Source of the DNA: Melioribacteraceae bacterium
GTDB taxonomy: Bacteria > Bacteroidota > Ignavibacteria > Ignavibacteriales > Melioribacteraceae
DNA: 64,000 nucleotides
Assembly (NCBI GenBank): GCA_027030245.1
Contig: JALVFE010000023.1
Location: 1 to 64,000, forward strand
Direction of reading: 5' to 3'
Notes under the pieces: model-generated
What the model was told of the DNA's origin: nothing
The model's input: only the letters and a program-made list of their open reading frames with translations
The model's database searches: none
Position numbers and translations under genes: made by a program
Shown here: one piece after another, positions 1 to 64,000 of the stretch
Position numbering within the stretch: the first letter of the stretch is position 1
Layout: the number at the start of each line of letters is the position of its first letter

Positions 1-370
1 ATTTTTTATATCAAATTTGCAGCACCTCGCCTTTTAGTTTATTGAGGAAGACTGTTTATAACAGTATGAAATAATTTTATTTGAAAGAACTTATATAATT
101 GCAATGGGAGTATTTTTTGTGGTGAACCAACTCAAATATTGCAGCCAGACAACTCTGCTTGCGCGTTACTTGATTTTTAACATAACAGTGACCAACAACA
201 AATGCCCAATTACATACACAAAACGCAGGAGATATAAAGTTTATATCCGCAAATTAAATAAACATTCACTCCAAAAATCATAAGGAAAATTCCGTTAGTT
301 TTCCAACAGACGTGCTTTCTAAAAAACAATTTATTATCTTAGAAAAACAAAAATATTAAGGAAAAACAGA
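1..370. other. Upstream region without a recognisable gene
   Basis: No open frame of useful length is seen on either strand before the aminotransferase start at 371. Two short perfect inverted repeats stand out. The first is ACTGT-ttata-ACAGT at 51-65. The second is GATATAAA-g-TTTATATC at 231-247. Either could be a protein-binding site, but neither matches a motif I can name. The AT-rich stretch just before 371 carries an AAGGA-like ribosome binding site. Confidence 0.5.
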
Positions 371-1564
371 TTGCGACCCTCAAAAAGATTAAGTTATATC
401 GGCGTTTCGCCCACAATGAAGGTTTCCGCCAAAGCCAAAGAACTGAAAGCAAAAGGAATTGACGTAATCGATTTAAGTGTGGGAGAACCGGACTTTCCCA
501 CACCGGAAAACATTAAAGAAGCTGCGAAAAAAGCAATTGATAACAACAAAACCAAATATACCGTGAATACGGGACTGCCCGAATTACGTAAAGCTATCTC
601 GGAAAAATTAAAACGCGATAACAATCTGAACTACGAAATAAACGAAATTGTTGTTTCGAGCGGAGCAAAACAAAGTTTATTTAACACAATTCTTTCCATT
701 TTGTATGTCGGAGACGAAATGATTATCCCCGCTCCTTATTGGGTTTCGTATCCGCACATGGTAAGCGTTGCACAAGGTGAATCGGTTATAATCGACACGA
801 CGGAAGAAAACGGTTTCAAAGCCACAGCCCGGCAAATAGAAGAAGCAATAACACCTTACACAAAAGCATTGCTGTTATGCAATCCGTCAAACCCGACCGG
901 CTCAGCATATACGAAAAAAGAATTAGAAGAAATTGCCGAAGTAATTGAAGACAAAGAAATCTACGTAATTGCCGATGAGATTTACGAAAAACTTGTTTAC
1001 GGAAATTATGAGTTCACCAGTTTTGCTTCCTTGAGCGAAAAGATAAAACAAAAAACAATTGTGATTAACGGCGTTTCAAAAGCTTATTCAATGACGGGAT
1101 GGAGAATCGGTTTTGCCGCGGGTCCGCCCGAAGTAATTACGGGAATTAATAAAATTCAAAGCCACAGCACATCAAACGCATCAAGCATTTCCCAATACGC
1201 CGCTCTCGAAGCTTTTTCGGGCGATCAATCTGCCGTTGAAAAAATGAGAGCCGAATTCGAAAAAAGATTGGAGTTTTTTCATAAAGAGCTGACCGCCATC
1301 GAAGGGATTTCCTGTTACAAACCGCAAGGGGCATTTTATTTGTTTCCGAATATCAAGCATTATTTGGGAAAATCGGTTAACGGCACACAAATTAACTCTT
1401 CGGTTGATTTGGCAATGTATTTACTCGAAAATGCAAACGTAGCGGTTGTGCCCGGAAGCGCTTTCGGCAAAGAAGGATTTTTAAGAATGTCGTTTGCCAC
1501 ATCGTTGGAAAATTTACAAGAAGCCGTTCGAAGAATTAACGTAGCATTAAAAAATTTCAATTAA
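371..1564 (+). CDS. Pyridoxal-phosphate aminotransferase, aspartate aminotransferase type
   Basis: This is a 397-residue class I/II aminotransferase, the usual length for the family. It most likely transfers the amino group of aspartate or a related amino acid to 2-oxoglutarate in the cytoplasm. Visible motifs are NPSNPTGS (about 171-178), the Schiff-base lysine in GVSKAYSMTGWR (Lys237) and the substrate-carboxylate arginine in LRMSF (Arg372). The start is a TTG at 371, supported by an AAGGA sequence a few bases upstream; no ATG is placed better. The gene converges with aroE, and both stop codons share the palindrome TTAA at 1561-1564. Exact substrate preference (aspartate, aromatic amino acids or prephenate) cannot be read from the sequence; proximity to aroE is suggestive only. 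Confidence 0.9.
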   Translation: MRPSKRLSYIGVSPTMKVSAKAKELKAKGIDVIDLSVGEPDFPTPENIKEAAKKAIDNNKTKYTVNTGLPELRKAISEKLKRDNNLNYEINEIVVSSGAKQSLFNTILSILYVGDEMIIPAPYWVSYPHMVSVAQGESVIIDTTEENGFKATARQIEEAITPYTKALLLCNPSNPTGSAYTKKELEEIAEVIEDKEIYVIADEIYEKLVYGNYEFTSFASLSEKIKQKTIVINGVSKAYSMTGWRIGFAAGPPEVITGINKIQSHSTSNASSISQYAALEAFSGDQSAVEKMRAEFEKRLEFFHKELTAIEGISCYKPQGAFYLFPNIKHYLGKSVNGTQINSSVDLAMYLLENANVAVVPGSAFGKEGFLRMSFATSLENLQEAVRRINVALKNFN

Positions 1565-2439
1565 AATCTGGAAAGTTGTTCGGTTAGTTTTTTGTAAACT
1601 TCTTCTACATCCATTTCTTTGCTTGTCCACAGCTCAAACGATTTTGCGCCTTGCTCTATGAACATCAGAAGACCGTTTACAATTTCCGCACCTTGCGATT
1701 CGGCAATTTGCAAAAACTTTGTTTTAAGAGGATTGTAAATTATATCAAAAACGATTTGCCCCCGATAAAAAGAATTCTCAAAATTCGTTGGAGTATCGTC
1801 TGTATTCGGATACATACCGATTGGTGTAGTATTAACAATCAATTTGGAGTTACGTAATACATCCACAATATCGGGCGGCATTAATTCGAATGTCTGGATA
1901 TTTGTAAAATGCATTTTAGCTGAAAAATAATCACGTAGATGTTCCGCTCTGGTTATGGTTCTGTTAATCAAATTAATCGAACTCACCTTAAAATTTCTGA
2001 TTAAACTGAACAAAACACTACGCGCGGCGCCACCTGCGCCTATAACGCTTACGTTTGCTCCCGCAATTTTATCTTTATACGGCTCAAGGGTTTTAATTAC
2101 TCCGTACACATCGGTATTGTGCCCTTGCAAGTATCCGTTTTCATTAACAACGGTATTTACCGCTCCAATTACCCCGGCTTCTTCCGAAACATCTTCCAAA
2201 TATTGAATTATCTTTTCTTTATGCGGAATTGTAATGTTAAAACCTCTTATTCCCAATGCGAGCATGCCTTTAATTGCATCTTCCAATCTGTCTTGCGGAA
2301 TATCGAACGGAACGTAAATATAATTTAACTTTCGCAACGCAAACGCCAAGTTTTGCATCAACGGGGAAAGAGAATGTTTGATGGGATGACCCACCACACC
2401 GATTAATTTCGTATTATGATCAATTGTAGCTGAAACCAT
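1561..2439 (-). CDS. aroE: Shikimate dehydrogenase
   Basis: This 292-residue protein has the features of AroE, which reduces 3-dehydroshikimate to shikimate with NADPH in aromatic amino-acid synthesis. The N-terminus has GHPIKHSLSP, the shikimate-binding SLSP motif. NITIPHKEKI carries the catalytic lysine, followed by GAVNTV. The nucleotide-binding glycine motif is VIGAGGAARSVLF (about 130-142). The later PIGMYP element is also typical. It lies directly downstream of the TPR gene on the same strand with a 2-bp gap, so the two are probably co-transcribed. Its last codon overlaps the stop of the convergent aminotransferase gene. Confidence 0.95.
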   Translation of the reverse strand: MVSATIDHNTKLIGVVGHPIKHSLSPLMQNLAFALRKLNYIYVPFDIPQDRLEDAIKGMLALGIRGFNITIPHKEKIIQYLEDVSEEAGVIGAVNTVVNENGYLQGHNTDVYGVIKTLEPYKDKIAGANVSVIGAGGAARSVLFSLIRNFKVSSINLINRTITRAEHLRDYFSAKMHFTNIQTFELMPPDIVDVLRNSKLIVNTTPIGMYPNTDDTPTNFENSFYRGQIVFDIIYNPLKTKFLQIAESQGAEIVNGLLMFIEQGAKSFELWTSKEMDVEEVYKKLTEQLSRF

Positions 2440-2441
2440 AG

Positions 2442-3860
2442 TTAAAAATTATAGAATTCGAATAAATTTAAAAAAAGTTCGGTTTTTGAAATTCCCGGAA
2501 AATCCGCATCGAATACTTTTTTATAACGGGGATTTATCATAAAAGCATTTTTTAGGCTAACTAACGCTTCTTCCGTTTTTTTAAGATAAAACGCGGCGAT
2601 TGCTTTATTATAAAAAGATTCCGCCGAATTTCCGTTTAATTCGGTGCAGATTTCAAACGAGAGGTAAGCATCCGACCAATTCCCGATTTTCAAATAATTC
2701 TCGGCAAGCTTGTATCTATACTCGAAATTGTTTTTATCCGTTTCGGTTTTTTTCTTGTAAATCAAAATATCTTTAAATGCCTTCAACATCCATTTATCGT
2801 CTTCGTGCGTCCAGAATTTTTTGATATCGTGATTTAATAACACTGCTTTATTCAAATCTTTTATGGCATAACTTTGCATTCCGAGCTTTAAGTAACAAGC
2901 TCCCCTTCCAAGATAAGCTTCAGTAAAAGTATCATTTAAGCTATTCAGCTTATCGTAATAAGATATTGCATCGGAAATATTACCAAGGTCTTCGCTCACT
3001 CTGGCAAGGTTTAACCAAGTGGATTCATCCAAAGGATCCAGTTTAGATGCTTTTAGGAAAGCATCAAGGGCATCGTTTAATCTATTCAAATTTGCATACG
3101 CTACACCGGTATTGAACCACGCGCCAATAAAATTTTCGTCTATCGCAGTAGTAAGTTCGAAACTTTCTATCGCTTTTTCCAATTCGTTCATGCGCATTAG
3201 AACAATACCCTTGTTATACCAGCCGGTAGGGTTGTAAGGCTCAATTGCTATATATTTTTCATAAGCTTGCAGTGCTTCGTTTAAACGGTTAAGATTTTCG
3301 TAGGAATATCCCAATTCGTACCAAGCTTCGCTGAATTCACTTTCCACTTCCAAAGTTTTTTTGAAATATTCGATAGCCTCTTCGTATTTTTCCTGTCGTT
3401 CATATAACGTAGCCAAACCGAATAAAGCCTCTTCGTTTTCCGGATCGAACAAAATGCTGGTTTTTAACGATTCTACGGCATCGTCAATCAATCCCAAATT
3501 TTCTTCGGCAATCGATTTACTTATTAGAATATCGGAATCGCTCGGATTAAGGGATATGGCTTTGTTAAAACATTCAAGTGCTTTTTCGAATTCGAATAAA
3601 TTGTTATGAAATATTCCCTTCGAATACCATAGTTCGGAATTGTAAGGAACAATTTCCAGAGCGGCATCCACAAGATAAATTCCATCCTCAATAAAATCGT
3701 ATTCTATACAAAGTTGAATCGTTTCTTCGATATTTTCAAGATAATCGAAAATTTGTCCTGACGAAACATACTTTTTGCATGTTTGTACTTTATGCTTCAA
3801 TCCCTCGTTATCGTTAAGAGAGTTAAATTCGTTATTAAAAAAATCTTCGGGATAATTCAT
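2442..3860 (-). CDS. Tetratricopeptide repeat protein
   Basis: This is a 472-residue soluble protein made almost entirely of tandem 34-residue TPR units, roughly from residue 50 to the C-terminus. Repeated cores such as AWYELGYSYENLNRLNEAL, GWYNKGIVLMRMNELEKAI and AWFNTGVAYANLNRLNDAL follow the W-LG-Y-A-P pattern. No signal peptide or membrane segment is visible, so it is likely a cytoplasmic protein-interaction scaffold. The partner cannot be read from the sequence. It is the first gene of a two-gene unit with aroE. Its N-terminal 50 residues are acidic and have no recognised fold. Confidence 0.88.
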   Translation of the reverse strand: MNYPEDFFNNEFNSLNDNEGLKHKVQTCKKYVSSGQIFDYLENIEETIQLCIEYDFIEDGIYLVDAALEIVPYNSELWYSKGIFHNNLFEFEKALECFNKAISLNPSDSDILISKSIAEENLGLIDDAVESLKTSILFDPENEEALFGLATLYERQEKYEEAIEYFKKTLEVESEFSEAWYELGYSYENLNRLNEALQAYEKYIAIEPYNPTGWYNKGIVLMRMNELEKAIESFELTTAIDENFIGAWFNTGVAYANLNRLNDALDAFLKASKLDPLDESTWLNLARVSEDLGNISDAISYYDKLNSLNDTFTEAYLGRGACYLKLGMQSYAIKDLNKAVLLNHDIKKFWTHEDDKWMLKAFKDILIYKKKTETDKNNFEYRYKLAENYLKIGNWSDAYLSFEICTELNGNSAESFYNKAIAAFYLKKTEEALVSLKNAFMINPRYKKVFDADFPGISKTELFLNLFEFYNF

Positions 3861-4112
3861 TTTTATATTAAATATGTTCTAATGAAAAACTATTACTATA
3901 CTTTCTTAAAATCAAGTTGAATTTGTTGAATGAATTATTAAACGAATAATTATTTTTGATCGATGTTTCCATAAATTCGTTGGAAACGGAATATTGACCA
4001 ATTATAATTTGTAAGCAGGCAAAAATATAGTGAAATTAAAAGCTAACGACAATTAGCATTATTAAATAAACTACCTTAATTTTGGAAATACGAAAAATAA
4101 ATTTTCTTAAGT
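3861..4112. promoter_or_regulatory. Divergent intergenic region between the TPR gene and trkA
   Basis: This AT-rich 252-bp gap separates two divergently transcribed units (TPR-aroE leftward, trkA-rfbA rightward) and must hold promoters for both. I see no convincing operator, riboswitch fold or small ORF. There is no clear Shine-Dalgarno sequence in front of trkA. Confidence 0.4.
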
Positions 4113-5453
4113 ATGAAGATAATTATTGCCGGCGGCGGGGAAGTCGGGTTTCATTTGGCAAAACAACTTGCCGGAGAAGAACACGACATTACGCTCATTG
4201 AACTTGATAACGACAGATTGGAAAAAATCCAATCCACCGTAGAAGTTTACGGAATCCACGGTTCGTCCACATCCGTTAATGTTTTAAAGGATGCGAAAGT
4301 ATCGGAAACCGATTTGGTTGTTGCCGTAACTTCGCTTGAAGCCGTAAACATCAACACCGCAACTCTGGCAAAAAAACTGGGGGCACGCAAGACAATTGCA
4401 CGGGTGGAACACGCCGAATATGTTGCCGAAGAGAATCTCGATTTGTTCAAATCAATGGGAATAGATTATCTCATTTATCCCGAAGAATTAGCCGCTCTGG
4501 AAGTTGTAAAATTAATAGAACGGGTAGCCGCCACCGATGTTGTTGAATTCGAAAAAGGCAAACTTACAATCATCGGTCTGAAGCTTGATAAAAATATTCC
4601 CATTATCAGAAGAAGTTTAAAGGAAGTTGCATCCGAATTGCAAAGCGTGTCGTTCAGAATCGTGGCAATCCAACGGGGAATAAGAACGATTATTCCCACC
4701 GGTGAAGATCTGTTTTTACCAAACGACCAAGTATTTGTTATTACAACGCCCGAAGGTATAGAACAAATTATAAAAATGGCCGGGAAAGACCACATGAAAA
4801 TGGAAAATATTATGATTCTCGGCGGCGGAAAAGTAGGGCGAAAAGTTGCAAAACTCCTTGAAAATAAATTAAGCGTAAAACTTATCGATTCCGATAAAAC
4901 CAAAGCGGAAGAACTTGCGAATTATCTTGATAAAACCCTTGTAATACAAGGCGACGGAAGGGATATCGACCTTTTGGCTCAAGAAGGAATTGTTGATATG
5001 GACGGTTTTATCGCTCTTACAGAAGACAATGAAACAAACATTATCACTTGCTTGATGGCAAAACATTTGGGAGTAAAAAAATCAATTGCATTGGTAGATA
5101 ACGTTGATTACATACCGCTTTCGCAAACCATCGGATTAGATTCTTTAATAAACAAAAAACTTATTGCTGCTAATAACCTTTCCAGGTTTATCCGGAAATC
5201 AAATCTTATTACAACAGTTACTTTGCAAGGAATTGATGCGGAAGTTTTGGAATATAACGTTAATCCCAAATCGCCTATTACTAAAAAACCGGTTAAGGAT
5301 TTAAAGTTTCCTAAAAATGCGTTAATCGGCGGATATGTTCGCAGGGATAAAGGCTATATCGCCGTTGGCGACACCCAAATTCAAGAAGGCGATAAAGTCG
5401 TAGTGTTTGCTCTTCCGGGCACAATAAAAGAAGTTGAGAAATTTTTCAAATAA
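4113..5453 (+). CDS. trkA: Trk potassium uptake system NAD-binding subunit TrkA
   Basis: This 446-residue protein has the four-part arrangement of full-length TrkA: RCK/TrkA_N, TrkA_C, RCK/TrkA_N, TrkA_C. The two Rossmann glycine motifs are GGGEVGFHLAKQL near the N-terminus and LGGGKVGRKVAKLL about residue 231 onward. Each is followed by an acidic ribose-binding end of strand two (ELDND and LIDSDK). The protein forms the cytosolic gating ring of Trk/Ktr-type K+ transporters and senses NAD(H)/nucleotides. No membrane subunit (TrkH) is encoded in this window. It starts an apparent three-gene unit with the secreted protein at 5464 (10-bp gap) and rfbA. Confidence 0.95.
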   Translation: MKIIIAGGGEVGFHLAKQLAGEEHDITLIELDNDRLEKIQSTVEVYGIHGSSTSVNVLKDAKVSETDLVVAVTSLEAVNINTATLAKKLGARKTIARVEHAEYVAEENLDLFKSMGIDYLIYPEELAALEVVKLIERVAATDVVEFEKGKLTIIGLKLDKNIPIIRRSLKEVASELQSVSFRIVAIQRGIRTIIPTGEDLFLPNDQVFVITTPEGIEQIIKMAGKDHMKMENIMILGGGKVGRKVAKLLENKLSVKLIDSDKTKAEELANYLDKTLVIQGDGRDIDLLAQEGIVDMDGFIALTEDNETNIITCLMAKHLGVKKSIALVDNVDYIPLSQTIGLDSLINKKLIAANNLSRFIRKSNLITTVTLQGIDAEVLEYNVNPKSPITKKPVKDLKFPKNALIGGYVRRDKGYIAVGDTQIQEGDKVVVFALPGTIKEVEKFFK

Positions 5454-5463
5454 ACGGAATTAA

Positions 5464-6231
5464 ATGAAAAAATATTTTACAATCATAATTTTAATATTTG
5501 TATCTAATATATACGCACAAGAAATATTTTTCGCTAACAGTTACACCGAAAGCGGAGAACCGGTTGACGCTACATTGGATTTAAAAATAAAACCGTGGGG
5601 AACCCAAGTTTATATTTTATTCCGTAACGACGGCAAACCAATCGGCGACCCGCTTCTTTATTTATTCGTTGACAAATTACGCGGAGAAGAATATAAACCT
5701 TTCGACAGCAGGGTTTTAAATATCGATAAAGACGCAACTTGGGCGGTTTACAATTATGAATTTAAAGACCCCGGCAAGTATGAAGTTTACTTTATGAATT
5801 CGAAACAGCACAGGCTTGCAACAGCAAAATTAAATGTGGAACTTGAAGATAAATACGTTGAAGCTTTCTCGGTTCAATCTTCGAGATATTACGAAGGTGC
5901 GAAACTCGAATTTTGCGAAGCGGTTGTTAACAGAAAACCGGTTAACGTTTTGAGAACCGCATCGATTAAAAAACTGAACGGAACAGTATATGTTTATTTA
6001 AATAATTTCGATGCACTGAACGTCGATACCCTTTTCGTTCAAGTCTGGAAAGACGAAGACGGCGATAACGAATTTGAAAAGTTTATTGAGACAAAAAAAT
6101 ATAAAATTAACCCCGAGTGGTCTGATACTTTCTTCAAATACGTGTTTACCAAAGCGGGTTTATATCAGATAAAAATCTTCGAAAAGAATGAAATTTTAAT
6201 TGCCGCAAAACATATAAAAATTATCCCGTAG
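5464..6231 (+). CDS. Secreted protein of unknown function with two similar halves
   Basis: This 255-residue protein has an N-terminal signal peptide (MKKYFTIIILIFVSNIYAQ, cleavage probably after Ala-Gln near residue 18-20), so it is exported. I do not recognise the family. The mature part appears to be two beta-rich domains of about 115 residues. Each has a strand starting VYI/VYV followed by a DPLLYLFVD or DTLFVQVWKD segment. Each ends in a similar block: YEFKDPGKYEVYFMN in the first half and YVFTKAGLYQIKIFE in the second. This suggests an internal duplication of an Ig-like or beta-sandwich module. It sits 10 bp after trkA and 6 bp before rfbA, so it is probably co-transcribed with them. Confidence 0.75.
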   Translation: MKKYFTIIILIFVSNIYAQEIFFANSYTESGEPVDATLDLKIKPWGTQVYILFRNDGKPIGDPLLYLFVDKLRGEEYKPFDSRVLNIDKDATWAVYNYEFKDPGKYEVYFMNSKQHRLATAKLNVELEDKYVEAFSVQSSRYYEGAKLEFCEAVVNRKPVNVLRTASIKKLNGTVYVYLNNFDALNVDTLFVQVWKDEDGDNEFEKFIETKKYKINPEWSDTFFKYVFTKAGLYQIKIFEKNEILIAAKHIKIIP

Positions 6232-6237
6232 GAAAAT

Positions 6238-7101
6238 ATGAAAGGAATCATTCTAGCCGGAGGAGCCGGCACCCGCTTATACCCGATAACAAAAGTCTAC
6301 AGCAAACAGTTAGCCCTAATTTACGATAAACCGTTAATCTATTATCCGCTTTCAATTCTAATGCTCGGCGGAATCAAAGATATTTTGATTATTTCAAACG
6401 AAGAAACCATTCCACTTTACAGAAAACTCTTCGGCGACGGCTCGCAAATAGGCATGAACATAAGCTACAAAGTGCAGCAAGCGCCTAACGGAATAGCCGA
6501 GTCGTTTATTATCGGTGAAAAATTCATAGGGGATGACAGTGTTACGTTAATCTTGGGCGATAACATTTTTTACGGGAAACTGGATTTTCTCTACCGCGCA
6601 TTGGATAACAGCCAATCGGGCGCAACAATTTTCGCTTACCAGGTAAAAGACCCCGAACGTTACGGCATTGTGGAATTCGATGATACGGGAAAAGTTTTAT
6701 CGATTGAAGAAAAACCATTAAAACCCAAATCGAATTTTGCAATTCCGGGTTTGTACGTTTACGATAACGATGTTGTTGAAATTTCCAAAAACCTTAAACC
6801 TTCGGCACGCGGCGAATTGGAAATAACCGATGTGAACAAAGCTTACTTGCAGAAAGGGAATTTAAGAGTTGAAAAAATAGGGCGCGGCGTCGCGTGGCTC
6901 GATACCGGAACGCCTTCGGCATTGCTGAGCGCTTCAAACTTTTTCGGAGTTATCGAAGACCGGCAAGGGGTTAAAGTTGCTTGCATCGAAGAGATTGCAT
7001 ACAAACGAAACTTCATTTCGCGCGAACAATTGGAAAGTTTAATCGAAACAATGCCAAATTCGGATTATACGAATTATTTACGGGGTTTATTAAAAGATTA
7101 A
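6238..7101 (+). CDS. rfbA: Glucose-1-phosphate thymidylyltransferase
   Basis: This 287-residue nucleotidyltransferase matches RmlA/RfbA in length. It begins with the nucleotide-binding signature LAGGAGTRLYPITK. It continues with SKQLALIYDKPLIYYPLS, then LGDNIFYG (metal/nucleotide site) and EEKPLKPKSN. The enzyme makes dTDP-glucose, the first step toward dTDP-rhamnose and other surface sugars, in the cytoplasm. No other rml genes follow, since gatB converges from the right. The ATG is preceded by an AGGA sequence that overlaps the end of the upstream gene. Confidence 0.95.
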   Translation: MKGIILAGGAGTRLYPITKVYSKQLALIYDKPLIYYPLSILMLGGIKDILIISNEETIPLYRKLFGDGSQIGMNISYKVQQAPNGIAESFIIGEKFIGDDSVTLILGDNIFYGKLDFLYRALDNSQSGATIFAYQVKDPERYGIVEFDDTGKVLSIEEKPLKPKSNFAIPGLYVYDNDVVEISKNLKPSARGELEITDVNKAYLQKGNLRVEKIGRGVAWLDTGTPSALLSASNFFGVIEDRQGVKVACIEEIAYKRNFISREQLESLIETMPNSDYTNYLRGLLKD

Positions 7102-7110
7102 TTGCCCGGA

Positions 7111-8577
7111 TTATTTGCTTAACTCTTTCCGCAAAATTTCATTAACAAGCTTCGGATTTGCTTTGCCTTTTGTTTCCCGCATTACTTGTCCAACGAAAAA
7201 TCCGAAGACTTTTTCTTTACCCGATTTATATTGCTCGACTTGAGCGGGATTGTTTTCGAGAACGGTTTTGACAATTCCTTCAAGTTCGGATGTATCGGTA
7301 ATCTGAACCAGATTTTTTTCTTTAACTATTTCGCCGGGGGATTTACCGGTTTCAATCATTTCGGGAAAAATCTCTTTTGCAATTTTACCGCTTATAACGT
7401 TATCTTGAATTAAATTAATCAGCTCACCGAGATTTTTTGGACTTACCGGGAATTCGGCAATATTAATTTTCTTCTCGTTCACATATGCCGCCACATCACC
7501 CATAACCCAATTGCTTGCTAACTTATAATGCTTTGTTTCCGCTATTACTTGTTCGAAATAATCGGCGGTTTCCCTTTCCGCCGTTAAAACTTTTGCATCG
7601 TATTCAGGTAAACCGTATTGCTCCATAAATCTTTGTTTGCGTTTATCCGGTAACTCCGGAAGCGATTTTTTTATTCCGGTAATCCAATTTTCATCTATGT
7701 TTAAAGGAACCAAATCCGGTTCGGGAAAATAACGGTAATCGTGAGCTTCTTCTTTTCCGCGCATGGAAACAGCCTTGCCCGCATCGGCATTCCACAATAA
7801 CGTTTCTTGTTGGACTTTACCGCCGTCTTCCAAAATATCGATTTGTCTTTCTATTTCGTAAGCAATTGCCCGCTCCACGTTCCGAAACGAATTCATGTTT
7901 TTAACTTCGGTTCTTGTGCCGAATTCTTTTTGGTTTTTGGGTCGCACGGAAATATTGGCATCGCATCTTAACGAACCTTCTTCCATATTGCCGTCGCAAA
8001 TTCCCAAATACGTAACCAGTTGATAGATTTTCTTTAGATAAGCCGCTGCTTCCCCGGGGGAAGAAATATCCGGTTCGCTTACAATTTCGATTAACGGAAC
8101 GCCCGTGCGGTTGAGGTCAACCAAAGTTGTTTCACCCAAATCGTGTATAGATTTCCCGGCATCTTCTTCCATGTGAATTCTTTTTATCCGCACTTTTTTT
8201 GTGCTTCCGTTTCCGGTTTCTATTTCCACAAATCCGTGTTCGCAAACAGGTTTTTCGAATTGGGAAATTTGATAACCCTTCGGAAGATCGGGATAAAAAT
8301 AATTTTTTCTCGCAAAAACGGAATCACGGTTGATAGTGCAATTAGTTGCCAAACCCATCATAATTGAGAAATCCACAACTTTTTTGTTTAGCACGGGCAG
8401 TACGCCGGGGTGACCGAGACACACGGGACAAACATTTGTATTCGGCGGATTTCCAAAACGGGTTGAACATCCGCAAAATATTTTCGTTTCCGTCAAGAGT
8501 TGTGCGTGTACTTCTAAACCTATTACGGCTTCGTAACCGGAATCCATTGTTATATCTTTTATTTTATGAAGCGCCAA
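7111..8577 (-). CDS. gatB: Aspartyl/glutamyl-tRNA amidotransferase subunit B
   Basis: This 488-residue protein is a full-length GatB. It shows [13 protein letters not shown] at the start, the zinc-ribbon-like cysteines FCGCSTRFG...[20 protein letters not shown] and [11 protein letters not shown], plus a helical YqeY-like C-terminal tail. With GatA and GatC it converts Glu-tRNA(Gln) and/or Asp-tRNA(Asn) to the amidated forms by an ATP-dependent transamidation. Its presence implies that this organism charges at least one of these tRNAs indirectly. GatA and GatC are not in the window. The start may lie a few codons inside the called one, since [11 protein letters not shown] precedes the conserved [11 protein letters not shown]. 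Confidence 0.96.
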
Positions 8578-8641
8578 AATATAATTAAATTTGGGAAATA
8601 TTATTTAGTTTTGTGTGACTATCAATTATTCAGAGGCGAAA

Positions 8642-9370
8642 ATGAAAAATATAGATGTATTGATTTTTACGGCTCATCCGGATGATGCCGAAATAGGAAT
8701 CGGGGGAACAATAGCAAAGTTAACTTCCGGCGGTTTTTCCGTGGGAATTATAGATTTGACCGAAGGCGAATTGGGAACGCGCGGAAACGCAATAACCCGC
8801 GCCGCCGAAGCGAAAGCGGCAGCGGAAATTTTAAATATAACATTAAGGGAAAATTTAAGTTTTCCGGACGGAAACGTAAGACCTTCCCAAGAATACGTTG
8901 CCAAGGTTGTTTCAAAAATAAGGCAATACAAACCGCAAATTATAATTGCACCGTATTTTAACGACCGGCATCCCGACCACATCGGAGCGGGGAAAATAGT
9001 TAAAGAAGCAATGTTTTTTTCCGGTCTGCCCAAATTCGAAACTTTCGAGAACGGAAAACTGCAAGAAGCATACCGCCCCCGCAAACTTTTCTATTTTATG
9101 ATGACTTACCTTTTCGATCCGACTTTTATAATCGACGTGACCGATACGATAGAAACGAAAATGAAGGCAATCCGGGCATTCAAATCACAATTTCATGATC
9201 CGGAAAGCGACGAACCCGAAACGTTTATTAGTCACCCCGAATTTCTTAAAAACATCGAAGCGCGCGCCCGGCACTTCGGATTTCAAATCGGGAAAACTTA
9301 CGGGGAACCCTTTTTCTGCGAAGAAAAAATCGAGTTCGATTTCGGCTGGATTTTAAATAAACCGGTCTAG
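8642..9370 (+). CDS. bshB1: Bacillithiol biosynthesis deacetylase BshB1
   Basis: This is a 242-residue LmbE-type zinc deacetylase. The zinc-binding motif AHPDDAEIGIGG lies near the N-terminus, with a second histidine cluster in NDRHPDHIGAG. The stretch LTEGELGTRGN is typical of BshB1, which removes the acetyl group from GlcNAc-malate on the way to bacillithiol, the main low-molecular-weight thiol of Bacillota, Bacteroidota and relatives. I choose the ATG at 8642 because AGAGG lies 5 bases upstream. The frame is open from a GTG at 8615, which would add nine residues with no support. It is divergent from gatB. Confidence 0.9.
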   Translation: MKNIDVLIFTAHPDDAEIGIGGTIAKLTSGGFSVGIIDLTEGELGTRGNAITRAAEAKAAAEILNITLRENLSFPDGNVRPSQEYVAKVVSKIRQYKPQIIIAPYFNDRHPDHIGAGKIVKEAMFFSGLPKFETFENGKLQEAYRPRKLFYFMMTYLFDPTFIIDVTDTIETKMKAIRAFKSQFHDPESDEPETFISHPEFLKNIEARARHFGFQIGKTYGEPFFCEEKIEFDFGWILNKPV

Positions 9371-9381
9371 CAAAGTTTTCC

Positions 9382-9418
9382 CAATATCAGAACAAACTAA
9401 CAGCGGTTTGTTAATATT
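9382..9418. terminator. Possible bidirectional terminator between bshB1 and the TlpA-like gene
   Basis: AACAAAC (9391-9397) pairs with GTTTGTT (9406-9412) across an 8-base loop. AATAT/ATATT lies on the outside, and T/A-rich sequence lies on both flanks. The position between two convergent genes fits a terminator for both. The stem is AT-rich and weak, so the call is tentative. Confidence 0.4.
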
Positions 9419-9461
9419 CCCAAAATTCAAAACCGTTTGGTTAGTCTCTTTTATCGTAAAA

Positions 9462-11369
9462 CTACTTTATCAGCGAAATTACGATATCCAATTCTTCCAC
9501 TAATTCGTCTGCTTTGCCGCTGTACCCGATTGATTTATATCTTATAAATCCGTCTCTGTCAATCATGAATTTTGTGGGAATTCCCCTTACTCCGAAATCG
9601 GCAACCGCTTTATTTTCCGTATCCAACAAAACATGAAACGGATAATTGTTTTTCTTAATAAATTCTTCCGCGTTTTTCTTTTTATCTTTTATGTTTTCCC
9701 AAGTGTTTACAAATAAGAATTTAACATCCGGATTGTTTTTATATTTTTCCACAACACGTTTTAACGCCGGGAAAGATTTTTTGCAAGGTCCGCACCATGT
9801 TGCCCAAAAATCCACCATCACCACTTTTCCCTTATAATCGGCAAGCGATATTTTATTACCGTCCAAATCGGTTAACGTAAAACCGGGCGCTTTTTCTTTT
9901 ATCAACTTTCCTTTAATTTCATGCAAGAGTTTTTCTTTCGCGCTGTTTAAGTATTTATTTACAAGTTCGTCAAACCCTTCGTCGGAACCGTTTACTTTTA
10001 TGTATGCAGTTTTCATTGCCGATTTTATATTTTCCGTTGCAAGCCCTTCTTTCAAAAAATCCTTTGCTTGTTCCAATGCTTTTTTGTAATTGCCGGTTTC
10101 CATCAATGCCTTTATGTACAATTCGTTCAGTTCGCTGTAAGGATAAAAATCTTTGGTAAGCTTTACCGCTTGACCCAAATATTCCGAGCCAATAGCTTTT
10201 TTATTTTGTTTGTATAAGACTTCGCCGTATTTAAATAAATTTCTTCCGTAATAAAATCCGCGTAATTCTTTCCAGTCGTCTTCGCTGTAATATTTTGGTT
10301 TTTCATCCACCGGTTTTTCGTATTCTTTTTTCGCCCACTTAACACCGAGTTGTGCAACTTCGAATGTTTTGAACAAATCGAAATTTTCTTTTAACATTTT
10401 ATCCGCAGCAAACTGAAAATAAAACGGTTGTATTTTATCTTCGTTTGCGATAATTGTTCTGTACGCTTTCTCCAAATCATTTTTCTGCTGAACATAATAA
10501 ACAATCAGATCGCCGTAAAACTCTTTGATTAATTTACTTTTGGGAAATTTGCTTTCAAAATCATAGAGTAATTTTATTTTTTTCGCTTCATCGGTTTCCG
10601 ACCTGAAATTATCGAACAACACATTTTGGGCTTCTTCCGACCGAGGAAATTTTTGTAATAACGCATCTTTATATTTTTTTGCTTCTTCGGGTTTATCGAT
10701 TCTGAAATACCATGTAACCAACAAATCCAAATCTTTCGCATTCAAATTTGGGTCTTGAGCCAATTTGCCAAGCTCTTCCGAAATAATATCTTTAGCTTTC
10801 TCCTTATTCAACTTATTAGCAATTAACAAATACACATCGAGAAACCGTCTTTTCAGATTTTTATTTTCCGATATTGCTTCGTTCAATAATTTTTGCGCAT
10901 AAGAATAATCTTTTTTCAAGTCCGCAAAACCGCCCCATTTAGCAAGAGTGCCGGCAAAAGCTGCTTTTGCCGCAGGAAGCGTATCTCCTTTTTCATTCCG
11001 CAGAAGGATTACATATCCTTTTTCGCTGTTGTTGTCTTTAATTTTCCCGCTACTAAAACCAACAATTAAGCCGAGCGCCGAATCCGGAACTGTAATTTTA
11101 ACATTCCACAACCCGTTACGTTTATTAATTTTATTCATTGGAAATTTGCGGGTATTTATTATTTCCCCGGCAAAGAAAAAAACTTTCGCATCGATGTTTT
11201 CGCTTCCTTTTAAATTTGTGGAATCGGAATTATAATAGATTTGAACCTCGCCGCCGGGAACAACTTTTTCGGGATTAGTTCCGAATTTACTTTTATAGCT
11301 TTTCACTTGGCAACTTTGGAAATAAATCAACGCCAAAATTACACCGGCGAACAATGATAATTTTTTCAT
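9462..11369 (-). CDS. Lipoprotein with C-terminal TlpA-like thioredoxin domain
   Basis: This is a 635-residue exported protein. The signal ends in the lipobox-like LIYFQSC (Cys about 20), suggesting lipid anchoring in the envelope. Residues about 30-490 are helix-rich with TPR-like stretches (for example ITWYF/EEAKKYKDALLQKFP) and no named domain. The last 140 residues are a redoxin domain: APGFTLTDLDGNKISLADYKG, then the active site FWATWCGPCKKSF and the cis-proline region VRGIPTKFMID. Similar proteins in Bacteroidota act in periplasmic thiol-disulfide exchange or cytochrome c maturation. The substrate here is unknown. The gene stands alone and converges with bshB1. Confidence 0.85.
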   Translation of the reverse strand: MKKLSLFAGVILALIYFQSCQVKSYKSKFGTNPEKVVPGGEVQIYYNSDSTNLKGSENIDAKVFFFAGEIINTRKFPMNKINKRNGLWNVKITVPDSALGLIVGFSSGKIKDNNSEKGYVILLRNEKGDTLPAAKAAFAGTLAKWGGFADLKKDYSYAQKLLNEAISENKNLKRRFLDVYLLIANKLNKEKAKDIISEELGKLAQDPNLNAKDLDLLVTWYFRIDKPEEAKKYKDALLQKFPRSEEAQNVLFDNFRSETDEAKKIKLLYDFESKFPKSKLIKEFYGDLIVYYVQQKNDLEKAYRTIIANEDKIQPFYFQFAADKMLKENFDLFKTFEVAQLGVKWAKKEYEKPVDEKPKYYSEDDWKELRGFYYGRNLFKYGEVLYKQNKKAIGSEYLGQAVKLTKDFYPYSELNELYIKALMETGNYKKALEQAKDFLKEGLATENIKSAMKTAYIKVNGSDEGFDELVNKYLNSAKEKLLHEIKGKLIKEKAPGFTLTDLDGNKISLADYKGKVVMVDFWATWCGPCKKSFPALKRVVEKYKNNPDVKFLFVNTWENIKDKKKNAEEFIKKNNYPFHVLLDTENKAVADFGVRGIPTKFMIDRDGFIRYKSIGYSGKADELVEELDIVISLIK

Positions 11370-11457
11370 TTCGTACCTCGTAATTATTAAACTTGTTTAC
11401 AATTATAAAATTTATCGGCGGGAAAACAAAATATAACGGAAAATAGCTAAAGCGGGT

Positions 11458-11922
11458 TTATTTGCTCTTTTCCAATTCTACTATTCCAAGTCCGAGCTTA
11501 CCGAGAAGCGAGTTCAATTGTTTCTGCTCGGGTAAAGATAAAACGGAAAATAGGTCCCGGATGAATTTCGCATGTTCAATAAAATACTCGTCAAATAATT
11601 TTTGGCCTTTATCCGTTAATTCGATTAAAATAACACGGCGGTCTTTCTTGCTCGGTACCCTTCTCACAAGTTGCAGTTTTTCCAAATTGTCTATAATTAA
11701 CGTCATGTTTCCCCCTGTAGCCAGCATTTTATGGCATATATCACCGACCTTAAGCGGACCCAAATGCCCGAGGGCTTCTATAACTGCAAATTGCGGTAAG
11801 GTTAGTCCGAAAGATTTGATATTTTCGGATGCTTTTCTATATATTGTTGAAAACGAACGGGCTAATTTTACCCACGTTTTTAGCGCAACATCAATATCTT
11901 GAGGGTATTTTATTTTGTTCAT
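11458..11922 (-). CDS. MarR family transcriptional regulator
   Basis: This 154-residue protein has the winged-helix arrangement of MarR. It runs from helix LPQFAVIEALGHLGPLKVGDI through the recognition helix region MLATGGNMTLIIDNLEKLQLV to the wing RRVPSKKDRRVILIELTDKG (about residues 70-105), and closes with dimerisation helices. Such repressors bind palindromes as dimers and release on binding phenolic or lipophilic ligands or on oxidation. There is no obvious cysteine pair for redox sensing. A palindrome upstream (11979-11995) overlaps its predicted promoter, which points to autoregulation. It is divergent from the DUF2203 gene, a possible target. Confidence 0.92.
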   Translation of the reverse strand: MNKIKYPQDIDVALKTWVKLARSFSTIYRKASENIKSFGLTLPQFAVIEALGHLGPLKVGDICHKMLATGGNMTLIIDNLEKLQLVRRVPSKKDRRVILIELTDKGQKLFDEYFIEHAKFIRDLFSVLSLPEQKQLNSLLGKLGLGIVELEKSK

Positions 11923-11952
11923 AGTTTATTGGAATATATTCTTTAAAAACGT

Positions 11953-11981
11953 ATAGTAAACAATAATGTAATTAAAATCAA
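11953..11981 (-). promoter_or_regulatory. Predicted promoter of the marR gene
   Basis: Read on the minus strand, TTGATT (11976-11981) and TACTAT (11953-11958) are spaced by 17 bases and lie about 35 bases before the marR start. This matches a sigma-70-type promoter. The -35 element overlaps the palindrome at 11979-11995. Confidence 0.45.
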
Positions 11982-11995
11982 GACATAATATCTTG
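11979..11995. promoter_or_regulatory. Candidate MarR operator
   Basis: This is an inverted repeat with perfect arms, CAAGA-cataata-TCTTG, 17 bp long, in the divergent marR/DUF2203 intergenic region. It overlaps the -35 element of the predicted marR promoter by three bases. The size and position are those of a MarR-family operator; binding is inferred. Confidence 0.5.
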
Positions 11996-12047
11996 CATTG
12001 ATTTTTTATTAATTTTTTCGGAACTTTAATTTTTATTGTTTGTTAAT

Positions 12048-12073
12048 GGTTAATAATTTTTATATTGTTAACC
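12048..12073. promoter_or_regulatory. Inverted repeat in front of the DUF2203 gene
   Basis: GGTTAA (12048-12053) and TTAACC (12068-12073) form an inverted repeat with a 14-base AT-rich spacer, ending 17 bases before the chosen start of the DUF2203 gene. It may be a regulatory site or a leader hairpin; no family is recognised. Confidence 0.3.
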
Positions 12074-12090
12074 ATAAAGAAAGAAGTTTT

Positions 12091-12477
12091 ATGCAAGAAA
12101 CAGCCGTTAAATATTTTACTCCTCAAGAAGCTCAAAAAACATTGCCTTTGGTCAGGCAAATTATACGGGATATTATAAATAATAGTTTCCAAATCCGTAC
12201 GATTGTCGAATCTATGGGCGGGGAAGTTTACGAAAACGAAGAAGTTAAAAAATTAGCCCGTGAAATAGACGGGTTTATAAAAGAACTTGAAGAAATAGGC
12301 TGCTATTACAAAGATTGGAATTTTTCGATAGGTTTGGTCGATTTTCCGGCAATTATAGACGGAAGGGAAGTTTATTTATGCTGGAGAAGTGACGAAGACG
12401 AAATTAAATATTACCACGAAATTGACGAAGGTTTTGCCGACAGAAAACCCATTCCATATATTTATTTGGAAGATTAA
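12091..12477 (+). CDS. DUF2203 family protein
   Basis: This 128-residue cytoplasmic protein matches the DUF2203 family in pattern. It opens with YFTPQEAQKTLPLVRQIIRDI, continues with a helical middle, then GCYYKDWNFSIGLVDFPA and EVYLCWRSDEDEIKYYHEIDEGFADRKPI split by a short hydrophobic turn. The function of the family is unknown. I prefer the ATG at 12091, where the conserved region begins and an AAAGAAAG purine run lies upstream. A TTG at 12040 would add 17 residues that look like leader sequence. Its divergent position next to marR suggests possible control by that repressor. Confidence 0.8.
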   Translation: MQETAVKYFTPQEAQKTLPLVRQIIRDIINNSFQIRTIVESMGGEVYENEEVKKLAREIDGFIKELEEIGCYYKDWNFSIGLVDFPAIIDGREVYLCWRSDEDEIKYYHEIDEGFADRKPIPYIYLED

Positions 12478-12608
12478 CGGTTAAATCTATCTATCATGTA
12501 GTTGCGGGTTTCCCGTTCTTACTTCAATTTTACACTGCCGCTGATTTTACCAATATTTGCAAGATAGACTGCTACGTAACAATGTAATCTCTACTGGCTT
12601 TCTAATTA

Positions 12609-14177
12609 TTAGTTTAGGTTTTTTCTAAAAGTATCAAACACATGTTTCGTATAGTTTTCCATATCCTCAAAATTTCGTTTCTCTTTCGTTACGGTAACAA
12701 ATTCATCAATTGAATATGGTTTTAAATATAACTTATGTTCTGGATTTCTTTCCATAACCATAGCATATTGGTAAAATCTTTCGGTATCTTCGTGAATAAT
12801 AGGCGCTATGAAAGAGAGATATTTTTTCAATCTGTCGGCAAATTCTTCATTTGAATATAGGTGTCTGATTACGGATGTGGTTTCTTGGTTAAGTTGCTGG
12901 GTTTTGTTTCTTATTAATGTAACTTCTATGAGCCAATAAATTTCATTTGAAAATAACTCAATATCACCCTTATTTCCCGGAGCGTGAGAATAAGGTTTTC
13001 CAATATGGTCAGCTTTGTAATTTGGACGGATTGCAAATTGATCACCATATTTCAAAGCGATTAAAATGGATATGAAAAATTCTAATTTTAAAGGTTCTGG
13101 TATTTCATTAAATTCTTCGATAATTGTTCTTCTATTGCCAATTTTCTCAATGCTTTTGAGAATTTTCTCTTCGTCAATTTCGTAAATATTTATAATATTA
13201 TTTATTTGATTTCTATAATATTCTCCATCAATTTTGTCAGTTTCTCGATAACGATAAATAAGTCTTAAAAATTCATTATTTTGACTTTCTAGTTTTTTGA
13301 AATAAGCAGAAGGATTTGATTTTTCATTATCTGAAAGTCCAAATTCGATTTTTAATAAATCTACGATATAATCTAATTTATTCTCATTAATTTTGATTAA
13401 CTTTTTACCACTAAATCGAATTGTTATAAATCCCGAAATGATTAACACTCTGCGAACTACGTCTGGATAATCACGGGTTACGGTTTTGAATTTTGTAGTT
13501 ACACCATAATTTTTTTCTACAAATTGATAAACACTTTTAAAATCCGGAAATTTATTTTCATTTATTACTTCGATAAAGTTTTCTACATCCCCATTTTGAC
13601 TGAACATTGCGACAATAAATTGTTCGTAACTTAATGATTTACCTTTTTCTCGTAATTTTAGTAATACTCTTAAAATAAATTTGAAGAAATTAAAATCATT
13701 AGAAACGTTCCGATATGGATTTTTCCTATTGTATTTCATTGATTGAATAGAAAAGGCTTCCTGTTCGTCAATGTCGCCTTTTATCAACATTTTGGCAATT
13801 TCAGAAAATCTAAAAGTTTCATTATAGCGAGCGTAAACAAAACCTAATTCGGAAGGTGTACGCATATATGTCCAAAACCTTGATTGATAACCTTTTGGGA
13901 AACCACCGTCGGAATTTCTTGTGCTGTTTACCTTGACTACTTCCTCTTTTATATCGTCAAATGTTGTTTTATCGTCAATTTGAATTTTGTCACTTTTTAC
14001 AATGTTATTCAGATATAAATGGCCGACAATTTTCAATAAATTCTCATCATTGAGTAATACACCATCAAAGTCAATAAGCGCTTTAAAAATCTCTAAATAC
14101 CTATCCGGATTTCTAACGGCTGTTTCGAATGCCATTTGTTTAAATTCAGGTTTTCTTTTTGCGCCTTTTTTCGTCAT
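12609..14177 (-). CDS. AlwI-like type II restriction endonuclease
   Basis: This 522-residue protein resembles the AlwI family of type IIS restriction enzymes and related nicking enzymes. Supporting parts are the N-terminal NPDRYLEIFKALIDFDG and RFWTYMRTPSELGFVYARY segments. The C-terminal part has nuclease-like acidic residues: GNKGDIELFSNEIYWLIEV with a following TLIRNKTQQ, compatible with a PD-(D/E)xK-like site. It is the last gene of a three-gene operon after two adenine methyltransferases (3-bp gap). Two methyltransferases are what an asymmetric target needs. The recognition sequence cannot be read from the sequence. Base composition is more AT-rich than the neighbouring housekeeping genes, suggesting acquisition. 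Confidence 0.82.
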   Translation of the reverse strand: MTKKGAKRKPEFKQMAFETAVRNPDRYLEIFKALIDFDGVLLNDENLLKIVGHLYLNNIVKSDKIQIDDKTTFDDIKEEVVKVNSTRNSDGGFPKGYQSRFWTYMRTPSELGFVYARYNETFRFSEIAKMLIKGDIDEQEAFSIQSMKYNRKNPYRNVSNDFNFFKFILRVLLKLREKGKSLSYEQFIVAMFSQNGDVENFIEVINENKFPDFKSVYQFVEKNYGVTTKFKTVTRDYPDVVRRVLIISGFITIRFSGKKLIKINENKLDYIVDLLKIEFGLSDNEKSNPSAYFKKLESQNNEFLRLIYRYRETDKIDGEYYRNQINNIINIYEIDEEKILKSIEKIGNRRTIIEEFNEIPEPLKLEFFISILIALKYGDQFAIRPNYKADHIGKPYSHAPGNKGDIELFSNEIYWLIEVTLIRNKTQQLNQETTSVIRHLYSNEEFADRLKKYLSFIAPIIHEDTERFYQYAMVMERNPEHKLYLKPYSIDEFVTVTKEKRNFEDMENYTKHVFDTFRKNLN

Positions 14178-14180
14178 AAT

Positions 14181-15158
14181 TTAAGTTCTAACATTTTCAA
14201 TCTCAGAATTCTCCGTATCAAAAATACTCATCTGTTCCGAAAAATCAGGTTGATAATTAAATACCAATACTTCATTGAACGATTTAATGGAATTATCGTG
14301 ATAACTGATGTAATTGCTTTTGATATTTTGAGTATAATATTTTTCGCTCCAATTCAAAAATACAGAATTAACTTTATTTTTATAATGTGTTACATTTGAT
14401 ACTGCAAATTTGACACCTTTTCGATGCAAATTATCTAATAATTCAATTAAAATTTGTTCATTATTTTCGTTCCAAAACTTATTATATTCACTAAAAGTTA
14501 TTAAATAAGGCGGGTCAAAATAAACAAAGTCATCTTGTTGAAAATCAATGGTTCTAATAAATTCCGTAAAATCAAGATTGTAGAATTTGATGTTTCTGTT
14601 TTTTACAATCCGAAAATAATTTAATAGGGCATTTTGAACATTTTTATTAAAATCTACATTCCCGACCGGCAAATTATAAGCCCCTTCTGAATTAAAGCGC
14701 AACATTCGATTAAAACCGAAAATCAACAGCAAATACAAATCTAGCATATCTTTTTGCCGACTGTTATTGTAATGTTCTTTCAATTTTTGAAAAGGCCGTT
14801 TGTTAAATTTGGCATAATATGTTTTTTTCCACTGAATTTTCAATTCTTGTGGTACAATATCCTTTTGATAAGAATGTGAAAAGCCAAATTCTTCAATTCG
14901 ACTTTGGATCTTTTGAAAAAATTGTTCTGGATTTTTAGCTTGTTCTCTTAAAAATTTATGCAGATTTATCACATTTGTATCAATATCATTCAAAAAATAC
15001 TCTTTGGCTCGAACATTTAGAAAAACCGAACCACCTCCAGTAAAAGGTTCTATAAACCTATTGATTTTTTGGGGAAAATAGTTTTTGATTTCTGGCAAGA
15101 GTTTGTATTTGTCTCCCACATAAAATAAAGGGGAACGGTATATTTGTCGTTTATTCAT
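14181..15158 (-). CDS. Adenine-specific DNA methyltransferase, D12 class
   Basis: This 325-residue protein is a Dam-like N6-adenine methyltransferase. SAM binding is shown by RSPLFYVGDKYKLLPEI at the N-terminus and by motif I, FIEPFTGGGSVFLN (about 37-50). The catalytic motif IV is FVYFDPPYL (about 215). It modifies one strand of the restriction target and protects host DNA. It overlaps the upstream HTH-methyltransferase gene by 8 bp and is followed 3 bp later by the endonuclease, so all three are one transcript. The overlap suggests translational coupling, so that methylation precedes restriction. Confidence 0.92.
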   Translation of the reverse strand: MNKRQIYRSPLFYVGDKYKLLPEIKNYFPQKINRFIEPFTGGGSVFLNVRAKEYFLNDIDTNVINLHKFLREQAKNPEQFFQKIQSRIEEFGFSHSYQKDIVPQELKIQWKKTYYAKFNKRPFQKLKEHYNNSRQKDMLDLYLLLIFGFNRMLRFNSEGAYNLPVGNVDFNKNVQNALLNYFRIVKNRNIKFYNLDFTEFIRTIDFQQDDFVYFDPPYLITFSEYNKFWNENNEQILIELLDNLHRKGVKFAVSNVTHYKNKVNSVFLNWSEKYYTQNIKSNYISYHDNSIKSFNEVLVFNYQPDFSEQMSIFDTENSEIENVRT

Positions 15159-16482
15159 ATTTTTTAGTTAAAAATAAAAATTCCTTGTGATTTGAAAACT
15201 CCGTTTTACCAGTGTTAAAATATTTATGATTTTGTTCAAACACTTTTGTTTCGCCAACATTATTTAATATATCTAAAATTTCCTCTAATTTAATCTTGTT
15301 TTCTGACGATTTACTTTTTGATTGATAAGTATTGTTGTATGAAATTGCTAAATATTTTACTTGTAAATTTTCAACCAAATCTTTAAAAGTATCACGGGCT
15401 TTTATTGTACAGTATTTGCTCATATTTTCCGGTTTTGGTTTTAACGCAACGCCAAATAATTCAGGTTTATGCCACCTTACAAGGGTTTCGTAAACGTGAT
15501 AAAATCTGCTGTATTGTCGTGAATTGTAAGGCGGATCAATATAAGCAATATCTGCTTTAATATTTCTTGCTAAAATATTGGCATCCTCTCTGTAAATTTC
15601 TACACCTTTAAAATCTTCACATTTAATAAGCTTTAAATTAAAATTCTTTTTTTTAATAGGTTTTTTAATGTAGGCATCAAAATGTCCAACAGTATTCGCG
15701 ACTTTGTCCATTGAATATATTAAACTAGCTAACAAAATACTGTATTCTTTTTCATTATACTCGGGTTTGTTTTGTTCAATATCTTCCCGAATATATCCGA
15801 TTTTTTTCGCTATATTATAGTCAAAAAACTTACCTCCGAAATTTTTAGAAAAATAGTTGTCACTCAGTTCGTTAGCGCTAAGATTGTTGTAGTATAATAG
15901 CAATTCATTTAATTTTTCTCTATTCCAATTTTCAGACTTGAAAAATGCTTTGTAAATAATTTCATTTGAAAATAATATGTCGTTGAGAATAACTTTTTTA
16001 TAATACTTCATAGCTTGTTTGGCTACACTTGCCGTTCCCGCAAAAATGTCGATAAACGAATTGTTGTCGTTGGTTTCTTTTCTGATAATTTCCATTATCC
16101 AATCGGTCAACTTTGCTTTGTTGCCGATATATCGTCGACTTTCCAATTTAAAATATCCGTTGTCTAATTCGGGAAATAGTGTTGTATAATATTTCATTTT
16201 TTGTTCTGCAATTTTCAAGGCTTCTAACCCGAATTCTTCATTTTTAATTTCATAAACTATTTTATCACTGATTAGAATTTTAGTCAAATATTCCTTATCA
16301 CAATCGTAATAATCAGCTAATTTATTGATATGTTCTTTGGTAGGCAGGCGTTTCCCATTTTCAATTCTACTCAACAAAGTAAAATCGATATTCGTTTTTT
16401 CAGACACTTTTTTCAGAGAAATTCGTTTATTTTCTCGTATCTGTTTTAAAGTTTCACCAATGGGAAAATCCAAATCCAACAT
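15151..16482 (-). CDS. XRE-type HTH fused to adenine DNA methyltransferase
   Basis: This 443-residue protein has two parts. Residues about 8-65 are a Cro/C1-type helix-turn-helix (LKQIRENKRISLKKVSEKT followed by LLSRIENGKRLPTKEHINKL). Residues about 110-443 are a D12-class adenine methyltransferase with RRYIGNKAKLTDWI, motif I FIDIFAGTASVAKQA and motif IV IAYIDPPYNSRQY. It is the first gene of the restriction operon. Because controller proteins of many restriction systems are free XRE proteins, this fusion probably combines modification with control of its own operon. A direct repeat TTTTGACA lies at its start codon. The second methyltransferase would cover the other strand of an asymmetric site. 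Confidence 0.9.
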   Translation of the reverse strand: MLDLDFPIGETLKQIRENKRISLKKVSEKTNIDFTLLSRIENGKRLPTKEHINKLADYYDCDKEYLTKILISDKIVYEIKNEEFGLEALKIAEQKMKYYTTLFPELDNGYFKLESRRYIGNKAKLTDWIMEIIRKETNDNNSFIDIFAGTASVAKQAMKYYKKVILNDILFSNEIIYKAFFKSENWNREKLNELLLYYNNLSANELSDNYFSKNFGGKFFDYNIAKKIGYIREDIEQNKPEYNEKEYSILLASLIYSMDKVANTVGHFDAYIKKPIKKKNFNLKLIKCEDFKGVEIYREDANILARNIKADIAYIDPPYNSRQYSRFYHVYETLVRWHKPELFGVALKPKPENMSKYCTIKARDTFKDLVENLQVKYLAISYNNTYQSKSKSSENKIKLEEILDILNNVGETKVFEQNHKYFNTGKTEFSNHKEFLFLTKKYE

Positions 16483-16483
16483 A

Positions 16484-16501
16484 TTTTGACATTTTTTGAC
16501 A
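16484..16501. promoter_or_regulatory. Direct repeat at the start of the restriction-modification operon
   Basis: TTTTGACA occurs twice, at 16484-16491 and 16494-16501, with a 10-bp period (one helical turn). On the minus strand this reads TGTCAAAA twice, ending two bases before the ATG of the HTH-methyltransferase. The phasing and position fit binding by its own HTH domain; this is inferred. Confidence 0.4.
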
Positions 16502-16552
16502 AATTTATAATAATATCTGGAATTTTAAAAATTTTTTTAAGATTTTTTTTGC

Positions 16553-17719
16553 TTATAGGGAACTTTCAATAAATTTAATTTCAATTCCCCTTCTTATTAA
16601 TTCTTTAATTACGATTTCGGGAGAAACGGCACTTACTGGTAAAACCCCGGAAGTTAATTTCTTTTCTGCCGCTAAAATAGCAATGGCGGAAGCATGCCAG
16701 CCTGTTAACCTTTGCATAGACGTAAATCCCGTTTTCTCATCGAAATAATCTATTAATTCCGCTTTAATTGTTTTCTTCCGTCCGTTTTTCTTACCCGTCG
16801 CTTCAACCCTTATCACGCAAATGTCTTTGTTGCTTTTAGGTTTGATCTTCGGAGCAAGCAAAGTATGGTAAAATTCCCTCGGCGATATTTCACAATCGTT
16901 TATTTTTACCGGGGATTCTTCGAACAAACCGAGCTCGGAAAAAGCTTTAAATTTTTGCCAATGTCCCGGATACCGTAATGTTTTGTTTGTAAGGGTTTTA
17001 ACTTTTCCTTCCAATTCCCACGGCAAAGTTGAAAGTCCGCCCGAAGTAACCGCAGCTTCCAGTTTACCGAGCGGTTCCGGGAACTCCACTTCCTCGAACA
17101 TATCGAAGCACGGAACGGAAGTAATTTTTCCGTCAATTAAAAACACCGCGCTGCCGTAATATTCGTTCGTTAAACCGTTCAAATTAAAATGCAATTCGTA
17201 ATTCCATGGCGGTACCGGATTTTGCGGCAATCCCGCTCCGTAAGATTTAATTTCCTCGGCTTCGTCCAATTCATCGAAAAGGTATTTGATTATTGATATA
17301 TTCAAGCCGGGATCCATTCCGCAATCGGGAATAACGGTAATTCCGGCTTCTCCGGCGCGTTTGGTTAATTCCATTTGTTTACGGACAACATCCGTATTTC
17401 CACCCAAATCGGTCATGTGGGTTTTCGATTTTACCGCGGCTTCGGTGAGACTTAAATTAAATTTGTAAGGCACAGCGCTTACGAAAGCATCCACGCTGTT
17501 TAAGATTCGGGCAATCTCTTCCGGATCGGAAGCATCGGCTTTAACTGACGAGCAAATATTCCTTCCCGTTAATTCGTTTACGGTTTCGGCGGATTTTTCA
17601 GCCGCATGGAAATCCGAATCGATTAAAATAACTTTTGCGGCATCGCCGAATTTTACGAAATCGTAAGCCGAAGCGAGACCTTGCCGCCCTGCTCCGATTA
17701 CGGCATAAACATAAGCCAT
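16553..17719 (-). CDS. Saccharopine dehydrogenase-like oxidoreductase
   Basis: This 388-residue protein has an N-terminal Rossmann domain (VIGAGRQGLASAYDFVKFG, about residues 6-24) and the saccharopine dehydrogenase-like layout. That includes LIDSDFHAAEKSAETVN, a central SAVPYKFN and ITVIPDCGMDPGLN. Family members reduce or oxidise saccharopine or related imino/amino acids (lysine or carboxynorspermidine metabolism). The substrate here is not determined. The gene abuts osmC at 17719/17720 without any gap, so they are one transcript. The last part, GFTSMQRLTGWHASAIAILAA, is well conserved in this group. Confidence 0.85.
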   Translation of the reverse strand: MAYVYAVIGAGRQGLASAYDFVKFGDAAKVILIDSDFHAAEKSAETVNELTGRNICSSVKADASDPEEIARILNSVDAFVSAVPYKFNLSLTEAAVKSKTHMTDLGGNTDVVRKQMELTKRAGEAGITVIPDCGMDPGLNISIIKYLFDELDEAEEIKSYGAGLPQNPVPPWNYELHFNLNGLTNEYYGSAVFLIDGKITSVPCFDMFEEVEFPEPLGKLEAAVTSGGLSTLPWELEGKVKTLTNKTLRYPGHWQKFKAFSELGLFEESPVKINDCEISPREFYHTLLAPKIKPKSNKDICVIRVEATGKKNGRKKTIKAELIDYFDEKTGFTSMQRLTGWHASAIAILAAEKKLTSGVLPVSAVSPEIVIKELIRRGIEIKFIESSL

Positions 17720-18151
17720 TTATTCTTCCGGCGTTACGATTCTGTAGGAATGGGTAATTTCCACAGTTGCTTTAAGCATTGCGGTAACCCCGCAGTAAAC
17801 TTCTTGCGATAATTCGATTGCGCGTTCAACGTCTTTTTCTTTTATATTTTTACCGTAGAAAACAAACTCCAAATGTATTTTGGAATAAATTTTCGGATGA
17901 GTATCGGTTGTTTCGGCGGATATGTTCATTTCAAAATCATCGAGTTTTACTCTTTTTTTCTGAAGAATAGCGGCAACGTCGCTCGCCGTGCATCCGGCCA
18001 AACTCAGTAATAACAATTCCTTAGGTCTTATTGCCGCGTTGCTTCCTCCGAAATCTTCCGGACCGTCAACGGTTACCCAATGATTCGAATCGGTTTTTCC
18101 AATGAATGTGATTCCTTTGATTTGCTTCAAGTATGCTTTTGCAACACCCAT
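17720..18151 (-). CDS. OsmC family protein
   Basis: This 143-residue OsmC/Ohr-fold protein carries the two expected cysteines: one in LLSLAGCTASDVAAIL (about 53) and one in SQEVYCGVTAMLKATVEI (about 117). OsmC-type proteins reduce organic hydroperoxides through such a cysteine pair in the cytoplasm. I choose the ATG at 18151 because AAGGAG lies 6 bases before it. The frame stays open for another ten codons upstream without conserved sequence. It is the first gene of the pair with the saccharopine dehydrogenase-like gene. A strong palindrome lies 43-61 bases upstream of the start. Confidence 0.9.
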   Translation of the reverse strand: MGVAKAYLKQIKGITFIGKTDSNHWVTVDGPEDFGGSNAAIRPKELLLLSLAGCTASDVAAILQKKRVKLDDFEMNISAETTDTHPKIYSKIHLEFVFYGKNIKEKDVERAIELSQEVYCGVTAMLKATVEITHSYRIVTPEE

Positions 18152-18193
18152 AATTACTCCTTTTCTTTCTTGGTTACTCAAAAACTTGTCTTT

Positions 18194-18212
18194 GTTTGAT
18201 GATTAATCAAAC
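18194..18212. promoter_or_regulatory. 19-bp palindrome upstream of osmC
   Basis: GTTTGAT-gatta-ATCAAAC has perfect 7-bp arms and a 5-base centre. It lies in the divergent region between osmC and the membrane-protein gene. The TTGAT/ATCAA halves recall Crp/Fnr-family sites, but the spacer is five rather than four bases. It is a candidate operator for the peroxide-protection pair. Confidence 0.4.
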
Positions 18213-18332
18213 GGTAAGATTCATAAATCGAAATATACCCAAAAGAATTTTGCTTGTGAAAAATTATTTGAAAGAAAACAAAAACGGAAAATTATTAAAT
18301 TAAGGTTCAAAAATTAGAACGGTAATTCCGGA

Positions 18333-18839
18333 TTGAGCAATAAAACACAAAACATTTTGGGCGGAACGCTGGTCGTAATTGCCTTTTTATATTTCATAAC
18401 CGACCGTGAAACTCAGAATATAATTCTCGGAACAATATTTATTCTTTACGGAATTATCGCCGTTTACCTTTCATTCGGGAAGAATAAAAATTCCATTTTA
18501 TTTCTCGGAACGGTATTGTTTTTAACCGGAATAGAATTGTTGCTTCCGTTTGTTTTTACAATAAATTATTCTTCCGGATATTTTGCCACTTCGGTTTTGT
18601 TTATTCTCGGCGCGGCAAATTTAATGTTGTTTCTCGACAACAACAGTTTCAAGTTTCATTTGCTGTTGGGAATTTTGCTGATTTTTATTTCCGTCCTTGT
18701 TCCGCAAAAAGAATATTTCTGGTTTGTGGATTTGGCGGTTGATAAAATGATAATGATTTTATTAAATATTTGGCCGGTATTATTGCTCATTACCGGAATC
18801 GGTTTAATTACATCGCATAGAAATAAGCGGATAAATTGA
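18333..18839 (+). CDS. Small integral membrane protein, LiaF/DUF5668-like
   Basis: This 168-residue protein is almost entirely hydrophobic, with about six membrane segments in tandem (for example ILGGTLVVIAFLYFITD and IILGTIFILYGIIAVYLSFG). The last segment, WPVLLLITGIGLI, resembles the N-terminal membrane region of LiaF-type envelope-stress proteins and DUF5668. No soluble domain follows, so function is unassigned. The start is a TTG at 18333; no ATG or GTG fits the first membrane segment better. It converges with the purine permease gene. Confidence 0.65.
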   Translation: MSNKTQNILGGTLVVIAFLYFITDRETQNIILGTIFILYGIIAVYLSFGKNKNSILFLGTVLFLTGIELLLPFVFTINYSSGYFATSVLFILGAANLMLFLDNNSFKFHLLLGILLIFISVLVPQKEYFWFVDLAVDKMIMILLNIWPVLLLITGIGLITSHRNKRIN

Positions 18840-18858
18840 TTTCGAACCCGCAGAACAA

Positions 18859-20160
18859 TCAATACGGATAAAACACATAAAACAAAACGGAAAAGAAAAA
18901 CAAAACCCACATTCCGGATTTAACTTCCCTTACTTTTCCTGCAAAAAATTTTGTTATGGGATATAGAACAAAACCCGAAGTCATTCCGATTCCGGGATTA
19001 TAAGTGAAACTCATTAAAACTATAATGGAAAAAGCCGGAACCAAATCCGACAAATCGGAAAAATTAAGTTTGGTTACGGATGACATCATTAACAATCCCA
19101 CAATTATCAAAGCCGGACCGTATGCGTAGGTCGGAACCGCGACGAATAACGGAGCAAAGAACAGAGCCGACAAAAACAGAATGGAAACTACAATCGCAGT
19201 AAAACCGGATCTTCCGCCGGATTTAATTCCGCTTACCGATTCCAAAAACACACCTGCGGTCGTTGTTCCGAGTAATGCGGCGACAACCGTAGCTAAAGCA
19301 TCGCACAACATCGGCTTTTCTATTTCGGGAAGATTGCCATTTTCATCTAAAAGTCCGGCATTGTAAGAAACACCGATTAACGTTCCCATCGTATCAACAA
19401 AATCCAATACGAAAACGGTTAAAATTACCGCAATAAATCCCCAACTTACCGCTCCGGCAATATCGAGTTGAAGAAAAACCGGTTCCAAAGAAGGCGGCGA
19501 ATCTATCCATTTTTCCGGAAGCGGCGATACACCTAAAAGAAAACCCAAAAAAGTAATCGTTAATATCCCGATTAACACCGCACCGTTGACTTGCCTAATC
19601 ATTAAAACGGCAATTAGAATAAATCCGGTTATTCCGAGAAGCACGGGAACACTGCTTAAATTCCCGATATGAACCGGGGCGCCTTCAACACCTAATTTAA
19701 CAATTCCGGTTTCGTTCAATCCGATAAAAGCCAAAAACAATCCTATTCCTACCGCAAAAGCTATTTTCAAGCTTTCGGGAATCGCATTTGCCAGCCAACT
19801 TCTGATTTTAAAAAGGGTCAGTAAAGTAAACAACACCCCGCTGATAAAGATTGCTCCGAGTGCGGTTTGCCAACTGTATCCCAAAACTTTCACTACGGTA
19901 TAAGCAATAAAAGTATTCTCTCCCATGTAAGGCGCAATGGCAAAAGGTCTTTTTGCATAAACGCCCATTAGAAAAGTTCCAAAGAATGCGCTCAATATCG
20001 TTGCCGCCATCGAAGGTCCGAACGGAATTCCCGCAGCTTCCAAAATTTTTGGGTTAACGATTATTATGTAACCCATTGTTAAAAATGTTGTTAATCCGGC
20101 AATGATTTCCTGTTTCAGGTTGGTATTTAATTTTTCGAACTCGAAGAACCTGGCAATCAT
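18859..20160 (-). CDS. NCS2 family purine permease (AzgA/PbuG type)
   Basis: This 433-residue polytopic membrane protein has about 12-14 hydrophobic segments. AzgA-subfamily signatures are TTFLTMGYIIIVNPKIL near the N-terminus, PYMGENTFIAYTVV, and FVLDFVDTMGTLIGVS in the substrate-binding core (about 255-270). Members import adenine, guanine or hypoxanthine with protons across the inner membrane. I looked for a purine riboswitch in the 115-bp gap before alaS and saw none. The gene is divergent from alaS. Confidence 0.93.
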   Translation of the reverse strand: MIARFFEFEKLNTNLKQEIIAGLTTFLTMGYIIIVNPKILEAAGIPFGPSMAATILSAFFGTFLMGVYAKRPFAIAPYMGENTFIAYTVVKVLGYSWQTALGAIFISGVLFTLLTLFKIRSWLANAIPESLKIAFAVGIGLFLAFIGLNETGIVKLGVEGAPVHIGNLSSVPVLLGITGFILIAVLMIRQVNGAVLIGILTITFLGFLLGVSPLPEKWIDSPPSLEPVFLQLDIAGAVSWGFIAVILTVFVLDFVDTMGTLIGVSYNAGLLDENGNLPEIEKPMLCDALATVVAALLGTTTAGVFLESVSGIKSGGRSGFTAIVVSILFLSALFFAPLFVAVPTYAYGPALIIVGLLMMSSVTKLNFSDLSDLVPAFSIIVLMSFTYNPGIGMTSGFVLYPITKFFAGKVREVKSGMWVLFFFSVLFYVFYPY

Positions 20161-20275
20161 TTGATCCCCGCAGTTTTATTTGAAAGGCGTTACAGACGGA
20201 ACGGTTAAAGTTAATTATAGTTTTATTATATTTCCATACTTTAATATTAACGAATATACGGAACGATAAATAAAA

Positions 20276-22873
20276 ATGACATCAAAAGAAATAAGAAATC
20301 AATTTCTGGAATTTTTCAAGAGCAAAGACCATAAAATTATTCCGAGTGCGCCTGTGGTTCCTTACGACGATCCCACACTGCTGTTTACTAATGCAGGAAT
20401 GAATCAATTTAAAGATGTTTTTCTGGGAAAAGGGGAACGCGATTATACACGAGTGGCAAATACTCAAAAATGCATACGGGTAAGCGGAAAACATAACGAC
20501 TTGGAAGAAGTGGGCAGGGATACATACCATCACACATTTTTCGAAATGTTGGGAAACTGGTCATTCGGCGACTATTATAAAAAAGAAGCTATTGTTTGGG
20601 CTTGGGAATTATTAACCGAAGTTTGGAAGTTACCGAAAGAAAGACTTTGGGCAACGGTTTACAAAACCGACGACGAAGCATTCGATTTATGGAAAACCGA
20701 AACCGATATAAATCCGGCTCATATTTTACGCTTCGGCGAAAAGGATAATTTTTGGGAAATGGGCGAGACCGGTCCGTGCGGACCAAGTTCTGAAATTCAC
20801 ATCAACCTGAGTGATGATTATGATAACCCGGAATACGTGAACGCCGGAAAAGAAGAGTGCATTGAGATTTGGAATTTGGTATTTATCCAATACAACCGGG
20901 ATGCCGGCGGAAAACTTCACGATTTACCGAAAAAACATATTGATACCGGAATGGGTTTCGAAAGAATTGTTGCTGTTTTGCAAAATAAAAATTCGAACTA
21001 CGATACCGATATTTTTCTTCCGCTAATTGAAGCTATTGCGGAAAAATCCGGAATCCCTTACGAAAACGAAGAACATAAAGTAGCAATGCGCGTAATTTCG
21101 GATCATATAAGAACGCTGACTTTTGCGATAGCAGACGGTGCCGTTCCCGGTAACGAAGGAAGAGGTTATGTTCTCAGAAGGATTTTAAGACGTGCCGCCA
21201 GATACGGAAGAAAATTAAATTTAAAAGAACCGTTCCTTTACGAATTAGTCGATGTTGTTGTAAACCGGGCCGGCGGCGGAATGGGCGAAATTTTTCCCGA
21301 GATAAAAACAAATCAGAAAAACATAGAAAAAATAATTAAAGCCGAAGAGGAAAGTTTTAACCTTACGCTCGATAGGGGAATCGAATTATTCGAACAAGTT
21401 GTTGATAAAGCAAAAGCGGAAAATAAAAAAATAATAGCCGGAGACGATGTATTCAAACTTTACGATACTTACGGATTTCCCGTGGATTTAACTAAAGTAA
21501 TGGCTGAAGAAATCGGTTTCTCGGTAGACGAAAAGCGCTTTAACGAATTGATGGAACAACAGAAAGAGCGCGCAAGAAAATCCACAAAAGAAAAACTGGC
21601 ATCGGTAAATATTATTACGGACGAATTAACCGGTTTGGAACCGGTGACAAAAGAACCTACGGAATTTGTCGGTTACGATTCGCTCGAAGCAAAGAGTAAA
21701 ATAATCGGAGAAAAAACAGTTGACGATAAAGGTTTAATTCTGCTCGATAAAACCCCGTTTTACGTTGAAGCCGGCGGACAGATTGACGATTTGGGAAATC
21801 TGATTGTTTCGGGCGAACAACTGAACGTTATAGATGTCGCCAAAATTAACAATCAAGTTGTTCATGTTATCGAAAATACGAAGAATTTGGATTTAACTCC
21901 CGGCGAAGAAGTTATTGCCAAGGTTGATGCAAAGCGCCGTTGGGATATAATGAGAAACCACTCGGCAACACACTTTTTACATGCGGCATTACGAAAGATA
22001 TTGGGCACACACGTAAAACAAGCCGGTTCTTATGTTGGTCCCGACAGACTTAGATTCGACTTCACGCATTACAAAAAATTAAGCGAAGAAGAAATCAAAG
22101 ACATTGAAGCGCTGGTAAACGAGAAACTCCGCGAAAACATTGAACTTATTCATCACCGTAACATTCCATTTGAGCAAGCTAAAAAAATGGGAGCGCTAAT
22201 GTTCTTTGGCGATAAATACGGAGACAAAGTAAACGTTGTTCAGTTCGGCGACTTCTCGCTCGAATTTTGCGGAGGCACTCACGTTAAAAACAGTTCGCAA
22301 ATAGGCTTATTCAAAATTATCAGTGAATCTTCAATCGCCAGCGGAATAAGAAGAATTGAAGCGGTAACGGGCGAAGGCGTTGAAAAATATATTTGGGAAC
22401 AAATTACAAATCTTAAAAAAGCCGACGAGAAAATACACATATTACTCGACGAGAAAAAGAAGATTGAAAAAGAACTTACGCAATTTAAGCTAAAAGAAAA
22501 ACTCGGTGGAATAAACGATGTTTTGCAAAATCCCGTTCAAGTTAAAAACATTAACGTTTTCAAAGCGAAAGTCCAAGTAAACAACATGGACGAACTGAAA
22601 TCTTTAGGAGACGAGTTAAGAAACAAAATGGGATCGGGAATAGGACTACTTATTTCCGAAATTAACGGCAAAGTCGGCATTGTCTGCGTGGTTTCCGATG
22701 ATTTAATCAAAAAACAAAATCTCTCCGCCGGAAAAATCGTGGGAGCGATTGCCAAATTGGTAGGTGGTGGCGGTGGCGGAAGACCGCATCTTGCAACGGC
22801 TGGCGGAAAAGACGTAAGCAAAATTGACGAAGCTTTGGATAAATCGGTTGAAGTGATAGAAAACCTACTCTGA
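20276..22873 (+). CDS. alaS: Alanyl-tRNA synthetase
   Basis: This 865-residue enzyme matches the length and order of AlaRS. It has a class II catalytic core from residue 1 (FLEFFKSKDHKIIPSAPVV, then a TNAGMNQFKDVFLG motif). The tRNA-binding region includes RRILRRAARYGRKL. The editing domain zinc/catalytic histidines are in NHSATHFLHAAL (about 565) and the cysteine in FCGGTHVKNSSQIG (about 665). A C-terminal C-Ala domain ends with the glycine-rich GGGGGGRPHLATAGG. It charges tRNA(Ala) and clears mischarged Ser/Gly. It is followed after 24 bp by a phosphatase lipoprotein gene that may share its transcript. Confidence 0.98.
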   Translation: MTSKEIRNQFLEFFKSKDHKIIPSAPVVPYDDPTLLFTNAGMNQFKDVFLGKGERDYTRVANTQKCIRVSGKHNDLEEVGRDTYHHTFFEMLGNWSFGDYYKKEAIVWAWELLTEVWKLPKERLWATVYKTDDEAFDLWKTETDINPAHILRFGEKDNFWEMGETGPCGPSSEIHINLSDDYDNPEYVNAGKEECIEIWNLVFIQYNRDAGGKLHDLPKKHIDTGMGFERIVAVLQNKNSNYDTDIFLPLIEAIAEKSGIPYENEEHKVAMRVISDHIRTLTFAIADGAVPGNEGRGYVLRRILRRAARYGRKLNLKEPFLYELVDVVVNRAGGGMGEIFPEIKTNQKNIEKIIKAEEESFNLTLDRGIELFEQVVDKAKAENKKIIAGDDVFKLYDTYGFPVDLTKVMAEEIGFSVDEKRFNELMEQQKERARKSTKEKLASVNIITDELTGLEPVTKEPTEFVGYDSLEAKSKIIGEKTVDDKGLILLDKTPFYVEAGGQIDDLGNLIVSGEQLNVIDVAKINNQVVHVIENTKNLDLTPGEEVIAKVDAKRRWDIMRNHSATHFLHAALRKILGTHVKQAGSYVGPDRLRFDFTHYKKLSEEEIKDIEALVNEKLRENIELIHHRNIPFEQAKKMGALMFFGDKYGDKVNVVQFGDFSLEFCGGTHVKNSSQIGLFKIISESSIASGIRRIEAVTGEGVEKYIWEQITNLKKADEKIHILLDEKKKIEKELTQFKLKEKLGGINDVLQNPVQVKNINVFKAKVQVNNMDELKSLGDELRNKMGSGIGLLISEINGKVGIVCVVSDDLIKKQNLSAGKIVGAIAKLVGGGGGGRPHLATAGGKDVSKIDEALDKSVEVIENLL

Positions 22874-22897
22874 TACCGGCTAACAACGGGGAAGCTT

Positions 22898-23533
22898 GTG
22901 AGGAAAATATTTTTCCATTTCTTTCTGTTAATTGTAATAAGCGGCTGCTCTCACGAAATCGTTAATCTCTCCGATGCAAAAAATGAAGTGAGGGAATATT
23001 ACGAGTCCGGAAAATTCGACGCCGAAGTGAATTCAATAATTAACTCTGCAATCAAAAAATTTAACGAAACAGATTTACCGGAAAACGCCGCCGTGGTTTT
23101 CGACGTAGACGAGACAGCCCTTTCCAATTACGATTACACAAAAAAGCTCGGATTCGGTTACACTTGGCAAAGTTGGGACGATTGGGTAAAGTCCGCCAAA
23201 TCCAAAGCTATTCCGGGCGTTAAAAAGTTATACGACTTTCTAATTTCCAAAAACGTCAAAATAATATTCCTTACAGGAAGAACTGCAGACCAATGCCGCG
23301 CCACCGGAATAAATTTACGTATAGAAGGATTTGTTAAATACGATACGTTGATTTGCAGAACCGAAAAAGAAGCTCACATGAAAACGAAAATTTATAAAAA
23401 CAATGCACTGAAAATGTTGGCGAAGAAAAATTACCGGATTATCGGATGCATCGGAGACCAACCCGCAGATGTAAATCCGGATATTTGTAGATTAAATATT
23501 TTGGTTCCTAATTATCTTTACAAATTGGATTAA
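22898..23533 (+). CDS. HAD-type acid phosphatase, lipoprotein e(P4)/class B-like
   Basis: This 211-residue lipoprotein has a signal ending in IVISGC (Cys about 17), so it is probably anchored in the envelope facing the periplasm. It shows the HAD motif I of the acid phosphatase B/5'-nucleotidase group, FDVDETALSNYDY (about 68-80). Motif II is IIFLTGRTADQCRAT, and a conserved GCIGDQPADVN closes the site. These enzymes dephosphorylate nucleotides or other organic phosphates outside the cytoplasm. The start is a GTG at 22898 with an upstream AACGGGGAAG purine-rich run. The 3' end overlaps the convergent TPM gene by 4 bp. Confidence 0.88.
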   Translation: MRKIFFHFFLLIVISGCSHEIVNLSDAKNEVREYYESGKFDAEVNSIINSAIKKFNETDLPENAAVVFDVDETALSNYDYTKKLGFGYTWQSWDDWVKSAKSKAIPGVKKLYDFLISKNVKIIFLTGRTADQCRATGINLRIEGFVKYDTLICRTEKEAHMKTKIYKNNALKMLAKKNYRIIGCIGDQPADVNPDICRLNILVPNYLYKLD

Positions 23534-23982
23534 ATTACAACTTTGTTGGAAAGTTCGTTTGTGTCATCCGGCTTAATCGGAAAATGCTGCGAAAGAACTT
23601 TACCGATTTCTTCAATTCCCGCAATAATACCTTGAGTAAACCTTCCGTTACGGAATTCATTTTCGATTAAACTTCTTATTCTTCCCCAAGTATCGGGAGA
23701 AACTTTTTCGTTTATTCCTTCATCGGCAAGAATGTAAAATTTACGCTCGCCCAAAACAATAAATAACAAAATACCCGTTTTATCCCGGGTTTTATCCATG
23801 TTTAATCTGAAAAATTCTTCTTCAGCTAATTCTTTAATCGATTTCTTCCTTTTTAGAAACGGAACTTCTTCTTTGATGCTTACACGTATTTCTCCGGAAG
23901 TAGTTTTTTCCGCTTCCTTTATTTTATTTGAAATTCTCAGAAAATCATCATCCGTGAAAAAATGGTATATCAGTTCGTTCAT
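23530..23982 (-). CDS. TPM domain protein
   Basis: This 150-residue protein consists of a single TPM fold. Characteristic parts are TSGEIRVSIKEEVPF, the TGILLFIVLGERKFYILADEG strand pair (split by an Arg-Lys turn) and FRNGRFTQGIIAGI near the C-terminus. TPM proteins include a plant thylakoid phosphatase and many bacterial envelope-linked proteins of unclear function. This copy has no signal peptide or membrane anchor, unlike the longer YgcG-type proteins, so it is probably cytosolic. It is transcribed as a single gene. Confidence 0.82.
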   Translation of the reverse strand: MNELIYHFFTDDDFLRISNKIKEAEKTTSGEIRVSIKEEVPFLKRKKSIKELAEEEFFRLNMDKTRDKTGILLFIVLGERKFYILADEGINEKVSPDTWGRIRSLIENEFRNGRFTQGIIAGIEEIGKVLSQHFPIKPDDTNELSNKVVI

Positions 23983-24033
23983 AATCGGTTTGTAAATTTA
24001 GTTGTTTCGAATAAGAAAATTAAAGATTTAACG

Positions 24034-25257
24034 TTACTTTAATATTAACATTTTTTTATTCATTTCAAAATTTCCGGCTTGTAACTTGTAGATATAAACT
24101 CCGCTGGGTAAACCGGCGGCATTAAACGTAACACTGTAATTCCCGGGATATTGTCTTTGATTTACAAGTGTTTTTATTTCTTTGCCGAGAACGTCGTAAA
24201 CTTTAAGGGAAACAAACCCCACCTCGGTCCTCCCCTTTGCTAAAGGGGAGGAAGCAGGAGGGGTTGGAATTGTATATTTTATTGTTGTCGAAGGATTAAA
24301 CGGATTGGGATAATTCTGCTCCAATTCCAATTTTATCTCAGGAAAAATACTGCCGGTTTTAACGGAAGTAAGGAAATCGCTCGGCGGATAATACGGTTTG
24401 CTTATAACTCCTTCATCGCTTAACAAAACCTCAATGTCCGGATTTTTCAAGATGCTGCTTATCTCAACCGAATCTCCGTTGAGCAGAACCGTATCCGCAA
24501 TTAACCGCACACCGTGAGAATAATCGGCGTAAGAGGCAATATGACCGTTATACATCGGTTGAATGGGATTGTTAATTCCCAAGTGCCATCCGTAAATTAC
24601 CACTCTTTCATAGTTTCTGTCGTTACTGTAAATTTTATTTGAAATGATAATATCTTTTTTATGTCCGGCTATTATGCTGTCGCCCGTTCTATCCAATCCC
24701 AATTGAGTGATTTGCAATTTTATGGAATCGGTATGTTGTTTAAAAACCGGAACTGTCGTCATTTTATCCGAAGGCGGAATCGGTTGGGGACGCAATTTAA
24801 TTCCGGCATTATTGTAAATGAGATCAACCATTTTTTTGGTAGGCAAAGAGCAATCGAGCCTATCGGCAAGATATTGTGCAGTAGAGGGCGTCATGGGCAT
24901 ATATAAGTAATCATCGTCGGACCCGATTGCAACGTAATCGCACAAAGTGTAGAAAACCAATTCGTAATTTTGTGAATTAACAGTTTTCTTTACCGTAATT
25001 GCTCTTAATTTTCTGGAGAACAAAGGAACGTTACCATTTAAAATTTCTTTAACTACGGCTTTTTCCCTATCCTCAATGCTTAATCCGGTAACCAAAGATG
25101 CGAAAAAAGAACCGGGGGCAGCATCGGGTTTTCTTTCCGGAATGTTCAAATATTTAAGCGAATCACTCCCTTCACCAGAATAATTCTCACCGGCGGCAAA
25201 ATTATACGGATAAGTAAATAGAAGCAGAACTGTTATAATTTTTAAACATTTAAACAT
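24034..25257 (-). CDS. Secreted protein with T9SS C-terminal sorting domain
   Basis: This 407-residue protein has an N-terminal signal peptide (hydrophobic core IITVLLLFTYPYNFAAG). It ends in a type A sorting domain of about 80 residues: NYPNPFNPSTTIKYTIP, then SLKVYDVLGKEIKTLVNQ and GVYIYKLQAGNF, closing with MNKKMLILK. Such domains direct export through the type IX system and attachment to the cell surface. The middle (about 60-290) is not a family I can name; it contains a GHIASYADYSHGVRLI segment. A 17-residue stretch inside the sorting domain is encoded by a palindromic DNA element (24215-24265). Confidence 0.82.
   Translation of the reverse strand: MFKCLKIITVLLLFTYPYNFAAGENYSGEGSDSLKYLNIPERKPDAAPGSFFASLVTGLSIEDREKAVVKEILNGNVPLFSRKLRAITVKKTVNSQNYELVFYTLCDYVAIGSDDDYLYMPMTPSTAQYLADRLDCSLPTKKMVDLIYNNAGIKLRPQPIPPSDKMTTVPVFKQHTDSIKLQITQLGLDRTGDSIIAGHKKDIIISNKIYSNDRNYERVVIYGWHLGINNPIQPMYNGHIASYADYSHGVRLIADTVLLNGDSVEISSILKNPDIEVLLSDEGVISKPYYPPSDFLTSVKTGSIFPEIKLELEQNYPNPFNPSTTIKYTIPTPPASSPLAKGRTEVGFVSLKVYDVLGKEIKTLVNQRQYPGNYSVTFNAAGLPSGVYIYKLQAGNFEMNKKMLILK
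24215..24265. repeat. Palindromic element inserted in frame in the sorting domain
   Basis: The core is a perfect hairpin with 10-bp arms, CCTCCCCTTT (24229-24238) and AAAGGGGAGG (24242-24251), around GCT. Outer arms AACCCCACCT (24215-24224) and AGGAGGGGTT (24256-24265) match with one mismatch. The whole is 51 bp, exactly 17 codons. It separates TIKYTIP from VSLKVYDVLG, which are normally close together in these sorting domains. Confidence 0.7.
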
Positions 25258-25441
25258 AAATATGTTTATTTTGATATTACAAATAATGATTAAATTTTGC
25301 AGACTTTTGCTTTTTCGGATTAAACTTCACCGTGTATTATCCAATATCTTTCCTACCGTCAAAACAAATTAAACAATATGGGACTCCAAATCAAATTTAC
25401 GCAGAAAGAAATTCAAATCAGAAAAGTTAAATTGGGAAAGA

Positions 25442-25466
25442 CGGGGATGCCCGATTGACATCCCCG
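25442..25466 (-). terminator. Hairpin downstream of the giant coiled-coil gene
   Basis: CGGGGATG (25442-25449) and CATCCCCG (25459-25466) form an 8-bp GC-rich stem with a 9-base loop, 9 bases after the stop codon of the leftward giant gene. The following minus-strand sequence is only moderately T-rich, so it may be a terminator or a stabilising 3' hairpin. Confidence 0.5.
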
Positions 25467-25474
25467 CATTTAAA

Positions 25475-28400
25475 TTATTCTTCGTGGAAGCTTTTCACCG
25501 CGCTTGTCAGATCGCTGAATATATTGAACACTTTATCCATTCTGGTAATGTAAAACATTGAAGATTCAGTTTGATCATCCCAGACAAGTTTCAGGTCGCC
25601 GCCTCTCGATTTTGATTTTTTAAGCGCATTGACCAAAACTCCCAACATCGTTGAATCGACAAACTCACAGCGCGTTAAGTCTACTACGAATTTGTGGTTA
25701 CCTTGGTCAATCAAATTTTGCACATATTCTTTAAAGTCTAATGCTTTATCCATCGTTGCGCGTGCAAGGTTAACGGTAACAACACATACATCTTCCAAGC
25801 ATTTACTTTCAAAATCATTATCGTGTCCCGCTTCGTAATCTATTTTGTCTATTTCCGGAAAATCGTTTTGCGCATCGAAATTTTCTGCCGGCATAGGTTC
25901 TTCGTGAGTTTCGAAATCTTGAAAATCATTAGTTTCAACTTGTTGTTCTTCTTTTATTTCCTCAGCCGGTTGTTCTTCCAACATTTTATCAATTTCTTCA
26001 ATCGAAAGTCCTTCGTCCAATTCATTAAATTCCTCATCCATTTCAATAACGGGTTGTTCAGCCGATTCAGCCGTTTCGACTTCGGATTCTTGCTCGCGAT
26101 GGTTATCGTTCAGCAATGCTTCAAGTTCCGCTATTTTCTGAACTTGCCGCTCAATCATCTCCTCTTTTTGTCTTAACTCAGATTCATCTATGGAAATTTT
26201 TTCGCGCAAGTCTTCTATTTGCTTTTTCAAATATTCTGCATTTTCGTCTTTTTCCTTCTTAAGCTGTTCAAACTGTTCTTCCAATCCTCGAAGCTCGGCT
26301 ATTTTCTGACTTTGATTTTCAATGATTTGCTCCCGTTGGGCATCGAGCATTTCGAATTCGGTTTTTTCGAGCTTCAGTTTTGCAAGTTGTTCGCTTTGAT
26401 TTTTTATAATTTCTTTCTGCTCTTCTATTTGCCGACTAAGCTGATCTATTTTTGCGCTTAGATCTTCGTAATCGGATTTCTGTGTGGAAGAAGTTTCTAA
26501 CTCCTTAATATAATCTTCAAGACTTTTTATCAGTTCGTTTTTCGCTTCAATTTCCACATAATTTTTCTTGTTAATTTCTTGATACTCGTTCAGTTTGTTC
26601 CTAAGCGCATCCAACTGTTTTTTCTGACTTTCTATTTGCAGTCGCTTTTCATGATCTGCTTGTTCCAGTTCTTCTTTCAATTTTTCCAATTCGGAAATTC
26701 TGTTCTCAAATTCTTTTACGCGCTCGCTGTTTTCGTTATCGGAATCCGAAACATGAGCTATTTTTTCGTTCAGTTGGTTAATTTGCGATTGAAGTTCGGA
26801 GATTACGCCTTGATTATGAACCAGTTCGGCTTCTTTGGTTTTAAGTTTTTCGGTATAATCATCCAATTGTTGTTGCAGTTCGCTGCTGTTAGAAGTGTAA
26901 TGGCTGAGTTTTTCTTCAAGCTCCGCAATTTCGCTTCTTAATTTGCTTATTTCCTCTTCCCTTTCTTTAGCTTCTTCATCCCGCAAATTAAACAATTGTT
27001 CATATTCTTCCGCTTTTTCTCGGAAAGTGCTTAATTCGTTTTGCAGACTTTCAAACTTATCGCTGTATTCCGCAAGTTTCGATTCAGCAGCCACCAAGGC
27101 TTCTTCTTTTTGTTTCAGTTGCTCAATTTTTTCGGATAGTTCGCCGTTGTATTTTTCGTGTTCGTTGAGTTTGTTTTTATAATTTTCAAATTCCGAATAA
27201 AGTCCGCTTAATTCATCGCTTTGTTTGGTAATTATTTCGTTTTGTTCTTCAACTTTTGATTTGTATTCGTCAACGGCGGAATTCAATCTGCTTAACTCTT
27301 CGTTTAATTCGGCAATTGTTTTTTCGTATTGCGCTTTATCTTCTAACAAGCTCTGTTCAGCTTTTTCCAAGAGCGAAATATTTTCTTGTAGTTTTTGTAT
27401 TAATTCGTCTTTCTCCTGCGTTGAAAGACTGCAATTTTGCATCCGTTCTTCATATTCGTTCAATTTGTTTTCGATTTCTTCCGCAAATTTGACTTTCTCG
27501 TTGTAACTGACTTCCAATTCATTCTTTTTGTTTTCCAGTTCGGCATTTTGCTGTTCCAAACCGGCTTTTTCTTCTTCCAGTTTCGAAGCTAAGTTTTCAA
27601 GCTCATTTAATTTCCGTTCGATTTCGTTCACGTAGTTTTCTTTTTCTCTTAAACTGCTTTCAAGATTTTCTTTCTCTTGTTCAAGTTCGGATTTCTTATT
27701 CGATAATTCGTTTAAATTTTGTTCGTATTCGCTGCTCTTGTTTTCAAGTTCGTTTAGTCTCTGTTCCAGTTCCGAATATTCTTTTTCTTTTTCGTAGAAT
27801 TTATTTTCCCATTCGTATTGTTGTTTTTGCAATTCGGAATATTTTTGTTCCAGTTGAGATTTTTCTTGATCGAGATTAGCTTTTAAGTTTTCCAATTCGT
27901 TTAATCTTTGCTCAACTTCTTGCAAGTATCCGTCTTTTTCGTTTAATCTGTTAATCAGGTTTTCTTTTTCTTTTTCAAGTTCTTCTTTTTGCCGCTCAAT
28001 TTCCGCTTTTTGATTCGAAAGCTCGTCGAGTTTACGTTCAAATTCGTTGTTCTTACTTTCAAAGCTTTCAACTTTGTGCTGCAATTCTTCCAATCGATGA
28101 TTTTGCGCTGCAACCAAGCTTTCGTTTTCGGCGTTTTTGTTTTTAAATTCCTCGACCAGTTCGGATAGAGAAGCGATTTCTTCTTTAAGCATTTCTATCG
28201 TTTCGATATATTCTTCTTCCGCTTTCTCAAGATCCATTTCCCTTTGTCTTACTTGCGTTAGTTCATTGCTTAATTTATCCACTTGTTCTTGCTTAAACTG
28301 ATCATCCAATTCCAAAGCATGAATTCTGTTTTCGAAATCCTTAATTCTGTCATTCAAATCCTCGATGAATTTCTCTTTTTCTTCAAGACTCTTAGAAAGT

Positions 28401-31400
28401 TCCATCTTATAAATTGATAATTCATTCAGTTGCTCCTTCTGTTTTTCAATTATTTCGCTTTTTTCTACTTCCGCGTTATCCAGATTATTCAATTTATTTT
28501 CCATTTCGGAAAGACGGTTGTTTTGGTCTTCTATTATTTGGTTATCGCGTTCTATTTGAATTTCATATTCATCTATTTTGTTTTTCAGTCCGGCTATTTC
28601 GTTTTTCAACTCGTTAATTTTATCAATATATTCTTCTTCGGCTTCTTCAAATCGTTGTTTTTCGGAACGTAAAGCATTGAGTTCCGAATTCAATTGTTCG
28701 AATCTTTCGTTCTGGTCGCGCAAGCTGCTTTCGTAGTGAACAACTTTTTTATTTAATTCATCTAACACAGTGTCTTTTTCGCTAATCAAATTCGATAATT
28801 CTTTTTCCTTCTGTTCAAGTTCAGCCAACTTGCCGGTTTGACTTTCAATCAATGCATTCTTTTCTTCGTCAACATGTTTGAAGTGTTCGACTTGTGCTTG
28901 CAATTCATTAATTTGGGAATTCAAGTTAGCAACAATTTCATTCTTGCTTCTTCTTGTTTCTTCAAGTTCGTTTTCCAGAATTTTAATTTGTGCAAGTTTC
29001 TCGTTCTGTTCTCTTATAAATTTGGTTTTGGCTTCAATAACTTCGTTAAGATCGTTAATTTTCGCATTAAGATCAGATAATTCCGATTCTTTAATTGAAA
29101 GCTGTTCGTTTTTCGCTTTTATTTTATCTATAGCGGAATTCAGTTGCGATTGCAATTCGTTGATTTGAGCTTCGTATTTGCCAATTTGCTCGGTTTGAGA
29201 TTTGAGTTTATCGAGATATTCTTCTTGAGTTTTGTTCAATTTCTCAAGTTGAGCTTGAAGTTCGTTTATGAATTGTTCTTTTTCTTCGGATTGATGTTTC
29301 AGTTTCTGTGCGTTTATCGTCAACTCGGAAATCTGATCGGATAATTCGGAAATTCTTGCGTTTAATTCCACTTTTTCGTTTTCGCTCGATGTTTTGTACT
29401 CGTTTAGTTCATTGAGTTGATTTCTTAAGTTTTCGATTTCAGCGTTTTTCGCATTTTCCGATTCCGTTAATTCCGCAATTCTGTTTTCCAATCCAGTTAT
29501 TTTTGCCACTTGTTCGCCGATTAAATCATTTTTTTGTTTCTCCGAGCGTTGCAGTTCTTCCACGTAATTGTTCAATCTGTAAATTTCTTCGGCTTTACGG
29601 TTAATTTCCTCATCTTTTTCGGCAATTACTTTACCGTTGGCTTCGGCAAGTTCTTCCAAAACTTTTACTCTTTCGCTAAATCCTTTAATCGATTCTTCTT
29701 TTTCAAGAAGTTCGTTTCTTAATTTTTCATTTTCCGACTTAAATAGTGAAAGTTTTTCGCTTTGTTTTTCAATCAGATTAACTTGTTCTTCGTGTACATT
29801 TTCATAGTCCGCAACTTTTTGCATCAAATTCTTAATCTGCAGATTTAATTGCTCAAGAATTTTATCTTTTTGTTTTTCAAGTTGTTTTTGTTCGCTAATA
29901 ACGGTCTCAAGTTCGGAAATCTTATGGCTTTGAGTAATGATTATTTCATTTTTCTCTTTTTCGGATTTTTCAAGTTCTCTTTCTCTTTCCTCCAATTCTT
30001 CAACACGTCTCGCATAACTTTCGATTTCCGAAATTTTTGCGTCTATTGAAGCATTGAGATTCTTAATCGTTTGCGATTTTTCTTCGTTTTCTTCTACCAA
30101 AGCCGGAATTTTTTGAACTTCGTTTTCAAGCTCGTTTTTGAGTTCTTCCAATTCATTTAATTTGGCGGTAAGTTCTTTTAACTGTTGGTCTTTTTCGTTA
30201 ATGAAACCAATTTTTTCTTTCAGTTCGCCTTCTAATTTTTCAATTGTGCTTTGTTTTTCGGATATTCTTCCCTTTAATTCTTCAATGCGTCCGTTAAGTT
30301 CGTCTTTTTCCTTATATAAGCTATTAAGCTCTTCGGTTTTACCGGTTAATTCGTTTTCGGCGTGGTTAAGTCTTTCTTTATATTTTTCTATTTCCGATTT
30401 CAAAAATTCAATTTCGTTCTGTAATTCGTCAATTTTTTGAAGCCCGCTTTCCTTATCCAGTTCCAGAACACTTATTTTCTCATCAAGGGCGAAAATTGAT
30501 TCTTCTTTTTCCTTTAATTTTTTCTCCAATTCTTTAATGAGAAACTCACTTTCTATAATATCGTTTTCTAAGTTTTTGTTTTTATTTTGAAGTTCTTTAA
30601 TTAATTCGTTCTTTTCGCTCAATACCTTTTCGTGTTCTTCTTTAACCAATTCAAGACCTGAAATTTGACCTTCGAGCTCTGTTATTTTGTTTTCCAGTTG
30701 TTCTTTATCTTGTTTAAGCGATTGTTCCGATTCGTTTAATTTTGCAATTAAATTGTTTTGTTCGGAGATCAATTCCGATTTTTGCGAAATTTGATTTTCG
30801 TAAGTTTTGTTTAATTCTTCCAATTCGTTAAATCGCTTTAAGTACTCTTCGATTTTATATTCCAAACCGTTTATTTCATTTTTTAATTGCTCCCGTTCTT
30901 CTTCCAATTCTAAAATTTTAACGCTCTGCTCGCCGATTAACGAATTTCTGTGTTTATCTACATGTGAGAATTTTTGTTCGAGTTTTTTATATGCTTCCAA
31001 TCTTTCCCTGTATTCTTCGGCTTTTCTCTGCAGCTCTTCTTTATCATTTCTAAATTGACTAAGCTCTTCTTCAATTTTTTGCTTTTCTTCTTTTATCAGA
31101 TCGATAATGTGTTCTTTTTCGGAAAGTTTATTTTCATAATTTTCCGTTAATTCCTTTAACTCTGCATTAAGTCCGGCAATTATTTCATCTTTGGATTTAA
31201 TTTCGTTCTCGAATTTTTCCCGGACGGCAGAATCCGATGAAAGCTGCTCGGTTATTTCACGTATTTTCTCACTTTGCGAATCGATTACTTGTTCAAGTTT
31301 TTCGTTTTTATCTTTTAAATAAGATATCTCAGCCGAATAGTTTTCAATTTCTTTATTTTTTTGTGAAATTACATTTTCAAAATTTTCCGAATCGGAATTC

Positions 31401-32644
31401 AAACGACCGTTTAATTCAACGATATTTTGTTTTAACCCTTCTATTTCTTCATTTTTTGCCGCAATTTCCTCATCAAATTTCTGATAAGCTAAAGAAAGTT
31501 TGTTGTTCAGTTCATTTAATTCTGCGTTTTGATTTTCAAGTTTGCTATTTAATTCTTCATTCCGGTTTTTAAGATTAGCAATTTCATCTTCGTATCCTTG
31601 AAGCAATTCATCTTTTTTTCTGTCGCTTTCTTTCAAATCTTCAAATTCAATTAATAATTTTTGATAATCGGCTTCGCTTTCTTCTTTTGACATAAGACTT
31701 CGATTATGAAGTTCATCGATTTGATTTTTATAGTTCTCCAAATCCCTACGCAGATTTTCTATTTCCTGGTCTTTTTCTTCCAATCTCGAATGAAAACTTT
31801 CTTGTTCTTTTTGAAATTCGTTTAATTTTTTCTCGCGTTCATCTATTTCTTGTTGAGCTTTTTCAAGTTTTTCAGCTAATTCGTTTCTTTCGTTTTGCAG
31901 GTTTCTTAATGCTTCTTCGTTTCTGTTTAATCTTTCTTGAAACTCTTCCGATACCGCCGCGCCGTTCAATTTGAACGCTTCCAATTCTTTCTTCAGTTGA
32001 AATAATTCTTGATCCTTTGCTTCGAGGGATTTTAAGTAGTGGTCTTTTTCCGACTGGATTTGATTAAGTTCGTTTTTCAGAGATTCGATTTCTTCCAGAT
32101 ACGGTTGAACTTTTTCTTCCGTTTCGTTTTTATTTTGTCTAACATCCAACTCGTATATCGGGGTTTCACGTTTGTTCTGTTTTTTAATTTTTTCTTGGCG
32201 TGCCCTTTCAACCAATTGTTCAAGTTGCTTTTTGGTGTATTTGTCCAAGTCGGTTAGTGATTTTTTAATATTGCTGAAAATTACATTGTAATGTTCCAAC
32301 AAAGTATCCAACTCGGCTTCGGAAAGAATTGCCAAATAAGAATCCCTGAGCGCAACGGCAGTAGATTTTCGTGGTGATTTAAGGAAGAACTCGTCTTGAC
32401 CGAAAAACTCATTTTCGCCTAAAATTATTGAATTTGTCTTTCCGAATGCTTTTCGTTTAAGTAAATTAACCTCACCGTTCAAGATCAGATAAATAGAATC
32501 AGCCGGATCTCCTTCGCGAAATATTACTTCACCTTCTCTGAAAGTCTTCAAGTTAATTTTTAAATCTTTCAGATTATACTCGGAAAGATCCGCATTTCTG
32601 AATAATTGATTACTTTTAAGCGCTAAGTTCAATTGATTTTGCAT
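25475..32644 (-). CDS. Giant cNMP-binding-like / coiled-coil / STAS protein
   Basis: This 2389-residue protein has three parts. Residues about 1-125 are a Crp-type cyclic nucleotide-binding-like fold (EGEVIFREGDPADSIYLILN, then FFGQDEFFLKSPRKSTAVA). Residues about 150-2190 are an almost unbroken coiled coil rich in E, K, L, N and Q, with recurring KLNELEN heptads. After an acidic linker, residues about 2280-2389 are a STAS domain with DLTRCEFVDSTMLGVLV; the serine in DST is at the position phosphorylated in anti-anti-sigma factors. No signal peptide or membrane segment is seen. If extended, the coil would span about 0.3 micrometre. A second protein at 58469-60616 shares the N-terminal domain. 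Role unknown; a signalling scaffold is the best inference. Confidence 0.9.
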   Translation of the reverse strand: MQNQLNLALKSNQLFRNADLSEYNLKDLKINLKTFREGEVIFREGDPADSIYLILNGEVNLLKRKAFGKTNSIILGENEFFGQDEFFLKSPRKSTAVALRDSYLAILSEAELDTLLEHYNVIFSNIKKSLTDLDKYTKKQLEQLVERARQEKIKKQNKRETPIYELDVRQNKNETEEKVQPYLEEIESLKNELNQIQSEKDHYLKSLEAKDQELFQLKKELEAFKLNGAAVSEEFQERLNRNEEALRNLQNERNELAEKLEKAQQEIDEREKKLNEFQKEQESFHSRLEEKDQEIENLRRDLENYKNQIDELHNRSLMSKEESEADYQKLLIEFEDLKESDRKKDELLQGYEDEIANLKNRNEELNSKLENQNAELNELNNKLSLAYQKFDEEIAAKNEEIEGLKQNIVELNGRLNSDSENFENVISQKNKEIENYSAEISYLKDKNEKLEQVIDSQSEKIREITEQLSSDSAVREKFENEIKSKDEIIAGLNAELKELTENYENKLSEKEHIIDLIKEEKQKIEEELSQFRNDKEELQRKAEEYRERLEAYKKLEQKFSHVDKHRNSLIGEQSVKILELEEEREQLKNEINGLEYKIEEYLKRFNELEELNKTYENQISQKSELISEQNNLIAKLNESEQSLKQDKEQLENKITELEGQISGLELVKEEHEKVLSEKNELIKELQNKNKNLENDIIESEFLIKELEKKLKEKEESIFALDEKISVLELDKESGLQKIDELQNEIEFLKSEIEKYKERLNHAENELTGKTEELNSLYKEKDELNGRIEELKGRISEKQSTIEKLEGELKEKIGFINEKDQQLKELTAKLNELEELKNELENEVQKIPALVEENEEKSQTIKNLNASIDAKISEIESYARRVEELEERERELEKSEKEKNEIIITQSHKISELETVISEQKQLEKQKDKILEQLNLQIKNLMQKVADYENVHEEQVNLIEKQSEKLSLFKSENEKLRNELLEKEESIKGFSERVKVLEELAEANGKVIAEKDEEINRKAEEIYRLNNYVEELQRSEKQKNDLIGEQVAKITGLENRIAELTESENAKNAEIENLRNQLNELNEYKTSSENEKVELNARISELSDQISELTINAQKLKHQSEEKEQFINELQAQLEKLNKTQEEYLDKLKSQTEQIGKYEAQINELQSQLNSAIDKIKAKNEQLSIKESELSDLNAKINDLNEVIEAKTKFIREQNEKLAQIKILENELEETRRSKNEIVANLNSQINELQAQVEHFKHVDEEKNALIESQTGKLAELEQKEKELSNLISEKDTVLDELNKKVVHYESSLRDQNERFEQLNSELNALRSEKQRFEEAEEEYIDKINELKNEIAGLKNKIDEYEIQIERDNQIIEDQNNRLSEMENKLNNLDNAEVEKSEIIEKQKEQLNELSIYKMELSKSLEEKEKFIEDLNDRIKDFENRIHALELDDQFKQEQVDKLSNELTQVRQREMDLEKAEEEYIETIEMLKEEIASLSELVEEFKNKNAENESLVAAQNHRLEELQHKVESFESKNNEFERKLDELSNQKAEIERQKEELEKEKENLINRLNEKDGYLQEVEQRLNELENLKANLDQEKSQLEQKYSELQKQQYEWENKFYEKEKEYSELEQRLNELENKSSEYEQNLNELSNKKSELEQEKENLESSLREKENYVNEIERKLNELENLASKLEEEKAGLEQQNAELENKKNELEVSYNEKVKFAEEIENKLNEYEERMQNCSLSTQEKDELIQKLQENISLLEKAEQSLLEDKAQYEKTIAELNEELSRLNSAVDEYKSKVEEQNEIITKQSDELSGLYSEFENYKNKLNEHEKYNGELSEKIEQLKQKEEALVAAESKLAEYSDKFESLQNELSTFREKAEEYEQLFNLRDEEAKEREEEISKLRSEIAELEEKLSHYTSNSSELQQQLDDYTEKLKTKEAELVHNQGVISELQSQINQLNEKIAHVSDSDNENSERVKEFENRISELEKLKEELEQADHEKRLQIESQKKQLDALRNKLNEYQEINKKNYVEIEAKNELIKSLEDYIKELETSSTQKSDYEDLSAKIDQLSRQIEEQKEIIKNQSEQLAKLKLEKTEFEMLDAQREQIIENQSQKIAELRGLEEQFEQLKKEKDENAEYLKKQIEDLREKISIDESELRQKEEMIERQVQKIAELEALLNDNHREQESEVETAESAEQPVIEMDEEFNELDEGLSIEEIDKMLEEQPAEEIKEEQQVETNDFQDFETHEEPMPAENFDAQNDFPEIDKIDYEAGHDNDFESKCLEDVCVVTVNLARATMDKALDFKEYVQNLIDQGNHKFVVDLTRCEFVDSTMLGVLVNALKKSKSRGGDLKLVWDDQTESSMFYITRMDKVFNIFSDLTSAVKSFHEE
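27467..27907 (-). repeat. Three 49-residue repeats inside the giant coiled coil
   Basis: Three consecutive blocks of exactly 147 bp (27907-27761, 27760-27614, 27613-27467; residues about 1580-1726) each encode seven heptads starting with RLNELEN or KLNELEN. Later heptads also correspond (for example SELEQ, NEKEK/REKEN). The DNA has diverged while the heptad register is kept. Confidence 0.7.
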
Positions 32645-32913
32645 GGAGTTCTCTTAAATTATTAGTACTAACTATTGGATTATCGATTTTATTATTGTCA
32701 AGTTTATTATTTTATTGTGAAAAATTTTTACACTCCGCCGAACGGGTTTTTACAAAATTGTGATTTGAATCACTTCGAACAACTTTTGTGCCGAAAAATT
32801 TTATTTTGATATGATATCGTCGGAGATGTTCAACAGAAAGTTTAAGCTGTTTTCCAAGCTTAAAAAAACTTATAATATTTCATTTTGAAGATATTTTTAT
32901 AATATGTCTCAAA
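32645..32913. promoter_or_regulatory. Divergent regulatory region with a Crp/Fnr-like site
   Basis: This 269-bp gap separates the giant gene (leftward) from the glycosyltransferase gene (rightward). At 32759-32774 it holds TGTGA-tttgaa-TCACT, which matches nine of ten positions of the enterobacterial CRP consensus. Its inner part is a perfect palindrome, GTGAT-ttga-ATCAC. A second inverted repeat, TTTAAGCT (32841-32848) with AGCTTAAA (32857-32864), lies nearer the glycosyltransferase. A TTGACA on the minus strand near 32695 could be a -35 element for the giant gene, but no well-spaced -10 is evident. Confidence 0.4.
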
Positions 32914-34245
32914 ATGAATTTCCAAATTGAGATGAGTAACAAAATTATGCATTTTAATCGCCTGCCCTTGAATGTAAAAAAATATCTCGCGCGCAACGGG
33001 GAATTTTTTAGAAATCCGGATAGAACAAAAAGTAAATTATACGATTTGGTTGTGGTTATACCGGCTTTAGCGGAATTAGAAAATTCAAAAAAGTTGTTGA
33101 AATCATTAGAAAATAACCCAAAATCTAAAAATACGCTGGTTTTAATTGTGGTAAACAACAGGGCGGAATCAACTAACAAGGTAAAAACCGAAAATAAAAA
33201 ATTAATTGAGTTTTTAGGTAGCCGGATTAGAAAAACACGTAAATTCGATTTGAATTTCATCGATGCAAGTTCACCCGGGAAAGAATTGCCTGAAAAATTT
33301 GCCGGAGTGGGCTTAGCCAGGAAAATCGGAATGGATTACGCACTTACCGTTTTCGATTATTCGTCAAATTCGAAAAAAATTATCGCTTGTCTCGATGCCG
33401 ATTGCCTGGTCGAGGAAAATTATTTCCGGACAATTACGGATAATTATACCAAACTTAATTTATCAGCAGCAGTTATAGATTTCGAACATCAAACACCAAA
33501 TGATTCAAAACAGCATTTGGCAATTGTTAATTACGAAATTTTTCTAAGGTATTATGTATTGGGATTGAAGTATGCAAATTCGCTTTATGCTTTTCATACA
33601 ATCGGCTCTACTATAACCGTTGATTACGAAAACTACATAAAAATCGGCGGGATGAACAAGAAAAAAGCGGGCGAAGACTTCTATTTTATGGAAAAATTGG
33701 CAAAAGTGACGCATATTGGCAGACTCAAAACCACCAAAGTTTATCCTTCGGCAAGAAAATCATGGCGGGTTCCCTTCGGAACGGGACAAAGAATAAGCAA
33801 ATTTTTAACAAATTCCCGTGACGAATATTTTTTATACAATCCCGAATCTTTTGAAATTTTGAAAAAATGGTTGGAAGTTTTTAATTCCACGGAAGTTTCA
33901 GATGCTAAGGAATATTTAAAAGAAGCAGAAAAAATCAACCCCCAATTAAAAAATTTTCTGAAATCCGCCGGCTTTGAAAATGATTGGCAAAAAATCTTAA
34001 AAAACTCAGGTAACTTACGCCAAATCATGCATCAAAAAAAGCTGTGGTTCGACGGTTTCCGTACTTTAAAATTGATTCATTTTTTAAGGGATAACGGTTA
34101 TCCGGATATCGAAATGTTTGATGCGGTTGACATTTTACTATCCAAATTAGGAACGGAAACAGGAATTAACAGAACTTCCGGCATACCGCCTTTGGAAACC
34201 CAACTGGAATATTTGCAAAAACTAAAAGAAAAAGAATTAGATTAA
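32914..34245 (+). CDS. Glycosyltransferase, family 2-like
   Basis: This 443-residue protein has a GT-A-type N-terminal half. Its first strand is DLVVVIPALAE (about 45), the metal-binding DxD is in IIACLDADCLVEENYF (about 160), and GGMNKKKAGEDFYFMEKLAK (about 250) holds the acceptor-site ED motif. No membrane segment is present, so it is cytosolic or peripheral. The acceptor and sugar are unknown. The C-terminal 150 residues are helical and not recognised. Alternative starts exist at 32935 (MSNKIM) and further in; none has a clear ribosome binding site. It stands as a single gene, divergent from the giant coiled-coil gene. Confidence 0.78.
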   Translation: MNFQIEMSNKIMHFNRLPLNVKKYLARNGEFFRNPDRTKSKLYDLVVVIPALAELENSKKLLKSLENNPKSKNTLVLIVVNNRAESTNKVKTENKKLIEFLGSRIRKTRKFDLNFIDASSPGKELPEKFAGVGLARKIGMDYALTVFDYSSNSKKIIACLDADCLVEENYFRTITDNYTKLNLSAAVIDFEHQTPNDSKQHLAIVNYEIFLRYYVLGLKYANSLYAFHTIGSTITVDYENYIKIGGMNKKKAGEDFYFMEKLAKVTHIGRLKTTKVYPSARKSWRVPFGTGQRISKFLTNSRDEYFLYNPESFEILKKWLEVFNSTEVSDAKEYLKEAEKINPQLKNFLKSAGFENDWQKILKNSGNLRQIMHQKKLWFDGFRTLKLIHFLRDNGYPDIEMFDAVDILLSKLGTETGINRTSGIPPLETQLEYLQKLKEKELD

Positions 34246-34568
34246 GGGTATTAGAAAACACCGAGCGGAAATCTTAAATTATATATCCCAAATTCCAAAT
34301 AACAAATCACAAATGACAAGTGACTAATGACATTTCCCTACTGACAATTACAAAATGTGTCACTCCTCTATCGTTTGATGGATGAAATGGAAAGTTCTCT
34401 TTAGATCCCGAAATAAATTCGGGATGACAAATTCTATTCCGTGTCATGCTGAATTCATTTCAGCATCTGATTTACAAATTTCTTTTTAGATCCCGAAATG
34501 ATCCGCCGGAGGCGGACGGAAAGACAGGTTCTTCTTACTGTCATGCTGTTCACCGGAAGCGGGTAAAT
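34246..34568. repeat. Intergenic cluster of palindromic repeats
   Basis: No gene is seen here. Three palindromic units of a dispersed family are present. At 34402-34429, ATCCCGAA pairs with TTCGGGAT and the unit ends in GATGACA. At 34446-34466, ATGCTGAA pairs with TTCAGCAT. At 34487-34526, the TAGATCCCGAAA start is followed by TCCGCC-gga-GGCGGA and ends in GACA. The same units occur at 53.1-53.9 kb. Confidence 0.7.
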
Positions 34569-35333
34569 TTAAAATCCAACCGTAAAACCTAATTTAGTTT
34601 TTGTATCCAAAGATTTTTTCCCGTCCGGCGGAAGACTGTCATATCTCAAATTAAATTCAACAGATAACCCGAATTTTTTTGAAATTTTTACATACAGACT
34701 ATTTTCGCTCAACACCCTGAAATCATTAAATCCATTAGCTTTCGGTTGATAATAAACCACAGAAGCCACCGAAGCGTTTCCGTTTAATTTCAACCTGTAC
34801 GATAAATAATTACTAATCCTGAAAACCGATGTTTTTACCGGGTGAACCGCCGTTTCGGGCAAATCATATTTTTCGTGTTCGGTCATTCCGGCAATTCCGT
34901 AGCTCAACAAAGAAACATCCGATCTGAACAAATTAAACCTTAAACCCGCTCCGCCAATAATGCGAAACAGCAATAATCTTGCCTTGTTATAATCGATTTG
35001 TCCGAAAACTTCCAATTTGATAACTTGAGTAAGATTGCGAACATAGCGCAAATGAAATAACGCTTGGTTCGAAAATTCCCTTCCGCCTTGCCAGCCGTAT
35101 TCGCCTTGTGCAACCGCAAATGTATAGAAATTTTTAGCTTGATAATCCAAACGCCCTTCCAAATCAATTTCTTGTATATCTTTATTTCCGGTTTTTGCAG
35201 ATATTCCGATGCTCGTTAAACCGGAGAATCCTGTTCCGTTTAAAAATTTTCTATGCTTTTCAATATTTACTTGCGCAAATAAAAGCGATTTAAAACACAA
35301 CAGAATAAATACCCCAATGACCGCTTTTTTCAT
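34569..35333 (-). CDS. DUF481 family outer-membrane beta-barrel protein
   Basis: This 254-residue protein has a signal peptide (KKAVIGVFILLCFKSLLFAQ). The remainder consists of alternating beta strands ending in the C-terminal aromatic-rich strand LGFTVGF. Strand pairs such as GISAKTGNKDIQEIDLEGRL and GGAGLRFNLFRSDVSLLSYG match DUF481 proteins, which are small outer-membrane barrels of unclear function. It is a single gene, and the repeat cluster lies just after its stop. Confidence 0.78.
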   Translation of the reverse strand: MKKAVIGVFILLCFKSLLFAQVNIEKHRKFLNGTGFSGLTSIGISAKTGNKDIQEIDLEGRLDYQAKNFYTFAVAQGEYGWQGGREFSNQALFHLRYVRNLTQVIKLEVFGQIDYNKARLLLFRIIGGAGLRFNLFRSDVSLLSYGIAGMTEHEKYDLPETAVHPVKTSVFRISNYLSYRLKLNGNASVASVVYYQPKANGFNDFRVLSENSLYVKISKKFGLSVEFNLRYDSLPPDGKKSLDTKTKLGFTVGF

Positions 35334-35451
35334 AATCCGTCCGCTTAATTCTTAGAAAATGTTTGTCGGAAAATTAATTACTCTTTTGCAATTTTCTAAC
35401 ATAAATTTAGTAATTTTTAACAAACGTATTATAAAATAAAAAGGAACGAAA

Positions 35452-36501
35452 ATGAAACCGGCAAACCCACTAACAAAAACAAAAACATTAATTATTTTAA
35501 GTTTATTAACACTAAGTTTTATGCTAACCGGTTCCCACTTAATTTCATACAGAATATTCACCGGCGAAGGAAAAGCAACCGATTTTCAAGCGATTGTTGA
35601 TGCATCACAAAATTACGATATAATATTCTTCGGAGAACAACACACCGACCCGATAGGGCATTGGCTTGAGTTCCGTCTGCTTAAAGCTTTATACGAACGC
35701 GATTCTTCTAATGTTATCGTTGGTATGGAAATGTTCGAAGCCGACGGTCAACTTTTAATCGATGAATATTTTAAGAATCAAATTTCCCAAAAGTCGTTTG
35801 AAAAAGAAGAACGCTTGTGGAATAATTACCAAACCGATTACAAACCGATTCTGGAATTTGCAAAAGAAAAAAATCTGAGATTCGTAGCTACAAACATCCC
35901 GCGCCGATATGCCGCTATAGTGGCAAGAAAGGGAATTGCGTATTTGGATTCTTTGGATTCGCAATCAAAACAATTTATTGCCGAACTTCCCGTTCCGTTT
36001 AATAAAGATTTACATGTGTACAAAGAACTTTCGGAAATGATGGGCGGCGGACAAATGCACGGTGGGAAAACTCCCGGAACAATTAAAAAGGAAACGGATG
36101 AAAATCCCAAATCAATGCACACGCCTAAAGGAACAATAAAAGCGGGAAACGATAAAACAGAAAACGAAAACCAAAAAGCAATGGAAGAAATGAAAAAGAT
36201 GATGAAAAATCATGGATTGGGTCATATTGCCGAAGCACAAGCTATTAAAGATGCTACAATGGCTTATTTCATTTTAAAAAATTTTGAAAATGGCAAAAAA
36301 TTCATTCACTACGACGGATCAAAACATTCGGATTACCACGAAGGAATAGTCTGGTACATAAAACAAAAACGCCCGGATCTGAAAATCCTTGTTATTTCTT
36401 CGGTTCAACAGGAAAACCTTGATTCTCTAAACACTGAAAACAAAGGGCTTGGCGATTTTATTTTGGTTACACCCGAAGATATGACCCAAACACACAGATA
36501 A
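35452..36501 (+). CDS. ChaN family lipoprotein/haem-binding protein
   Basis: This 349-residue protein begins with a membrane-spanning export signal (LIILSLLTLSFMLTGSHLI). It shows the ChaN motifs FFGEQHTDPIGHWLEFRLL and VIVGMEMFEADGQLLIDEYF, followed by WNNYQTDYKPILEFAKEKNL. ChaN of Campylobacter binds haem at the outer membrane. About residues 195-265 form a family-atypical insert rich in Met, His, Lys and Gly (MMGGGQMHGGKTPG, MEEMKKMMKNHGLGH). AAGGA lies about 7 bases before the ATG. The GH13 gene follows 8 bp after its stop, so the two are probably co-transcribed. Confidence 0.82.
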   Translation: MKPANPLTKTKTLIILSLLTLSFMLTGSHLISYRIFTGEGKATDFQAIVDASQNYDIIFFGEQHTDPIGHWLEFRLLKALYERDSSNVIVGMEMFEADGQLLIDEYFKNQISQKSFEKEERLWNNYQTDYKPILEFAKEKNLRFVATNIPRRYAAIVARKGIAYLDSLDSQSKQFIAELPVPFNKDLHVYKELSEMMGGGQMHGGKTPGTIKKETDENPKSMHTPKGTIKAGNDKTENENQKAMEEMKKMMKNHGLGHIAEAQAIKDATMAYFILKNFENGKKFIHYDGSKHSDYHEGIVWYIKQKRPDLKILVISSVQQENLDSLNTENKGLGDFILVTPEDMTQTHR

Positions 36502-36509
36502 GCGGAAAG

Positions 36510-38912
36510 ATGAAAATCAAAAAGATTTTTCTTACGGTGATATTTGTAGCGCTTTGCAATACTTCCGGTTTTAATGCTCAATCGATAACCGACATTATCA
36601 AACCGATTAACCTGAAAAGCGGAAAAACCGATTCTGTGATGATTGATGATTTGTTTTTCTCTAAGAATTACAATTTAAATTTTCTACCGAATGATTTAGT
36701 AAAAACCGTTTACAATCCGCAAACCCGTTATGTGTATTTCAAACCGGATTCATCTTTTCAAGGAATGACGGTTGTAAACTTCACTCTTAACGGCGAAATC
36801 AACGCAATTCCTTTGGTTATAAAAAAAGAAAAATTTTACAAATTTATTTTTAGCCCCGATACCGTTTACAAAGTTCTAACCCTTTTCGGAAGCTTCAACG
36901 GATGGAACCGCCACCAATTGTTCATGTCGGATAAAGATAAGGACGGGATTTTTGAAGTTGAAGTTCCCCTTGAACCCGGAACGTATCAATATAAATTTTA
37001 TGCAGATGGAAAAGAGATTGTTGATCCGCTTAATCCCGAAAAGGTCCCAAACGGATTCGGCGATTTTAATTCGGTTATAACCATTCCCGATCCCGACACA
37101 ATAAAAACTTTCTTGCACGTAGGAAATTATCGCAAGCTCCGGGATTCCGTACAATTCGAATTCATTTACGAAACTCAAAGTAACGATTATAAATTACAAC
37201 ACGGAGACGTATTTGTTTTTTTAAACAACCGTTTGTTAAACGAACAGAACGTTAAAATTGATAAGAATAAAATTTATATAAATTTAAATCCGGAAAAGCT
37301 GAAAGGAAAAAACACTTTAAGAGCAGCCGTTTCAAAAAACGGAAAAGTTACCAACATTCAAACCGTAAAACTATTTGACGGAATTCCCGCGGGAAAAGAT
37401 AACTTTACATGGAATCAAGCAATAATTTATTCGTTATTGATTGATAGATTTTACGACGGCGATACCACACTTAACAAACCCGTAATACACGATTCCCTTT
37501 CACCGAAAGCAAATTATATGGGCGGCGATCTCGAAGGAATTATTAAAAAGATAGAAGAAGGTTATTTCGATTCACTTGGAATAAATACTTTGTGGATTTC
37601 TCCCGTATACGATAATCCGAACAAAGCATATCGGGAGTATCCCGCACCGCACCGTTGGTTCAGCGGATATCACGGCTATTGGCCCATAAGCTCCACACGG
37701 GTCGAAGAAAAATTCGGTACTATCGAAAAAGTTAAAGAATTAGTCGGGAAAGCACACGCACACGGGTTAAAAGTGTTACTCGATTTTGTATCGAACCACG
37801 TTCACAAAGAACATCCCTTTTTCAAAAAGCACCGGAATTGGTTCGGCAAATTAAAATTACCCGACGGAAGATTAAACATCAGGTTTTGGGACGAATACCG
37901 TTTAACAACATGGTTTGAACCTTATTTGCCTTCTTTCGATTATCTCGGCTCCGAAGAAGCGTTAGATACAATGACCGACAACGCAGTATGGTGGTTACAA
38001 ATTACCGGCGCAGACGGATTCCGGCACGATGCGGTTAAACACGTTCCCAATAAATTTTGGAGAGTCTTAAATAAAAAAATTACATCGCGGATAGAAATTC
38101 CCAAACAAATAAGAGTTTACCAAATCGGCGAAACATTCGGGAGTTACGATTTAATTAAATCTTATGTCAATAACGGTCAGCTCGACGCTCAATTTAATTT
38201 TAACCTTTACGATGTTGCGCTTCCCGTGATTATAAAACCCGGTTTACCTTTTTCAGTACTCGACAAAGAACTACACAAATCATTTACCGTTTACGGCTAT
38301 AATAATTTAATGGGAAATATTATGGATAGTCATGATAAAAACCGCTTTATGGCTTATGCGGACGGTGATTTGGATGTAAGTCAATGGAGCGCGATAGAAG
38401 AAGGATGGAAAAATCCGCCGAAGGTTGATAATCCGGATAATTACAAAAAATTAATTTTGTATATGGCTTACATGAACACAATTCCTGGAATCCCCGTTAT
38501 TTATTATGGAAGCGAATTCGGAATGAGCGGCGCTTCCGATCCGGACAACCGCAGAATGATGAGATTCGGTTCCCAACTTTCCCCTTATGAAAAACATACT
38601 TTACAAGAAGTAAGCAAAATAATCAAATTAAGAAGAGAACATCCAGCATTAAACTTCGGGGATTTTTATACCCTTGCCGCCGATAAAAACATTTATGCGT
38701 ATATGAGATCGGACATGAACGAAAGAGTTATAGTTGTATTAAACAAAAGCAAGAAACCGGAAAGGGCGGAATTTGTTCTCCCGGCTTTTTTTGATATCGA
38801 TTTCATTACAAATATACAAACCGGTGCTAGAATCCCGGTAGAGCGCAATTCAGCGAGTTTAATAATTAATCCCGAAAGTTATTCGGTTTTCACCGTACCG
38901 GAATTTGAGTGA
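36510..38912 (+). CDS. Secreted GH13 alpha-amylase family enzyme with N-terminal E-set domain
   Basis: This 800-residue protein has a signal peptide (IFLTVIFVALCNTSGFNAQ). It has an unassigned N-terminal domain, then an AMPK/CBM48-like glycogen-binding E-set domain (about 120-200: LFGSFNGWNRHQ, GTYQYKFYADGKE). The GH13 barrel runs from about residue 300. Catalytic signatures are LLDFVSNHVHKEH (region I), GADGFRHDAVKHV (nucleophile Asp), QIGETFGSYD (acid/base Glu) and NIMDSHDKNR (region IV). A C-terminal beta domain closes it. It should cleave or rearrange alpha-glucans outside the cytoplasm; whether it is an amylase, neopullulanase or maltogenic type is not determined. Confidence 0.9.
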   Translation: MKIKKIFLTVIFVALCNTSGFNAQSITDIIKPINLKSGKTDSVMIDDLFFSKNYNLNFLPNDLVKTVYNPQTRYVYFKPDSSFQGMTVVNFTLNGEINAIPLVIKKEKFYKFIFSPDTVYKVLTLFGSFNGWNRHQLFMSDKDKDGIFEVEVPLEPGTYQYKFYADGKEIVDPLNPEKVPNGFGDFNSVITIPDPDTIKTFLHVGNYRKLRDSVQFEFIYETQSNDYKLQHGDVFVFLNNRLLNEQNVKIDKNKIYINLNPEKLKGKNTLRAAVSKNGKVTNIQTVKLFDGIPAGKDNFTWNQAIIYSLLIDRFYDGDTTLNKPVIHDSLSPKANYMGGDLEGIIKKIEEGYFDSLGINTLWISPVYDNPNKAYREYPAPHRWFSGYHGYWPISSTRVEEKFGTIEKVKELVGKAHAHGLKVLLDFVSNHVHKEHPFFKKHRNWFGKLKLPDGRLNIRFWDEYRLTTWFEPYLPSFDYLGSEEALDTMTDNAVWWLQITGADGFRHDAVKHVPNKFWRVLNKKITSRIEIPKQIRVYQIGETFGSYDLIKSYVNNGQLDAQFNFNLYDVALPVIIKPGLPFSVLDKELHKSFTVYGYNNLMGNIMDSHDKNRFMAYADGDLDVSQWSAIEEGWKNPPKVDNPDNYKKLILYMAYMNTIPGIPVIYYGSEFGMSGASDPDNRRMMRFGSQLSPYEKHTLQEVSKIIKLRREHPALNFGDFYTLAADKNIYAYMRSDMNERVIVVLNKSKKPERAEFVLPAFFDIDFITNIQTGARIPVERNSASLIINPESYSVFTVPEFE

Positions 38913-38914
38913 AT

Positions 38915-40357
38915 CTAAACTCTTTTTAACAACGCTACATTTTCAATATGATAAGTCTGCGGAAACATATCGACCGGCTTTATTTTAATTAATTTGTAGC
39001 CACCTTCAATCAACAATTTTATATCCCGCGCTTGTGTTGCCGGATTGCAACTTACATATACAATTTTTTCCGGCTTTAACTTCAAAATATCGTTTACCGT
39101 TTTAGGATTCATCCCGCTGCGGGGCGGATCGGCAATGATCACGTCCGGCAATTCTATTCCCAAGTCCTTTACTTTTGGAATGAATGATTTATTCAAATCG
39201 GCAAGAATAAAGCCGGCATTATTCACATTATTCAGTTCACAGTTAACTTTAGCATCTGCCACGGCGGAATCAACCGATTCAAAGCCGTAAACTTTTTTAA
39301 CATGTCCGGAAATAAAAATTGATATTGTGCCGGCGCCGGAATACAAATCATATACAACTTCACTTCCTTTAAAACCGGCAAAATCCAAAGCGACGCCGTA
39401 GAGCTTTTCCGCTTGAAATGTGTTAGTTTGGAAAAACGAATTAGCGCTTATTCTGTATCTATAATTCCCGATTTTATCGTAAATAAAACCCGTACCGGCA
39501 TAAACTTTTTCGTAATCTCCAAGAGCAACTTGTGACTTCTTTAAATTTATATTATTTATAATTGTTGTTATTTCCGGAATTTCACTTTTTAAATATTCCG
39601 TATATTCATGCATTAAATCATCATCTTCCCCTGAAGTAACTAGGTTAACCATAATATCGTTTGTATGTGCGGAAATACGAATTACCAAATTCCTTAAAAA
39701 ACCCGTATGTGTTTTAGTAGAATAAACGGATACATTTCTTGACTTAAAAAATTCTCTCGTTTTATTCAAAATTGTATTACTTACGGGAGATTGTAAAAAG
39801 CATTCGTCGATATCCAAAACTTTATCAAACATTCTCGGAATGTGCAAGCCGAGAGCAAAATAAGAATCAATTTCAGCTTGTGAATTTATTTCTTCCGTGG
39901 TTAACCATCGTTTGGCTGAAAAAGAAAACTCCATTTTATTACGGTAGTAATAAATTTTTTCGGAAGGCAATACAGGTTCAACAGTGTAATTTTCAAATCC
40001 ACCCAACCTATTGAATATATCAACAACCTGCTCTTCTTTATATTTGATTTGCAAAGAATATTCGAGGTCTTGTTGTTTACAACCGCCGCAAACACCGAAA
40101 TATTTACACTTTGGAACAATCCGTCCTTTAGCCGGAGATATTATTTCTTCTACTTTGGCTTCGCCGTACGATTTTTTCAGTTTGAGAATTTTGGCTTTAA
40201 CAACATCGCCCGGATAAGCATGATGTACAAAGATTACATATTTTTTATTATCACTGTCGGATACGTGATTTAATTCCGATTTATTTATTCTGGCAATTCC
40301 TTTACCTTCAAATGCGTAAGATTCAATTTCAAGAGTTACAACATCGCCTTTTTTCAT
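38915..40357 (-). CDS. rlmD: 23S rRNA (uracil-C5)-methyltransferase RlmD/RumA family
   Basis: This 480-residue protein has an N-terminal TRAM domain (KKGDVVTLEIESYAFEGKGIA split at the start, then YPGDVVKAKILKLKK). Next come the iron-sulfur cysteines CKYFGVCGGC plus a later Cys in DIDECFLQSP. The SAM-binding motif is YDLYSGAGTISIFISG, and the catalytic cysteine is in VYVSCNPATQARDI. The family methylates U1939 or U747 of 23S rRNA, or U54 of tRNA, at C5. Assignment to RlmD rather than RlmCD or a TrmA relative rests on the TRAM and FeS features only. It converges with the GH13 gene and is 3 bp from the GluR-like gene on the same strand. Confidence 0.9.
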   Translation of the reverse strand: MKKGDVVTLEIESYAFEGKGIARINKSELNHVSDSDNKKYVIFVHHAYPGDVVKAKILKLKKSYGEAKVEEIISPAKGRIVPKCKYFGVCGGCKQQDLEYSLQIKYKEEQVVDIFNRLGGFENYTVEPVLPSEKIYYYRNKMEFSFSAKRWLTTEEINSQAEIDSYFALGLHIPRMFDKVLDIDECFLQSPVSNTILNKTREFFKSRNVSVYSTKTHTGFLRNLVIRISAHTNDIMVNLVTSGEDDDLMHEYTEYLKSEIPEITTIINNINLKKSQVALGDYEKVYAGTGFIYDKIGNYRYRISANSFFQTNTFQAEKLYGVALDFAGFKGSEVVYDLYSGAGTISIFISGHVKKVYGFESVDSAVADAKVNCELNNVNNAGFILADLNKSFIPKVKDLGIELPDVIIADPPRSGMNPKTVNDILKLKPEKIVYVSCNPATQARDIKLLIEGGYKLIKIKPVDMFPQTYHIENVALLKRV

Positions 40358-40360
40358 CGA

Positions 40361-41437
40361 CTAATCTATTTCTCCAAGGTATTTTTGTAAAATCTTTTTC
40401 CATTTGGGTGATTCGATTTCGTACAACAAAACACGATTAAGTTTTTCTCTTAATTTGCTATTCTGCGGCATTGCAAAACCGTAGTAAAGTGGATCGAGCG
40501 TAACCGGCAATACTTTGAGTTGATTGGTTTTACCGCTTTTTATAATTTCGTATTTTAGTATCGGGGAATCGTAAACCACGGCGTCGATTTCATTATTCGA
40601 TAGCGCATCGATTGCTTCCGAAACAGTTACGTAGTCGCTATTTTTAATATTTTTCCTATTTAAATAATTAATACTTGACGATGCGGAAACCGTACCGACC
40701 CTTGAGTTATACAAATCATTAAGCCCTTGAATCTGCGATTCGAGCTGTGTAACGGTTAACGCGGAAGCTATGGCTGCCGTGAAACTCGATATAATTATTA
40801 ATCCGGCAAACATCCAAATCAGTCCGATAATTCTTCCGCCAACGGTTTTAGGAACTTTGTCTCCGTATCCGACGGTTGTCATTGTTACCGCAGCCCACCA
40901 AAAACTTGAGCCGAGTCCTTTTGTTTTACCGTCGCCGAAATGTTCCTTGTTTTTCTTCCTTTCGAATATCCACGTAATAAAACCCACGAGAAATAAGAGT
41001 CCGAGCAAAACAAAAACAATTCTCAAAAAATCATAAGAGAGAAACCTATCCAGCACCTTCAATATTGTGTTTGATTCTTTAATCCGCGTAGCGATACCCA
41101 AACCTGTAATAAAATAAGGATGAGAAAAATCAAAATTTTTTTCTCTTTCTGCAGTTATTGTTAAAGGGGCAACGGCAATATCGATTTCGCCGTTTTTCAC
41201 AGCATTGAGCAATCCGCTTAAATTATATTCGGTAAAAGAATATTTAACGTTCAGCGAATCGGCAATCTCCTTCCAAAGCTCTATTGTTATTCCCGTCCAA
41301 CCGTTTTGATTTTTAATAACAAACGGCTCGGCTTTTTTTGTCCCGATTCTAAGTATATCAGTGTTGACCGGTTCGTTTCCATATACGGAGACAACAAAAA
41401 ACAGCACAAAAAGAATTGTTTTTTTCTTTAACATCAT
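40361..41437 (-). CDS. Glutamate-receptor-like ligand-gated potassium channel (GluR0 type)
   Basis: This 358-residue protein has a signal peptide ([18 protein letters not shown]). It carries a periplasmic amino-acid-binding fold split by a channel, as in prokaryotic ionotropic glutamate receptors. S1 is about 24-125, with [15 protein letters not shown] including the ligand-carboxylate Arg. TM1 is [20 protein letters not shown] (about 138-158). The pore loop has the K+ filter [11 protein letters not shown] (about 190-200). TM2 is [20 protein letters not shown]2 runs from about 240 (IDAVVYDSP includes the amino-group Asp). It should open a K+ pathway on binding an amino acid. It is 3 bp from rlmD, but a functional link is unlikely. 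Confidence 0.88.
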
Positions 41438-41528
41438 AATTTATCATTCTATTTTTGGCAATACAATTTTAACAAACTTTCGGATTAAAACAATATATTT
41501 AGGGTTCAAAAGGAGAAAATCTTTTATA

Positions 41529-42119
41529 ATGAAAAACAAACTTTCGATTTTACTTTTATTCCTTCTTGTTTCCGGATGTATTCAAAATTTGCCGTTGGAC
41601 GAAAAGATCGATAACTACGAATTGATTAACCAAGACAGCACCGCTGTTGTTTTTCCGGCTGATTTTAAATCGAAAATACTTGTAGTAGGATTTATTTTTA
41701 CAAACTGTCCCGATATCTGTCCGCTTACAACTAACAACATGCACTTGATTCAAGAAGAGTTGAAAAAAGAAAACATCAACAAAGACGTTCAATTCCTTTC
41801 GATAAGTTTTGATCCGGAGATAGATAAACCTTCCGTGTTAAAAAAATTTGCCGAAGTAAGGAACCTTGATTTAAATAACTGGCAATTATGCACAGGCACC
41901 CAGAAAACTATTAATAAACTTCTGGATGAGTTTAACGTTCTTGCCGTGCAAGCGGATACTATTTATCTGCCGAATAACAAAGTACAATACTATTATGTCC
42001 ACACCGACCGTATTTCATTACTTGACCAAAAAGGAAATCTGCGAAAAAATTATCCCGGCAGTAAAATAAATATTAAAGAAATTGTTGCCGATATAAAGGA
42101 GTTGGAAAATGAAAAATAA
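41529..42119 (+). CDS. SCO1/SenC family copper chaperone lipoprotein
   Basis: This 196-residue lipoprotein (lipobox LLVSGC, Cys about 17) has a thioredoxin-like SCO domain. The copper-binding cysteines are in TNCPDICPLTTNNMHLIQ (CxxxC, about 66-70). The distal histidine is in YVHTDRISLLDQKG. SCO proteins deliver copper to the CuA site of cytochrome c oxidase or act as periplasmic thiol reductases. I start at the ATG 41529, where the signal peptide begins and AGGAG lies upstream. The frame is open further upstream to 41361, but that part overlaps the divergent channel gene and is not conserved-looking. It overlaps the PCuAC gene by 11 bp. Confidence 0.9.
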   Translation: MKNKLSILLLFLLVSGCIQNLPLDEKIDNYELINQDSTAVVFPADFKSKILVVGFIFTNCPDICPLTTNNMHLIQEELKKENINKDVQFLSISFDPEIDKPSVLKKFAEVRNLDLNNWQLCTGTQKTINKLLDEFNVLAVQADTIYLPNNKVQYYYVHTDRISLLDQKGNLRKNYPGSKINIKEIVADIKELENEK

Positions 42120-42573
42120 ATTCTTTCCGGTTATTTTTTTGTTGTTGGCACTTTTGGTTATGACAGGCTGCAATAATAACAAAGAAAAAAAAGAAGCGGT
42201 TCCCGAGAAAGAGGAGTTGTCAATTAAAAATCCTTGGATACGACCTGGCGCGGAAAACAGAAACTCCGCCATGTATTTTGAAATTTACAACAATACCGCT
42301 AAAAGCGATACGCTTTATTCCGTGGAATCGTCTTTGGCAAAATTGGTACAGATACACGAAACCTACAATAAAGGAAACGACATGAAAGGCATGCGCCACG
42401 TCGATTTTGTAGTGATTCCCGCCCACACTAAACTGCAATTCAAACCTGGTGGTTACCATGTAATGCTTATCGGTCTGGCAAAAGATTTGAAACCGGGCGA
42501 TACCGGCGAAGCGACGTTATTTTTCAAACTTAACGGTAAAGTGCAAGTAAGAGCCGAAGTAAAAGGGAAATGA
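42109..42573 (+). CDS. PCuAC family copper chaperone lipoprotein
   Basis: This 154-residue lipoprotein (lipobox LLVMTGC) carries the PCuAC fold. It begins with IKNPWIRPGAENRNSAMYFE and contains the copper ligands His and Met: VQIHETYNKGNDMKGMRHV and PGGYHVMLIGL. PCuAC proteins bind Cu(I) in the periplasm and hand it to SCO or directly to oxidase CuA. The 11-bp overlap with the SCO gene upstream supports a joint role in oxidase maturation. No oxidase subunit gene is in the window. Its stop abuts the stop of the convergent carB gene. Confidence 0.9.
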   Translation: MKNKFFPVIFLLLALLVMTGCNNNKEKKEAVPEKEELSIKNPWIRPGAENRNSAMYFEIYNNTAKSDTLYSVESSLAKLVQIHETYNKGNDMKGMRHVDFVVIPAHTKLQFKPGGYHVMLIGLAKDLKPGDTGEATLFFKLNGKVQVRAEVKGK

Positions 42574-45500
42574 TTAATTATATTCGTCCCAACTTTTAAT
42601 TTGTAAATCGTTTATGTCTTTGGTGCAAAACGCAGTGATAAAGGCGCGCGCCAATCTAACATTGGTAAGCAGCGGAATGTTAAAATCTATTGCGCTTCTT
42701 CTGATTGTGTAATCGTTATCCAATTCGTTTTTACTTAAATTTTTCGGAATGTTAATTACCAAATCAATTTTATGCGATTTGATATATTCCAATGTATTCG
42801 GCTCTTTGCCGGAATCCGGCCAATGTAATAATGTGGAACTAATATTATTTTGCGATAAAAATTTATGAGTTCCTTCGGTCGCATAAAGTTTATACCCTTT
42901 CCCGATAAGTAATTTTACGCTATCTAACAATTCTGCTTTCGCTTCTACCGGACCTGTTGAAAGCAATATGTTTTTCTTTGGAATTTTGTAACCGACCGAA
43001 AGCATAGCTTTTAATAAAGCTTCGTAGAAATCATCGCCGAGGCAACCGACTTCGCCTGTGGATGACATATCCACTCCGAGAATGGGATCGGCTTTTTGTA
43101 ATCGTGCGAAAGAAAACTGAGGCGCTTTAACACCGATATAATCAAGCTCGAACAACGATTTGCTAGGTGGAGCAACTTTATTTCCCAACATTATGTCCGT
43201 AGCAAGTTCAATAAAGTTTGTTTTTAAAACCTTCGATACAAACGGCAAACTGCGGGAAGCCCTTAAATTGCATTCAATTACTTTTACATCGTTATCCTTT
43301 GCTAAAAATTGTATATTGAACGGTCCCGTTATATTCAACTCTTTTGCTATCTGTCTGGTTATCCGCTTGATTCTTCTTACGGTTTCAAAATAAATTTTCT
43401 GCGGAGGGAAAACCATTGTTGCGTCTCCCGAATGAACTCCGGCAAATTCGATATGTTCGTTAATCGCATACACAACAATTTCTCCTTTACCGGCAATTGC
43501 ATCTATTTCTATTTCCTTTGCATTTTCTATAAACTCGGAAACAACCACCGGATATTTTTTCGAAACTTTTTGAGCTAACAAGAGGAAATGCTGCAATTCG
43601 TCTTTATTCGATACTACATTCATCGCTGCGCCGGAAAGGACATAAGAAGGACGGATTAAAACCGGATAACCGACGGTATCAATAAATTTGTAGATATCTT
43701 CGATACTCGTTAGTTCTTTCCATCTCGGTTGGTCAATTTTCAAATTATCCAACATTTGCGAAAACTTGTGACGGTTTTCTGCGCGATCTATCGATTCGGC
43801 AGATGTACCTAAAATATTTATATTTTGGCTATTTAATCTTATTGCAAGGTTGTTTGGAATTTGTCCGCCCGTGGAAACAATTACACCAAGCGGGTTTTCA
43901 ATATCAATTATATCCAAAACCCGTTCGAACGTTAATTCTTCGAAGTAAAGTTTATCACTTAAATCATAATCGGTGCTAACGGTTTCCGGATTAAAGTTAA
44001 TTACAATAGATTGAAAACCGTTTTTCTTGATGGCTGTAAGAGCGCTAACGCCGCACCAATCGAACTCGACGCTGCTTCCGATTCTATAAGCTCCCGAACC
44101 GAGAACAATAACAGATTTTCTTTTGTCTTCGGGCAACGGATCGTTCTCCGTTCCGTTATACGTTAAATAAAGATAGTTCGTCTCGGCAGGAAACTCGGCC
44201 GCAAACGTATCGATTCTTTTAACAACGGGTTTGATTCCTTCCGAAATTCTGTGTTCCCTTACTTTTAACAAATCGTCTTCAATTTTAGAAACCGGGCTTT
44301 TTAAGATTAACCGCGCCAATTGAAAATCGGAAAAACCGAACTGTTTAGCTTTAACCAGAAGTTCCCGCGGAAAATTTTCGAGGGAATTAAATTTCTTTAT
44401 TTCACCTGATAAATCGACAACTTCTTTTATTTTAGCCAGAAACCACTTATCTATTTTGGTCAATTCATATAACTTATCGATTGAATAGTTTTTCTCGAAC
44501 GCTTCCGCAAGAGCAAAGATTCTGCGGTCGGTTGGGTTTTGTAATTCATGTTCCAAATCGTCAAACGAAATTCCGGTGTTTGCTACAAGACCATGCATAC
44601 CTTGTCCGAGCATTCTTATTCCTTTTTGAATTGTCTCTTCGAAGGAACAACCGATTGACATTACTTCCCCGACGCTTTTCATACTGCTGCCGATTTGTTC
44701 GGAAACTCCTTTGAATTTGCTTAAATCCCAACGCGGTAATTTACAAACGACGTAATCCAAAGCAGGTTCAAAGAATGCGGAAGTGGTTTTGGTTACTGAA
44801 TTTTTTAATTCGTGTAAAGCATAACCCAGTCCGAGTTTTGCCGCAACAAAAGCCAATGGATATCCGGTTGCTTTCGATGCAAGTGCACTTGAACGTGAAA
44901 GTCTTGCATTAACTTCAATCACGCGGTAATTTTCGGAATCCGGGGCCAAAGCAAATTGAACGTTAAATTCCCCGACAATTCCCAAATGCCTGATAATCTT
45001 AATCGAAATTGCCCGGAGCTTGTGATATTCTTGGTTGGTAAGTGTTTGAGAAGGAGCCACAACAATACTTTCGCCGGTGTGAATGCCCAACGGATCCAAA
45101 TTTTCCATATTGCATACGGTAATGCAATTATCGTAACGGTCGCGTACGACTTCGTATTCAACTTCTTTCCAACCTTTCAAAGATTCTTCAATTAATATTT
45201 GCTTGGAATAAGAAAGCGATTTTCCGGCAAGGGATTTCAGTTCATCCGGATTGTTAGCAAAGCCGCTACCGAGACCGCCGAGAGAATATGCCGAGCGGAT
45301 TATAACGGGGAATCCCAATTTCTTTGCAGCTTCTATTGCTTCGCCGGTTGATGTTACGGCAATGCTTTTCGGCGTTTCGATATCAATTTCGGCTAATCTT
45401 TTTACAAATATATCTCTGTCTTCGGTATCGATTATGGTTTGAACGGGGGTACCCAACACTTCTACATTGTGTTTTTCGAAAACACCTTTTTTGTAAAGTT

Positions 45501-45792
45501 CAATTCCGCAATTCAGCGCGGTTTGTCCACCGAACGAAAGAAGTATTCCGTCCGGTTTTTCTTTTTCTATTATTTTTTCCACAAAGAACGGGGTGACAGG
45601 CAAAAAATAAACACGGTCAGCCACACCTTCGGATGTTTGCACCGTAGCAATGTTGGGGTTAACGAGAACGGTAAAAATATTTTCTTCTCTTAAAGCTTTT
45701 AAGGCCTGAGAACCGGAGTAATCGAACTCGCCGGCTTCCCCGATTTTAAGTGCTCCGGAACCCAGTAATAAAACTTTGGTAATCTTTCTCAT
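42574..45792 (-). CDS. carB: Carbamoyl-phosphate synthase large subunit
   Basis: This 1072-residue protein has the full CarB layout. It has two tandem ATP-grasp halves, each opening with a phosphate/nucleotide motif (VLLLGSGALKIGEAGEFDYS and VIVLGSGAYRIGSSVEFDWC). An oligomerisation region lies between them, and the C-terminal MGS-like allosteric domain is about 940-1072 (NILLSTGPVEAKAELLDSV). It makes carbamoyl phosphate from ammonia, bicarbonate and two ATP for pyrimidine and arginine synthesis. Its start overlaps the carA stop by 4 bp, giving translational coupling. Confidence 0.98.
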   Translation of the reverse strand: MRKITKVLLLGSGALKIGEAGEFDYSGSQALKALREENIFTVLVNPNIATVQTSEGVADRVYFLPVTPFFVEKIIEKEKPDGILLSFGGQTALNCGIELYKKGVFEKHNVEVLGTPVQTIIDTEDRDIFVKRLAEIDIETPKSIAVTSTGEAIEAAKKLGFPVIIRSAYSLGGLGSGFANNPDELKSLAGKSLSYSKQILIEESLKGWKEVEYEVVRDRYDNCITVCNMENLDPLGIHTGESIVVAPSQTLTNQEYHKLRAISIKIIRHLGIVGEFNVQFALAPDSENYRVIEVNARLSRSSALASKATGYPLAFVAAKLGLGYALHELKNSVTKTTSAFFEPALDYVVCKLPRWDLSKFKGVSEQIGSSMKSVGEVMSIGCSFEETIQKGIRMLGQGMHGLVANTGISFDDLEHELQNPTDRRIFALAEAFEKNYSIDKLYELTKIDKWFLAKIKEVVDLSGEIKKFNSLENFPRELLVKAKQFGFSDFQLARLILKSPVSKIEDDLLKVREHRISEGIKPVVKRIDTFAAEFPAETNYLYLTYNGTENDPLPEDKRKSVIVLGSGAYRIGSSVEFDWCGVSALTAIKKNGFQSIVINFNPETVSTDYDLSDKLYFEELTFERVLDIIDIENPLGVIVSTGGQIPNNLAIRLNSQNINILGTSAESIDRAENRHKFSQMLDNLKIDQPRWKELTSIEDIYKFIDTVGYPVLIRPSYVLSGAAMNVVSNKDELQHFLLLAQKVSKKYPVVVSEFIENAKEIEIDAIAGKGEIVVYAINEHIEFAGVHSGDATMVFPPQKIYFETVRRIKRITRQIAKELNITGPFNIQFLAKDNDVKVIECNLRASRSLPFVSKVLKTNFIELATDIMLGNKVAPPSKSLFELDYIGVKAPQFSFARLQKADPILGVDMSSTGEVGCLGDDFYEALLKAMLSVGYKIPKKNILLSTGPVEAKAELLDSVKLLIGKGYKLYATEGTHKFLSQNNISSTLLHWPDSGKEPNTLEYIKSHKIDLVINIPKNLSKNELDNDYTIRRSAIDFNIPLLTNVRLARAFITAFCTKDINDLQIKSWDEYN

Positions 45793-46868
45793 TTGTTATT
45801 GTTTATTATCAAATCTATAAACTCATCAAATAAAAATTCAGTGTCGGTCGGCCCGCTTGAAGCCTCGGGATGAAATTGAGTAGCGAAAAACGGTTTGGTT
45901 TTATGCTTTATTCCCTCGCATGTTCCGTCGTTCAAATTAACAAATAATTCAGACCATTCATCACTTAATTTGCCGGGATCCACAGCAAAGCCGTGATTCT
46001 GCGAAGTGATATAGCATTTCTTATTCTCTACGTTAATAACCGGCTGGTTATGACTTCTGTGACCGTATTTCAATTTGAAAATATCCGCTCCGGCGGCAAG
46101 CGACATAATTTGATTACCCATACAGATTCCAAACAATGGTTTGTTGTCGCTATATATTTTCTTTACATTGGCAACGGTATCCTCACACTTCCGCGGATCG
46201 CCCGGTCCGTTTGAAATAACAACCCCGTCATATTCTTCACCCGTAAAATCATAATTCCACGGAACCCTTATTACCGTTGTATTTCTGCGAATCAAACATC
46301 TCACGATGTTATGTTTAACTCCCAAATCGACTAGCACAATTTTATACTTTCCTTTTCCATGAACGGTTTTGCGGGCAACGCTAACTTTCTCTACCATGTT
46401 TTCAGTATTCGGATCGTAAAACGGAACATCGTCGTTATCGAAAATAATTTTACCCAACATCGTTCCTTTTTCTCTTAATTTTATTGTTAACGCACGTGTA
46501 TCTATTCCGTACAAACCCGGGACTTTGTTCTCTCTTAACCATTCGCTTAAACTTCGTTTTGCGCTCCAGTGGCTGTACTCGAATGAATAACCGGAAATTA
46601 CAAAACCTGTAATTTGAATTTTCTCCGACTCGAAATTTTTAACTATTCCGTCTTCCATAGAAAATTCCGGCACGCCGTAATTTCCGACCAAAGGATATGT
46701 GGAAATGAGAATTTGCCCTTTGTACGAAGGATCGGTAAGACTTTCGGGATAACCCGTCATTGCGGTATTGAAAACAACTTCCCCCGAAACAGATTTTTCG
46801 TAACCGAAAGAATATCCTTCAAACGTCGAGCCGTCTTCGAGAATTAACTTTGCTTTGCGGTGGGACAT
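45789..46868 (-). CDS. carA: Carbamoyl-phosphate synthase small (glutaminase) subunit
   Basis: This 359-residue protein starts with AKLILEDGSTFEGYSFG, the CarA N-terminal domain. It contains a class I glutamine amidotransferase domain with the nucleophile in LFGICMGNQIMSLAAG (Cys about 248). Catalytic His and Glu are in TQFHPEASSGPTDTEFLF. It hydrolyses glutamine and channels ammonia to CarB. The order carA-carB with a 4-bp overlap is standard. No upstream attenuator or pyrimidine regulatory element was evident in the 44-bp gap before the M6 protease gene stop... that gap precedes carA only on its 5' side and is AT-rich. Confidence 0.97.
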   Translation of the reverse strand: MSHRKAKLILEDGSTFEGYSFGYEKSVSGEVVFNTAMTGYPESLTDPSYKGQILISTYPLVGNYGVPEFSMEDGIVKNFESEKIQITGFVISGYSFEYSHWSAKRSLSEWLRENKVPGLYGIDTRALTIKLREKGTMLGKIIFDNDDVPFYDPNTENMVEKVSVARKTVHGKGKYKIVLVDLGVKHNIVRCLIRRNTTVIRVPWNYDFTGEEYDGVVISNGPGDPRKCEDTVANVKKIYSDNKPLFGICMGNQIMSLAAGADIFKLKYGHRSHNQPVINVENKKCYITSQNHGFAVDPGKLSDEWSELFVNLNDGTCEGIKHKTKPFFATQFHPEASSGPTDTEFLFDEFIDLIINNNK

Positions 46869-46912
46869 TTATTTTATATGTTAAAAAATATTGTCGCTAA
46901 TCTACAAAAAAA

Positions 46913-48676
46913 TTATTTAACTTCAACATAATCCGAAACAACGGATTCATTCCCGTCCGAATCAAATGCCGAAATTACAAAAAATGTTTTCCATGCGGGA
47001 TTTGCCGGCATCTTATAATTTAATATAAATTCAGTTAAGGGGTCGCCTTTCAGAAAAGCCGGAACAGTTTTTATTAATTTTAAATTTTTATAATTAAATT
47101 TTGAACCGGACGACGAATAAATTTTGTAACCGTAAATATCCGGTTCCTTATTTCTGTTCCATGTAAGTAAAATTCTGTTTCCACCAGACATTCTTTTTAC
47201 TTTCAAGTTTTGCGGTTTGGAAGGTTTTCCGGCGTATGGATTTTTGAAATAAAATTTTAACCGCATATCATTACCGGTTTGTCCCGTAATTTCAATGGTA
47301 AACTTAATCTTCGCCTTATTTGATGAAGATGGATTGCTGACGGGAGAAAACACGTTGTTGTATTTTAAATCGAATGCATCGAAAGAGTCGCCCCAAGCTG
47401 CATTTCTCGGATAAACAGGTTTGAAACACGCATAATTTTTACCCTTAATATATTGGGTAAAATTCATTTCGTTTTTACCGTAGGGATTGGGTCTGAGTTT
47501 TATTAATTTTTTATTCAAGGTATCAATTTTAAAATCCCAATTTCCGTCAGCGCATTCTACAAAAACCTTTGGGGCAAACCGGTAAGGGTTTTTGATGTGA
47601 TAAATATAAATTCCTTTATCCCCGGCTTTGTCGTTTGGACTAATCTTTTGTCTGTTTTCTATTACGAACCATTCATTCTTGGAAAGTTTTAATCTTAAAG
47701 CGCTGCTTGTTGTCATATAATCCGGCAGGGTATATTCAACGTCCACACCCGCTTTAACGTCAACGAATTTCATCCAACCGAGGCGTGCTCTTTCCCACGA
47801 ATGCATTCCCCGGCTTGCATTCCAAACTGGTCCGCCGGTCATCAATGCCAAATTCGTTACACCGTTTAGGTGACCCGCACCCAACAGAAAATGCCCGAAT
47901 TCATGTGCAGCTACATACTTAAACCATTCAAACCCGTTTTTACCTCCTCTTGCTATTAATCCCGAACCTTGGCTGAGACTTCCGCTTTTTATTGTTACCC
48001 CGTCATCGGTTTTAATTTCACGCTTGGTTAAATACATTCGCGCAATTCCTGTCCAACCGTTGTTAAAAAACAATCTGTTCGGGAAATTACGGTAAAGCAA
48101 AAATACCATATCCACTTTCCCGTCCGGTTTTCTCACAAATTTACGGTTTTTATCTCTGCCCCAATTATCGTATTTCGAATAGTCGATATATTTGTCGAGA
48201 CGTTCCAATATTTCTGTATTCACTTCAGATATGTTTTTGTATTCTTTCATATCGTATTTTGGCCGTACTAGTTCCGGGTAAACATCACCGATTAAATTCA
48301 ATTTTCCGTTGGACATTTCATAAAAATACTGTGTAAGATTATTTACTTTAAATTTATTTGTGGGATGGGAACTAACAAAATCTTTTGCCCAGCTAGGTAA
48401 ATTGATTGTATCGTAAGGCCAAAATTTACTCTTTGTTGTCGAGTCGTCGTCGAACTGAATAAAAATAAAAAGCGCTTTAACGGTTCCTTCGGAAGGGATT
48501 GAGTTTCCGCCCGTAACAAATTTTTTCTTTCCGGCTTTTCTTTTCGAGAGATTTTCGAAAAATGCCCGTTTGTTTTTAATTTTGCCATGTTGCGGGTATA
48601 AATCGGAATTAATAAATGTTAGTAAAAACATTAATGCTAAAATACCCAACGGTCTTAAAGTTAGCATTAAATTCAC
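46913..48676 (-). CDS. Secreted M6-like zinc metalloprotease with C-terminal Fn3-like domain
   Basis: This 587-residue protein has a signal peptide (LRPLGILALMFLLTFINSD). The catalytic zinc motif is AAHEFGHFLLGAGH (HExxH plus a third His, about 255-268), as in M6 peptidases related to immune inhibitor A. Residues about 490-587 look like a fibronectin type III domain (PSKPQNLKVKRMSGGNRILL, then LTWNRNKEPDIYGYKIYSSS). It is expected to act outside the cytoplasm. No T9SS sorting domain is present at the C-terminus. Its start overlaps the sufE stop by 4 bp, so it is in one transcript with sufE and the esterase. Confidence 0.82.
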   Translation of the reverse strand: MNLMLTLRPLGILALMFLLTFINSDLYPQHGKIKNKRAFFENLSKRKAGKKKFVTGGNSIPSEGTVKALFIFIQFDDDSTTKSKFWPYDTINLPSWAKDFVSSHPTNKFKVNNLTQYFYEMSNGKLNLIGDVYPELVRPKYDMKEYKNISEVNTEILERLDKYIDYSKYDNWGRDKNRKFVRKPDGKVDMVFLLYRNFPNRLFFNNGWTGIARMYLTKREIKTDDGVTIKSGSLSQGSGLIARGGKNGFEWFKYVAAHEFGHFLLGAGHLNGVTNLALMTGGPVWNASRGMHSWERARLGWMKFVDVKAGVDVEYTLPDYMTTSSALRLKLSKNEWFVIENRQKISPNDKAGDKGIYIYHIKNPYRFAPKVFVECADGNWDFKIDTLNKKLIKLRPNPYGKNEMNFTQYIKGKNYACFKPVYPRNAAWGDSFDAFDLKYNNVFSPVSNPSSSNKAKIKFTIEITGQTGNDMRLKFYFKNPYAGKPSKPQNLKVKRMSGGNRILLTWNRNKEPDIYGYKIYSSSGSKFNYKNLKLIKTVPAFLKGDPLTEFILNYKMPANPAWKTFFVISAFDSDGNESVVSDYVEVK

Positions 48677-49113
48677 TCCGGCTTTTTTTCCGAAAGTGTT
48701 TTAAAGGCAAGAGCATACAAGCGGATTTGCTTTAGCATAGAATTTAATCCGTTATTACGCGTTGGGGAAAGATGTTTTTCTATTCCGATTTTCTTTAAAA
48801 ATTCCGGCGGATTGGAAAGTATATCTTCCGGAGTTTGACCTGAATACACTCTTAAAAGAAGAGCAACCAAACCTTTAACAATCATTGCATCGCTATCGCC
48901 TTTAAAATAAAGCTTTCCGTCTTTGAATTCCGGATAAAGCCAAACCTGCGATTGACAGCCGGATATTTTATATTTCCCCGTTCGGAATTCTTCCGGATAC
49001 GGTTCAAGTTCCTTTCCGAGATCAATAATGTATTTATAGCGCTCTTCCCAATTGCCAAGGAATTCAAATTCTTCTTCGAGCTGTTTTTGTATTTCTTTTA
49101 TTGAATCACTCAT
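48673..49113 (-). CDS. sufE: SufE family cysteine desulfurase activator
   Basis: This 146-residue protein matches SufE in length and pattern: WEERYKYIIDLGKELEPYP, then YKISGCQSQVWLYPEF with the persulfide-accepting cysteine (about 52). Further on, MIVKGLVALLLRVYSGQTP and LSPTRNNGLNSMLKQIR follow. SufE takes sulfur from SufS and passes it to the SufBCD scaffold for Fe-S cluster assembly. No suf genes are adjacent; it lies between an esterase gene (1-bp gap) and the protease gene (4-bp overlap) on the same strand. Confidence 0.95.
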   Translation of the reverse strand: MSDSIKEIQKQLEEEFEFLGNWEERYKYIIDLGKELEPYPEEFRTGKYKISGCQSQVWLYPEFKDGKLYFKGDSDAMIVKGLVALLLRVYSGQTPEDILSNPPEFLKKIGIEKHLSPTRNNGLNSMLKQIRLYALAFKTLSEKKPE

Positions 49114-49114
49114 T

Positions 49115-49849
49115 TCAGATATTGTAATTACTTAAAAAATACGGCAGCATTTGCCGCCAGGTCGGCCAGTCATGGCGCATGTCGTGACCCCATAAATCAA
49201 GCCAATGCCGGATTCCTTTGGAGTTCAAAATATTCGATAAGTGAATAGATGCACTGGGGTCTTCATACTCGCCTTGCCCCGATGCAATTACTATTCCCAA
49301 ATTATTCCGCATGCGGTTGAGCAAATTTTCGTCCTTTAAGTTCGGCAGATAATCTACCGGTGAATTAAAATAAACGTGATCGTCGTAGTATCCGTCGGTA
49401 TATCTTTTCAAATCATATACTCCGCTCATTGCAATTGTTCCGCGGAACAAATCGGGTCTTCTGAAAAACATGTTAGCCGCATGATAAGCACCGAGGGAAG
49501 CACCTGTTGTAATTATCGGAACCTGCCCTTGACAATGACTGAAAATAAAATTAACAACTTCTTCAACAACATATTGGTTGTACTGTCCGTGCCGGATTGA
49601 TTTGTGCGGCGGGTACATGTGCTTGTTCAACCAACTCTCGTTGTTAATGCTGTTGATGGAAAATACCTTGCATTTCCCTTCGTCGATAAACGGGGCAATC
49701 GCGTCAATCATTTGGAAACGTTCATACTCAAGAAAATCAGCGCCTGCGGTGGGAAACATCAACAACGCAAAACCGTAGTGACCGTAAACCGCAATTTCCA
49801 TGTCTTTGTAAAGGTTGGGACTATACCAAGAATAAATTTCTCTGTGCAT
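49115..49849 (-). CDS. Alpha/beta-hydrolase, putative esterase family
   Basis: This 244-residue protein has an esterase-D-like alpha/beta-hydrolase fold. The nucleophile elbow is ITTGASLGAYHAANMFFRR (Ser about 121). An acidic residue lies in the GQGEYEDPSAS region, and the catalytic His is likely in LWGHDMRHDWPTW. There is no signal peptide, so it is cytoplasmic. Family members hydrolyse S-formylglutathione, acyl esters or sugar esters; the substrate here is unknown. It is the first gene of the unit with sufE and the protease. Its leader and first codons are duplicated upstream of dinD (50827-50898). Confidence 0.85.
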   Translation of the reverse strand: MHREIYSWYSPNLYKDMEIAVYGHYGFALLMFPTAGADFLEYERFQMIDAIAPFIDEGKCKVFSINSINNESWLNKHMYPPHKSIRHGQYNQYVVEEVVNFIFSHCQGQVPIITTGASLGAYHAANMFFRRPDLFRGTIAMSGVYDLKRYTDGYYDDHVYFNSPVDYLPNLKDENLLNRMRNNLGIVIASGQGEYEDPSASIHLSNILNSKGIRHWLDLWGHDMRHDWPTWRQMLPYFLSNYNI

Positions 49850-49905
49850 TTTAAAACTCTTTTTTATTACTTGAAAATTAGACTAATACAAATGAAAAAG
49901 CAAAC
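49834..49905. repeat. Direct repeat copy A (esterase leader and start)
   Basis: Bases 49844-49905 match 50837-50898 at 54 of 62 positions with no gap, and weaker similarity extends 10 bases further left. The copy includes the esterase start codon (49847-49849). The best-kept part is TTAGACTAATAC followed by AATGAAAAAGCAAAC. Confidence 0.8.
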
Positions 49906-49958
49906 GAACGGTTTTTGCAGTCGGGAAATTTATAGGGTTGTTCTTACGAAATATTATT

Positions 49959-50813
49959 TCAATTATCATTATCGGTATTCAATTTTTCCGGATTACGGAC
50001 AAACTTTTTATCTTCAGATTTTACTCGCCTTTCCAGTTTTTTAATATCTTCGGCAGGCGGAAGATCTTCCGGGCGTATTCCTCTTTCCAACAATAATTTC
50101 CGTACCGCTTTATTATTACGGATATGTTCCCATGCAATACGGTTACCTTTGCTAATATCTTTATTTTTGATATTGAAAATTGTAATTTCGGTAGCGAAAT
50201 CTTTTGCCTTGATAGTAATTGTAGGTAAAAAATCGGCGAGAGGTCTATTCGGTTTTATCCCTAAACGTTTTTTCATTTGACCGGTTGTTAGACCAAACAA
50301 AGCTTTATCTCCTTTACTCCTGATTATGCCGAAATTTTTATCGTTTCCGGTACGTTCAAATATAAGTTCGGAAAGCTCTTTTTCAGATAATGTTAATTTT
50401 TGACGGGCTTGTAGGCGTTCCCAATCTTTAATTCGTTTTTCAATAATCTCGGCTTTTCTGGTTTGTACGGCAAAATAGTTTTGGGCAAAAGCGATAGCTT
50501 CTTTTTGCGGGTCTCCGTTTTGAGCGATCAGATAACATGCAAAACGGGTTAACATGAAATCCCGAATTTCTTTTGTCGCTCCTTTAGGCATTGCTATCGT
50601 TTTGTTGACGTCAACAAAATGATCGTTAATTTGATGCCCGGCCGTTTCGCAGGCGGTTTTTGCTTTGTTTATTACTTTGGAAAAATTACGCCATTCGGTA
50701 TAACCCAAGAGATGCTGCAAGTCCCGGGCAAACCAAAATTCAATTCCGTTTTCGGTTTTATTGGCATAGGATTCAAAATCTTCAGTTAACGATTTTATGA
50801 TTTCTTTTTTCAT
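49959..50813 (-). CDS. dinD: DNA damage-inducible protein D (DinD)
   Basis: This 284-residue protein matches DinD. The N-terminal BRO/KilA-like part shows FWFARDLQHLLGYTEWRNF and VDVNKTIAMPKGATKEIRDF. Then MLTRFACYLIAQNGDPQKE follows, and a helical C-terminal part has GLTTGQMKKRLGIKPNRPLA. E. coli DinD is LexA-controlled and inhibits RecA strand exchange. I saw no clear LexA box here. The gene lies between a pair of 62-bp direct repeats copied from the esterase leader, so it looks like an inserted cargo gene. It is upstream of and divergent from uvrB. Confidence 0.88.
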   Translation of the reverse strand: MKKEIIKSLTEDFESYANKTENGIEFWFARDLQHLLGYTEWRNFSKVINKAKTACETAGHQINDHFVDVNKTIAMPKGATKEIRDFMLTRFACYLIAQNGDPQKEAIAFAQNYFAVQTRKAEIIEKRIKDWERLQARQKLTLSEKELSELIFERTGNDKNFGIIRSKGDKALFGLTTGQMKKRLGIKPNRPLADFLPTITIKAKDFATEITIFNIKNKDISKGNRIAWEHIRNNKAVRKLLLERGIRPEDLPPAEDIKKLERRVKSEDKKFVRNPEKLNTDNDN

Positions 50814-50818
50814 TTTTA

Positions 50819-50842
50819 TTATCCCAATATTTCTTGGTGCAT
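50819..50842 (-). pseudogene. Vestigial duplicated start of the esterase gene
   Basis: On the minus strand the repeat copy next to dinD carries ATG CAC CAA GAA ATA TTG GGA TAA, encoding MHQEILG. This aligns with the true esterase start MHREIY. It ends 5 bases before the dinD ATG, so it reads as a seven-codon remnant that may act as a leader ORF for dinD. Confidence 0.6.
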
Positions 50843-50898
50843 TCTGAAATTCTTTTTTAATATTTAAAATTTAGACTAATACGAATGAAAAAGCAAAC
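50827..50898. repeat. Direct repeat copy B (dinD leader)
   Basis: This is the second copy of the 62-bp repeat (core 50837-50898), offset 993 bp from copy A. It lies directly upstream of dinD and probably provides the dinD leader and perhaps its promoter. Confidence 0.8.
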
Positions 50899-51014
50899 CC
50901 GGAACTAATTCATTAAAAATATGTTGAAGAAAAGCGGAAAGTTATTCTACCCATTTATTGATTTTTACCCAAACTTTTGTTTTTATATAAAGTTATTTAC
51001 AATTTTTATTAATT

Positions 51015-53033
51015 ATGAAAAAATTCGAATTAGTTTCAAATTATAAACCGTCCGGTGATCAACCGGAGGCAATACGGCAGTTAACCGAAGGCATTTTGCG
51101 GGGTGACAAGCACCAGGTTTTGCTCGGTGTTACGGGCAGCGGGAAAACTTTTACAATGTCGAACGTTATAGCAAACGTTAATAAACCGACATTAATAATT
51201 TCGCCGAATAAAACTTTAGCTGCACAGCTTTATTCCGAGTTCAAATCTTTTTTCCCCAATAATTCGGTTGAGTTTTTCATCAGTTATTACGATTACTATC
51301 AACCCGAAGCTTATGTTGTAAAAAGCGACCTTTACATCGAGAAAGATTTTTCCGTTAACGAAGAAATCGACCGGCTCCGGCTTAAAGCCACAACTTCGCT
51401 TATAGAAGGAAGACGCGACGTAATAATTGTGGCAAGCGTAAGTTGTATTTACGGAATCGGATCGCCGGAACAATACGCCAGACAAATTTTATTTGTAAAC
51501 CGGGGGCAAACGCTTGACAGAAAAGATTTTTTACGCAAGCTTGTTGATATTCATTTTGTAAGGAACGATTTCGAATTTACACGCGGAACTTTCCGTGCGC
51601 GCGGCGACGTTGTGGAAATAATTCCCGCATACGAAGACGAAGAAGCAATCCGTATAGAATTTTGGGATGACGAAATCGAAAGAATTTCGCTCATCGATTC
51701 TCTTACCGGAAATTTTATTAAAGAAGTCGATAGCGTTGCAATCTATCCGGCGAAACATTTTATCACAACTCAAGACCAGCTAAACCGCGCTATCCGTTCC
51801 ATCGAGGAGGAATTAAAAGAAAGATTAAAATATTTTTGGTCGGAAGAAAAATACCTGGAAGCTCAAAGACTCGAACAGCGCACACGATACGATATCGAAA
51901 TGATGAAGGAAATCGGTTACTGCTCGGGTATAGAAAACTATTCGAGGCATTTGGACGGTAGACCGCCCGGTTCGAGACCTGCGTGTTTGCTCGATTATTT
52001 TCCCGAAGACTATCTTTTGATTATAGACGAATCCCATGTTACCGTTCCGCAAATCCGGGGAATGTATAACGGCGACCGGGCAAGAAAAGAAACTTTGGTC
52101 GAATATGGTTTTCGTTTACCATCGGCACTCGATAACAGACCGTTGAAATTCGATGAGTTCGAGGAACTTACCAATCAAGTGGTTTATGTTAGTGCTACTC
52201 CGGGACCTTACGAGCTCGAAAAAACCAAAGGCGTTGTGGTAGAGCAGGTAATCCGTCCCACCGGTCTTTTGGATCCCGAGATTGAAGTGCGCCCGGTAAA
52301 AGGGCAAATTGATGATTTGATCGGCGAAATAAGAGACCGCGTTGCTAAAAACGAACGGGTTTTGGTCACTACGCTTACCAAAAAAATGGCCGAAGATTTA
52401 TCCGATTATCTCGATAAAATCAATATCAAAGTAAGATACATCCACAGCGATATAGATGCGCTTGAACGCGTGGAAATAATCCGCGATTTACGAATAGGCG
52501 ATTTTGACGTGCTCGTCGGTGTGAACTTATTGCGGGAAGGTTTGGATTTACCCGAGGTTTCCCTTGTTGCAATTATCGATGCAGACAAAGAAGGATTTTT
52601 AAGAAGTGAGCGGTCATTGATGCAAACCGCCGGCAGAACCGCACGGAACGTTGACGGAAAAGTTATAATGTACGCCGATACAATTACGAATTCAATGAAA
52701 AAAACCATAGACGAAACCAACAGAAGAAGAAAACTTCAGCTCGAATACAACAAAAAACACGGAATTACACCGAAAACCATTTACAAATCCAAAGAGGAAA
52801 TTTTATCGTCTACATCTATTGCGGATGTACGCGGCAAGGAAAAAGAACAAGAAACAAGCTTTTCCAAAGTTGCCGAACCCGTGATTAAATATATGACGGC
52901 CGATCAAAAAGAAGACCTGATTAAACAAATGGAAGAAGAAATGTACACCGCAGCTAAAGATTTGGAATTCGAACGTGCGGCATATTTGAGGGATGAAATA
53001 GAGAAGTTGAAAAAAATGGTCGGGAGGAAATAA
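51015..53033 (+). CDS. uvrB: Excinuclease ABC subunit B
   Basis: This 672-residue protein is a full-length UvrB. It has Walker A in [15 protein letters not shown] (about 37-51), the beta-hairpin region [15 protein letters not shown] (about 90) and helicase motifs including [17 protein letters not shown] and [12 protein letters not shown]. Motif VI is [14 protein letters not shown]. The C-terminal UVR domain, [20 protein letters not shown], contacts UvrC. It verifies damage handed over by UvrA in nucleotide excision repair. Divergent dinD upstream suggests a DNA-damage context, though dinD seems to have arrived by insertion. Confidence 0.98.
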
Positions 53034-53060
53034 ATTTCAAATCCTAAACTTTAAATTGCC

Positions 53061-53092
53061 GGGGACGCAAAATTTACGTCCCCTACTTTTTT
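53061..53092 (+). terminator. Rho-independent terminator of uvrB
   Basis: GGGGACG (53061-53067) pairs with CGTCCCC (53077-53083) around a 9-base loop. A run of six T follows at 53087-53092, 28 bases after the uvrB stop. Confidence 0.65.
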
Positions 53093-53390
53093 CTCGTGAA
53101 TTAAAAAAATTTTTTTCAAATTGTTCTTCTTAGATCCCGAAACAAGTTCGGGATGACATATTCTTTAATCTGTCATGCTGTCCCGAAAGCTTTCGGGATC
53201 AGCATCTGATTAAATCATGAGTTCATTTTAAATCCCGAAACCATCCGCCGGAGGCGGACGGAATGACAGATGAAGAAATTCCAAATAACTAATGACAAAA
53301 TGTTTCATTCTGCTAAAGTTTATAATTTTTAACCACAGATTCGCACGGATTTCGGCACAGATTTTCACAGAAAAGAATTTTATTTTATTG

Positions 53391-53414
53391 CTACCACCGT
53401 CCATACGGTGGTAG
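53391..53414. repeat. Perfect 10-bp-arm hairpin in the repeat block
   Basis: CTACCACCGT (53391-53400) and ACGGTGGTAG (53405-53414) pair perfectly around CCAT. It marks the left edge of the nested inverted-repeat structure. Confidence 0.75.
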
Positions 53415-53428
53415 AATTAAACCGACCG

Positions 53429-53596
53429 AACCCCGTAGGGGTGGAATATTTATAATAATCGTAAACCACAACAACGTTAAAACCCCGGCGGGGTGACACC
53501 TTAAATTTAAGTCATGCTTAATCTGTGCCACTCCTACGGAGTTTTGATTTTATGTTAGAATGCTTGTTCTATAAATATGCCACGCCTACGGCGTTT
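53429..53596. repeat. Nested inverted-repeat (REPIN-like) element
   Basis: An outer pair (53429-53454 and 53570-53596) is inverted; each member carries its own small hairpin (AACCCCGTAGGGGTGG and CCACGCCTACGGCGTTT) and a shared ATATTTATA tail. An inner inverted pair (53479-53499 and 53525-53545) matches at 16 of 21 positions, with base changes that keep each small hairpin paired. Confidence 0.6.
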
Positions 53597-54012
53597 GGGG
53601 GAAGAAATGGAGAGTTCCTTTTAGATCCCGAAACGAGTTCGGGATGACGAGTCTTTATCTCTCATGCTGTACGCAGAAAGTGGGTTTCCCATGTCATGCT
53701 GTCCGCTGCAAGCGGATTATTTCAGCATCTGATTTAAATTACGAATTCATTTTTAGATTCAGAAACAAGTTCGGAATGACATGTTAATAAGCAATCCGCC
53801 GAAGGCAGACGGGATAACACGTTCCTCACAATGTTATGGAATGTGTCATGCCGAACTTGGTTCGGCATCTGATTAAAATTACGGATTCCCTTTAGATCCC
53901 GAAACGATCCGCCGGAGGCGGACGGAATGACAGTTAAATAAATCCCAAATAACAAATTCCCCATAAATAATTTCTGCAGGGTAACGTAAAAACTTCGTAA
54001 AACTTTCTTTAT

Positions 54013-54612
54013 TTATTTCTTGCCGGTTACACGTTTGTAAACTATTTCAAAACTCTTAAATTCCTTGCCGTCTTGCTCCATATACATTTCAAACAACTGT
54101 GTGTTTTCGTCAACAAATTTCACTACCGATTTGAAAGGGACTTCTTTTTTCGAAACCGGATCAACGGCAAAACCGGAATACTTTATGGAATTTGACTTTT
54201 TATCGTATGTGCCGACCGCAGTTGATATACCTGTTCCCATGTTATCAATCCATACACTTTTGAATTTCCCCAAAGCATTATCGTAACCGTCCAAGGCTAT
54301 TCCTTCCATGGGCATATTCATTACCTTTCCGTGCAATGTGGATTTCAGATAACGACCGCCTAAAATGGATTCCACTTCCGCCGTCCCTTCCGATACCGCC
54401 GGTTCCGCGCCGGGTTGTTGCCAAAATTTCGATTCGGTTTTCCAAGTACCGGCGAACTTAGCCAATAACTTATGCATTTCACCTGGCGTCATGTAATTCA
54501 TCCAGGCTTTTTGCTCCGGGCTCATCGGATGTTCTTCTTGTGCAAAAAGAGTAAATGAAGTAAATAACAAACTGATGAACAGCGTTGCTGTTAATATTCT
54601 GTTAGTTTTCAT
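54013..54612 (-). CDS. DUF1579 family exported protein
   Basis: This 199-residue protein has a signal peptide (ILTATLFISLLFTSFTLFAQ). A DUF1579 domain begins with WMNYMTPGEMHKLLAKFAG. GTWKTESKFWQQPGAEP, GGRYLKSTLHGKVMNMPMEG and SVWIDNMGTGISTAVGTYD are typical. The domain has a lipocalin-like beta-barrel pattern; the function is unknown. It is exported and probably periplasmic. It stands as a single gene between the repeat block and the DUF2459 gene. Confidence 0.85.
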   Translation of the reverse strand: MKTNRILTATLFISLLFTSFTLFAQEEHPMSPEQKAWMNYMTPGEMHKLLAKFAGTWKTESKFWQQPGAEPAVSEGTAEVESILGGRYLKSTLHGKVMNMPMEGIALDGYDNALGKFKSVWIDNMGTGISTAVGTYDKKSNSIKYSGFAVDPVSKKEVPFKSVVKFVDENTQLFEMYMEQDGKEFKSFEIVYKRVTGKK

Positions 54613-54736
54613 TTGGTTTTCCCTTTCTTTTGTGAAATTTAAGACAACCTATCCAAATATTTTATAAATGTCAAATGTTTTTGAGTTTCTAGTGCAATTT
54701 TTATAAAATGAATTCAAGTAATCGAGAGCAAGTAAA

Positions 54737-55369
54737 ATGATAAAATTAAAACTGGGAATTTGTGTTTTCTTTTGTGTTGGGATTTTCAATCAAAATTTTT
54801 CACAAAATTCCAATGATATCTATTTGATTAAAACAGCTTGGCATATGGGAATTTCGTTAAAGATCGACAGCTTTACTGTTTCCAAATTAAACGTTCTTAG
54901 ATACTTCGAAAAATATAAATTTGCCGATATCGGTTGGGGCGACGAAGATTTTTATCAAAATCCCGGTATCAATATTTTGCTGGGATTAAAAGCGCTTTTC
55001 TTCCCAACGTCAAGCGTGGTGAGAATTTCGGGAATTTATTCCGATATAAAATATCTAATCGATATAAGCGATTTTGCGGTCAAACTAAGTCTCTCCGAAA
55101 AACAATTTTCAAAACTGCTTGAATTTATTGACAAATCATTAACAACAAATGACCACGGCAACTATGTTATTGCTTCGGAAAAGAACGGAGGACAAATTAT
55201 TTTTTTCAAATCGAATCTAAAATATCATGTGTTTCATACATGCAACACGTGGATTGCCGAAGCATTAAATTATGCGGATTTAAAAATCAGTAAAACCGGA
55301 ATTATCACCGCCCAACAACTTTACAGGGAACTTAGGAAAATTGGCAAGGTTCTCAAATCACCACGTTAA
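54737..55369 (+). CDS. DUF2459 family exported protein
   Basis: This 210-residue protein has an export signal (LKLGICVFFCVGIFNQNFSQ). It matches the DUF2459 family: WHMGISLKIDSF, IGWGDEDFYQNPG, and near the C-terminus HTCNTWIAEALNYADLKIS. The conserved His near the start and the HTCNTW cysteine suggest an NlpC/P60-like cysteine hydrolase fold, but no substrate is known. It has its own leader and is followed by msrA. Confidence 0.8.
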   Translation: MIKLKLGICVFFCVGIFNQNFSQNSNDIYLIKTAWHMGISLKIDSFTVSKLNVLRYFEKYKFADIGWGDEDFYQNPGINILLGLKALFFPTSSVVRISGIYSDIKYLIDISDFAVKLSLSEKQFSKLLEFIDKSLTTNDHGNYVIASEKNGGQIIFFKSNLKYHVFHTCNTWIAEALNYADLKISKTGIITAQQLYRELRKIGKVLKSPR

Positions 55370-55501
55370 TACTTTTATATTCATAACTTTTAATATTATT
55401 TTTTAATAAACCCGATTTGCTAATGCGGGATATTAATTTTTGCATTGAATAAAACGAATTCTCTGTATAACTTGCGTAAAATTAAAGAAGGAGTAAAAGG
55501 A

Positions 55502-56149
55502 ATGTTAAATAAACTGATTACAATTTTCATTATTTTTCTGCTCGCTAACTTTTTAGTTATCGCTCAATCAAAAAATACGGAACAAAAAACGGAAAAGAAT
55601 ATGAATGAAAATAAATTTGAAAAAGCCACATTCGGTTCGGGATGTTTCTGGTGCACCGAGGCAATTTTCGAACAATTGGAGGGCGTTATAGATGTTGTTT
55701 CGGGTTATTCCGGGGGAACGGTTCCAAATCCGACTTACAAACAAGTTTCGTCCGGCACCACAGGTCACGCCGAAGTATGCCAAATTACATTCGATCCGGA
55801 AGTTATTTCTTACGACGAACTTTTAAAAGTGTTTTGGTCAACTCACGATCCAACAACTTTAAACCGCCAAGGCAACGACGTTGGGACGCAATACCGTTCG
55901 GTAATTTTTTATCATAACGAAAAGCAAAAGGAATTGGCGGAACAATACAAACGGAAACTTGACGAAGCTAAAATTTTTCCCGATCCGATTGTTACCGAAA
56001 TCTCACCGTTTAAGCATTTCTACAAAGCGGAAGATTATCATCAAAACTATTATGAACTTAATCCGGATCAGGCTTATTGCAGTTTTGTAATTACTCCGAA
56101 AGTAGAAAAGTTCAAAAAGATTTTCAAAAACAAACTGAAGAAAAAATAA
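55502..56149 (+). CDS. msrA: Exported peptide-methionine (S)-S-oxide reductase
   Basis: This 215-residue protein has a signal peptide (KLITIFIIFLLANFLVIAQ) followed by a complete MsrA domain. FGSGCFWCTEAIFEQLEGV holds the catalytic cysteine. Further motifs are GYSGGTVPNPTYKQV, GHAEVCQITFDPEVI and FYKAEDYHQNYYELNPDQAYC. It repairs methionine-S-sulfoxide in envelope proteins. I start at the ATG 55502 because GAAGGAG lies 8 bases upstream and the signal peptide begins there. The frame is open to a TTG at 55445 with no support. It converges with the HAD gene. Confidence 0.93.
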   Translation: MLNKLITIFIIFLLANFLVIAQSKNTEQKTEKNMNENKFEKATFGSGCFWCTEAIFEQLEGVIDVVSGYSGGTVPNPTYKQVSSGTTGHAEVCQITFDPEVISYDELLKVFWSTHDPTTLNRQGNDVGTQYRSVIFYHNEKQKELAEQYKRKLDEAKIFPDPIVTEISPFKHFYKAEDYHQNYYELNPDQAYCSFVITPKVEKFKKIFKNKLKKK

Positions 56150-56794
56150 TTAGCGGTTGTTCATCAAGTCGGTTAACGAATTAAACACGGGCACACCGCA
56201 GCGGCTTAATTTTTCGCGGGATTGGTGTCCGCCGGCAAGCAAAACGCAGCGGGCGCCTATTTCGTTTGCTACTTCAAAATCGTGAACGGTATCGCCGATG
56301 AGCAATGTTTTTTCCGGGGATGCGCCAATTTTCTTTATCAGCTCGCGACCCAAATCTATTTTGCTTGTTGCGTAAATGTGATTTAAGCCGATAATGAATT
56401 CGAAATATTCCCGTATTCCGAAGTGATCAACAACCGCATTTAAAGTATCTTGTTTATACGCGGATAAAATTGATTGTTTAATCCCTTTTCCTTTAAGATA
56501 ATTCAGCATTTCCATGGCGCCCTTGCTCAATCCGCTTTCCAATTTTCTTTCTTCGTATTCGTCCATCCATTCTTTCCCAACCTTTTCAAAAGGTTCTACA
56601 GAAAAATCGAATCCGGCGGCGATATAATAATTTTCCACCGGGATGGTAAAAATGGATTTATACTTTTCCACCGTTAGTTGCGGCAACCCCCTTCTTTTTA
56701 AAACGCCGTTTATAATGTTAACGCAAAGGTCAACATCGTCGAAAAGCGTTCCGTTCCAATCCCAAATAATATGTTCGTATTCTTCTAATCTCAT
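56150..56794 (-). CDS. HAD family hydrolase, phosphoglycolate-phosphatase-like
   Basis: This 214-residue protein has HAD motif I IIWDWNGTLFDDVDLCV (nucleophile Asp about 12). It has a helical cap and motif II in GIKQSILSAYKQ, followed by a lysine in SKIDLGRELIKKIGA. Motif IV is TLLIGDTVHDFEVANEIGA. The composition is that of Gph-like phosphatases acting on small phosphate esters in the cytoplasm. Tryptophan-asparagine in place of the usual DxDGT (DWNGT) is common in this subgroup. Its start overlaps the SDR gene by 4 bp; it is the last gene of the unit that begins with the cNMP/GAF/ATPase protein. Confidence 0.85.
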   Translation of the reverse strand: MRLEEYEHIIWDWNGTLFDDVDLCVNIINGVLKRRGLPQLTVEKYKSIFTIPVENYYIAAGFDFSVEPFEKVGKEWMDEYEERKLESGLSKGAMEMLNYLKGKGIKQSILSAYKQDTLNAVVDHFGIREYFEFIIGLNHIYATSKIDLGRELIKKIGASPEKTLLIGDTVHDFEVANEIGARCVLLAGGHQSREKLSRCGVPVFNSLTDLMNNR

Positions 56795-57552
56795 TCGTAC
56801 TTGTTTTTAGACGCCAAATATTCATAAACTGCCGAAGGTAATAAACCGAGAATTTTAACAATTACCGACATCGGAAGCGGGAAGGAAAATACTCTTTTCC
56901 CTTTTTCTATTCCTTTAATGATATAGTCCGCCGCTTTATCCGGCTGCATAAGAAAAGGCATGGGGAACCGGTTTTTGTCGGTCATCGGAGTTTTTACAAA
57001 ACCCGGTTTTACCGTAATTACTTTAATATTATATTTTTTTAATTCGATTCTTAAACCTTCCAAATAAATCGATGCGGCGGCTTTGCTTGCGCTGTAAAAA
57101 CTGCTGCCGGAGTATCCGCGGTTATCGGCAAGACTCGAAATACCGACAATTGTTCCTTTCTTGTTTGGGATATAATCTTTAATTAACTGCTCGACCCAAT
57201 AAATAATACCGAATACATTAGTGCCGAAGATTTCTTCTGCTAAACCGGAATCGAATTTTTCCACTTTCATTCTGTATGACACGCCGGAGTTTAAAATTGC
57301 AATATCAACAAAACCGGAATTTTCTTTAATAAAAGAATACGCTTTTTCCACATCCGGTTTTTTACTTACATCGCACTTTACCGTTAATATTTTAAAACTC
57401 CCGGCAGTATTTTCAGCTTTAAATTTTTCAAGCGCTTCCAAATTCCGCGCGATTAAAATCAGATTATTACGTTTAGCAAGTTTTTCCGCAAGAGCTTTGC
57501 CTATTCCGCTCGAAGCGCCCGTAATTAATATGTTTTTACCGGATAGTTTCAT
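56791..57552 (-). CDS. Short-chain dehydrogenase/reductase
   Basis: This 253-residue SDR has the cofactor motif ITGASSGIGKALAEKLAKR (about 10-28), NSG in place of the usual NNAG, and the catalytic Ser and Tyr-Lys in GISSLADNRGYSGSSFYSASK (Tyr/Lys about 154/158). The C-terminal half ends in a hydrophobic helix (FPLPMSVIVKILGLLPSAVY), a pattern of the DltE/YqjQ-like reductases, some of which associate with membranes. Substrate unknown. It overlaps both neighbours (miaA and HAD) by 4 bp, so it is tightly coupled in the operon. Confidence 0.9.
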   Translation of the reverse strand: MKLSGKNILITGASSGIGKALAEKLAKRNNLILIARNLEALEKFKAENTAGSFKILTVKCDVSKKPDVEKAYSFIKENSGFVDIAILNSGVSYRMKVEKFDSGLAEEIFGTNVFGIIYWVEQLIKDYIPNKKGTIVGISSLADNRGYSGSSFYSASKAAASIYLEGLRIELKKYNIKVITVKPGFVKTPMTDKNRFPMPFLMQPDKAADYIIKGIEKGKRVFSFPLPMSVIVKILGLLPSAVYEYLASKNKYE

Positions 57553-58460
57553 TTTTCAAAAAATTCCGTTTCAATTAATTGCTTTGCTGTTTCGTAATCG
57601 GCTCCTTCAATCCTATTGATTTTCACCCCTTCCCTTTCCATTTTCCTGAACCACGTCATTTGACGTTTGGCAAATTTATAAATTGCGGTGCTCAATTTCT
57701 GAAATAAATCGTTATAGTTAATTTCCTTTTGCAAATACATTGAAACATATTTGTATTCCAATCCGAACGCGCGGAGTTTTTCATGGGTAATTCCTTCTGC
57801 AAGCAAATTTTCCACTTCCTCGATCATTCCCCCCTTCAATCTCCTTTCGAGTCTTTCTTCTATACGTTTACGTAAAATTTTGTTTTCTACTTTAATACCG
57901 ATAACGAGTGAGCTTACCCGCCGTTTTTCGTCCGTTAAGTTTGCCGGGCGCTTCTCCGCTATAATTATTGCTTTAACCAGCCGGTCGATATTTTGAAGAT
58001 CGGTTTTGTTGTGTAAATTCGGATTCAAGCTCAGTAATTTTTTTCGCAAAGTTTCAATATCGATTTTCTTTAATTCGGCAATTCTTTTTTCGTCGAATTC
58101 AACTTCGGGTAAATTATAGCCTTGTAAAACGGAGCTTAAATACAATCCGGTTCCACCGACAAGAAACGGGATTTTCCCTTTGGAAATTATTTCGTTGAAA
58201 GCTTCGAAAAATTTTTTTTGAAATAAAAAGAGATTAAATTCTTCAGCCGGTTCAACCAAATCGATTAGATGATAACGGATTTGTTTCCCTTTGTAAAAAT
58301 ATTCGGATAAATCTTTACCCGTTCCAATATCCATTCGTTTATAAACTTGGCGGGAATCGGCAGAGATTATTTCACCGTTAAACCGGTATGCAAGCTTAAC
58401 GGCAAGTTGGGTTTTACCAACGGCAGTCGGACCCAAAACGGTTATAAGCTGATACCGCAT
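57549..58460 (-). CDS. miaA: tRNA dimethylallyltransferase
   Basis: This 303-residue protein matches MiaA. The P-loop is VLGPTAVGKTQLAVKLA, and ISADSRQVYKRMDIGTGK is the diagnostic substrate/tRNA motif. PFLVGGTGLYLSSVLQGY follows, and KRQMTWFRKM lies near the end. It adds the isopentenyl group to A37 of tRNAs reading UNN codons. It lies 8 bp after the cNMP/GAF/ATPase gene and overlaps the SDR gene by 4 bp. Confidence 0.96.
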   Translation of the reverse strand: MRYQLITVLGPTAVGKTQLAVKLAYRFNGEIISADSRQVYKRMDIGTGKDLSEYFYKGKQIRYHLIDLVEPAEEFNLFLFQKKFFEAFNEIISKGKIPFLVGGTGLYLSSVLQGYNLPEVEFDEKRIAELKKIDIETLRKKLLSLNPNLHNKTDLQNIDRLVKAIIIAEKRPANLTDEKRRVSSLVIGIKVENKILRKRIEERLERRLKGGMIEEVENLLAEGITHEKLRAFGLEYKYVSMYLQKEINYNDLFQKLSTAIYKFAKRQMTWFRKMEREGVKINRIEGADYETAKQLIETEFFEK

Positions 58461-58468
58461 TTAGAATA

Positions 58469-60616
58469 TCAATCATTCTGCGAGGCAAGAGGCAAAACAA
58501 TAGTAACGGTTGTTCCTTCGCCGGGCGCTGCGTCAATAGAAATTGTTCCGCCGTGGTCTTCCACGATTTTCTTTGCAATCGACAGACCCAAACCGGAACT
58601 GCTGGGTTTGTTAAAAGACACAAGCGGTTCAAACACTTTCGGTAAGTTTTCTTTTTCTATTCCAACGCCTTTATCTTCAAAGGAAATAGCAACCTTATCG
58701 GTCATGTGTTTTGTGGTAAGCCAAATATTTCCTCCGTCAGGCAGCGCTTCAACCGCGTTTTTCAAAATGTGGTAAAAGCTTTGGTAAAATTCTTTGGAAT
58801 CTACTTTAATGAAAGCATCTTTATCCAAATCTTTTACGAGTGTGCAATTTTTTGCGCGCAAGAACGGTTCTATTTTATTGGAATAATCATTTATCAAATC
58901 ATTTAAATTTAACACTTCCTTTCTCAAAATAAAATTTCCTTCCGTAAAGCTGGAAGTGGTCATAACTAAATCGGAGACTTGATTTAATTGTTCTACAAGC
59001 ATATCGACTACTTGTTTCGCATCTTTGGGCAATTGTTTTTTACTTAAATGTTCGGCATATCTTTTGCTAACAAGGATAGGTTTCTTTAAGTCTTGCCCGA
59101 TAAAGCTTCCCATTTTACCAAGCGAAGATTCACGCTCTGCTTCCAGAAGTCTTTCAACAAGCGATGCGTTTTCAAGGGCAATAGCTGCATGATTAGACAA
59201 AGCGCTTAAAAACCATTCGTCCTCTTCGGAAAATTTTCCGTTCATGCTGTTTAGCAATTGTAGTACTCCTACTATCTCCTCGCGTTTGTTCCGTATGGGA
59301 AAACAAAGCATGGATTTTGTTTCGTAACCACTTTCTTTATCGACCGAAGGGTTGAACCGTGGATCTCCATGGACATCTTCCAAATTAACCGTTTCGCCGT
59401 GTTCGGCTACCCATCCGGCAATACCTTCGCCGAACTTAAGTTTAATTTCCTTAACACCTTCTCCAGTGAGTACCTTCGACCAAAGTTCGTTGTTATCTTT
59501 ATTAACCAAATAAAGTGTACCTCTATCGGCATTCGTCAAATCCAGAGCAACGTCCACAATATTTTTTAACACATCGTCCAATTTAATATTCGAATTAACC
59601 AATTGCGCGGCCTTGATTATCATTTCAAATTTTTCATTTGTCATTGTAGGTCCTCCTTCGCGGGTTTTAAATTCGTTTTCGGAAGCGAGACTTTCTTCAA
59701 CTTGGGAATGGTCCACCAAATCATCCGAAGGTTCATTTTCTTCATGTTTTTCCAAATCGTCCAACAAATTTTCAACTTCGTTTACATCAGATAAATTTTC
59801 GTTTGAAAAATCTTCCTTGCTATCTTCATTTTCAATATTATTGTTTTCATCGTTCATTTCATTTTCCTCTTGTAAATTTCCGGAAAACACATTGGAGCCG
59901 GAGGATTCTTCGACCATTTCTTTTGCGGCGTTAATTAACTTTTCTTCCAAGAATTCGTCGTCGTCCAAATCATCCAATGTTTCGTCTTCGTCCTTCAATT
60001 CTCCTATTTTTTCGGCGATGCTTTCCGAAATGTCCATATCTGTTTCGGAGAGTTCTTTTTCCAAAAGTTGATCTTCAACGATTTCATCAACAAAGTCTTC
60101 CGATTCCAACGGTTCCATTTCAACATCCGCTACTACCGTTTCGTTATCTTCTATTGCTTCATCAAGAAAATTTTCCACAAGTTTTTCGTCGACAAATTCC
60201 TCAACGTAATTCGAATCATCAACGGGGGTGTTGATTGACAAATTAATAGCAATTGTGTGATCTATATCTATTAATTTTTGAACTTCGGATCTGCTGAGTT
60301 TAATGAGATAAGAATCCGCTATTGCAACGGCTGTTGTTTCTCTTTCGGTTTCCTGTAAAAATTCTTCCTCTCCGAAAAATTCGTTGGGACCGAAAACATT
60401 CGATATGGTTTTCTCTACATTTTTCCTTCTTAAAACATTAACCTCTCCGCCTACCACAAGATAAATTCCTTCCGTGCGATCTTCTTCTTTGTACAAAATT
60501 TCGCCCTCTTGCAAAGTAACTATTTCACCGTTGATCTCACTTAAATCGAATTTGGATAAGTCGACGTTTTCGAAAAGTTTGTTGCTCGCCAGCGCGTTTA
60601 ATAATTGATTTTCCAT
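58469..60616 (-). CDS. cNMP-binding-like / GAF / histidine-kinase-type ATPase protein with no H-box histidine
   Basis: This 715-residue cytoplasmic protein has four parts. Residues 1-125 are a cNMP-binding-like domain (FFGEEEFLQETERETTAVA), 53/110 identical without gaps to the giant protein at 25475-32644. Residues about 135-320 are a highly acidic linker. A GAF domain follows at about 325-490 (ADRGTLYLVNKDNNELW, FGEGIAGWVAEHGETV). The rest is a kinase module with an intact ATPase: N box FYHILKNAVEALPDGG, then DKGVGIEKENLPKVFEP and SSSGLGLSIAKKIVEDHGG. In the helix before it, SSLGKMGSFIGQDLKKPI aligns with the H box, but the phosphoacceptor His is Gln508 (codon 59093-59095). It heads an operon with miaA. 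Confidence 0.9.
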   Translation of the reverse strand: MENQLLNALASNKLFENVDLSKFDLSEINGEIVTLQEGEILYKEEDRTEGIYLVVGGEVNVLRRKNVEKTISNVFGPNEFFGEEEFLQETERETTAVAIADSYLIKLSRSEVQKLIDIDHTIAINLSINTPVDDSNYVEEFVDEKLVENFLDEAIEDNETVVADVEMEPLESEDFVDEIVEDQLLEKELSETDMDISESIAEKIGELKDEDETLDDLDDDEFLEEKLINAAKEMVEESSGSNVFSGNLQEENEMNDENNNIENEDSKEDFSNENLSDVNEVENLLDDLEKHEENEPSDDLVDHSQVEESLASENEFKTREGGPTMTNEKFEMIIKAAQLVNSNIKLDDVLKNIVDVALDLTNADRGTLYLVNKDNNELWSKVLTGEGVKEIKLKFGEGIAGWVAEHGETVNLEDVHGDPRFNPSVDKESGYETKSMLCFPIRNKREEIVGVLQLLNSMNGKFSEEDEWFLSALSNHAAIALENASLVERLLEAERESSLGKMGSFIGQDLKKPILVSKRYAEHLSKKQLPKDAKQVVDMLVEQLNQVSDLVMTTSSFTEGNFILRKEVLNLNDLINDYSNKIEPFLRAKNCTLVKDLDKDAFIKVDSKEFYQSFYHILKNAVEALPDGGNIWLTTKHMTDKVAISFEDKGVGIEKENLPKVFEPLVSFNKPSSSGLGLSIAKKIVEDHGGTISIDAAPGEGTTVTIVLPLASQND

Positions 60617-60981
60617 TTGACTTGTATTTACTTGTTAATACCCCGCAAAAATACTGAACCGTACTTTTACTCAAAAGCTTATTAATTATTCTTAAATTTG
60701 ATTATTTATAACTTAAAACGCAAGAAAAAACAAAAATTTGGAATAAATCTTATAACCTGACACGGACTAACCGTCCTGTTTTGGAACAATCAAAATATTC
60801 TTGCGACCAAAGAAAACATTGGTTTCAAAAACGTTTTACATGTGTTGGCAAATTATTTTACAACCATAAAAAACGCATGAATGGAAATATATGCTTTATT
60901 ATGTTAAATTTGGTCTCGTTTTTAAATTACTTTTGTAAAAACCCATATTGAATCTTTTTTTTATAACCATCATCAAATTTA
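60617..60981. promoter_or_regulatory. Divergent region between the cNMP/GAF/ATPase gene and the ECF sigma gene
   Basis: This AT-rich 365-bp gap holds no supported ORF or RNA gene. It must carry promoters for both directions. A GGAAC near 60785 resembles the -35 of ECF-type promoters and could serve sigma autoregulation, but no convincing -10 partner was identified. Confidence 0.35.
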
Positions 60982-61542
60982 ATGAACGATCTGGAATTAA
61001 TTGAAAAAGCGAAGAACGGGGATAATAAGGCTCTGACCGAACTTGTAAAAAGATACGAGCAAACGGTTTATAACTTTGCGTTCAAAATTTGCAGAGACAA
61101 AGAGCGTGCCGAACATACGATGCAAGAAACATTTTTAAGTATGATTAAATCTTTGCATCAGTTCAGCGGTAATTCAAAGTTCTCTACATGGCTTTATACA
61201 ATTGTTTCAAATCATTGTTTGATGCTTGCACGTTCGCAAAAAGTGAGGGGTTTTACATCGCTTGAGGATGACGACGGAATAATCGAAGAAAAAAACGTTG
61301 CCGATTGGAAAATTACCCCCGACAAAGTAACCGAGAATAACGAATTAAAGAAAATTTTGGACGACGCTATTAAAAAATTACCTTACGATTACAGAATTGT
61401 TTTTATGTTGAGGGACATCGAAGGATTTTCTACCGAGGAAACCGGAAAGATGACAAACCTTTCCATTCCGGCGGTTAAATCGCGTTTGCACAGAGCAAGG
61501 GCATTTTTAAGGAATGAGTTAAATGCAGCATTCCAAGAATAA
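60982..61542 (+). CDS. ECF subfamily RNA polymerase sigma factor
   Basis: This 186-residue sigma-70-family protein has region 2 at about 10-80 (YEQTVYNFAFKICRDKERAE, FSGNSKFSTWLYTIVSNHCL). Region 4 is at about 125-180 (LPYDYRIVFMLRDIEGFSTE, LSIPAVKSRLHRARAFL). No region 3 is present, as expected for the ECF group. It directs RNA polymerase to a stress regulon. The next gene overlaps it by 20 bp and encodes a zinc-type anti-sigma factor, its likely inhibitor. Confidence 0.95.
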   Translation: MNDLELIEKAKNGDNKALTELVKRYEQTVYNFAFKICRDKERAEHTMQETFLSMIKSLHQFSGNSKFSTWLYTIVSNHCLMLARSQKVRGFTSLEDDDGIIEEKNVADWKITPDKVTENNELKKILDDAIKKLPYDYRIVFMLRDIEGFSTEETGKMTNLSIPAVKSRLHRARAFLRNELNAAFQE

Positions 61543-61786
61543 AAAAAATAAAATAACGTGCAAAGAGGTAATGCATCATCTTTGCGAAACACTTGGCGAA
61601 GATCTCGAGTCGCCGAAGTGCGTGGAAATTAAGGATCATCTCGATAATTGCGAGAATTGCCGCAATTACTTCAAAACCATCGAATCCACAATTCAATTCT
61701 ACAAACAGTATAATGTTCAATTACCGGAAGAAAGTCATAATAAATTATTAGACTTTCTCGGATTAAAAGAAGACGAAGACGAATAA
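61523..61786 (+). CDS. Zinc-finger anti-sigma factor (ZAS type), soluble
   Basis: This 87-residue protein has the zinc-binding anti-sigma signature HLDNCENCRNYF (HxxxCxxC), with an upstream partner residue in SPKCVEIKDHL. This is the ZAS/zf-HC2 fold, which binds ECF sigma factors. Unlike most, it has no membrane segment, so it would sense conditions in the cytoplasm, for example thiol oxidation as in RsrA. The 20-bp overlap with the sigma gene supports paired expression. The C-terminal tail is acidic. Confidence 0.85.
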   Translation: MQHSKNKKNKITCKEVMHHLCETLGEDLESPKCVEIKDHLDNCENCRNYFKTIESTIQFYKQYNVQLPEESHNKLLDFLGLKEDEDE

Positions 61787-61813
61787 ACATTTCATTTTTA
61801 ACCGGAGATAAAA

Positions 61814-62251
61814 TTGTTAAAAGATTCATATACATACTCAACCAAATTACAATGGCAAGAAGGTTCGCTGGGAATTTTGCGTTCCGGCGGTTTTCCGGAA
61901 CTGGAAGTTGCTTCGCCGACAGATTTTCCTTTCGGTGTGCCGGATACATGGACTCCGGAACATCTTTTCGTCGCTTCAGTTGAAATTTGTTTGATGACCA
62001 CATTCACTGCCATCGCCAGAAATTCCAAAGTGAGCCTGGTTCATTATTCTTCTGCGGCAACGGGCAAAATGGAAAAAACGGATAACAAGTATATGTTCAC
62101 CGAAATCGTAATCCGTCCGGTTGTTAAAGTTGAACTTGAAAAAGATTTGGAAAGAGCCGAACGCATTCTGTATAAAGCAAAAAATATGTGCCTTATTTCA
62201 AATTCGATTAAAACTGAAGTGAAAATTGAACCCGAAATTTCATTGGGTTAA
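61814..62251 (+). CDS. OsmC family protein (second copy)
   Basis: This 145-residue OsmC/Ohr-fold protein shows FPFGVPDTWTPEHLFVASVE and a cysteine in VEICLMTTFTAIARNS (about 60). The second cysteine is in KAKNMCLISNSIKTEVKI (about 130). The cysteine spacing supports peroxide reduction or a related thiol chemistry. The start is a TTG at 61814 with CCGGAGA about 6 bases upstream. It follows the sigma/anti-sigma pair by 27 bp, so it may be the first target of that sigma factor and part of an oxidative-stress module. Confidence 0.87.
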   Translation: MLKDSYTYSTKLQWQEGSLGILRSGGFPELEVASPTDFPFGVPDTWTPEHLFVASVEICLMTTFTAIARNSKVSLVHYSSAATGKMEKTDNKYMFTEIVIRPVVKVELEKDLERAERILYKAKNMCLISNSIKTEVKIEPEISLG

Positions 62252-62252
62252 T

Positions 62253-62600
62253 TTAAATCAGATTTTCCCGCAAATGTTTGGGAAGTTTCTTTACCACCAA
62301 ATTATAAGAGTTGTCGATCCAAACTTTTATCAACTTCTCCGGAATATCCGAATCAAGAAGTATGGTATTCCAGTGTTTTTTATTCATGTGGTAACCGGGT
62401 GAAACTCCTTCATAATCGTTCCGCAGCTCAAGTGCAAGTTCCGGTTCGCATTTTAAATTGATTGAATAGGGAAATTTCATGTTCAAAATGCAAAAAATTT
62501 TATTGTGGACTTTAATAACAAGCGAGTCTTCATCGAAAGGCATGCTTTCGTTAGCCGCTTTTTTAGATAAACAATACTCCCTTACTTTTTCTAAATCCAC
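62253..62600 (-). CDS. MmcQ/YjbR family protein
   Basis: This 115-residue protein matches the MmcQ/YjbR family: VREYCLSKKAANESMPFDED, then LKCEPELALELRNDYEGVSP, and GYHMNKKHWNTILLDSDIP. The fold is CyaY-like and is often annotated as DNA-binding, though function is not established. It converges with the osmC gene with a 1-bp gap and is a single gene. Confidence 0.88.
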   Translation of the reverse strand: MDLEKVREYCLSKKAANESMPFDEDSLVIKVHNKIFCILNMKFPYSINLKCEPELALELRNDYEGVSPGYHMNKKHWNTILLDSDIPEKLIKVWIDNSYNLVVKKLPKHLRENLI

Positions 62601-62711
62601 TTTGAGCTTAATATTGTGTAAACATTTTCTTAGATTTATAGTTAAAATACCATAATTTCGTGAAACTAATTGCTACTAATTTTGTAATATAAAAAAACAA
62701 ACGGTAAATAC

Positions 62712-64000
62712 ATGAGATTTTTAATAATTCTTCTTTTCATTTTCATCACAAGTTCCAGTTGCGATGTTAAGTCTTCCGAAACTTTAGCTGATGATACATC
62801 CGTTGAATTGGATACCAATAAAGTTCTCCAACCGAAGGAATACTTTCCTAAAATTGAAATGGTAATCACAAAAATCCTTTCGCGTTATCATTACAGAAAC
62901 GTTCAAATAAACGATTCCCTTTCGGAAATTATATTCGACAATTACATAGATGCGCTCGATTATAATAAAATGTATTTCCTTAAAACCGATGTGGAAAAAT
63001 TCCGTAAATACCATGATAAAATTGACGATTTTCTTTACGACGGAGTACTCGATCCGCCTTACGAAATTTTTAATGTTTACAAAAAACGCTTGAATGAACG
63101 GATGGATTATGTTTTCGATCGGCTTAAAAAAGAATTTGATTTTACTATTGACGAATATTACGAACCCGACCGCTCGGAAAAAGATTGGGCAAGCACGGAA
63201 ACGGAACTCAACGAACTTTGGCGAAAACGCTTGAAACACGAAGCGTTAAATTTAAAACTCACCGGAAAAGAGTGGGATAAAATCGTAGAAACTTTAACCA
63301 AACGCTATCAGAATTATCAAAAGGCTATTTTGCGTTACAAATCGGAAGATGTTTTCGATTTATTTATGAACGTTTTTGCCAATGCAATCGATCCGCATAC
63401 AGCTTACTTCTCGCCACGTGAATCGGAAAACTTCGATATCAGAATGAAACTCTCGCTCGAAGGAATCGGAGCTTTGCTACAGCAAGACGGCGATTACACA
63501 AAGGTAGTTAGAATTATTCCCGGCGGACCCGCATACAAAAGCGGTTTGTTACATCCGGACGATAAAATAGTTGCGGTCGGTCAAGGCGAAGACGGTGAAT
63601 TGGTAGATGTAATCGGCTGGCGCATAGACGACGTTGTTCAGAAAATAAGAGGGAAAAAAGGAACAATAGTCCGTTTGGCAATTATAGAAGCGGGAAGCAC
63701 GGCGGATGTTGCCACCGATACAATTTCTTTGGTTCGCGATAAAGTTAAACTTGAAGAGAGAGCAGCTAAAAAAGAGATTGTGGAAATAGAAGAAGAAGGA
63801 AGGAAATTCAAAATCGGTGTGATTAAAATTCCAAGTTTTTATATCGATTTCGAAGCGAAAAGAAAAGGTATTGAAGATTACAGAAGCACCACACGAGACG
63901 TAAAGAAGCTATTGAACGAATTAAAAGACAGTGTCGATGCGGTTGTAATCGATTTACGAAATAACGGCGGCGGAGCGCTAGACGAAGCAATTTCGCTAAC
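62712..64000 (+). CDS. Tail-specific (Prc-like) S41 protease, truncated by the window end
   Basis: The frame from ATG 62712 stays open to the last base, giving at least 429 residues, so the C-terminus is missing. An export signal (FLIILLFIFITSSSC) ends in a cysteine that may be lipidated, although the lipobox is weak. The N-terminal helical domain has LDYNKMYFLKTDVEKFRKYH, the Prc/Tsp signature. A PDZ domain lies at about 245-330 (RIIPGGPAYKSGLLHPDDKI). The S41 protease core begins at FKIGVIKIPSFYIDFE and reaches VVIDLRNNGGGALDEAI. The catalytic Ser/Lys lie beyond the window. It degrades or trims envelope proteins from their C-termini. Confidence 0.93.
   Translation, partial: MRFLIILLFIFITSSSCDVKSSETLADDTSVELDTNKVLQPKEYFPKIEMVITKILSRYHYRNVQINDSLSEIIFDNYIDALDYNKMYFLKTDVEKFRKYHDKIDDFLYDGVLDPPYEIFNVYKKRLNERMDYVFDRLKKEFDFTIDEYYEPDRSEKDWASTETELNELWRKRLKHEALNLKLTGKEWDKIVETLTKRYQNYQKAILRYKSEDVFDLFMNVFANAIDPHTAYFSPRESENFDIRMKLSLEGIGALLQQDGDYTKVVRIIPGGPAYKSGLLHPDDKIVAVGQGEDGELVDVIGWRIDDVVQKIRGKKGTIVRLAIIEAGSTADVATDTISLVRDKVKLEERAAKKEIVEIEEEGRKFKIGVIKIPSFYIDFEAKRKGIEDYRSTTRDVKKLLNELKDSVDAVVIDLRNNGGGALDEAISL

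Follow-up and report, generated by a model that had tools for sequence, protein, structure and literature searches.

A 2389-residue Melioribacteraceae protein linking a Crp-type head to a STAS domain through a very long predicted coiled coil

The gene, its domain ends and its surroundings

The window analysed here, a stretch of 64,000 nucleotides from a Melioribacteraceae bacterium (contig JALVFE010000023.1), contains on its reverse strand a complete ORF for a protein of 2389 residues (hereafter denoted the giant; Table 1), which starts with ATG, has no internal stop codons, and has a computed mass of 282 kDa and a pI of 4.65. An earlier note on this DNA had described the product as a Crp-type head and a STAS domain at opposite ends of a very long coil; this three-part layout is borne out by an HMM domain search, in which both ends lie above their curated Pfam cut-offs: cNMP_binding (PF00027) with 63.7 bits (cut-off 27.5; E = 1.5e-17) and STAS (PF01740) with 37.1 bits (cut-off 22.6; E = 2.8e-9). 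The locus is one gene without breaks, and the same layout occurs as intact single ORFs in other assemblies (G001, G002 and G007; the window's genome is denoted G000), which rules out an assembly artefact or several genes. No HTH or other DNA-binding domain was found in the giant by Pfam scan.

Table 1. Features of the locus, with positions in the window.
Feature	Position	Strand	Basis
Giant, complete ORF, 2389 aa (cNMP head, coil, acidic linker, STAS tail)	25475..32644	-	ORF and Pfam
Head, residues 1-140; PF00027 at residues 33-119 (32288-32548); CNB fold	32225..32644	-	Pfam, fold model
Coiled coil, residues about 150-2190 (~2040 residues)	26075..32197	-	heptad statistics
Longest stretch without register break, residues 832-1846, 145 heptads	27107..30151	-	register tracking
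Acidic proline-containing linker from coil to STAS, residues 2191-2281	25802..26074	-	sequence, fading heptad signal
STAS tail, residues 2282-2389; PF01740 at residues 2301-2382; RsbV/SpoIIAA-like fold	25478..25801	-	Pfam, fold model
Ser2331 codon, Asp-Ser switch position	25652..25654	-	STAS alignment
Same head on another output: cNMP-GAF-HATPase kinase, 715 aa	58469..60616	-	Pfam, head alignment
Divergent upstream neighbour, 443 aa, glycosyltransferase-like by eye	32914..34245	+	by eye

The AlphaFold model of the tail (pLDDT 84.8, pTM 0.80, 4 aligned rows) resembles TM1081, SpoIIAA and RsbV in a structure search, the top match being 3f43 (TM 0.78/0.80); the narrower NCBIfam models ant_ant_sig and spore_II_AA score below their cut-offs on it (43.7 against 53.45 bits and 26.4 against 114.75 bits, respectively). 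The Asp-Ser pair (D49-S50 in the alignment; the Ser is Ser2331 of the giant) is invariant in all 12 aligned STAS domains, which comprise nine fused tails and the three STAS domains of G010. Its presence agrees with the earlier suggestion that this end is of the phospho-switch type, in which Ser2331 would be phosphorylated.

The head model (pLDDT 74.9, pTM 0.63, 7 rows), the helical ends of which are less certain, resembles GlxR and other Crp proteins. The top PDB sequence match to head residues 31-114 is PCR12 of Toxoplasma (9ya0, 2736 aa, E 4.6e-20), which is also a very long CNB protein; the match probably reflects likeness of domain type only. The pocket Glu of cNMP domains binds ribose, and Epac1 is a CNB protein that responds to cAMP. 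In the giant, Gln83 (32396-32398, reverse strand) occupies the position of the canonical Glu and the pocket Arg is kept as Arg92 (32369-32371, reverse strand). Across 35 aligned heads (those of 15 complete head-linker-STAS proteins, 19 others, and a giant fragment of G138, which has Gln) the Arg is kept in every case; the Glu is replaced in all 15 complete members (by Gln in five, Tyr in nine and His in one). Its loss was rejected as a mark of head-linker-STAS proteins only, as it is kept in just 8 of the 19 other heads. The nucleotide sensing supposed in the earlier note is consequently weakened: the kept Arg and one class III cyclase domain in the window's genome stand in its favour, and the Glu replacement stands against it, although Epac1 likewise carries Gln at this position in the available part of one report (PMC4300089).

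Heads of this kind are also joined to other outputs. The head of the kinase in the window (Table 1) is 43-45% identical to that of the giant, keeps the pocket Glu and leads into a long acidic linker; no HisKA match was found in this protein at E 0.001. The same head occurs on kinases of 1668 (L090), 1174 (L093) and 1035 aa (L096), with variable linkers that reach ~1150 residues in L090. A 1412-aa protein (L091:540-4778) has a cNMP head and no further Pfam domain.

The upstream neighbour of the giant has no Pfam match, and a gene alike by eye lies at the same position in three congeners. The downstream neighbour (24034-25257, reverse strand) ends in a sorting tail of the Por secretion-system type (PF18962), a pointer to type IX secretion. 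Further away, a low-GC island (12609-16482, reverse strand; GC 0.28-0.30 in 2-kb windows) carries genes for two D12-class adenine methyltransferases, of which one has an N-terminal HTH, and for an AlwI-type restriction endonuclease (PF09491); it resembles a type II restriction-modification system. Neither an Rfam scan nor a tRNA scan of the window gave a match, and tandem or direct DNA repeats are few within the gene of the giant.

The coiled coil

The hydrophobic pattern of the giant, taken over 2059 residues, has a spectral power of 131.8 at a period of 3.50 (white noise would give ~1); the corresponding values at period 3.5 are 140.4 for G001, 163.6 for G002 and 58.1 for G007. A purpose-written register-tracking script found 13 register breaks over 2039 residues of the coil, with a longest run of 1017 residues. 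In 30 residue shuffles there were 70 breaks on average, and no run was longer than 165 residues. Tracking over the whole protein gave an unbroken run of 1015 residues (Table 1). LIVMFYA residues fill 72% of a/d positions and 14-15% of other positions, and there is a single proline between residues 182 and 2197. The heptad signal fades to a power of 1-3 in windows from residue 2157 on. Coils tolerate register shifts of 3 or 4 residues, which account for 11 of the 13 breaks in G000, 7 of 7 in G001, 5 of 8 in G002 and 8 of 24 in G007. At the usual coiled-coil rise of ~0.1485 nm per residue, residues 150-2180, as a predicted extended coil, come to ~0.30 µm, so that the length of about 0.3 micrometre given in the earlier note holds.

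The longest unbroken run is 1057 residues in G001, 714 in G002, 245 in G007 and 240 in G016, compared with at most 178 among the shuffles of seven proteins (30 residue shuffles each). Among the short members, the coil was examined in five of eleven (G008, G014, G016, G018 and G020). The run length in G014 and G020 is no better than in their own shuffles, G008 and G018 have modest peaks near 3.5 (14.0 at 3.55 and 9.8 at 3.44, respectively), and the linker of G016 has hendecad-type periods (2.19, 3.68, 5.5 and 8.24) with 33-residue self-similarity (z 16.8). A 1205-aa head-linker-STAS protein (L055:5561-9178) has a linker with such a 33-residue hendecad-type repeat in place of heptads. The description 'very long unbroken heptad coil' thus fits the giants of the window's genus; G007 is less regular, and the short members are weaker. 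In our judgement, the unbroken heptad run is unusually long for a bacterial signalling protein.

Pfam matches to the coil are of coil-type models only and all lie below cut-off, the best being Rod_CreS (53.9 bits, cut-off 100), with SMC, Rad50 and others likewise; such matches are generic to coils. Membership of the SMC/Rad50 group was rejected, as the ends are CNB and STAS domains rather than ABC ATPase heads and the matches are confined to the coil; membership of the crescentin family was rejected on the Rod_CreS score.

Distribution of the layout and the partner-switching module

Complete head-linker-STAS ORFs, of 692-2504 aa, were found in at least 15 of 164 genomes of the order, presumably Ignavibacteriales; four encode giants (G000, G001, G002 and G007) and eleven encode shorter members (G008, G014, G016, G018, G020, G118, G119, G120, G122, G143 and G145). 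Fragments lie at contig ends in G003 (of the same genus, where the contig ends inside the head), G121 and G138, the last with one piece of a head and one of a STAS domain, both at contig ends and treated as separate; in G111, head and tail are in different frames. A giant or a piece of one is present in L072 and L077 (Melioribacteraceae MAGs), L073 (bacterium BMS3Abin04) and L075 (Ignavibacteriae MAG DOLZORAL124), and a head without STAS in L074 (Bacteroidetes MAG) and L076 (a MAG titled Melioribacter roseus). In an even phylum-wide sample of 395 genomes, the tail matches listed for genomes beyond the order are all in open frames of 202 aa or less, and the head query found no relative in viral contigs. 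The earlier note knew of no described bacterial system with this layout; in the portions of the open-access literature searched, which covered the layout itself, STAS domains combined with coiled coils, and partner switching in Ignavibacteria, we likewise found no description of it. The short genes of G008, G018 and G014 (L056, L057 and L058) share an aldehyde-dehydrogenase-like neighbour on the same side, as judged by eye, and so have a conserved place of their own.

A conserved gene cluster (L104, L105, L107 and L109) consists of a small stand-alone STAS protein related to the tail of the giant (STAS-A), a U32 peptidase, a PAS-type histidine kinase, a sigma-54 activator-type response regulator (RR), a second STAS protein (STAS-B) and a receiver-PP2C protein (RR-PP2C). 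The domains of this module were confirmed; the RR-PP2C has receiver and SpoIIE domains only, no kinase domain being found. Among the matches listed, the RR has one clear orthologue (at least 71% identity) in 14 of 16 genomes tested and none in G138 and G008, the assemblies of which are 89% and 81% complete, respectively. The kinase, RR and RR-PP2C are present in all five giant genomes examined (G000, G001, G002, G003 and G007). We compared 17 clusters, which are those at hand and not a random draw: STAS-B stands between RR and RR-PP2C in none of the five giant genomes versus 11 of the 12 other clusters (the exception is G010), and the kinase of the giant genomes is short where complete (386-400 aa versus 522-762 aa in the 12 others; that of G001 is cut by a contig end).

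Stand-alone STAS-A and the fused layout follow an exclusion pattern in the family. Among the matches listed, STAS-A (at least 148 bits) is absent from all 17 family genomes in which a head-linker-STAS gene was found (complete in 14, and known from fragments in G003, G138 and G121) and present in 36 of the 62 others (79 family genomes in all; Fisher 9e-6); counted by genus, it occurs in 0 of 8 versus 12 of 27 (p = 0.03); these tests ignore descent, and the 148-bit limit was chosen after seeing the score gap. Directly below that limit in the matches listed come three giants, with 144, 133 and 130 bits, and in G000, G001, G002, G007 and G138 no STAS domain of the same genome outscores the giant among those matches; the giants of G001 and G002 (114 and 112 bits on the STAS-A profile) score below some stand-alone STAS domains of other genomes. 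No STAS-A adjoins U32 in the three short-type genomes with the U32 flank in view (G018, G020 and G119).

In G007 the giant lies directly upstream of the histidine kinase, RR and RR-PP2C; in the window's genome it lies on contig C23 and the module on C13. The latter genome encodes eight SpoIIE-type phosphatases, and its contig C16 bears a further cluster in which PP2Cs accompany a small STAS protein and an RsbW-like kinase, so that pairing of the giant with the C13 phosphatase is one choice among several. No RsbW-type (PF13581) match, and hence no linked kinase of this type, was found on C13 or C23; the clusters of other genomes were inspected for one by eye. Candidate kinases for Ser2331 are three RsbW-like proteins of 142-145 aa in the window's genome, in which a fourth such match, in a 268-aa frame, barely exceeds the cut-off. 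The other candidate would be a relative of the Hanks-type kinase that stands, by look, near STAS-A in L104, L105, L107 and L109; Pfam confirmation of that kinase (188.5 bits) is confined to L105.

In a tree of 58 STAS domains (106 columns only, with six rows omitted as too divergent), the short members form one clade (100/99) and the giants another (88/83; 89/88 in another tree), and STAS-A and the giants are separate clades of modest support. Fused versus stand-alone status needs at least three changes on this tree, and a single origin of all fused STAS domains was rejected (p-AU 0.026); giants and shorts group without support (31/79), and it is G016 and G118 that carry the extra changes. Resolution in the head tree is too poor to settle the question of origin. 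In G010, a 487-aa STAS protein with a long proline-rich extension and without head (L060:6338-7801) stands in tandem with two stand-alone STAS-A copies, an arrangement that is possibly intermediate towards fusion. Replacement of STAS-A by the fused STAS is inferred from these patterns, not traced.

Possible roles of the giant and comparison with known systems

The architecture is real, conserved and unusual; at the level of sequence it would be a variant of partner switching, and a role for its length is a proposal. With moderate confidence, we suggest that the giant is the STAS switch protein of a two-component/PP2C partner-switching module, fused to a very long coil that runs from a Crp-type head. 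The STAS tail would have taken over the role of STAS-A (in the giants also that of STAS-B) as the substrate of RR-PP2C, which would take phosphate off Ser2331 while a putative kinase adds it, and the phospho-state of this residue would decide which partner the STAS end grips. Crp pairs through its C-helix; two giant chains may run in parallel, with the heads forming a pair at one end and the STAS domains, carried on flexible acidic linkers, a second pair at the other. By binding either a protein or a ligand, for which cAMP in a pocket of the Epac1 kind is one possibility, the head might anchor or gate the rod, which at ~0.3 µm could serve as a tether or reach device, holding the switch away from the site of the head or letting it search around that site.

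Only tentatively do we extend this to a spatial partner switch, in which a diffusible STAS has been replaced, more than once, by a tethered STAS. Its state would be read out, at a fixed or a searched site, as far as 0.3 µm from a Crp-like head that is itself anchored, and the length of the coil could change freely by whole heptads. The usual picture of a partner switch is one of small proteins that diffuse; if the proposal is true, the giant would be a signalling tether at the scale of a cell diameter, with a layout comparable to that of EEA1. The apparent swap of a small STAS for a linker-borne one, with head and module conserved, suggests that position within the cell matters for this class of signalling.

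It appears unlikely that the role is structural, with the coil polymerising in the manner of crescentin and other proteins rich in coiled coil, and with a cytoskeletal element tuned through the head and STAS domains as handles for assembly or docking. Rod_CreS is the best Pfam model of the coil, though below its cut-off and of a generic kind, and a 28-residue repeat length is familiar from myosin-like rods. Self-similarity by autocorrelation at a lag of 28 residues has z = 12.8 in G000, 7.1 in G001 and 11.3 in G002; however, lags of 56 and 49 are nearly as strong in G000 (z 11.2 and 10.5), where a position-specific test of the 28-residue unit gives z 0.5, albeit 4.7 in G001 and 4.3 in G002. 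Linker length and coil type also vary widely, which would be surprising in a protein that builds a lattice.

It is similarly doubtful that the coil is an idle spacer, its length drifting with little effect by duplication of coil units in an otherwise ordinary head-STAS switch. The coil is indeed the least conserved part (between G000 and G002 the head is 76-80% identical, the tail 63%, and coil windows 20-51%), its length is very variable, its internal similarity falls at multiples of 7 and 28, and the linkers of the kinase relatives vary too. Against this, register is unbroken for more than 1000 residues in G000 and G001, and length changes mostly keep the heptad: between collinear coil blocks the offset changes by 49, 231 and 294 (G000-G002), 49, 252 and 140 (G001-G002), and 49 and 21 (G000-G001), so that 8 of 11 changes are multiples of 7 (the exceptions are 8, 4 and 146). 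As the blocks were chosen by eye from a table and coils favour in-register matches anyway, growth of the coil mostly in heptad steps is supportive only; together with the long unbroken runs, it argues for an unbroken coil under selection in the giants.

We consider it improbable that the giant is a long-range allosteric relay, in which a ligand of the head alters coil register or flexibility and thereby STAS phosphorylation at the far end. Crp-type heads transmit ligand state to the C-helix, which here continues into the coil, and the genome has its cyclase domain. By analogy, the endosomal tether EEA1 is a dimeric coil of ~200 nm that may become more flexible when Rab5 binds one of its ends, according to the available part of one report (PMC8491906). 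The relay reading is set against the pocket Glu replaced throughout the complete members, the acidic linker between coil and STAS, and the 2000 residues over which a register shift would have to travel. A molecular ruler setting a fixed distance, one of the roles raised in the earlier note, would suit an extended coil at cell-diameter scale, but is contradicted and very improbable, as giants of 2214 (G001), 2389 (G000) and 2504 aa (G002) occur in one genus (a 13% spread), G007 has 1769 aa, the short members have 692-1205 aa, and G016 has a different, hendecad-type coil.

The giant can be set beside several known systems. Like crescentin and bacterial coiled-coil-rich proteins, the giant has a long heptad coil; unlike crescentin, it scores below the Rod_CreS cut-off and bears two globular signalling domains. 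With EEA1, as far as that source describes it, it shares a long coil with a different domain at each end, an analogy of shape only with a protein predicted from its gene; EEA1 is eukaryotic and its domains are unrelated. The CNB fold and pocket Arg are common to the giant, Crp/FNR-type proteins, Epac1 and the PKA regulatory subunits, and Gln for Glu is shared, in the part of the Epac1 report available, with Epac1; in contrast to all of these, the giant has no HTH, kinase-inhibitor or GEF part, and its head leads into a coil. RsbR and other stressosome sensors have an N-terminal sensor and a C-terminal STAS domain, as does the giant with its sensor-type head, but are not known to have a long coil. 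The STAS fold and Asp-Ser motif are those of the anti-sigma factor antagonists RsbV and SpoIIAA, which are single-domain proteins of 100-120 aa, whereas the STAS of the giant is the tip of a 2389-aa coil protein. HsbR and SypE are response regulators with a PP2C output, each paired with a STAS-type protein. HsbR-HsbA of Pseudomonas and SypE-SypA of Vibrio are, in the available parts of two reports (PMC6482189, PMC10120452), receiver-PP2C and STAS partner switches, and the present module similarly places an RR with PP2C output alongside a STAS-type protein; compared with those systems as so described, no kinase domain was found in the RR-PP2C here, and the cluster adds a sigma-54-type RR and a PAS kinase.
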